Source: a virus. Taken from it: a DNA stretch of 26,303 nucleotides. This document shows positions 1-26,303 of this stretch, piece after piece; the first letter of the stretch is position 1; every line of letters starts with the position of its first letter. Position numbers and translations under genes: made by a program. Where the stretch lies: IMG/VR virus record IMGVR_UViG_3300025901_000009, positions 1 to 26,303 of that record. One strand, given 5' to 3'. Under the pieces are notes generated by a model. It saw only the letters and a list, made by a program, of their open reading frames with translations, did not search any database and was not told the DNA's origin.

Positions 1-48
1 GCTCGCCTTGTAAGCGAGATCATGCGGGTTCGACCCCTGCACCCGGCG
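1..48 (+). tRNA. tRNA-Thr(TGT), 5' part outside window
   Basis: Only the 3' half is present. The anticodon arm (stem 2-6/14-18) has loop CTTGTAA, giving anticodon TGT at 9-11. The T arm (24-28/36-40, loop TTCGACC) is canonical and the 3' acceptor strand is 41-47. CCA is not encoded. The 5' half must lie upstream of the window. Confidence 0.85.
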
Positions 49-56
49 CCTTTTCT

Positions 57-131
57 GCCCCCGTGGCCTGTGCTGGACTGGGCACTGGTGTTCTAAGCCA
101 GAGAGAGCGGGTTCGACTCCCGCCGGGGGCT
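57..131 (+). tRNA. tRNA-Arg(TCT)
   Basis: Acceptor stem GCCCCCG (57-63) pairs perfectly with 124-130. Anticodon stem 85-89/97-101 encloses GTTCTAA, giving TCT. T arm is 107-111/119-123 with loop TTCGACT. It reads AGA/AGG, codons that are scarce in this GC-rich genome; most of the phage's AGA codons fall inside the recurrent word CAGAA. Confidence 0.92.
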
Positions 132-158
132 TGACGACTGAAGAATCTTCTGTAAGAT
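131..158 (+). promoter_or_regulatory. Promoter TTGACG-N16-TAAGAT for the tRNA cluster
   Basis: A -35 box TTGACG (131-136) and a -10 box TAAGAT (153-158) are 16 bases apart, directly after tRNA-Arg and about 85 bases before tRNA-Trp. The same TAAGAT box recurs at 1221, 2297, 6245, 14265 and 17075. The predicted start (about 165) falls in the left arm of the inverted repeat at 162-200. Confidence 0.55.
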
Positions 159-161
159 CTC

Positions 162-200
162 ACTCGTGCTTCGACGGCACCGACATCCACTCGCACGAGT
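162..200. repeat. 8-bp inverted repeat at predicted transcription start
   Basis: ACTCGTGC (162-169) is the exact reverse complement of GCACGAGT (193-200). The dyad overlaps the start predicted from the promoter at 131-158, so it may be an operator rather than an RNA hairpin. No gene is seen in 132-243; this dyad and the promoter are all I can identify there. Confidence 0.45.
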
Positions 201-243
201 CGCCCCGCGATGGCGATTCCCTCGACCGTGTGCAAATACGCAC

Positions 244-314
244 GGGCGAGTGGTGTAGCGGCAACATCTCGGTCTCCAAAACCGAAGCCCCGAGTTCGAT
301 CCTCGGCTCGCCCG
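244..314 (+). tRNA. tRNA-Trp(CCA)
   Basis: Acceptor GGGCGAG (244-250) pairs perfectly with CTCGCCC (307-313). The anticodon stem TCGGT/ACCGA encloses CTCCAAA, giving CCA. T stem CCGAG/CTCGG has loop TTCGATC. This is a canonical cloverleaf with discriminator G314. Confidence 0.93.
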
Positions 315-335
315 CTGACTCTCAGTAGTGCCTCT

Positions 336-407
336 TGGCCCGTGGTGTAATGGCATCACGCGCGACTGTTGATCGCTGAGATCGGGGTTCGAGTCCCTGC
401 GGGCCAG
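336..407 (+). tRNA. tRNA-Asn(GTT)
   Basis: Acceptor TGGCCCG (336-342) pairs with CGGGCCA (400-406). The anticodon stem has four good pairs (362-365/373-376) plus a C-T mismatch at its base; loop CTGTTGA gives GTT. T arm 383-387/395-399 contains one G-T pair. Confidence 0.88.
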
Positions 408-421
408 CTTAGTAGTGACCT

Positions 422-494
422 GGGGTTGTAGCTCAGACAGTAGAGCGCCGGGGTGAAGATCCGGAAGTCGTAGGTGCAACTCCTACCGGCCCCA
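422..494 (+). tRNA. tRNA-Phe(GAA)
   Basis: Acceptor GGGGTTG (422-428) pairs with CGGCCCC (487-493) using two G-T pairs. Loop GTGAAGA gives anticodon GAA. The T loop (475-481) reads TGCAACT, so position 55, almost universally T (pseudouridine), is G. The fold is otherwise normal. Confidence 0.88.
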
Positions 495-509
495 CTCGAC
501 AGAAAACTT
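495..509 (+). repeat. 15-bp direct repeat, copy 1, after tRNA-Phe
   Basis: CTCGACAGAAAACTT occurs here and again at 582-596, in both cases directly after one tRNA and just before the next. It contains the CAGAA word that is over-represented throughout the window. It may be a processing signal or the trace of a tRNA-unit duplication. Confidence 0.7.
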
Positions 510-581
510 GCGCCTCTGGCCCAATGGACAAGGCATGTGGCTACGGACCACAGGATCGGGGTTCGACTCCCTGGGGGCGCG
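510..581 (+). tRNA. tRNA-Arg(ACG)
   Basis: Acceptor GCGCCTC (510-516) pairs with GGGGCGC (574-580). Anticodon stem TGTGG/CCACA encloses CTACGGA, giving ACG, which with A34 deamination to inosine would read CGU/CGC/CGA. T arm is CGGGG/CCCTG with TTCGACT. Confidence 0.91.
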
Positions 582-596
582 CTCGACAGAAAACTT
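582..596 (+). repeat. 15-bp direct repeat, copy 2, after tRNA-Arg(ACG)
   Basis: This is an exact copy of the 495-509 repeat. It occupies most of the spacer between tRNA-Arg(ACG) and tRNA-Val. Confidence 0.7.
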
Positions 597-600
597 ACCC

Positions 601-673
601 GCCCTGGTAGCTCAGCGGCTAGAGCAGGCGCCTTACAAGCGTCAGGTCGGTGGTTCGAGTCCACCACAGGGCA
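601..673 (+). tRNA. tRNA-Val(TAC)
   Basis: Acceptor GCCCTGG (601-607) pairs with ACAGGGC (666-672) except for the innermost G-A. Anticodon stem GGCGC/GCGTC encloses CTTACAA, giving TAC. T stem GGTGG/CCACC with TTCGAGT is canonical. Confidence 0.91.
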
Positions 674-674
674 T

Positions 675-749
675 GGGTCGGTGGCCGAGGACAGCAATGG
701 CTCCTGGCTGTGGACCAGGCAAATGCGGGTGCGACCCCCGTCCGACCCC
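675..749 (+). tRNA. tRNA-His(GTG)
   Basis: Acceptor GGGTCGG (675-681) pairs perfectly with CCGACCC (742-748), with discriminator C749. Anticodon stem CCTGG/CCAGG encloses CTGTGGA, giving GTG. The T loop is TGCGACC, again with G at position 55. The base before the acceptor is T, not the G-1 usual for tRNA-His. Confidence 0.85.
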
Positions 750-760
750 CTCACATACCA

Positions 761-832
761 CTCGCGGTGCCGGGAGCGGCTACCGGCGGGCCTGCAAAGC
801 CCAGTACGAGGGTTCGATCCCCTCCCGCGAGT
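761..832 (+). tRNA. tRNA-Cys(GCA)
   Basis: Acceptor CTCGCGG (761-767) pairs perfectly with CCGCGAG (825-831). The anticodon stem 787-791/799-803 has a C-A mismatch at its base; loop CTGCAAA gives GCA. T arm is GAGGG/CCCTC with loop TTCGATC. Confidence 0.9.
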
Positions 833-835
833 CTT

Positions 836-907
836 CGGGGTGGAGTGTTCACGGCGGCACACCTGGTTTGGGACCAGGCAGACCAGGTTCGATTCCTGGC
901 TCCCCGA
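836..907 (+). tRNA. tRNA-Pro(TGG)
   Basis: Acceptor CGGGGTG (836-842) pairs with CTCCCCG (900-906) apart from one T-T mismatch. Anticodon stem CCTGG/CCAGG encloses TTTGGGA, giving TGG. T arm is CCAGG/CCTGG with loop TTCGATT. It is the last tRNA before the regulator gene. Confidence 0.9.
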
Positions 908-915
908 CTGAATAA

Positions 916-949
916 ATTACAGTTTGACAAGAATAAACTACACTGTAAT
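916..949. promoter_or_regulatory. Operator-like 8-bp dyad over a TTGACA promoter
   Basis: ATTACAGT (916-923) and ACTGTAAT (942-949) are perfect inverted repeats separated by 18 bases. The -35-like TTGACA (924-929) is the first part of the spacer, and the right arm overlaps the probable -10 region (TAATGT 946-951 at 16-base spacing; TGTAAT 944-949 is only 14 away). The stretch is AT-rich unlike its surroundings and lies directly before the winged-helix gene, which suggests autoregulation. Confidence 0.6.
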
Positions 950-959
950 GTGGCTTGGC

Positions 960-1223
960 ATGAACCCAAGCAAGACGCTGAAGCGTCCTCCCCAGCCCGG
1001 CGACATCACGCTCGCAGGCGCCCTCATCGAGTACATCTGGACGGCTGCCGAGTGGCAGACCGAGTTCACGCAGGCGGACATGATGGAGGCCACCGGCGCG
1101 AGCCAGCCCCTCGTGTCCCGCGCAGTCACCAAGGTGCTCCTGCCCATGAAGCTCATCGAGCAGACCGGCGTGCAGGGCCAGCAGAAGATCTACCGCTTGA
1201 CGGGCCAAGCGCTCGTTCGGTAA
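960..1223 (+). CDS. Small winged-helix DNA-binding regulator
   Basis: The 87-residue product looks like a winged helix-turn-helix: a helix around ITLAGALIEYIWTAAEW, then FTQADMMEATGASQPLVSRA as helix-turn-recognition helix, then a basic stretch ending in a beta-wing (QQKIYRLT). I chose ATG 960; ATG 948 in the same frame would add four residues. No Shine-Dalgarno precedes either, and the promoter at 924-951 would put the transcript start near 957-960, so a leaderless mRNA is plausible. The gene is alone between tRNAs, its promoter lies inside a dyad, and its last codons contain the -35 box (1197-1202) of the next RNA unit. I infer a repressor of its own promoter or of the RNA cluster. The family assignment is from fold pattern only. 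Confidence 0.75.
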   Translation: MNPSKTLKRPPQPGDITLAGALIEYIWTAAEWQTEFTQADMMEATGASQPLVSRAVTKVLLPMKLIEQTGVQGQQKIYRLTGQALVR

Positions 1224-1226
1224 GAT
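1197..1226 (+). promoter_or_regulatory. Promoter TTGACG-N18-TAAGAT for the ncRNA/tRNA-Lys/Gln unit
   Basis: TTGACG (1197-1202) lies in the end of the regulator gene and TAAGAT (1221-1226) just before and at its stop, 18 bases apart. Transcription would start near 1233, entering a stretch with no credible reading frame but strong RNA structure. Confidence 0.55.
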
Positions 1227-1232
1227 CTCGTC

Positions 1233-1558
1233 ATCGGGTCGGAGCTGGTACCGGCGACCGGCCCGAGACGTAGCGGGTGCCCAGGTTTGGGCGACGGCGC
1301 TCATAACGCTGTCGGCTCGTGAGAGCTAAATGGCTTCGATGCCACACCCGCCATCGGAAGTGCCGGGCGCTCGTTCGCCCGTGAGTGAAGATGGTGATGC
1401 GGGGTCGAAACCCGCCGCGAACAGACCTACGTTGCCCTTGGATCGTAAGCCGGGTGTGCGCGTAGGACGTGGTGGGGACAGCACAGGGAACCTGGGCCAC
1501 CGCATTAGGTGCTAGCGCGCAATAGGGGAATAGCCGCCTTCGTTCCCGGCACTTCCGA
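1233..1558 (+). ncRNA. Structured non-coding RNA of unknown family
   Basis: This 326-base stretch between a promoter (1197-1226) and tRNA-Lys has no protein gene with a ribosome site or normal codon use. It reads as three structural units: a hairpin (1235-1265, core GGTCG/CGACC), a tRNA-like cloverleaf (1273-1352), and a domain closed by a perfect 14-bp helix (1354-1367 with 1545-1558). Inside the last are further helices: GTTCGC 1373-1378/GCGAAC 1417-1422; GCGGG/CCCGC with loop GTCGAAA at about 1399-1415; CCTACG 1426-1431/CGTAGG 1461-1466; GGTGG 1471-1475/CCACC 1497-1501 with CAGG/CCTG inside; GCTA 1511-1514/TAGC 1531-1534. I could not match it to tmRNA, RNase P RNA or 6S RNA. Large structured RNAs such as GOLLD are known beside phage tRNAs, but this one is much shorter. 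Boundaries are inferred. Confidence 0.6.
1273..1352 (+). ncRNA. tRNA-like cloverleaf with CAT anticodon position
   Basis: The ends GCGGGTG (1273-1279) and CACCCGC (1345-1351) form a perfect 7-bp acceptor-like stem. A 7-base loop CTCATAA, the same as in initiator/elongator Met tRNAs, sits on a good stem (1295-1299/1307-1311). GCTC-GTGA-GAGC (1315-1326) forms a long variable arm, and TGGC-TTCGAT-GCCA (1331-1344) resembles a T arm with a 6-base loop. The D-arm slot has only 15 bases and folds as CCCA-GGTT-TGGG. The short D arm, 4-bp T stem and class-II variable arm with a Met-type anticodon argue against a normal tRNA. It may be a decayed tRNA or a tRNA mimic inside the larger RNA. Confidence 0.5.
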
Positions 1559-1564
1559 ATCTTT

Positions 1565-1636
1565 CCCGCTCTAGTTCAACTGGTAGATGTCCGACTCTTG
1601 ATCGGTACGATGGGGGTTCGAGTCCTCCGGGCGGGA
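1565..1636 (+). tRNA. tRNA-Lys(CTT)
   Basis: Acceptor CCCGCTC (1565-1571) pairs with GGGCGGG (1629-1635). Anticodon stem CCGA/TCGG (plus a T-T mismatch at the base) encloses CTCTTGA, giving CTT. T stem GGGGG/CCTCC has loop TTCGAGT. It reads AAG, the dominant Lys codon here. Confidence 0.9.
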
Positions 1637-1644
1637 CTTACCAT

Positions 1645-1715
1645 TCCGGATTGGGGTAATGGCATCCCGCGTGGCCCTGGACCACGAGATCGAGGTTCGA
1701 GTCCTTGATCCGGAA
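1645..1715 (+). tRNA. tRNA-Gln(CTG), C33 variant
   Basis: Acceptor TCCGGAT (1645-1651) pairs perfectly with ATCCGGA (1708-1714). Anticodon stem CGTGG/CCACG encloses CCCTGGA, giving CTG, but position 33, normally an invariant T, is C. T arm CGAGG/CCTTG includes G-T and A-T pairs. The C33 change makes its efficiency uncertain. Confidence 0.82.
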
Positions 1716-1717
1716 CT

Positions 1718-1762
1718 GGCCCGCAGTTACCCCTCCCGAGAGTCGCTGCGGGCCTCTACTTC
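1718..1762 (+). terminator. Terminator-like hairpin after the tRNA array
   Basis: GGCCCGCAG (1718-1726) and CTGCGGGCC (1746-1754) form a perfect 9-bp GC-rich stem with a 19-base loop, followed by the weakly T-rich TCTACTTC. It sits three bases after tRNA-Gln and directly before the next gene. The poor T-tract makes it a weak intrinsic terminator or attenuator; it could also sequester the ribosome site of the next gene. Confidence 0.5.
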
Positions 1763-2299
1763 ATGGCTGACTTCTACGCAGGGATCGGATCCCGCAAGAC
1801 ACCGGCGGACGTGCTGGTCCTGATGGAGAGGATCGCCGCCAAGCTGCGCCAGGAGGGCTGGACGCTCCGCAGCGGACACGCCCCCGGCGCCGACCAGGCG
1901 TTCGAGCGCGGCGCCGCTGGCTACGCCGAGATCTTTCTGCCCTGGGAGGGCTTCGAGGCCAACGTCGGCGTCATGGGCAAGATCTACACGCACGCGCCCG
2001 CGCGCGCCTACGAGCTGGCAGAGCACTTCCACCCGGCGTGGGACCGCTGCTCGCAGGGCGCTCGTCGCCTCCACGCTCGTAACTGTCAGCAGATCTACGG
2101 GCCGACCTGCAACGGTGCCAGCACGACCACCTCGTTCGTCATCTGCTGGTCCAACGGCACCGGCGGTACCGAGCAGGCGCTCCGCATCGCCACCGCCGAG
2201 CGGATCCCCATCACGAACCTGTTTTCTGCTGAGAGTCGGGAGGACACCGAGAAGTGGCTCGCCGGAGAGCCGATCGAGCTTGGGCAGAAATTGCGCTAA
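1763..2299 (+). CDS. SLOG-superfamily (YspA/DprA-like) protein
   Basis: The 178-residue product begins with FYAGIGSRKTP, then a long helix and LRSGHAPGADQAFERGA, followed by central W-E-G-F residues and a C-terminal part with NGTGGTEQALRIA. The Rossmann-like core with glycine-rich GIGSR and SGHAPGAD motifs is typical of SLOG proteins (YspA/cpYpsA, DprA, LOG), which bind nucleotides or nucleotide-derived ligands. Phage homologues are common but their role is not established. ATG 1763 is the first in-frame start; no strong Shine-Dalgarno is visible and the hairpin 1718-1754 ends eight bases before it. A nucleotide-sensing, DNA-binding or anti-defence role would each be inference. Confidence 0.8.
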   Translation: MADFYAGIGSRKTPADVLVLMERIAAKLRQEGWTLRSGHAPGADQAFERGAAGYAEIFLPWEGFEANVGVMGKIYTHAPARAYELAEHFHPAWDRCSQGARRLHARNCQQIYGPTCNGASTTTSFVICWSNGTGGTEQALRIATAERIPITNLFSAESREDTEKWLAGEPIELGQKLR

Positions 2300-2302
2300 G
2301 AT
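2297..2302 (+). promoter_or_regulatory. -10 box TAAGAT giving a probable leaderless mRNA
   Basis: GCTAAGATC surrounds a TAAGAT at 2297-2302 in the last codons of the SLOG gene. The ATG of the next gene (2310) is seven bases downstream, where transcription should start. No Shine-Dalgarno is present. No clear -35 is visible at 16-18 bases. Confidence 0.5.
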
Positions 2303-2309
2303 CGTACCT

Positions 2310-2627
2310 ATGCAACCAGAGCAGCAGCGCGCGGAGCGCATCTACATCCGTGAGGCTGCCGAGGTGCTGAACCGACGCATGGCGACGCTGAGGAAGTGGG
2401 AGCAGCTTGGTCTCCTGCCCGCACATCTTCAGCCTCACAGGGGCCATCGTGGGTGGCGGTACTGGACCCCGGAACAACTCGAAGGCATCAAGAAGTGGTT
2501 GAAGGAAACTGACAGAAGGCCAGGCAAGGGTCTGCCGCACTACAACCCCACGGAGAAGCAGCTCGACAAGGCCATCACCGCAATGCGGCGGCCTCGTCGT
2601 CGGTCAGCAGATTCGGCGCCCGTCTAG
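2310..2627 (+). CDS. MerR/excisionase-like HTH protein
   Basis: The 105-residue product opens with a MerR-type wing-helix module: IYIREAAEVLNRRMATLRKW, then EQLGLLPAHLQPHRGHRGWRYW (positions about 11-53; the arrangement AAEVL...TLRKWE..GLL....R..G.R.W is characteristic), followed by TPEQLEGIKKWLK. The C-terminal 40 residues are basic (RRPRRRS) and probably disordered. MerR-like phage proteins act as transcription regulators or DNA-bending excisionase-like factors. The start at 2310 is supported by the -10 box seven bases upstream (leaderless). Its position just before the replication genes suggests an early regulator. Confidence 0.75.
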   Translation: MQPEQQRAERIYIREAAEVLNRRMATLRKWEQLGLLPAHLQPHRGHRGWRYWTPEQLEGIKKWLKETDRRPGKGLPHYNPTEKQLDKAITAMRRPRRRSADSAPV

Positions 2628-2644
2628 GAACCCAGGAGGAAGCG

Positions 2645-3067
2645 ATGGCAGAAGGAACGAACCCGTTCCTGTCGAAGACAATCGGTCAGCCGGACACCCA
2701 GTCCCGGCAGAAGGCCGAGAAGGCGCATGAGCGCACCAAGCAGGTCGTGGAGACCGCTGAGACTGGCGACATTCCACGAGGCGTCAACGGTCAGCCCATG
2801 ATGAAGATCGTGATGACCGCCGCCGAGCTGATCCCCACCGGCCAGTACGCCAACGTCAGCGTCGGCCCCGTGCAGATCACCGCGTGGATCGACGCCGACC
2901 GAGTTCTCACCACTGACGAGAGCTACTTCACCGACGCCCAGCGCGCTACGATCGCGCAGGCCCTCAACGAACTGGCCGAGATCGCCGAGGCCGACGTGGT
3001 TGCTGTTCAGCGCAACCTCGTCATGGAATCGCTTCAGGGCCAGGTCGCTGCCGAGAACGGCAAGTAA
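2645..3067 (+). CDS. Conserved-looking hypothetical protein with N-terminal NPFL motif
   Basis: A 140-residue protein with a good ribosome site (AGGAGGAAGCG before ATG 2645). Its first 15 residues contain TNPFLSK, followed by a charged helical stretch (about 20-45) and a folded-looking region with KIVMTAAELIPTGQYANVSV, a beta-type segment VGPVQITAWID, and a C-terminal helix (ATIAQALNELAEIAEADVV). I do not recognise the family. The NPFL tetrapeptide recurs at the ends of three other proteins in the window (7000s, 8430s and 18550s). It is first in a run leading to the helicase, so a replication accessory role is possible but unproven. Confidence 0.75.
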   Translation: MAEGTNPFLSKTIGQPDTQSRQKAEKAHERTKQVVETAETGDIPRGVNGQPMMKIVMTAAELIPTGQYANVSVGPVQITAWIDADRVLTTDESYFTDAQRATIAQALNELAEIAEADVVAVQRNLVMESLQGQVAAENGK

Positions 3068-3085
3068 CTCTTACCAAGGAGAGCC

Positions 3086-3367
3086 ATGACGACTGAAGAG
3101 CGCGACCCGAGCGCCCCGGAGCAGCCTGACCAGGCGCCCGAGCAGCCGGGCGAAGAGCGCCGCGTCTACCTGCCCAACCTCATCGCCAACGAGTTCGGTC
3201 TGAGCCGCCTCGAAGCGATGCAGACGGTCGAGCGCCACGGCGGGATCAAGATCGACGGCGAGACCTACGAGGGGGACGGCAGCGTCCTCCACAGCGACAT
3301 CGCAGGGAAGGAGATCACGGTCTCGGTGCCCCCGCGCACGTTCGTATTCCGCGCGCAGGAGGACTAG
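3086..3367 (+). CDS. Small S4-like RNA-binding-fold protein
   Basis: A 93-residue protein. After a disordered acidic and Pro/Gln-rich N terminus (1-25), residues about 30-90 follow the S4/alpha-L pattern: LIANEFGLSRLEAMQTVE, then HGGIKIDGETYEGDGS, then DIAGKEITVSVPPRTFVFR. This matches the helix-turn-beta arrangement of S4 domains in TyrRS and ribosomal protein S4, which bind structured RNA. ATG 3086 has an AAGGAGAG ribosome site. The gene stops four bases before the helicase GTG. An RNA target in the phage's own RNA cluster is an attractive guess, but nothing in the sequence proves it. Confidence 0.65.
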   Translation: MTTEERDPSAPEQPDQAPEQPGEERRVYLPNLIANEFGLSRLEAMQTVERHGGIKIDGETYEGDGSVLHSDIAGKEITVSVPPRTFVFRAQED

Positions 3368-3371
3368 ATCT

Positions 3372-4739
3372 GTGGACATCGAGCGGGCGGTGATCTCGAA
3401 GATCATCGCCACGGGTCAGCTTGAGCTGGCCGTATCCAAGGGGATCCGTATCGAGCACTTCGAGGATCCCGAGTGCCGCGACATGTACGAGTACATGCTC
3501 GACTTCGCGCGCAACTACAAGAACGCCCCCACGATGGTCGCCGTCAAGGCCGACCGACCGAAGTTCGAGTGGGAGCACGTCCAGGACGCGCTGGACTGGG
3601 TGATCGACAAGTTCATCGTGTGGGTCAAGCGCCGCGTCGCGCAGGAGAAGGTGCTCGAACTCGCTGCGCTGACCGAGGACCCGGAAATCGGTCCGGAGAT
3701 TGACCTGCACTTCCTGGAAGTCAGTAGGCACCTGGCGACACTGGTCCCGAGCACGATGGTCTCGCGCTTCTCCGACATGGGGAAGCGCATCGACGAGTAC
3801 GAGAAGCGCAAGGCCGAGGGCAAGGCCACCGGCATCCCGTTCGGTCCGGCGTTCCCCTCGCTCGACGACTGGACCGGCGGCATCCAGCCGCACGAGATGG
3901 TCACCGTCATGGCGTTCTCCGGCATCGGCAAGAGCACCCTGCTGCAAGCCATCGCCTTCAACACCTACCTGCGCGGCTTCACCCCGCTGATCATCAGCTT
4001 GGAGATGGAGGCCGCCACTCTGCTGCGCCGGTTCGACGCGATGGCCACGGCGCTGGACTACTACGCGCTCAAGCGCATGGAACTCGGCGACGAGCAGATG
4101 GAGACGTGGCGCCAGAAGGCTGAGCAGATTCGCGAGAAGTCTGCTGACATTCCGGTGATCGACTCCATCCGGCATTGCACGCCGGATCACGTCTTCGCCG
4201 AGACCGTGCGCCACAAGCCCGACCTCGTGGTGATCGACTACCTGAGCCTGATGCGCTCGTCGCGCCCGAGCAGAAACGTCTCCCAGTGGCAGAGCCTCAC
4301 GGAGATCACGCAGGACTTGAAGCAGAACGCTCGCACGCTGAAGATCCCGATCCTCGCCGCCGCGCAGTCGAATCGGTCCGGGGCCAAGGTCGGCGCCGAG
4401 ATGGACAACATCGGCTACTCGCTGTCGATCGCCCAGGACTCGGACATCCTCCTGGGGCTGTTCCAGGACGACGACATGCGCGAGGCCAAGGAGATGCAGA
4501 TCCGCCTCTCGAAGAACCGCGACGGCCGCCTCGCGCAGATCGACAACGCCGTGTGGGACTTCGACACGTTCACCTTCCGCGAGAAGCGCCACAGCGAGAA
4601 GTTCGCCCGGAGCAACGGCGGCGAATCTGCCGAGGCCCAGGGTGAGAGCGGCTTCGGCCAGCAGGTGCTCGACGCTATGGTCCCTGACCGGCCTGTGGTC
4701 CCGAAGCACAGGAAGCGTCCCGGAGGTGCAGTCGGATGA
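3372..4739 (+). CDS. dnaB: Replicative DNA helicase, DnaB family
   Basis: The 455-residue product has a DnaB N-terminal helical domain (about 1-125) and a RecA-fold ATPase domain (about 150-420). The Walker A is FSGIGKST (182-189, K187), followed by LIISLEMEA, the DnaB H2 signature. Walker B is DLVVIDYLS (from D284, acidic D289). AAAQSNRSGA and RLSKNRDG near the C-terminal end match the H3/H4 region with the arginine finger. The ring hexamer would unwind DNA at the phage fork, powered by ATP. The start is GTG 3372, four bases after the previous stop. The last 45 residues are a polar, Gly-rich tail. The stop overlaps the next ATG (ATGA), so translation is probably coupled. Confidence 0.93.
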   Translation: MDIERAVISKIIATGQLELAVSKGIRIEHFEDPECRDMYEYMLDFARNYKNAPTMVAVKADRPKFEWEHVQDALDWVIDKFIVWVKRRVAQEKVLELAALTEDPEIGPEIDLHFLEVSRHLATLVPSTMVSRFSDMGKRIDEYEKRKAEGKATGIPFGPAFPSLDDWTGGIQPHEMVTVMAFSGIGKSTLLQAIAFNTYLRGFTPLIISLEMEAATLLRRFDAMATALDYYALKRMELGDEQMETWRQKAEQIREKSADIPVIDSIRHCTPDHVFAETVRHKPDLVVIDYLSLMRSSRPSRNVSQWQSLTEITQDLKQNARTLKIPILAAAQSNRSGAKVGAEMDNIGYSLSIAQDSDILLGLFQDDDMREAKEMQIRLSKNRDGRLAQIDNAVWDFDTFTFREKRHSEKFARSNGGESAEAQGESGFGQQVLDAMVPDRPVVPKHRKRPGGAVG

Positions 4740-5152
4740 CGACGATTCGAGCGAACGCCATGCTGTGGAAGCCGCCGACCGTGAAGAGCGCGGTCCACGA
4801 CGGCGACACGTACTGGTTCCTCGTGGACATCAAGAACAACGCCTTCCGCAACGGCGCGATCGTGTGCGACTGTCGCCTCTTCGGCTTCAGCGCTGTGGAG
4901 ATCGGCGGGGCTGCTGACGCTCAGCGCGTCTCCGGCCACGACGCGCGCCTGATCGCCGAGAAGATCCTCACCGCCGCCTCGAAGATCGAGGTGGAGTTCA
5001 TGGGCCGCGACAAGTACGGCCGCGACGTGGCGCAGGTCTACGTGGACGGGAATCTGCTGGGGCCGATGCTCGCGAAGCTGGGCGCCGTCGTCGCGGGCAG
5101 CTTCAAGGGTCTGCACGGGCCGGAGTTCGCCGCCTACGATGCCGACGTTTGA
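4736..5152 (+). CDS. Staphylococcal-nuclease-fold (SNase-like) protein
   Basis: A 138-residue protein with the SNase order of motifs: VHDGDTYWF (Ca ligand Asp region), CRLFGFSAVE (catalytic Arg and Glu), and KYGRDVAQVYVDG (second catalytic Arg). In the family the middle motif is usually RLxGIDAPE; here the Asp ligand is Ser and the Pro is Val. The catalytic Arg, Glu and Arg appear kept, so activity may be reduced or use different metal coordination. No signal peptide is seen, so it would act in the cytoplasm. It overlaps the helicase stop by ATGA and the primase start by 14 bases, in the middle of the replication operon; a role in host DNA breakdown or nick processing is inference. Confidence 0.8.
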   Translation: MTTIRANAMLWKPPTVKSAVHDGDTYWFLVDIKNNAFRNGAIVCDCRLFGFSAVEIGGAADAQRVSGHDARLIAEKILTAASKIEVEFMGRDKYGRDVAQVYVDGNLLGPMLAKLGAVVAGSFKGLHGPEFAAYDADV

Positions 5153-6275
5153 CCCGAGCCGAATCGACGTAGAGGACTTCCTGGACTGCCTCGAAGTCCG
5201 GAATCTGTCGAAGGCCACGGAGCGCGAGTGGCGCTTCTCGTGCCCGCTGCCGTCGCACGAGGGCACCGACGAGTCGCCCTCCTGCTACATGAACGACGGC
5301 ACCACGGCGTTCTTCTGCCACGGCTGCAAGGCCAAGGGGAACGCGATCCACTTCACGGAGCAGACCCTCGGCGTCTCGCGCCTGGAAGCCATCAGGATGC
5401 TCCGCGAGCGCTACGCCCCCGGCAGCATCAACCCGGACGCGCGCGGGATGGTCCAGGAGGTGCGCAAGATCTGGACGCCGCCGGACAGCGAGGGCGAGCA
5501 GCCTCTTCTGCCCGAGACGCTGATCGAGCGCTACGCCCTGCGCTGGGACGAGGCGTACTACCACTGGGAGAACGGCAACGGCCACCCGGCGACGGACTAC
5601 ATGCTCGAACGCGGCTTCGACCCGCTAGCGCTCGACACCTGGGAGTTCGGCTACGACGAGACCAGCGACCGCGTGACGTTCGCCGTGCGCGACGAGCAGG
5701 GCCGCCTCGTGGGGTTCAAGGCGCGCGCGCACGACGGCCGCCACCCGAAGTACCTCGTCCTGGGCGATGGCGGCGGCAAGGCCGCTGCACGCTACGGCTA
5801 CGAGCGCTACTTCCCCAGCCGGGTCGTCTTCGGCGCCCACCGGGTCGAACCGGGGTCCGAGGTGATCGTCTGCGAGGGCGAGCTGAACGCAGTAGCGGTG
5901 CGGTCCTGCACGGGCCTGCCCGCAGTCGCCATCAACGGTAGCCACTTCACCGGCGAGCAGGCGATGATCCTGCGCAAGATCGCCAGCAAGGTGACGCTCT
6001 ACCTCGACGACGACGACGCCGGGCTGCGTGCCGTGTGGGGCTGGGAAGATTCTGAGGGCCGGTGGCACCCCGGCATCGTGGAGATGCTGCCGGGGATGCC
6101 GGTGGAGATGGTGCCCGAGCACCAGATGGACGCCGCCGAGTACCAGGAGAAGGATCAGATCGGCGTCTTGAAGGAGCTGATCGGCGACGCCGAGTCGGTC
6201 TTCAGAAGACAACTTCGGTCGCAACATCTGCCCGACAGAAGTGCTAAGATCCCTGCATACGCGGCAGGAACCTGA
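5139..6275 (+). CDS. dnaG: DnaG-type DNA primase
   Basis: The 378-residue product has an N-terminal zinc ribbon with C35, H40, C60 and C63 (FFCHGC), the CHC2-like module that recognises primer start sites, and a Toprim catalytic domain. The Toprim glutamate is in VIVCEGELNAV (E246) and the acidic motif is YLDDDDAG (D290-D293). A linker with conserved-looking ERGFDPLALDTWEFGY precedes Toprim. It would make RNA primers for the DnaE-type polymerase. At 378 residues it is shorter than cellular DnaG (about 580) and lacks an obvious C-terminal helicase-binding domain. ATG 5139 lies inside the SNase gene. Its 3' end carries a TAAGAT box (6245-6250) for the next gene. Confidence 0.9.
   Translation: MPTFDPSRIDVEDFLDCLEVRNLSKATEREWRFSCPLPSHEGTDESPSCYMNDGTTAFFCHGCKAKGNAIHFTEQTLGVSRLEAIRMLRERYAPGSINPDARGMVQEVRKIWTPPDSEGEQPLLPETLIERYALRWDEAYYHWENGNGHPATDYMLERGFDPLALDTWEFGYDETSDRVTFAVRDEQGRLVGFKARAHDGRHPKYLVLGDGGGKAAARYGYERYFPSRVVFGAHRVEPGSEVIVCEGELNAVAVRSCTGLPAVAINGSHFTGEQAMILRKIASKVTLYLDDDDAGLRAVWGWEDSEGRWHPGIVEMLPGMPVEMVPEHQMDAAEYQEKDQIGVLKELIGDAESVFRRQLRSQHLPDRSAKIPAYAAGT
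6245..6250 (+). promoter_or_regulatory. Extended -10 box (TGC-TAAGAT) before the ssDNA-binding protein gene
   Basis: TGCTAAGAT at 6242-6250 resembles an extended -10 element. Transcription from about 6257 would give a 53-base leader ending in AAGGAAGGAG, the ribosome site of the ssDNA-binding protein gene. A weak -35 (GCAACA 6221-6226, 18 bases away) is possible. Confidence 0.5.
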
Positions 6276-6309
6276 CGGAACCTGCAAGAGCAGAAGGAAG
6301 GAGACAGAT

Positions 6310-7044
6310 TTGCCGCGTGGGTTTGGAGCAGTTCGACAGGCTTCGGCAGAACTCGAAGCCCGTCGCACCAGCGGTCCCGGAGCCGGTGCGCTCTGGTTCC
6401 GCCTGAAGTCGGGCGAGGAATCCATCGTCCGCTTCTTGGAGCAGGACGATGATGTCGCCTGCTGCCAGTGCCACGAGGTGCCCGTCGAAGGGCGCCAGTG
6501 GGGCCGTGACGTTCCGTGTCTGGACCAGGAGCGAGACGGCACTCCCTGCCCCGGCTGCGAGCGGGATCTCCCGCGCCGCTTCAAGGGCTGGGTCAACCTG
6601 GTCTGGTTCGACGCCCCGATCTTCAAGCGGGACGCGGAGAACAAGATCGTCAAGGACAGGCTGAATGACCCCGTGGTCATCGGCAACAAGGCCCAGGTGG
6701 CGCTCTGGTCTTCCGGGATCCGTCTGTTCGAGGAACTGGAAGAGGTGAACGCCAACTACAAGGGCCTCATGTCCCGGCGTTTCAAGGTGAAGCGCAAGGG
6801 CAGCGGTCTGGACACGAAGTACATCATCGTGCCCGCCGACATCGACGCCGGGCCGACCGCGCTCGACGACGAAGAGAACAAGCTCGCCGAGGACAAGTAC
6901 GACCTCAACGAGTTCATCAAGCCGCCGAGCTACGAGGACTTTCTCAAGGCTCTCGGCCAGGGTGGGCAGTCTGCCGGTAACGGCGGGCAGGCCGCGCCCG
7001 AGTCCCGACCGAACCCGTTCATGCGGAGCAGGCCGGGATCGTAG
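6310..7044 (+). CDS. Zinc-containing ssDNA-binding protein, gp32-like
   Basis: A 244-residue protein from TTG 6310, chosen because of the strong ribosome site GGAAGGAGA just upstream. It has a Cys/His cluster (C51, C52, C54, H55, C70, C80, C83, ending CPGC) that would bind zinc, then an OB-like core (WVNLVWFDAP, AQVALWSSGIRLFEELEEV, RRFKVKRKGSGLDTKYIIV). The zinc motif set within an OB-type core, with a flexible C-terminal tail, is the plan of T4 gp32-like proteins. The Gly/Gln-rich linker (about 220-232) ends in RPNPFMRSRPGS rather than the acidic tip typical of SSB. It would coat single strands at the phage fork. Its own promoter fits the need for high expression. Confidence 0.75.
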   Translation: MPRGFGAVRQASAELEARRTSGPGAGALWFRLKSGEESIVRFLEQDDDVACCQCHEVPVEGRQWGRDVPCLDQERDGTPCPGCERDLPRRFKGWVNLVWFDAPIFKRDAENKIVKDRLNDPVVIGNKAQVALWSSGIRLFEELEEVNANYKGLMSRRFKVKRKGSGLDTKYIIVPADIDAGPTALDDEENKLAEDKYDLNEFIKPPSYEDFLKALGQGGQSAGNGGQAAPESRPNPFMRSRPGS

Positions 7045-7073
7045 TCCACTAGCTCTCACCAAAAGGGAGACAC

Positions 7074-7391
7074 ATGGCAGACCGCACGCGACCGGGGGCG
7101 ACCCCGGCAGCAGCAGCCGAGACCAACGGCAAGGCGCCGAAGGCCAAGGCGAAGTACCACCTGTACCAGCGCCAGGAAGACGGGACGCTTCAGCCGTACC
7201 TCGGCCAGTTCGAGGGCCGGTTCGCCGAGCAGGCAGTCGGCGCGTTCATCGAGAACCCCGGCGAGCACAGCGCGCTGGCCGAGCAGGTCGGCAAGGGCGA
7301 GGCGAAGGTGGCCGTCGTCCCCGATCGCAACCTCACGGTCGTCACGGCGACCGTCGAGACGAAGACCAGGGTCAAGCTCACCGCAGCATGA
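7074..7391 (+). CDS. Hypothetical protein in the replication operon
   Basis: A 105-residue protein with a clear ribosome site (AAAAGGGAGA) before ATG 7074. The first 28 residues are Ala/Lys/Pro-rich and disordered. The rest (KYHLYQRQEDGTLQPYLG, RFAEQAVGAFIENPGEHSAL, VAVVPDRNLTVVTATVET) looks like a small alpha/beta domain. I recognise no family. Its stop overlaps the kinase start by ATGA. Position between the ssDNA-binding protein and the kinase suggests a replication or nucleotide role, but this is context only. Confidence 0.75.
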   Translation: MADRTRPGATPAAAAETNGKAPKAKAKYHLYQRQEDGTLQPYLGQFEGRFAEQAVGAFIENPGEHSALAEQVGKGEAKVAVVPDRNLTVVTATVETKTRVKLTAA

Positions 7392-8137
7392 CCGTCCTGA
7401 TCGGCCTCCACGGTCGGCTGGGCGCAGGCAAGGACACCGCGTTCGAGGGGATCCACAAGTGGGCCTCCGAGCGCGGCGTCCGCGCCGCACGGCGCGGGTT
7501 CGCCGACGCGCTGAAGCTCAGCTTCGCACGTCTCTTCATCCCGGACTGCGGGCTGGACGAGGCGGTCAACTGGTGCAACACGCTGAAGGGCCACGAGTCG
7601 GCATCGCGCCTTGCGGTGTCGTGGGGCGTCTTCGACGAGCACGGCACCGACACCACGATCGAGCACTCGATCACCGGCAGGCAGGCGCTTCAGCGCTACG
7701 GCACCGAAGGTCATCGCGACGTGTTCGGCGAGGACTTTTGGGTGGACGCGCTTCTGCCCGTGGACAGCTACACGGAGGGAACTGTCGGCCCTCAGACGGT
7801 CGGCATGGAGCCGACCGGCAAGACGACCATGCGCTGGCCCATGAACTTCCGGGGGGAGATGGACTTCTCGGTCGATCCGCCCGAGATCTGTGTCGTGACC
7901 GACGCGCGCTTCGTCAACGAGGCGATGAGGATCCGCACGCTGAAGGGCAACATCTGGAAGGTCGTCCGGCCGATCGAGAACGGCGGTCTCGGCGACAACG
8001 AGGGCAACCACGCCAGCGAACTCGATCTGCCCACAGAGCTGATCGACCACGTAATCCTGAACAACTCATCCATCGACGATCTGCACTCGCTGATCGACGA
8101 CATGATGACCGAAACCTACGGAGAGGTGTTTGCGTGA
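7388..8137 (+). CDS. Deoxynucleoside monophosphate kinase
   Basis: The 249-residue product starts with the P-loop IGLHGRLGAGKDT (G9-T17). GRQALQRYGTEGHRDVFG followed by EDFWVD is the characteristic dNMP-kinase lid/substrate region of phage T4 gp1-type enzymes, and VVTDARFVNEAMRI is the second conserved block with the acidic TDAR motif. The enzyme phosphorylates dNMPs to dNDPs with ATP to feed phage DNA synthesis, which fits the neighbouring thyX. ATG 7388 overlaps the previous stop (ATGA) and its own stop overlaps the next GTG (GTGA), so these genes are translationally coupled. Confidence 0.88.
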   Translation: MTVLIGLHGRLGAGKDTAFEGIHKWASERGVRAARRGFADALKLSFARLFIPDCGLDEAVNWCNTLKGHESASRLAVSWGVFDEHGTDTTIEHSITGRQALQRYGTEGHRDVFGEDFWVDALLPVDSYTEGTVGPQTVGMEPTGKTTMRWPMNFRGEMDFSVDPPEICVVTDARFVNEAMRIRTLKGNIWKVVRPIENGGLGDNEGNHASELDLPTELIDHVILNNSSIDDLHSLIDDMMTETYGEVFA

Positions 8138-8436
8138 TCCGCATCATCTTCACCAACTGCAAGTGGGGCACTGACCCGATCGAAGAGGGCGACTCCGGCG
8201 TCCAGATCAATCTGCTCGACGAAGAGAGCCAGATCATGTGCCACGTCCCCTTCACGGGGGACGCGCTCGTGAACCTGGCGACCGAGCTGATCACGAAGAT
8301 GACCTCGGAGCAGCGGCAGGAGCTTTCTGTCCTGCTGGCCGAGGGACCGAATCAGCCCGCTGAGCCTGCCGCAGCGGCCCCGGCCCCGGCCAACGGGAAG
8401 CCGAAGGAGTCCAAGCCGAACCCGTTCCTGAAGTGA
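8134..8436 (+). CDS. Small protein with C-terminal NPFLK tail
   Basis: A 100-residue protein from GTG 8134. Residues 1-70 form a compact acidic domain (IRIIFTNCKWGTDPIEEG, VQINLLDEESQIMCHVPF, then a helix DALVNLATELITKM). Residues about 73-95 are an Ala/Pro/Lys linker and the protein ends in SKPNPFLK. A folded head, flexible linker and short terminal peptide are the layout of SSB-like proteins that recruit partners, and the same NPF(L/M) peptide ends the ssDNA-binding protein. Family unknown. It overlaps both neighbours by GTGA. Confidence 0.75.
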   Translation: MIRIIFTNCKWGTDPIEEGDSGVQINLLDEESQIMCHVPFTGDALVNLATELITKMTSEQRQELSVLLAEGPNQPAEPAAAAPAPANGKPKESKPNPFLK

Positions 8437-9323
8437 GCGACTTCCACGCCGCCGTCCTCGCGGACTCCATCTCGCCGGATGGGGTCCGCCTGACCACGCT
8501 GGAAACCACCTTCCCGCGCTTCATCCTGGCCGAGCTGAACACGCACCGGATGCTGAGCAGAAACTCGGCCTCGTCGCGTGCCATCCCGACCGAGAAGATC
8601 ATCGAGCGCGTGCGCTCCAACCCGTTCGTTCCGCTGACATTCAATAAGCGGGTCAAGGGCATGGGTGTCGGCGAAGCGCTCGACGAGGCTGCTGCCAACG
8701 AGGCCCGTCTCTGGTGGCTGGCCGCCCGCGACGACGCCGTGAACGCCGCCGAGATGCTGGCCCAGCTCAACGTGGACAAGAGCCGCGCGAACCGCCTGCT
8801 CGAACCGTTCATGTGGCACACGGCGATCATCTCGGCGACGGAGTGGGAGAACTTCTACGCGCTCCGGGACAACGAGGGTGCTCAGCCCGAGTTCCGTCTG
8901 CTCGCGCAGAAGATGCGTGCCGCGATGGACGCCTCTGAGCCTCAGCCGCTCGACTACGGCTGGTGGCATCTGCCACTGGTCAAGGATCACGAGCTGGCCT
9001 CCCTCTGCGACGCCCGCAAGCGGGGCGGCGCCGATGAGGAAGAGATGGTCCAGTTCACGAAGATGCTCTCAGCCTCGCGCTGCGCGCGCGTGAGCTATGA
9101 CCGCCAGCACGACGACGAGCCGGTGGAGACCACGCAGCAGCGGGCCGTGCGCCTGCGCGACAGCGGTCACCTGTCGCCGTTCGAGCACGTCGCGCGTCCG
9201 ATGGTCAACGACGGCACGCACCATCCCGAGGACGAGTTCGAGGGCAACTTCCGGGGCTGGGTGCAGATGCGCAAGGAGATCCCCTACGAGGACAACGCCG
9301 CCCTGCTGGGGAGCGCCGCATGA
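8433..9323 (+). CDS. thyX: FAD-dependent thymidylate synthase
   Basis: The 296-residue product carries the ThyX signature as THRMLSRNSASSRA (T37-R49), matching RHRxxSxNxxSxR with Thr in the first position. Other ThyX features are VRSNPFVPLTF, the helix with NRLLEPFMWHTAIISATEW (nucleotide-binding RLLEPF...ATEW block), and GHLSPFEHVA near the C terminus. It makes dTMP from dUMP using FAD, NADPH and methylenetetrahydrofolate. Start is GTG 8433, overlapping the previous stop; the stop overlaps the next ATG. Together with the dNMP kinase it supplies dTTP. Confidence 0.95.
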   Translation: MSDFHAAVLADSISPDGVRLTTLETTFPRFILAELNTHRMLSRNSASSRAIPTEKIIERVRSNPFVPLTFNKRVKGMGVGEALDEAAANEARLWWLAARDDAVNAAEMLAQLNVDKSRANRLLEPFMWHTAIISATEWENFYALRDNEGAQPEFRLLAQKMRAAMDASEPQPLDYGWWHLPLVKDHELASLCDARKRGGADEEEMVQFTKMLSASRCARVSYDRQHDDEPVETTQQRAVRLRDSGHLSPFEHVARPMVNDGTHHPEDEFEGNFRGWVQMRKEIPYEDNAALLGSAA

Positions 9324-9511
9324 TCCCCTTCATCGACTTGGAGTGGCGCGTGGGCAGAAAGCTGGGCCGCACGATCTACGCGATGGTTGGCCCAGAGGCG
9401 TCAGACCAGGATCACCTGATCGGCATGATGGACGACAGCGAGATCGCCCACGAGGTGGTCAGCGCTCACAACCTGGCCCTGGACATCCGCCGCAAGGCGG
9501 GGCTGGCGTAG
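9320..9511 (+). CDS. Small hypothetical protein
   Basis: A 63-residue protein from ATG 9320, which overlaps the thyX stop (ATGA). Its sequence (IDLEWRVGRKLGRTIYAMVG, then an acidic helix DDSEIAHEVVSAHNLALDIRR) shows no cysteines, membrane segment or motif I recognise. It is separated from the polymerase gene by nine bases. The codon use, including one AGA inside GGCAGAAAG, matches its neighbours. Confidence 0.7.
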   Translation: MIPFIDLEWRVGRKLGRTIYAMVGPEASDQDHLIGMMDDSEIAHEVVSAHNLALDIRRKAGLA

Positions 9512-9520
9512 ACTCACGGC

Positions 9521-12500
9521 GTGGCGTTCGTCCACCTTCATCGCCACTCCGAGTTCAGTCGCCTCGACGGAGTTGGCACCGCGAAGCAGTACGCCGAGCA
9601 GGCCGCCAAGCTGGGTCAGCCCGCCCTCGCGCAGACCGATCACGGCACCCTCTCCGGCGCCCTGCACCACATCGAGGCGTGCAAGGGCAAGGTCAAGGGC
9701 AAGAAGATCCACGACGCGATCGTGCCCATCACCGGCGTCGAGGCGTACTACCGACCGAACCGCGCGCTCGCGAAGAAGTTCAAGCAGCGCGATGCGTGGC
9801 ACCTCTGCCTCTACGCGAAGAACCTCAAGGGCTGGCACAACCTGCTGAAGCTCGTCAGCACGGCCTACGCGGACGTGGAAGACGGCGGCGGGTTCTACCA
9901 GTACCCGTGCGTGGACATGGAGTTGTTGACGCGCTACCGCGAGGGCCTGGCGTGCAGCTCCGCGTGCGTCAGCTCGTGGCTGAGCAACCTGATTCTGCTG
10001 GGCGATTCTGTCGCCGTGCGGAACTACATCGACCAGATGACGGCGATCTTCGGCGACGACTTCTGGATCGAGATCATGCCGCACGACTTCGACGACCAGC
10101 GCACGCTGAATCTCGAACTGGTCGGCATCGCGATGGAGAAGTCGATCCCGTTGCTGGCCACGAACGATGCCCACTTCCCCTACAAGGAGTGGGCTGAGAC
10201 TCAGAAGATCGCCAAGATGCTGGGGTCCGCCACGACGCCTCAGCAGGTCCGCAAGGCCCAGAAGGGTGTCGAAGACGCCGAGCGCAAGCTGACCGAACTG
10301 ATCGCCGAGTACGACGCCGCCGAGGCCGCCTTGGAGATGGGCGAGACGCACGGCGATCCGAAGGTCGTCAAGACGTTGCAGAAGGAACTGGACAAGGCTT
10401 CGACCAAGGTCGATCGACAGAAGGGGAAGATCGAGCAGGCCAAGACGCGAGTCGAGAAGCTGACCACGGGCTACCTGACCGAAGAGTCGCCCAACCTCTA
10501 CCTCTGCCACGAGGAAGAGATGCGGCTCTGGTTCCAGAACTTCCACCCGGACATTCCCGAGAACGTGGTGGACGAGTCCATCAACAACACGGTGCTGTTC
10601 ACCCAGCGGACGACGCCGTTCATGCTCGACAGAACCGACAAGCTCCCGAAGGTCGCCGAGAGCGTCGGCGGTGAGCCGGAGGAACTGCTCTGGCGGTGGA
10701 TCCAGGAGGGTATGGACCGTCTCATCGAGACGTACCCCGAGTCCCACTGGGAGAAGTGGCCGAAGCAGATCTACATCGACCGCATCAACAGCGAGTGGGC
10801 GATCCTCAAGAGCAAGGGCGTCATCGACTACATGGTCATGGTCGCCGACGTGGTGCGGTGGGCCAAGAGCTACGACCCGCTCCCCGGACAGAAGGGGAAC
10901 AAGAAGCCGATCCGCGTTGGGCTGGGCCGTGGCTCTGCCGCAGGCTGCCTGATCTCCTACCTCGTGGGGATCGTCGCCATCGACCCGATCTCCTGGGGTC
11001 TGCTCTTCGAGCGCTTCCTCAATCCCGAGCGCAAGGGCCTGCCGGACATCGACCTGGACTTCGACTCCAACCGGCGCGGCGAGGTGAAGGCGTACCTGGC
11101 CGCGAAGTACGGGCAGGATCACGTCGCCGACATCATCACGCACGCGCGCTTCCAGCCGAAGTCGGTCCTGCAAGCCGTCAGCCGCGTGCTCGATCTGCCC
11201 TACACGGAGATGAAGGCCGTCACGGACACGATCGAGATCCGGCAGGACTCCGAAGAGACGACGATCGAGGAACTTCTGCCACTTCTGCCGAAGCTGGCCG
11301 AGGCGAAGGACAAGTACCCCGAGCTGTTCCGCCACGCGCAGCGGCTCGAAGGGACCGTCTCGAACGCGGGCAAGCACGCCGCCGGGATCGTCATCATGCG
11401 CGAGCCGGTCATCGAGCGGATGGCCTTGGAGCGCGGGAAGAAGGGCGATCTCGTCACGTCCTGGTCGGACGCCGCTGACTTTCAGGCGATCAGCGACATG
11501 GGCTTCGTCAAGATCGACGCCCTGGGCATCACCGGGCTGACGAAGCACGACGCCGCCTGCACGTTCATCAAGGAGCGCCACGGCATCGACGTGGATCTGA
11601 ACTCGCTCGCCGCCCTACGCGACCCGAGCGATGTGGATCCCGACGTGATGGAGGGCTTCCAGAAGGGCTACACGATCGGCGTCTTCCAGTTCGGCTCGCG
11701 CGGGATCACCAGCCTCATCCGCTCGATTCTGCCTGACACGGCGCTCGACCTGGCCGCAGCCAACGCGCTCTACCGGCCGGGGCCGATGAAGGGTGGCGTC
11801 ACCTGGGACTACGCCAAGCACAAGCACGGCGAGGAAGCCTGGGACACCTGGCACGATCTGCTCAGGCCGGTGCTCACGGAGACCTACGGAATCGTGGCCT
11901 ACCAGGAGCAGGTCATGGAGATCACCAAGCAGCTTGGCGGCTTCACTGGCGCCGAGGCCGACGACATGCGCAAGGCGATGGGCAAGCTGTACCGCATCAA
12001 GGGCGGTACGGCGGCCAAGGACTTCATGTCGAAGTACGAGAAGAAGTGGTTCGCCGGGTGTCGAGATCGAAAGATTCCGGACAAGGTGGCGGACCAGATC
12101 TGGCACAAGATCTTGGAGTTCGGCCACTACGGATTCAACAAGTCGCACTCGGCCTCCTACGCACTTCAGGCGTACCAGGACATGTGGCTGAAGATCAAGT
12201 ACCCGATGGAGTTCTACGCGGCGATCCTCAGTCACCCGTCTGGCGGCACCCCTGCTGAGAAGCAGGAGTTCGTCTCGACGGCGATCCGCGAGGCCCGCGT
12301 GCGCGGCATCGAGATTCTGCCCCCGGATGTGAATCTGTCCCAGATCGGCTGGACGGTCTCCGGCGACGCCATCCGCATGGGGCTGCTGCACATCAACGGG
12401 CTGGGCGAGGTGGGCGCTGCCACGCTGATCAAGGAGCGCGCCTTCGGGGAGTTCACCTCACCCGACGACGTGCGCTCGCGCGTGAACGCCAAGGCGCTCA

Positions 12501-12988
12501 ACGCCGCCGCGTTCCTCGCGCTCGAACAGTGCGGCGCGATGGACTGCTTCGGCGTCCGCGACGACGTGAGCGGCAACATCATGGCGCGGTGGGAGAAGGA
12601 GCGCCTGGGCATGAGCCTCACCGTGGCCGAAGGATCTTCCAAGTACGCGGACCTGATCCGCGACAACATCTACACCCAGGACGAGGTAGCCTCCTACGCC
12701 GCAGGGACGAGCGTGATCGTCGGAGGCGAAGTCACCAAGGTCGAGAAGAAGACCACGAAGAAGGGTGACCCGTTCGCCAACGTGACTCTCGTCTTCGAGA
12801 TGAACGAGTGGCGGATCAAGTTCTGGAAGGAAGCCCTGAACAAGTTCGACGACTTGCTCCACGAGGGCAACACCATCATGGTCTCTGGCAAGACCGACGA
12901 GTGGAATGGATTCGTATCCGTCGTGGCGAGGGACGTGACCGACGTGGCGGTACTGGCTGAGTCCCAGCCGGAACCGGCGACCGCATAG
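9521..12988 (+). CDS. dnaE: DNA polymerase III alpha subunit, DnaE type
   Basis: The 1155-residue product is a C-family polymerase. The N-terminal PHP domain keeps its metal motifs: HLHRHSEFSRLDG (H5, H7), TDHGTLSG, GVEAYY, HLCLYAKN, SSACVSSW, IEIMPHDF and TNDAHF, so it could be an active 3'-5' proofreader as in mycobacterial DnaE1. The palm has GLGRGSAAGCLISYLVG and PDIDLDFD (D511/D513), and KIDALG supplies the third Asp (D666). Fingers (YRPGPMKGG, GHYGFNKSHSASYA), an HhH-like region (ALNAAAFLALEQCGAMD) and a C-terminal OB domain (about 1065-1140) follow. Residues about 241-315 are an inserted Lys/Glu-rich helix pair. The start is GTG 9521. No separate epsilon exonuclease is visible nearby. 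Confidence 0.95.
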   Translation: MAFVHLHRHSEFSRLDGVGTAKQYAEQAAKLGQPALAQTDHGTLSGALHHIEACKGKVKGKKIHDAIVPITGVEAYYRPNRALAKKFKQRDAWHLCLYAKNLKGWHNLLKLVSTAYADVEDGGGFYQYPCVDMELLTRYREGLACSSACVSSWLSNLILLGDSVAVRNYIDQMTAIFGDDFWIEIMPHDFDDQRTLNLELVGIAMEKSIPLLATNDAHFPYKEWAETQKIAKMLGSATTPQQVRKAQKGVEDAERKLTELIAEYDAAEAALEMGETHGDPKVVKTLQKELDKASTKVDRQKGKIEQAKTRVEKLTTGYLTEESPNLYLCHEEEMRLWFQNFHPDIPENVVDESINNTVLFTQRTTPFMLDRTDKLPKVAESVGGEPEELLWRWIQEGMDRLIETYPESHWEKWPKQIYIDRINSEWAILKSKGVIDYMVMVADVVRWAKSYDPLPGQKGNKKPIRVGLGRGSAAGCLISYLVGIVAIDPISWGLLFERFLNPERKGLPDIDLDFDSNRRGEVKAYLAAKYGQDHVADIITHARFQPKSVLQAVSRVLDLPYTEMKAVTDTIEIRQDSEETTIEELLPLLPKLAEAKDKYPELFRHAQRLEGTVSNAGKHAAGIVIMREPVIERMALERGKKGDLVTSWSDAADFQAISDMGFVKIDALGITGLTKHDAACTFIKERHGIDVDLNSLAALRDPSDVDPDVMEGFQKGYTIGVFQFGSRGITSLIRSILPDTALDLAAANALYRPGPMKGGVTWDYAKHKHGEEAWDTWHDLLRPVLTETYGIVAYQEQVMEITKQLGGFTGAEADDMRKAMGKLYRIKGGTAAKDFMSKYEKKWFAGCRDRKIPDKVADQIWHKILEFGHYGFNKSHSASYALQAYQDMWLKIKYPMEFYAAILSHPSGGTPAEKQEFVSTAIREARVRGIEILPPDVNLSQIGWTVSGDAIRMGLLHINGLGEVGAATLIKERAFGEFTSPDDVRSRVNAKALNAAAFLALEQCGAMDCFGVRDDVSGNIMARWEKERLGMSLTVAEGSSKYADLIRDNIYTQDEVASYAAGTSVIVGGEVTKVEKKTTKKGDPFANVTLVFEMNEWRIKFWKEALNKFDDLLHEGNTIMVSGKTDEWNGFVSVVARDVTDVAVLAESQPEPATA

Positions 12989-12995
12989 GAGAGAC

Positions 12996-14024
12996 ATGTC
13001 CGTACAGCCCGAACTGCGTGACGAGATCGTCGCGCGGGTCAACCGGAAGTACGAGGGCGACATCCGTCGTGGGAATGATTTCGAGCACCCAGCTCGCATC
13101 CCCACTGGCAGCCTCGAACTCGACGTGGCCACTGGCGGTGGCATCCCGGTCGGCCGCTGGACCCGCTTCTACGGCGGCTACCACAGCACGAAGACCCTGC
13201 GCGCCCTGACCGTCCTGGGCCACGCGCAGCGCATGGGGATGCTGTGTGCCTACTACAACGTCGAGAAGCAGTACGACCCGAAGTTCGCCAGGGACAACAT
13301 CGGCGTCAACATCGACGAGCTGACGCTGGTCGAGGGAACTTCTGTCGAAGAGATCGGCGAGAAGATGGAGGCCATGTTCCAGGTCTGCCACTTCCACGTC
13401 ATCGACTCGTGCTCGATCGCCGTGTCCGAGGACGAGCTGAACGCCGACATCCGCGACTGGCGCCCCGGCATCACGGCGCGCGCCTGGGGCAAGGTCTTCC
13501 GCCGACTGAACGAGCGCTTCAACTCCACGGAGCACACGGTCATCCTCATCGACCAGGTGCGCGTCAACTTCAAGACCGGCTCAGACGAGCCTGCCGGTGG
13601 CAAGGTCTTCGATCACCAGTCCAGCATGTCCGTGTCGTTCCGCAAGGGGTCCTGGCTGCACCGCAACGACAAGGGCTTCCTCGACGAGAAGGGCGGGCAG
13701 GCCAAGGGCAGCTCCGGCATGATGGAGCCGTCCGGCTACGAGGTGAAGTGCCGCGTGGAGAAGAGCCGCGTGTGCCGCCCGTTCCGCACCGCAGCGATGC
13801 GCCTCGACCTGGACACGCTTCAGTTCGACAGCCTGTTCGAGATCGTCAAGGCGGCCAAGCACTACGGCGTGGTTCAGTCCAGGGGCGCGTACTACTACTA
13901 CACGCCCGATGGCGGGGAAGAGCAGAAGTTCCAGGGCGAGAAGCAGCTCCGCATGTTCGCACTGGGCGATCTGTCCTTCCAAGAAGAGGTTCGCAAGGCT
14001 GCACTCGCTGCGTCGCTGAGGTGA
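12996..14024 (+). CDS. recA: RecA/UvsX-like recombinase
   Basis: The 342-residue product follows RecA in order: RIPTGSLELDVATGGGIPVGR, Walker A region YGGYHSTKT (60-67, K66), YYNVEKQYDPKFA (catalytic Glu, as in FxDAEHALDP), Walker B FHVIDSCSIAV, VILIDQVRVNF (as in IFINQIR), and GYEVKCRVEKSRVCRPF (as in KVVKNKVAPPF). The Walker A lacks the usual second glycine (Thr in its place), a change also seen, as I recall, in T4 UvsX. It would form filaments on ssDNA for recombination and repair of replicating phage DNA. ATG 12996 has an AGGAGA ribosome site and follows the polymerase by seven bases. The next gene has its own promoter. Confidence 0.92.
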   Translation: MSVQPELRDEIVARVNRKYEGDIRRGNDFEHPARIPTGSLELDVATGGGIPVGRWTRFYGGYHSTKTLRALTVLGHAQRMGMLCAYYNVEKQYDPKFARDNIGVNIDELTLVEGTSVEEIGEKMEAMFQVCHFHVIDSCSIAVSEDELNADIRDWRPGITARAWGKVFRRLNERFNSTEHTVILIDQVRVNFKTGSDEPAGGKVFDHQSSMSVSFRKGSWLHRNDKGFLDEKGGQAKGSSGMMEPSGYEVKCRVEKSRVCRPFRTAAMRLDLDTLQFDSLFEIVKAAKHYGVVQSRGAYYYYTPDGGEEQKFQGEKQLRMFALGDLSFQEEVRKAALAASLR

Positions 14025-14041
14025 CTCGCTGGAAAATCTGC

Positions 14042-14065
14042 TATAATGTGCCTGGACCGAAAGGA
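14042..14065 (+). promoter_or_regulatory. TATAAT promoter and ribosome site of the small-gene operon
   Basis: A consensus TATAAT (14042-14047, preceded by TCTGC) lies in the 49-base gap after recA. GTGACT (14021-14026) is a poor -35 at 15 bases. An AAAGGA ribosome site (14060-14065) stands eight bases before ATG 14074. It is the only perfect -10 box I found near a gene start. Confidence 0.55.
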
Positions 14066-14073
14066 ACAGTCAC

Positions 14074-14280
14074 ATGCAGCTTCAGGGAGTTCGGCCCGGC
14101 GACATCGTGTTCTGCGACGTGAAGGGCCGCCGGTTTTACGCTGAGGTTCAGGAGAAGGAGGGCCGTGAGCTACGGATCCTCCCTCTCCACTCGAACATCA
14201 CCTACTTCCACGTCAGCGCGCGACAGGTCGTTCGTCACTACCGCCTCTCAGGCAGAAATGGTGCTAAGATCCCGGCATGA
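14074..14280 (+). CDS. Small beta-rich hypothetical protein
   Basis: A 68-residue protein from ATG 14074 with an AAAGGA ribosome site. The start GVRPGDIVFCDVKGRRFYAE followed by alternating strands (RELRILPL, TYFHVSARQVV) suggests a small SH3- or KOW-like beta barrel; no family is certain. Its 3' end carries a TAAGAT box (14265-14270), and its stop overlaps the next ATG (ATGA). Confidence 0.7.
   Translation: MQLQGVRPGDIVFCDVKGRRFYAEVQEKEGRELRILPLHSNITYFHVSARQVVRHYRLSGRNGAKIPA
14265..14270 (+). promoter_or_regulatory. Extended -10 box (TGC-TAAGAT), probable leaderless start
   Basis: GTGCTAAGAT (14261-14270) ends six bases before ATG 14277, so transcription would begin at or next to the start codon. 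It lies inside the end of the previous gene. No -35 is visible. Confidence 0.45.
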
Positions 14281-14474
14281 AGTGGTGCAACCTCTGCGGG
14301 CGCCAGAAGCATTACGACCCCTGCGACATGGCCACCCTGTCTGACGGCAGAATCGTCCACGTCAGCCGGATCGACAAGGACACCGGCGACGTGCGTCAGC
14401 AGATTCAGGCGGGCGAGGTGAAGGTTGCCAACCGCTGGCTGATCCGGCCGACCAAGAAGAAGCGAGGGCGCTGA
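14277..14474 (+). CDS. Small cysteine-rich protein
   Basis: A 65-residue protein starting KWCNLCGRQKHYDPCDM, with three cysteines and a histidine that could hold a zinc ion, followed by a short beta-type segment (GRIVHVSRIDKD) and a basic tail (RPTKKKRGR). I do not recognise a family; it may bind nucleic acid. ATG 14277 overlaps the previous stop and its stop overlaps the next ATG (TGATG). Confidence 0.7.
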   Translation: MKWCNLCGRQKHYDPCDMATLSDGRIVHVSRIDKDTGDVRQQIQAGEVKVANRWLIRPTKKKRGR

Positions 14475-14809
14475 TGGATTTCACTGAGTATCAGGCGAGG
14501 GCCACAGAGACCGCCGTCTACCCCGGCCAGGGCGAGTTCACCGGCTTGGCCTATGCCGCTCTCGGTCTCTCCGGTGAGGCTGGCGAGACCGCCGAGCAGG
14601 TCAAGAAGACGTGGCGCGACGACGGCGAGTCCGTGACCAACGAGCGCCGCGTGAAGATCCTCAAGGAGCTGGGCGACGTGCTCTGGTACGCCGCGCAGGT
14701 CGCGACAGAAATCGGCGCCGACCTGGGCGACGTGGCGCAGGAGAACATCGACAAGCTGGCCGCCCGGAAGGCCGCCAACCTGATCCACGGAGAGGGATCC
14801 GACCGATGA
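14474..14809 (+). CDS. MazG-like nucleotide pyrophosphohydrolase
   Basis: The 111-residue product has the all-alpha NTP pyrophosphohydrolase (MazG-like) metal motif EAGE (E35-E38) in GLSGEAGETAEQVKK and ELGD (E65-D68) in KILKELGDVLWYAAQVATE. These four carboxylates bind Mg and the enzyme cleaves NTPs or dNTPs to NMP plus pyrophosphate. Phage MazG-like proteins clean non-canonical or excess nucleotides or lower (p)ppGpp. ATG 14474 overlaps the preceding stop, and the stop overlaps the next gene by ATGA. Confidence 0.88.
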   Translation: MDFTEYQARATETAVYPGQGEFTGLAYAALGLSGEAGETAEQVKKTWRDDGESVTNERRVKILKELGDVLWYAAQVATEIGADLGDVAQENIDKLAARKAANLIHGEGSDR

Positions 14810-14991
14810 AGAACGGCTACGTCATCCTCAGCCGCCACTTCCTGCGCAGGACCGCACGGATGCGGCAGAATCGCTTCGAGCGCGCCTTCGAGGAAGCCGG
14901 GCAGGCCGGAGAGTGGATCCGCGTGATCAAGTCCCCGCGCGGCCCCTACCGCTGGTACGTCGTGCGCATGAACGAGTCCTCGGCTGAGTGA
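14806..14991 (+). CDS. Small basic hypothetical protein
   Basis: A 61-residue, strongly basic protein (MKNGYVILSRHFLRRTARMR, then ERAFEEAGQAGEWIRVI and PYRWYVVRM). The pattern suggests a helix followed by a beta hairpin. No family is recognised. It is coupled to mazG-like by ATGA and to the next gene by GTGA. Confidence 0.65.
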   Translation: MKNGYVILSRHFLRRTARMRQNRFERAFEEAGQAGEWIRVIKSPRGPYRWYVVRMNESSAE

Positions 14992-15152
14992 AGCCGATCA
15001 CTCCGACGTGTCCGAAGTGCGGCGAGGCCATCAAGTTCCAGGGCTTGCATGGCGTCTGGCAGGGCATCTGCGTCAACGAGAAGTGCCCGCAAACGATCGT
15101 CTCGGACAGAGAGGTGTGGAAGCGTGAAGACAAAGATTCTGCTGGGTCTTAG
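14988..15152 (+). CDS. Zinc-ribbon mini-protein
   Basis: A 54-residue frame from GTG 14988, which overlaps the previous stop (GTGA). It contains PTCPKCGEAIKF and GICVNEKCPQ, two knuckles of a zinc ribbon. The frame fills the gap between its neighbours, and the overlap pattern is the same as in the rest of the operon, which supports it as real. It extends 29 bases into the next gene. A nucleic-acid-binding or protein-adaptor role is possible. Confidence 0.65.
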   Translation: MKPITPTCPKCGEAIKFQGLHGVWQGICVNEKCPQTIVSDREVWKREDKDSAGS

Positions 15153-15252
15153 TTTCGTGGCGGCCGTGAGCTACGCCTACTATCTCGGCTACTGGACGGC
15201 GGTCGAGGACAGACCGCTGCCGCCCGAGTCCGACTGGATGCCGGTCACATGA
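15124..15252 (+). CDS. Single-span membrane peptide
   Basis: A 42-residue frame from GTG 15124 (GTGAAGACA). It begins with a basic MKTK followed by a hydrophobic segment (ILLGLSFVAAVSYAYYLGYW, about residues 5-24) and an acidic, Pro-rich tail (DRPLPPESDWMPVT). This is a typical single transmembrane segment or uncleaved signal anchor with the tail probably outside. Its stop overlaps the next ATG (ATGA). Function unknown; membrane-modifying or superinfection-related roles are guesses. Confidence 0.6.
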   Translation: MKTKILLGLSFVAAVSYAYYLGYWTAVEDRPLPPESDWMPVT

Positions 15253-15698
15253 AGGTCTACGTCGCCGCGTCCATCAAGGACCGTGCGCGCGCGGAGCAGA
15301 TCGCCGACGCCATCGAGGACGCCGGTCATCTCATCACGTTCAAGTGGTGGGGTGACGAGGGCGAGATCCGCGACGCCGACGAGGGCAAGACCTGGCGGGA
15401 CGATCCCGAGCAGGCCCAGGCGCTCGCTCAGCGCGAGCAGAAGGGCGTCTGGGACGCCGACGCGCTGGTCCTCTGCGGGCACGAGAAGCTGATGGGCGCC
15501 CTGATCGAGTTCGGCATGGCGGTCAGCGACGAGAAGCCCGCGATCATTCTGCCCGGCTGCCAGCGCGACTCAATCTTCTGGCACCTGCCCGGCGTGGTCC
15601 AGGTCGAGACGATCGAAGAGGTGATCTCCGAACTTGATGAACTTCACTTCGTCGAGCTGGCTTTCACTGTCCCGACTGACGCAGAGGACGACGACTGA
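15249..15698 (+). CDS. Nucleoside 2-deoxyribosyltransferase-like protein
   Basis: The 149-residue product starts MKVYVAASIKDRARAEQIAD, then AGHLITFKWWGD, followed by DADALVLCGHEKLMGALIEF and IILPGCQ. The first strand with AAS, the DAD-hydrophobic strand and the helix GALIEFGMA (with the nucleophile-type Glu) are the plan of the NDT/DNPH1 family, enzymes that cleave or exchange the base of deoxynucleosides or dNMPs. With the MazG-like enzyme it points to nucleotide pool control. ATG 15249 overlaps the membrane peptide stop, and the acidic C terminus ends at TGATG of the next gene. Confidence 0.78.
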   Translation: MKVYVAASIKDRARAEQIADAIEDAGHLITFKWWGDEGEIRDADEGKTWRDDPEQAQALAQREQKGVWDADALVLCGHEKLMGALIEFGMAVSDEKPAIILPGCQRDSIFWHLPGVVQVETIEEVISELDELHFVELAFTVPTDAEDDD

Positions 15699-15886
15699 TG
15701 CCAGTCAGGGGCAAGGGCTGGTACAAGCGCCCCTACCGGATCGTTGGAACCGACCCGAAGGGCCGCAAGGTCCACAAGTCGTTCCACTGGAAGGGCGCAC
15801 GGGACAACGACATCAACGCCCTGCTGAACATGGGCTACAAGGTCAAGCCCGAGAATCGCGGGCCGGAAACCCTGCCGAGGGGCTGA
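15698..15886 (+). CDS. Small basic hypothetical protein
   Basis: A 62-residue basic protein (RGKGWYKRPYRIVGTDPKGR, KVHKSFHWKGARDNDINALL). It looks like a short beta hairpin followed by a helix with many Lys/Arg, which could contact nucleic acid. I recognise no family. ATG 15698 overlaps the previous stop (TGATG). Confidence 0.65.
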   Translation: MPVRGKGWYKRPYRIVGTDPKGRKVHKSFHWKGARDNDINALLNMGYKVKPENRGPETLPRG

Positions 15887-16056
15887 AGGTCGGCGATCGA
15901 GTCCGTGTTCACTGGCAGTACGATCGTGCCTACGGTCCCGGCACGGCAGAACACGAGGGCGTCATCACCAAGCTCGACGACTGGATCACCGTCCAGGGCA
16001 GTCGATCCCGACTGGAAATGCCGCTGTCGATGATCGACAGAATCGAGTCTCGATGA
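15883..16056 (+). CDS. KOW/SH3-like mini-protein with probable CTG start
   Basis: The 57-residue frame reads KVGDRVRVHWQYDRAYGPG, then EHEGVITKLDDWITVQG and a C-terminal LEMPLSMIDRIE. This is the pattern of a small SH3-like barrel (VGDRV.V...G.I). No ATG, GTG or TTG exists near the folded part; the only sensible start is CTG 15883, which overlaps the previous stop as CTGA, the same geometry as the ATGA/GTGA joins elsewhere. The alternative ATG 15634 would add 83 residues that overlap two other genes. It ends in ATGA with the nuclease gene. Confidence 0.6.
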   Translation: MKVGDRVRVHWQYDRAYGPGTAEHEGVITKLDDWITVQGSRSRLEMPLSMIDRIESR

Positions 16057-17144
16057 TCTACGACAGAAAGACGATCCTCTCCATGAAGTTGCGCTCGACG
16101 ATGCAGCTCCGCAAGCTCACGCGCGTCGAGATGCTGTCGAGGATGCAGGTCTTCCGTCTCGTCGAGCCGCTGACCCAGAGCCTCTACCACGACATCCTCT
16201 GGGACCAGTTCCGCAACCAACACGGCGACGCCCCGCACGGGCGCCCGTGGCACGTCTCCTTCCACGCCTCGCAGTTCCCCGGCGACGACCCGATGGCCTG
16301 CCCCCGGCAGTCGCTCTACCGCATGATGGACTTCGCCCAGGACGCGCCGCCGAACCGGATGCTCACGGTGACGGCCGCCGCCGGGAAGGGCGTCGAGATC
16401 GAGCTGGTCTCGAAGTGGCACGCCGCCGGGATTCTGCTCAGCGCCCCGCCGGACGACCCCATCCAGACCGGCTTCGAGGTCGAGGAAGCCCGCATGACCG
16501 GCTCCGTGGACAGCGTGATTCTGCCGCCCGGCTGGAACAAGCCGCTGCCGGTGGAGATCAAGAGCAAGTTCCACCGCGTGATCGAGCTGATGAAGGTCGG
16601 CGCCCAAGGTCCCGACTCCAACCACGTCACCCAGATCAAGGCCCAGCTTGGCCTCGTCCGCGCAGCTCAGGAGTCCGGCGAGCTGTGGGCAGATCTTGAC
16701 CCCGTGGACCACGGCGTCATCTTCTACCTCTCGCGCGACAACCCCATCCACACGGCCGAGTTCCGCGTGGACTACGACCCGAAGTTCTTCGAGCAGGGCC
16801 TCGCCCGCCTGAAGGAGTGGGCCAAGCTCTTCGACGAGGACATTCTGCCCAGTCCGGTCCTCGGCACGAAGCACCCGATGGGCTGGCGGTGGAGTTATCC
16901 ACCGTGTCAGTTCTGTAACTACAAGAAGACGTGCAAGCTCGATCACGAGCAGAAGATCTTCACGCTGTCCGAATCGGTCGGCGTCAATCGGACACAGCGG
17001 CACCGCCCGGACTACGACCCCGCCAAGGCCCGGTGGCGTGTGGCCAAGACGTGGGCTGACGTGGCAGAATCCGCTAAGATCCAAGCATCCAGCGATGTAC
17101 CTGAGCGCGGCGCGACAGTCAGCAATTCAGCAGACAGCGCGTAG
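16053..17144 (+). CDS. Cas4/RecB-like PD-(D/E)XK nuclease with Fe-S cysteines
   Basis: The 363-residue product has the PD-(D/E)XK core: GSVDSVILPP (D153) and PVEIKSK (E168, K170), with a helix containing HVTQIKAQLGLV (the QxxxY-like helix of RecB-family nucleases). Four cysteines, C83 in MACPRQSLY and C285, C288, C294 in CQFCNYKKTC, are placed as in Cas4/AddB-type nucleases that hold a 4Fe-4S cluster. Such enzymes resect DNA ends to give ssDNA for recombination, fitting recA upstream and rusA downstream. ATG 16053 overlaps the previous stop. The C-terminal tail (about 330-363) is polar and carries the promoter of the next gene. Confidence 0.87.
   Translation: MIYDRKTILSMKLRSTMQLRKLTRVEMLSRMQVFRLVEPLTQSLYHDILWDQFRNQHGDAPHGRPWHVSFHASQFPGDDPMACPRQSLYRMMDFAQDAPPNRMLTVTAAAGKGVEIELVSKWHAAGILLSAPPDDPIQTGFEVEEARMTGSVDSVILPPGWNKPLPVEIKSKFHRVIELMKVGAQGPDSNHVTQIKAQLGLVRAAQESGELWADLDPVDHGVIFYLSRDNPIHTAEFRVDYDPKFFEQGLARLKEWAKLFDEDILPSPVLGTKHPMGWRWSYPPCQFCNYKKTCKLDHEQKIFTLSESVGVNRTQRHRPDYDPAKARWRVAKTWADVAESAKIQASSDVPERGATVSNSADSA
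17075..17080 (+). promoter_or_regulatory. -10 box TAAGAT before the Pro/Glu-rich protein gene
   Basis: CCGCTAAGATCC (17071-17082) lies inside the end of the nuclease gene. Transcription from about 17087 would leave only about eight bases before ATG 17095, with no Shine-Dalgarno. No -35 is clear. Confidence 0.45.
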
Positions 17145-18552
17145 CAACAGTGTAGAAGGAAACCCAGAGGAACTAGTCAAAGACGCCCTCGAAGCCATCA
17201 CGTACTGCGATGCCACTGACGCGGCGTACAGCGTTGCGGAGGCGGCGGGGTGCTACGAGTTGGTTCCGGGTGTCTGGTATCGGAAGGAGAACGAGTTGGA
17301 CGCTACGCAAGCCAGGGCGATTCTCACCCAGGCCAAGGCGGATCAGACCTACGAGGCGCCGATCCCCGAGGACGACGCCAAGGCCGTCGAAGAGGCCACC
17401 AGCCTCGTCGAGATGGCACAGACCGCGTGGAACCAGTACGTGCGCGGCCCCGAGGTCGAGTCGATCCTCAAGATCGCCGAGGCGACGCTGAACGGCAACG
17501 GTGCCGCCCCGGCAGAACCCGAGGCCACGGCCCCGCCCGCAGAGCCGGAGCCGGAACCCGAGCCTGACCCCCAGGGGGCTGCTCAGGCCACGCCGCCGAC
17601 CGAAACCGTAGCCGAGACCGGCGCCGACGAGCCGGTGGATCTCGCGCAGGTCGAGCCGTGGGACGGCTACGAGGCCGAGAAGGCTGCTGACATTCAGAAG
17701 GGCATCGAGGCGGCCGTCACGGAGTACGACGAGGCCGAGCTTCGTGATCTGCTCGCGAATGTCTGGGCCTACGAGCACGCGCACAAGCGTCGCGTGGGCA
17801 TCATCGGCACGCTGACCAAGGCCGCCGAGAAGCTGGAAGCGGGCGAGACCGGCAAGGGTGCCACGGACACCACGGCACCGGCAGAACCGGCAGAACCGGA
17901 GACGCCCGCCACCCCCGACCCGGAGCCGGAGACCAAGCCCGAGCCGGAAGAGCCGGTCACGCCGGAGCCGGAGACGGCCGTCGAGACCGAGACGCCCGCC
18001 GAGCCTCAGCCGACCGTCAAGGAGACGATCGAGCAGGAGCCGAGCGACTACGCCAAGCTCCGCGAGACCGTGGACGCCGAACTGCGCCGGGATCGGCTCG
18101 TCATGCCGACGCCCCCGCCGCAGGACGACATCCCCGAGCTGCCGTGGGACATCACCAAGGTCGGCAACGGCGAGCTTCAGCAGCTCCACTGGGCCTACGC
18201 CCAGCTCGCCTACTACAAGGCGTTCATCGTCCAGTACGAGGACCGCATGGCGACCCACTGCAAGCAGGCCGCCGACGAGATCCACCGGGATCTGCTGAAC
18301 GCCAGCGACAAGTACGACGAGAACGGCAAGGAGAAGCGAGTCTCGATCCTCGAAGCCGAGATCGAGGCCGACGATGCGATCGTGTCGTGGCGCCGCCAGC
18401 AGCGTCGTCACGAGATCTTCTCGGCCCAGGCCAAGCAGGAGCGCGACGCCTACCAGAAGCTCGTCGAGCAGATGTCGCGGATCCACACGATGCGCCAGGA
18501 CGAGTGGGAGCAGTCCGGGCAGAAGATCGGTCGTGGCCGCCCCGGAAGCTAA
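17095..18552 (+). CDS. Modular Pro/Glu-rich protein, recombination-region
   Basis: A 485-residue protein with three folded-looking blocks joined by acidic low-complexity linkers. Residues about 1-137 are helical (PEELVKDALEAITYCDATDA, CYELVPGVWYRKENEL). A PE-rich linker with PEPEPEPDP follows, then a small helical block (AEKAADIQKGIEAAVTEYDE, RVGIIGTLTKAAEKLEAG). A second linker of Pro/Glu/Thr repeats comes next, then a long C-terminal helical or coiled-coil region (ELQQLHWAYAQLAYYKAFIV to DEWEQSGQKIGR). No family is recognised. It overlaps the nuclease gene by 50 bases and rusA by 20. That slot often holds a ssDNA-annealing or mediator protein, but I see no RecT, Erf or Rad52 motif. ATG 17095 is the best start. 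Confidence 0.75.
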   Translation: MYLSAARQSAIQQTARSNSVEGNPEELVKDALEAITYCDATDAAYSVAEAAGCYELVPGVWYRKENELDATQARAILTQAKADQTYEAPIPEDDAKAVEEATSLVEMAQTAWNQYVRGPEVESILKIAEATLNGNGAAPAEPEATAPPAEPEPEPEPDPQGAAQATPPTETVAETGADEPVDLAQVEPWDGYEAEKAADIQKGIEAAVTEYDEAELRDLLANVWAYEHAHKRRVGIIGTLTKAAEKLEAGETGKGATDTTAPAEPAEPETPATPDPEPETKPEPEEPVTPEPETAVETETPAEPQPTVKETIEQEPSDYAKLRETVDAELRRDRLVMPTPPPQDDIPELPWDITKVGNGELQQLHWAYAQLAYYKAFIVQYEDRMATHCKQAADEIHRDLLNASDKYDENGKEKRVSILEAEIEADDAIVSWRRQQRRHEIFSAQAKQERDAYQKLVEQMSRIHTMRQDEWEQSGQKIGRGRPGS

Positions 18553-18997
18553 CCCCTTCCTGGCGCTGCCGCGCGCGCAGATCAAGCTGAAGATCAGCGG
18601 GGATGCTGCAACGAAGCAGCGTCCCCGCTTCAACAAGGTCACCGGCCAGGTCCACCAGCCGCCCTCGAACATCATCAGCGAGAACGACGTGCGGGCAGTC
18701 TGGCGTGAGCAGGGTGAGCCTCGGATGCCGGACGACGCCCCGCTGGGCATCGAGATGCAGATCACGGTCGTCCGGCCGAAGGGGCACTTCAAGAAGGACG
18801 GGTCGCTTTCTACTGAGGGTCAGAAGCACCCGTATCCCGAGCGCAAGAAGCCTGACCTGGACAACGCGCTCAAGTTGGTGTGTGATGCACTGAACTCGCG
18901 GGCATACCGCGACGACGTTCGCTTTGTGCGGGCCGCCTTGGAGAGAAACTGGGGTGAGTGGCCCGCTACATTTATTCGTATTTACACGGTGGAATGA
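18533..18997 (+). CDS. rusA: RusA-type Holliday junction resolvase
   Basis: The 154-residue product has the RusA signature KKPDLDNALKLVCDAL followed by NSRAYRDDVRFV, giving the catalytic aspartates D108, D110 and D127/D128. Upstream is the expected IKLKISGDAATKQRPRF start of the fold. RusA dimers cut Holliday junctions symmetrically to resolve recombination or replication intermediates before packaging. I chose GTG 18533, which gives a normal RusA length and an N-terminal PEANPFLALP; an upstream ATG in frame would add 53 residues overlapping the previous gene. Its stop overlaps the next start (ATGA). Confidence 0.9.
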   Translation: MAAPEANPFLALPRAQIKLKISGDAATKQRPRFNKVTGQVHQPPSNIISENDVRAVWREQGEPRMPDDAPLGIEMQITVVRPKGHFKKDGSLSTEGQKHPYPERKKPDLDNALKLVCDALNSRAYRDDVRFVRAALERNWGEWPATFIRIYTVE

Positions 18998-19815
18998 GAC
19001 ATCCAATCGAGTTGATTGACCGTGCAGTAGACGAGTACATGAGGGGGATGTCACAGCGAAAGGTTCGCGAGACGTTCGGGATCCCCGCCGCGACTCTGGT
19101 CAAGCACATGCGCCGTCGTGGGCTGAAGCTCAGCGAAGAGGAACAGCACCGGCGACGACAGCGTGGCGGTCAGATCCACAAGCCCTACCGGCGGAAGTGC
19201 GAGCCGGGCTGCACTTGCCCGCGCCACAAGCCGCCCGCCAACAAGAAGGACTTCGTGGTCCTCGGCAGAAAGTTCTGTCAGGGCAAGTGCGGTCGCTGGC
19301 GCCTGCTGATCGACTTCCATGTCCGGCGCCGTGACGAAGAGGGCAACCCCACAGAGTGGCAGGGCGTCTGCCAGTCGTGCAACCGCGTCGCACAGCGCAA
19401 GAGCGACAAGCCTCGACAGAAGATGAGCCGTGAGGATGCTCTGCACCGGCGCCGTGAGCGTCATCGCTGGCGCATGGCACATGATCCCGAGTACGCCGAG
19501 AACTGGCGCGAGTACCAGAGGATCTACTCCGAAGGCCGTCGCCGAGCTGCTGGCGTTCAGCCGCGCGTGAAGCTCTTCGAGAACCGCAAGGTCATCGACG
19601 ACACGCCTCTCGTGGACGCCGGGCCGTTCATCGAGTGGTTCGAGAGCCTGAACGGCAGCCGTCCTACGACTACCCAACTGGGCGACGCACTCACGCGGCG
19701 CATCTACGGGGTGCGGTCGGGCGAGCAGAGCAAGATCCACCTCAGCATGGTGGACGAGGTGGCCCACATTGCAAACGCTCCGGAGATTACATACATCCTG
19801 TACCCAGAGGTTTGA
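18994..19815 (+). CDS. HTH and zinc-ribbon DNA-binding protein
   Basis: A 273-residue protein from ATG 18994. An N-terminal homeodomain-like HTH (AVDEYMRGMSQRKVRETFGI, then PAATLVKHMRRRGLKL) is followed by two Cys groups: CEPGCTCPRH (about residues 57-66) and CQGKC...CQSC, the latter with the spacing of the zinc ribbon often found in HNH-type and phage DNA-binding proteins. A very basic region (HRRRERHRWR) and a C-terminal helical domain (PTTTQLGDALTRRI, HLSMVDEVAHIAN) follow. No complete HNH catalytic set is seen. The position directly before the packaging genes suggests a late regulator or packaging-site protein. The codon use before 19050 is more AT-rich than its surroundings. Confidence 0.7.
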   Translation: MRHPIELIDRAVDEYMRGMSQRKVRETFGIPAATLVKHMRRRGLKLSEEEQHRRRQRGGQIHKPYRRKCEPGCTCPRHKPPANKKDFVVLGRKFCQGKCGRWRLLIDFHVRRRDEEGNPTEWQGVCQSCNRVAQRKSDKPRQKMSREDALHRRRERHRWRMAHDPEYAENWREYQRIYSEGRRRAAGVQPRVKLFENRKVIDDTPLVDAGPFIEWFESLNGSRPTTTQLGDALTRRIYGVRSGEQSKIHLSMVDEVAHIANAPEITYILYPEV

Positions 19816-19970
19816 TGAGTGGGTACCATGTGCCTTACATGGCCGAGCAGAAGAATGCCGACGCGAGGCGTGCCGAGCGTGAGCTGCTGGCCAAGCTCGT
19901 GAATGCCCACTGTGACCTGATCATCGCCAACCTGCGCCTCGCCGCGCGCATCCTGGGTGGCGGCAAGTGA
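19815..19970 (+). CDS. Small helical protein before terminase
   Basis: A 51-residue frame from ATG 19815, overlapping the previous stop (TGATG) and the next start (GTGA). It reads as one long amphipathic helix (ADARRAERELLAKLVNAHCD, LIIANLRLAARILGGGK). No family is recognised. The overlaps on both sides support it as a real gene. Upstream in-frame starts would overlap the previous gene by 180 bases, so I prefer this one. Confidence 0.65.
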   Translation: MSGYHVPYMAEQKNADARRAERELLAKLVNAHCDLIIANLRLAARILGGGK

Positions 19971-20434
19971 GCGAGCAGAATGGGCAGAAGAAGCGCGAGC
20001 TGTCGCCCGAGGCCCGCGACAAGCTGTCCCGGCTCGCTCGTGAGCGTCACGCAGCAGGCACATTCGGCGGTGCGAAGTTCGGTCGGATGGGCGGCCGACC
20101 GAAGAAGAAGCGCGTCTCTGAGCGTGTCGCTGACGCCGCGCAGACCGATGAGATGGCGCGCGACATCATCCAGGTCTTCAAGGATGCGATCGACGACAGC
20201 CAGCCGATCTCGATCCGGCTGAAGGGCGCGATGGCCCTGCACGAGATCGAGCGCGAGGAAGCGAAGATGGTCCTCCGGGAAGAAGAGTCCGAGGCCAAGC
20301 AGCACTCGCGCGACGAACTTCTGTCGATCCTGTCCCAGAAGCTCACCTCCGGAGCCTCCGCGTCCATCCTCCGGCGCCGTCTCGAATCCGAGACGATCGT
20401 CGATGCCGAAGTGGTGGACGAGGTGGACGAGTGA
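19967..20434 (+). CDS. Probable terminase small subunit
   Basis: A 155-residue protein from GTG 19967. It starts with a basic, disordered region (GRMGGRPKKKRVSER), continues with a helical centre (EMARDIIQVFKDAIDDSQPI, RLKGAMALHEIEREEAKMVL) and ends in a very acidic tail (VDAEVVDEVDE). A basic N-terminal DNA-contacting part, helical oligomerisation core and variable tail directly before terL is the usual setting of TerS, which recognises the packaging site. The sequence itself gives no decisive motif, so the call rests on position and layout. It overlaps terL by GTGA. Confidence 0.6.
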   Translation: MSEQNGQKKRELSPEARDKLSRLARERHAAGTFGGAKFGRMGGRPKKKRVSERVADAAQTDEMARDIIQVFKDAIDDSQPISIRLKGAMALHEIEREEAKMVLREEESEAKQHSRDELLSILSQKLTSGASASILRRRLESETIVDAEVVDEVDE

Positions 20435-22272
20435 GCGATCTCCACAACCTCTCGAAGCCGAAGGTCCCCGACACGCCCGAGGGGATGCTCGCGCTCCTGG
20501 GGAATCTGTCGGACGACGAACTTCACGAGCTGTTCGAGGCCCAGCGGGAGCTTGAGCAGAGGCTCCACGACCAGGGTCCGCAGGACGACGACGAGCTGCA
20601 CGACTGGCTCATCGCCGAGCTTGGCATCGACATTCCGAGGGTGGCCGTTTGCGAAGACCATCAAGCCCCGTTCGACTTCCTCGCGGATCTCTTCTTCGAG
20701 CGGACAGAAGCGGCCCTGGGGGTCGCGAATCGAGGCGGCGCCAAGACCTTTCTCGTCGCCGTGCTGCACTGGCTCAACTCTCGCTTCAAGCCCGGCTGCG
20801 AGTCCTGCACGTTCGGCGCTATTGAGGCTCAGTCGTTCCGAGCCTACGCCCACCTGAAGCAATGGGTCTACGACCAGGACGGGAACCGGATCCCCGAGGT
20901 CGTCTCGTCGCTGATGAAGGAGACGATCTTCACCAACGGGTCGAAGATCGAGGTGCTGGGCACGACCGCCGAGGCCGTGAACGGCCCTCACCCGCAGAAG
21001 AGCCACGCGGACGAGATCGAGCTGATGCGCGACGACACCTGGAAGGAGTCGCGCAACATGACGGTCTCCGGGAAGACGCGCGACGGCCGACAGATCATCC
21101 CGCAGGACATCGCCACGTCCACGCGCAAGGGTCCGTCCGGCCGCGTGCAGGCCCTCATCAACGAGATCGACAAGGCGATCTCCGAGGGCTACACGCCGCC
21201 GCGCAAGCTCTACATGTGGTGCATCAAGGAGACCGCCGCGCAGGTCAAGAACTGCCAGGTCGCCCGGCCGGATCTGCCCGACGCTCTGAAGTGTCCGTGT
21301 CACAAGCACCGGCGGGGAGAGTGGGACGACGGCTCGCCGCGCCTCCTGCGTGACGTGTGCGCTGGCGACTTCCACCGCAGTCGTGGCTGGCAGCCCTACC
21401 AGGACACGGTGAAGCAGTTCAAGGAGAACGATCGCGAGACGTTCGAGGTCCAGCAGCTTTGCTCCAAGCCCGAGCTGAAGTTCCACTACGTGCCCCAGTG
21501 GAAGGACGAGAAGCACTGCATCAGAGGCTTCGTCCCCGACCCTGAGAACGGACCGATTTTCCAGGCGGTGGACTGGGGCGGAACGAACCCTCACGCCGTG
21601 AACTGGTACCAGTACCTCACGGTCGAGATCGACGTGGACGAGTGGATGCAGCTCGATCCCGCGAAGCGCAGCAGAAAGCGTCTGTTCGAGGGCACTCTCG
21701 TCTGCTTCGACGAGATCTACGTCGCGGAGATCGGCAATGACAAGCTGGCCGAGCTAGTCAAGCGTAAGGAAGCTGAGTACCGGGCGATCTGGCCGCACTG
21801 GCGCCCCTACGAGCGCTACGCCGACCCCCAGGGCAAGGCTGCCCGGATGGACTGGAAGGCCAAGGGTCTGCTGACTGTCTGGCACACGACGCGCGAGTTC
21901 GACGAGCACATCAAGATCGTGAAGGACGTGTTCGACGACGATCTCATGTACGTGGACGGGGAGAAGTGCCCCATGTTCGTGAAGGAGATCAAGGCGTGGC
22001 GCCGAGACGAGCGAGCGGCAGATCCGACCAAGCAGCTCGACGAGTTCAACCACTGCATGTCGAACTTCCGATACGCGCTCGCGAACATCAAGAAGGTCAA
22101 GCGACGCGCGATCGGCACGACGCTCCCCCAGGCCCGTACCATCCAGCGGACTTCGGTTTCTGTCCGCCAGGACAACGCGCCCATGCCGCCGATAGGCTTC
22201 AAGGGTCGGAAGGACGAGTTCGACGAGTGGCGGAAGAGCCTGGGTGAGCCGGTGACGAGAGTGAGGACGTAG
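20431..22272 (+). CDS. terL: Terminase large subunit
   Basis: The 613-residue product is the packaging motor and nuclease. Its Walker A-like loop is NRGGAKT (100-106, K105), Walker B is HADEIEL (D194, E195) and the coupling motif region is IATSTRKG. The C-terminal RNase H-fold nuclease begins with FQAVDWGGTN (D381) and continues through ADPQGKAARM and MYVDGEKCP, with a later acidic residue expected near DEFNHCMSNF. Residues about 275-310 hold C275, C288, C290, H291, H293 and C310, a possible zinc insertion between ATPase and nuclease. GTG 20431 overlaps the previous stop. The stop is followed directly by the portal ATG. Confidence 0.92.
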   Translation: MSDLHNLSKPKVPDTPEGMLALLGNLSDDELHELFEAQRELEQRLHDQGPQDDDELHDWLIAELGIDIPRVAVCEDHQAPFDFLADLFFERTEAALGVANRGGAKTFLVAVLHWLNSRFKPGCESCTFGAIEAQSFRAYAHLKQWVYDQDGNRIPEVVSSLMKETIFTNGSKIEVLGTTAEAVNGPHPQKSHADEIELMRDDTWKESRNMTVSGKTRDGRQIIPQDIATSTRKGPSGRVQALINEIDKAISEGYTPPRKLYMWCIKETAAQVKNCQVARPDLPDALKCPCHKHRRGEWDDGSPRLLRDVCAGDFHRSRGWQPYQDTVKQFKENDRETFEVQQLCSKPELKFHYVPQWKDEKHCIRGFVPDPENGPIFQAVDWGGTNPHAVNWYQYLTVEIDVDEWMQLDPAKRSRKRLFEGTLVCFDEIYVAEIGNDKLAELVKRKEAEYRAIWPHWRPYERYADPQGKAARMDWKAKGLLTVWHTTREFDEHIKIVKDVFDDDLMYVDGEKCPMFVKEIKAWRRDERAADPTKQLDEFNHCMSNFRYALANIKKVKRRAIGTTLPQARTIQRTSVSVRQDNAPMPPIGFKGRKDEFDEWRKSLGEPVTRVRT

Positions 22273-24813
22273 ATGCCGCCCGTGAAGGTGACGCGCACGT
22301 CAGGGAACGGCGCTCCCAGCGCTGACCTGACCGCCGAAGAGGCTGCCTCAATCCGTGCTGCCGTAGGCGGCAAGGAGGTCGCACCCTCCACCCGCCTGTC
22401 GTCGGTCTTCAACAACTGGCGCGATGTCGCCGACCAGCTTGGCGACCCGTTCGAGACCGAGCGCATCGCCCTGTCGCAGCTCCGCAGGATGCGGCGCGAC
22501 CCGATGATCGGGTTCGGGCTGAGCTTCATCAAGACGCCTCATGTGCGCGCGCGGTGGTACGTCAACGCGCTCGACAGCAGCGGACCGAACGCGCAGATCG
22601 CGGCCCACCTCGACGAGAACCTGCGTCGCGTCTGGGCCAACTTCGTCTTGCAGTACATGAACAGCCTGGACTTCGGCTTCCAGGCCAGCGTCAAGCGCTT
22701 CGAGTTCCGCGTCCCGGCGGGCACCTTCATCGAGACGGCCGACGACGGCACGCGGACAGAAAAGGGCATCTGGTCCGAGGGCGGGATCCAGCCGATCGCC
22801 ATCAAGGACTTCGTGCCGCTGCGTCCCGAGGGCGTGACGCCCGTGTGGAACAACCTGGGCGAGTTCGACGGCATCGAGTACGCCCCGGCGGGCACGGCCT
22901 ACCAGACCTTCCTGAGCACGATCGGCGCCCGCGCTTCCTCCGGCGGCGCAGGCGGAACGAACAAGGAAGAGACCTTCAAGATCGACCTGGCCCACTCGCT
23001 GTGGATCACCAACGAGCGCGAGCAGAACTTCGGCTCGATCTTCGGCTACCCCCGCCTCGGCTACGCCTACAAGCCGTGGTGGAGCTGGCATTTCCGTTGG
23101 GCCATCGCCGACCGTGCCTTCGAGAAGAAGGGCGACCCGAGCGTCATCGTCTACCACCCGGATGGGGAGTTCATCGACCCCGCTTCGGGCGAGCGCACGA
23201 GCTACGGCGAGTACGCGCTGGCGATGGGCGAACGGATTCGGTCCGGCGGCGTGATCGCCATGCCGTCCGAGGTCTACGAGGACGCCAACGGGCGTGGCAC
23301 GATCCGCCAGTGGGAGATCGCGTTCACCAAGGACGCGGTGGACTTCGAGCCGTTCGACAGATCGTTCGACTACCTCGACGTGGCCAAGCTGCGCTCCCTG
23401 TGGATCCCTGAGCAGGCGTTCCTCGAAGGCAAGGGCGGCACCAGCTCTCGCAATGTGGCCGCCGAGATGGGCGAATCTTTCGTCGAATCCCAGGCCGTGC
23501 TGAACCAGCAGATGGTCCAGCACCTCAACCGCTACGTCATCCCCCAGTGGCTCGCGGTCAACTACCCCGAGTTCGTCCAGGCCGGGGGATCTGCCGAGGT
23601 CATCGTCCAGGGCTTCGGCGACGAGGACGTGGAGTTCATGCGCGAGCTGGTTCAGCTCGTTGGCCAGCAGGAGTCTGGCGCGCGTGAGATCCAGAAGATG
23701 GTGGACATCCAGAAGATCCTCACCGACCGTGGCATCCCGACTCTTTCGGTCGCGGAACAGGAGACCCGCCAGGCCGACCTGGAAGCCCAGGCCGCCGCTG
23801 CCAATGCCCCGGCCCCGGTGGCGGGCGGCGCTGGGACGGTGGGCCTCACGCCTGTCCCCACGGCCACCGGCTTCGCCTACGTCCAGCCCGCGCCGATCGA
23901 CGTGATCATGCTGGCGGACTCGGCCAACTCGTTCATCGAGAATCTGCCGCCCTCGCCGCACTACGAGGACCCCACGGTCATCAGCTACGCCCGGCAGCTC
24001 TGGAACCTCTACCGCGACGTGTATCGCGACGAGTACGAGAACGCGATCGACGCCGTGACCGAAGACGACGAGCCGATCGAGCTGGCGCTTCAGTTCCAGA
24101 GCGACGACGTGGAGCTGGCCACGCCCCGGCAGATCGCCGACCGCATCATCTCGAAGTGGAAGGCCAGCCCGAAGTGGGAGCCTGCGCTCGAACGGACGCT
24201 GGATCTGTTCGGTCGGCTCTCGCGCCGCGCGGCCTCCATCGAACTGCGCCGGTCGAACGTCGAGGGCAAGCTGGATAACGAGGACGCCGAGGACTGGATC
24301 CGGCGCCACACGGCCGACTTCGCCTCCAAGGTGGCCCAGACCACGCGGACCGAGGTGCGGGACTTCATCGAGCGCCAGATCGCCGAGGGCGTCACGGACC
24401 GGGACGAGCTGGCCAAGCTCGCTCGCGCGCACTTCAGCGACTTCGCCGACTGGAAGGCCGACCGACTCGTGCGGACAGAAGTCCGCGATGTCTACAACGC
24501 CGCCACGCTGATGGCCGCTCGCTCCGCAGGCATCAACCGCGTGCAAGCTCTCGACGCCCGAGGCGGCGACGACACCGATGCCGATTGCGTGGACCGAAAC
24601 GGGCAGATCTTCACGCTCGAAGCCGCCTTCAAGGAGGACGAGCACCCGAATGGCACGCTGGCTTGGCGGATGGTTCCCGTCGAGCTGACCGTCGAGCGCA
24701 GGGATACGGACGAGATCCGCTACGACGACGGCGTGCTGACCCTCAGCAACGACATGACCCCCGAGGCAGAGAGCAGGACTCTGCTGGCAGTAGTGGACTC
24801 AATGATGCGCTGA
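22273..24813 (+). CDS. Portal protein fused to a MuF-like head-morphogenesis domain
   Basis: The 846-residue product joins two usual head proteins. Residues about 1-500 match Mu gp29-like/DUF935-type portals: a stem and clip order with DPMIGFGLSFIKTPH, SLDFGFQASVKRFEF, GYPRLGYAYKPWWSWHFRWA and a long C-terminal helix region (NQQMVQHLNRYVIPQWLAVN). After an Ala/Pro linker (about 510-525), the C-terminal part carries the MuF pattern VRTEVRDVYNAATLMAARSA, then ALDARGGDDTDADCVDRNGQ and HPNGTLAWRMVPV. The portal forms the dodecameric DNA gate; MuF proteins assist capsid assembly and are sometimes ejected. ATG 22273 follows the terL stop with no gap. Confidence 0.88.
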   Translation: MPPVKVTRTSGNGAPSADLTAEEAASIRAAVGGKEVAPSTRLSSVFNNWRDVADQLGDPFETERIALSQLRRMRRDPMIGFGLSFIKTPHVRARWYVNALDSSGPNAQIAAHLDENLRRVWANFVLQYMNSLDFGFQASVKRFEFRVPAGTFIETADDGTRTEKGIWSEGGIQPIAIKDFVPLRPEGVTPVWNNLGEFDGIEYAPAGTAYQTFLSTIGARASSGGAGGTNKEETFKIDLAHSLWITNEREQNFGSIFGYPRLGYAYKPWWSWHFRWAIADRAFEKKGDPSVIVYHPDGEFIDPASGERTSYGEYALAMGERIRSGGVIAMPSEVYEDANGRGTIRQWEIAFTKDAVDFEPFDRSFDYLDVAKLRSLWIPEQAFLEGKGGTSSRNVAAEMGESFVESQAVLNQQMVQHLNRYVIPQWLAVNYPEFVQAGGSAEVIVQGFGDEDVEFMRELVQLVGQQESGAREIQKMVDIQKILTDRGIPTLSVAEQETRQADLEAQAAAANAPAPVAGGAGTVGLTPVPTATGFAYVQPAPIDVIMLADSANSFIENLPPSPHYEDPTVISYARQLWNLYRDVYRDEYENAIDAVTEDDEPIELALQFQSDDVELATPRQIADRIISKWKASPKWEPALERTLDLFGRLSRRAASIELRRSNVEGKLDNEDAEDWIRRHTADFASKVAQTTRTEVRDFIERQIAEGVTDRDELAKLARAHFSDFADWKADRLVRTEVRDVYNAATLMAARSAGINRVQALDARGGDDTDADCVDRNGQIFTLEAAFKEDEHPNGTLAWRMVPVELTVERRDTDEIRYDDGVLTLSNDMTPEAESRTLLAVVDSMMR

Positions 24814-24817
24814 CACC

Positions 24818-25018
24818 ATGAAGAAGTGCGATCGCGTTGCTAAGTGTGCGCGCCCGAAGGGACACAAGGGCTGCTGCACCGCCTTTCCAGCCGATACCAC
24901 GCTCAAGTGGGACCAGTTCAACCGCACGATGAGTGACGAAGACATTCAAGCCGCTGTGACCCTTGTACTACTGGACTTTCCAAGCCCACCTTGGGCCGAT
25001 CTTCTTGACGGAGACTAG
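24818..25018 (+). CDS. Small hypothetical protein, head region
   Basis: A 66-residue protein from ATG 24818, four bases after the portal stop. The N terminus has four cysteines and a histidine (KKCDRVAKCARPKGHKGCCT), which could bind a metal; the rest has an acidic helix (DEDIQAAVTLVLLDF). I do not recognise a family. No strong ribosome site is visible. Confidence 0.6.
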   Translation: MKKCDRVAKCARPKGHKGCCTAFPADTTLKWDQFNRTMSDEDIQAAVTLVLLDFPSPPWADLLDGD

Positions 25019-25020
25019 CC

Positions 25021-25887
25021 ATGCTGCGCTTCTCGAAGGACGGGATTCTGCTGGCCGACGTGCCCGGCTCCGGCGTCGCGAAGACGGCGGTCGGACAGAA
25101 GTCCGGCAACAAGCTCCACGACACGCGCTCCGGCAAGTTCGGTTCCGGCGGCGGTGGTGGTAGGAAGAAGGTCGAGCCGCCCGCCAACGTGGACCCGGTG
25201 GAGTACAGCCGGATGCTCGATGCCGTGCGCGAGGCCGCGCGCGAGTTCGAGACGATGGACGAGGGCGACATCAAGGACTTCCTTCAGGGCCGCGCGAAGG
25301 CCCCGGAACAGGTGGACATCCAGCAGTTCCTCGACGCCGTGACGCAGCAGCGGAAGAACGACCTGGTGGACTGGCTCGACCAGACGCTCCGTTCCACTGG
25401 CCCGCTGAAGCGCGCCCGGCGCAAGGTGCGGATCTCCATGCCGAAGGGCTACCTGCGCAAGATGCTGGGCAGCCTGGACGACGACTCCATCGGCGAGCTG
25501 TCGCACCGCCTCGAAGCGATGGGCCACGATTCTGCCGACGTGGACGCCTTCTTCGAGAAGCGGCTGAAGCCGGACCGTCACGAGAACCAGAAGGCACGGC
25601 GGGACGCCCTGGCCGCTAGTGACTCTCAGCAGTTCACGCTGGGAGGGATGGCTGCCGATCCTGAGTGGGACGAGGACGACGACGCCACCGTGGAGGCTGT
25701 CTCCGAACATCGCCACCGGGACGCCATCGAGATGGCCGAGAAGATCGTGCAGAATCTTCCCCAGCCGGTCGTCAACGTCCACGTCGAGGTCCCGAAGCCG
25801 GGGCCGACGAAGAACACCGTCGTCCGGGACGAGAGCAACGGCACGATCCAGTACACGATCTCGGAGCCGATCGAGGATGCCAGCTAA
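25021..25887 (+). CDS. Head-region protein, possible scaffold/capsid-associated
   Basis: A 288-residue protein from ATG 25021. Residues about 25-48 (GNKLHDTRSGKFGSGGGGG) resemble the H-D-x-x-x-G-K-F motif with a glycine tract seen next to phage portal/MuF modules. The middle is helical and charged (PVEYSRMLDAVREAAREFET, LRKMLGSLDDDSIGELSHRL). The C terminus has PVVNVHVEVPKPGPTK followed by VVRDESNGTIQYT, a beta-type motif that recurs, as I recall, at the ends of portal-adjacent proteins. Position and high helix content suggest a scaffold, protease-like or capsid assembly factor, but no catalytic motif is visible. Confidence 0.65.
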   Translation: MLRFSKDGILLADVPGSGVAKTAVGQKSGNKLHDTRSGKFGSGGGGGRKKVEPPANVDPVEYSRMLDAVREAAREFETMDEGDIKDFLQGRAKAPEQVDIQQFLDAVTQQRKNDLVDWLDQTLRSTGPLKRARRKVRISMPKGYLRKMLGSLDDDSIGELSHRLEAMGHDSADVDAFFEKRLKPDRHENQKARRDALAASDSQQFTLGGMAADPEWDEDDDATVEAVSEHRHRDAIEMAEKIVQNLPQPVVNVHVEVPKPGPTKNTVVRDESNGTIQYTISEPIEDAS

Positions 25888-26263
25888 CCTCACGCTCAGT
25901 GTGAGAGCCGAGGACGGGTCGGACGCCTTCGACATGATCGCCCTCGGGGAGATCAGGGCCGGGACCGATTTCGCCTACGGCGAGCCTCAGCAGATCTTCA
26001 TCCACAACACGGGCGACACCCATCTGCGCGAGCTGACCATCGCGATCGGCGGCGAGGGCGGCAACTTCGTCCAGCTCGCGCGCGATGAGCTGGGAGAGCC
26101 TGGCGCCTGGGCAGAAGAGGGCCAGCCGATCATGGCCCGCGAGCCGACGCTGTTCGTCGGCGACTCGTTCTCCTTCTGGGCGCGCGGGGTCTTCTCGTTC
26201 GACGACCGCGAGGGCGAGTACCCCGTGGAATTCATCGTGCGAGGGACCAGCATCGGTACCTGA
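25877..26263 (+). CDS. Beta-rich structural-type protein
   Basis: A 128-residue protein from ATG 25877, which overlaps the previous gene by 11 bases; an upstream in-frame ATG at 25619 lies in that gene and gives a low-complexity Ser/Arg shadow. The sequence is mostly beta-strand (ANLTLSVRAEDGSD, QQIFIHNTGDTHLRELTIAI, SFSFWARGVFSFDDREGEYP, VEFIVRG), like a jelly-roll or Ig-like virion decoration or head protein. No family is recognised. Its stop overlaps the next start (TGATG). Confidence 0.7.
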   Translation: MPANLTLSVRAEDGSDAFDMIALGEIRAGTDFAYGEPQQIFIHNTGDTHLRELTIAIGGEGGNFVQLARDELGEPGAWAEEGQPIMAREPTLFVGDSFSFWARGVFSFDDREGEYPVEFIVRGTSIGT

Positions 26264-26303
26264 TGGCGACCATCACTTGGCCAGCCACGATCGACTCGTC
26301 GAT
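26263..26303 (+). CDS. Start of a further gene, cut by window end
   Basis: ATG 26263 overlaps the preceding stop (TGATG) and reads MATITWPATIDSS to the window edge. The overlap geometry matches other genes here. Too little is present to assign a function. Confidence 0.55.
   Translation, partial: MATITWPATIDSS

Follow-up and report, generated by a model that had tools for sequence, protein, structure and literature searches.

The left end of the virus record IMGVR_UViG_3300025901_000009 contains, at positions 1227-1558, a noncoding and strongly folding stretch of DNA that has a phage promoter in front of it and two tRNA genes behind. The best explanation, to which we give about an even chance, is that it encodes a lineage-specific noncoding structured RNA of ~330 nt, which would share a transcript with tRNA-Lys and tRNA-Gln until RNase P cuts it free. 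The sequence features slightly favour the simpler claim that 1227-1558 is a real expressed RNA. Counted in support of the best explanation are a repeated promoter, the noncoding character, fold z-scores of about -4 to -5 and the position in a tRNA operon, together with a setting in which the arrays of related phages hold, within or nearby, tmRNA, RNase P RNA, a tag-less RNA and Y RNA. Counted against it are the lack of a homologue where searched, a domain interior at shuffle level and a marginal similarity to tRNA-Met. Throughout, the window is the whole stretch of DNA analysed, i.e. the full IMG/VR record of 26,303 bases.

Locus, promoter and coding signal

The window belongs to a tailed phage with genes for DnaB, primase, ThyX, DnaE, a RecA-like protein, terminase and portal, and its terminase gave a single weak match (26.5% identity) among 50,697 named phage records. 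The left end of the window is a tRNA array, in which nine tRNAs (57-908) are followed by a small HTH-like reading frame (924-1223), the stretch under study, tRNA-Lys (CTT; 1565-1637, + strand), tRNA-Gln (CTG; 1645-1716, + strand, next in the same predicted transcript) and the DprA-like and MerR-like genes. Both of these tRNAs were called by ARAGORN and Rfam. The record starts within another tRNA-like gene that is truncated by the contig end (1-50, GGGTTCGACCCCTGC arm), and the array therefore extends upstream of the record. No terminator was found on the + strand in 1-3000, and no TROVE gene in the 26-kb window.

Consensus scan and pattern search identified a sigma-70-type promoter, TTGACG-N18-TAAGAT (1197-1226, + strand), with its boxes at 1197-1202 and 1221-1226 separated by an 18-base spacer. 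With spacers of 14 to 20 bases allowed, the same boxes recur in the window only at 131-158 and in none of the shuffles, while near copies of the form TTGAC-N-TAAGATC stand ahead of genes in close relatives (L209:820, L210:12820, L222:7269); the promoter named in the preliminary description is thus borne out. The second copy lies directly behind tRNA-Arg(tct) and ahead of tRNA-Trp inside the tRNA array, which suggests transcription of the array in several units. Judging from the sequence, transcription at the stretch is expected to start at about 1232-1234. The codon-position G+C content of 1227-1558 is flat (63/65/65%, against ~62/42/88% in the phage genes) and all six of its frames receive negative codon scores, whereas each neighbouring gene scores positive, in agreement with the earlier statement that these ~330 bases hold no plausible gene.

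Predicted fold of the stretch

The minimum free energy (MFE) of 1227-1558 is -168.6 kcal/mol, corresponding to z-scores of -4.0 and -4.9 against shuffled sequence in two runs, and the predicted fold consists of three nearly contiguous modules on the + strand, a 5' hairpin (1229-1269), a tRNA-like module (1273-1350) and a large domain (1354-1558). The hairpin reaches a z-score of -4.3, and its lowest pairs, which precede the inferred transcription start, may be absent from the transcript. The tRNA-like module of ~81 bases (z -3.6 for the MFE fold) comprises a 7-bp outer stem, a 4-bp D-like arm, an 8-bp anticodon-like stem with the loop CUCAUAA (CAU), a 4-bp variable-like arm and a 4-bp T-like arm with a 6-base loop, and all five stems pair fully in the predicted fold. 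CUCAUAA is the anticodon loop of Met, fMet and Ile(CAU) tRNAs. Hence, the hairpin and the tRNA-like fold noticed beforehand both stand, the latter as a predicted fold. At its normal threshold ARAGORN made no tRNA call for 1273-1350, while calls of tRNA-Met(cat) (1271-1355) and tRNA-Ser(cga) (1374-1463) appeared at half threshold. The arms depart from canonical tRNA lengths, and RF00005 gave no match to 1273-1350 with E up to 10. Comparison with the tRNA-Met genes of relatives revealed marginal similarity at best, the best of eight being equalled in 2 of 300 shuffles. A 15-base inverted repeat (87% complementary) was also observed between 1273-1287 and 1489-1503; if it paired, the first half of the tRNA-like module would be joined to the 205-base domain instead, which might possibly act as a switch.

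The 205-base domain (z -2.95 for the MFE fold) stops 6 bases short of tRNA-Lys and is closed by a 14-bp stem, whose strands 1354-1367 and 1545-1558 form a perfect inverted repeat. These fourteen pairs had been regarded as very unlikely by chance. In shuffles of the 332-base region an equal repeat not more than 220 bases apart was indeed found only once in 5000, but it appeared at such spacing in 12 of 200 shuffles (6%) of the whole 26-kb window, so that the perfect stem is uncommon rather than extraordinary. Inside the domain, helices are predicted at 1396-1406/1495-1506, 1411-1419/1468-1476, 1426-1431/1461-1466, 1434-1441/1450-1459 and 1484-1487/1491-1494 (MFE, pair probabilities > 0.7). Without the closing stem, however, the interior 1368-1544 folds no better than shuffles (z -0.16), hence of the large domain with nested helices the closing stem and the overall fold are upheld, while the inner helices are predicted yet unsupported beyond chance by energy. 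This value is not decisive, because the real tRNAs here also reach z-scores of only -0.3 to -0.9. A rival interior fold lies 2.2 kcal/mol higher and includes a tRNA-like minihelix (1373-1378/1417-1422 with an arm at 1399-1415), making such an element within the domain possible in the folding model.

Homologue search and the RNAs of related phages

Relatives were collected by iterated protein-anchored scans of IMG/VR, which yielded ~50 related phage records. The first scans with single DnaB and single DnaE sequences gave no matches, and a scan of genome contigs returned distant DnaE genes, for the most part bacterial, but nothing closely related to the window phage. The closest relatives (L209, L210, L226/L266, which represent record G028, L086 and L087) have 54-69% identical DnaE, RecA and terminase proteins and keep the order MerR-like, g2645, DnaB and primase where the contig extends that far. 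The searches for a homologue of 1227-1558 covered 50,697 phage records, 72,556 plasmids and the ~50 related IMG/VR records and gave none. Among the related phages blastn, nhmmer and the covariance model R1, which was built from the single sequence of the 205-base domain and finds itself at 254 bits, detected zero homologues, and blastn at E 10 gave chance matches only in the phage records and none in the plasmids. Even among phages whose DnaE, DnaB or RecA is 58-66% identical, the matching locus lacks the RNA; in L209 and L210 nothing but tRNAs and small reading frames precedes the MerR-like gene at this site. Within the records searched, the RNA of 1227-1558 is an orphan.

A weak 19-base match, GGGGACAGCAC, at L204:6173-6191 in G003, in noncoding DNA ahead of the MerR-like gene, was dropped, because its record-level E is 0.17 and the motif pairs differently. 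The same position in G003 is occupied by a ~550-base noncoding and strongly folding stretch with a textbook terminator at its end (L204:5880-6480), to which no Rfam model matched.

The related phages encode RNase P RNA, tmRNAs with long tags, a Ro protein with Y RNAs, and a tag-less tmRNA-like RNA. Canonical tmRNAs occur at L006:7702-8040, L093:7703-8035, L094:6944-7320 and L008:4060-4406 as well as in L258 and L259, and their predicted tags are unusually long with 23-26 residues (e.g. ADNTSDLTVSKSRFGAAFRTATVAVA). RNase P RNA was found on the - strand in the tRNA arrays of G007 (L263:1501-1812; RF00010, 71.6 bits, E 1e-23) and G022 (L264:1501-1874; 37.3 bits, E 2e-11). Default scans miss these phage RNase P RNAs, because their bit scores fall below the curated RF00010 cut-off of 100, and blastn with that of G007 gave no match among the 50,697 phage records.

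The tag-less RNA of 77-79 nt corresponds to the tRNA-like domain of tmRNA alone, with no mRNA part, and sits among tRNA genes of G005, G022, G047 and the Streptomyces phages BRock, Alone3, LuckySocke and GiJojo. It was located in IMG/VR at L194:3365-3443 (+), L202:4963-5040 (-) and G047:37683-37760 (-), and in the named phages at L359:391-468 (BRock, KX925554), L360:376-452 (Alone3, OR725492), L361:75-152 (LuckySocke, OR725497) and L362:75-152 (GiJojo, PP725410), where it lacks an RNA annotation. The members that were read have a G3-U70 pair in the acceptor; a GGUUUCGAC-type loop, a normal T arm, a final A and a 7-bp P2 stem, in most members with a AAAGCCGCAYGCGGA cap, complete the RNA, which possibly represents an undescribed class.

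G028 encodes a Ro (TROVE) protein (L374:1523-3205, - strand) with three Y RNAs upstream of its gene (L374:3391-3525, 3535-3607 and 3630-3771, all on the - strand) and a fourth in the tRNA array (L266:4071-4165, +). The fourth copy is located between tRNA-Ala and the MerR-like gene, i.e. at the place that matches the window RNA. The G028 Y RNAs share the core GAGCCGGA...TTATCT...TTTGYTC, and the four copies covary in the closing stem. Model R3, built from these copies, matched at E < 1e-5 only records with a TROVE gene, and weaker Y RNAs lie beside the TROVE genes of G046 and G047. L376 and L375 are further loci of this Ro and Y RNA group.

Possible function, rival explanations and known RNA classes

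If the preferred reading is right, the phage promoter would drive a transcript through the RNA, tRNA-Lys and tRNA-Gln, and the host RNase P, cutting at the 5' end of tRNA-Lys as in general tRNA maturation, would generate an RNA 3' end at ~1564, with the 5' hairpin and 14-bp stem protecting the ends of the RNA. The tRNA-like module, which presents a Met/fMet-type CUCAUAA loop on an over-long stem, might then engage something that reads tRNA. At this weakest step of the scheme, the most likely role would be that of a decoy or competitor for a host tRNA-acting enzyme, for example an anticodon nuclease, and the other that of a binder of ribosome or tRNA-maturation factors. Even given that the RNA is real, a decoy role is conceivable rather than probable. 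An analogous tRNA-mimic or decoy proposal exists for YrlA (PMC7790460), and this analogy and the habit of the lineage to keep tRNA-related RNAs in its arrays constitute the entire outside support for such a role. It is rather unlikely that the stretch defines a new phage tRNA-mimic class, that is, a three-module RNA cut from the tRNA operon by RNase P whose Met-like loop would bait a host tRNA-cleaving or -binding factor, and which would be the functional counterpart of the relative's Y RNA at the matching place.

A serious rival, which we regard as doubtful on balance, is a decaying spacer between tRNA blocks, in which one or two tRNA genes have degenerated and the rest is filler; it would be transcribed solely as the leader of tRNA-Lys and tRNA-Gln, and its inverted repeat would be due to chance. 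The half-threshold ARAGORN calls, the shuffle-like interior, the frequency of equal repeats in the whole-window shuffles and the empty homologue search all fit such a spacer, but decay should break stems, yet those of the tRNA-like module are all intact, the hairpin, this module and the whole fold are better than shuffles, and the stretch has its own promoter. The same promoter reads directly towards the tRNAs and the DprA-like gene, and the + strand scan of 1-3000 detected no terminator between them, as would be expected if the stretch were a cis-acting leader of the tRNA-Lys/tRNA-Gln/DprA-like operon that serves antitermination, processing or timing on the nascent transcript and gives no separate RNA. 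This appears improbable, since a tRNA-like module this elaborate and a closed domain that stops just before tRNA-Lys suggest a separable RNA, and the other tRNAs of the array need no leader that large.

A diverged member of a known array-linked class, be it RNase P RNA, tmRNA, Y RNA or a short GOLLD/ROOL-type RNA, is disfavoured and very unlikely, despite the presence of the first three in relatives. The search with all Rfam models found no family in the stretch at gathering thresholds or with E up to 10, the matches listed being the neighbouring tRNA and chance-level entries, and this includes the GOLLD and ROOL models. A run of motifs resembling the RNase P conserved regions I-V in order had been spotted by eye and was rejected, because its ordered-motif score was equalled in 63 of 300 shuffles, whereas the scores of the two genuine phage RNase P RNAs were equalled in 0 and 1 of 300; moreover, a P5-like helix in the stretch costs ~10 kcal/mol. 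RF00010 did not match the window record, whereas it matched G007 and G022 significantly. Similarly, RF00023 gave no match on the window record, and the ARAGORN tmRNA calls in the window turned out to be half-threshold artefacts. The model R2 of the tag-less tmRNA-like RNA matched only ordinary tRNAs in the window and did not list 1273-1353, and neither the Rfam YrlA model nor R3 matched 1227-1558. Collectively, the first interpretation, an unrecognised structured RNA with a promoter ahead and two tRNAs behind, is supported in part; it agrees with the promoter, the noncoding character, the fold z-scores and the lack of an Rfam family, while the likeness to GOLLD extends to the setting only. The roles suggested with it, modulation of the ribosome or of the tRNA pool, are conjectural.

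Phage tRNA arrays are commonly explained by codon supply or by the repair of tRNA. The stretch under the preferred reading would be one of the accessory RNAs that this phage group keeps in or near its tRNA arrays, and, if real, would add to the evidence that such arrays also hold regulatory or tRNA-mimicking RNAs. What the arrays do becomes directly testable, because one phage lineage has a whole toolkit of such RNAs.

GOLLD and ROOL are large structured phage-encoded RNAs of unknown function that are often found beside tRNA islands, and GOLLD can hold tRNA or pseudo-tRNA segments (PMC12286853; PMC6582537). The window RNA resembles them in being phage-encoded, in an IMG/VR virus record, and in adjoining tRNA genes, here on both sides, but with ~330 nt it is shorter than their > 400-800 nt and has no Rfam match at the thresholds used. 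Compared with class A RNase P RNA, which two relatives have in their tRNA arrays, its closing stem is superficially like helix P4 but lacks the bulged U, no ACAGAA precedes the 3' strand, and the motif score is at chance. tmRNA and its tag-less relative are likewise tRNA-like RNAs in genomes and arrays of related phages, from which the window module differs by the absence of a G3-U70 pair and of a normal T arm. Finally, although the window RNA is without the GAGCCGGA...TTATCT...TTTGYTC core, it has in common with YrlA-type Y RNAs the combination of a terminal closing stem and a tRNA-like part.
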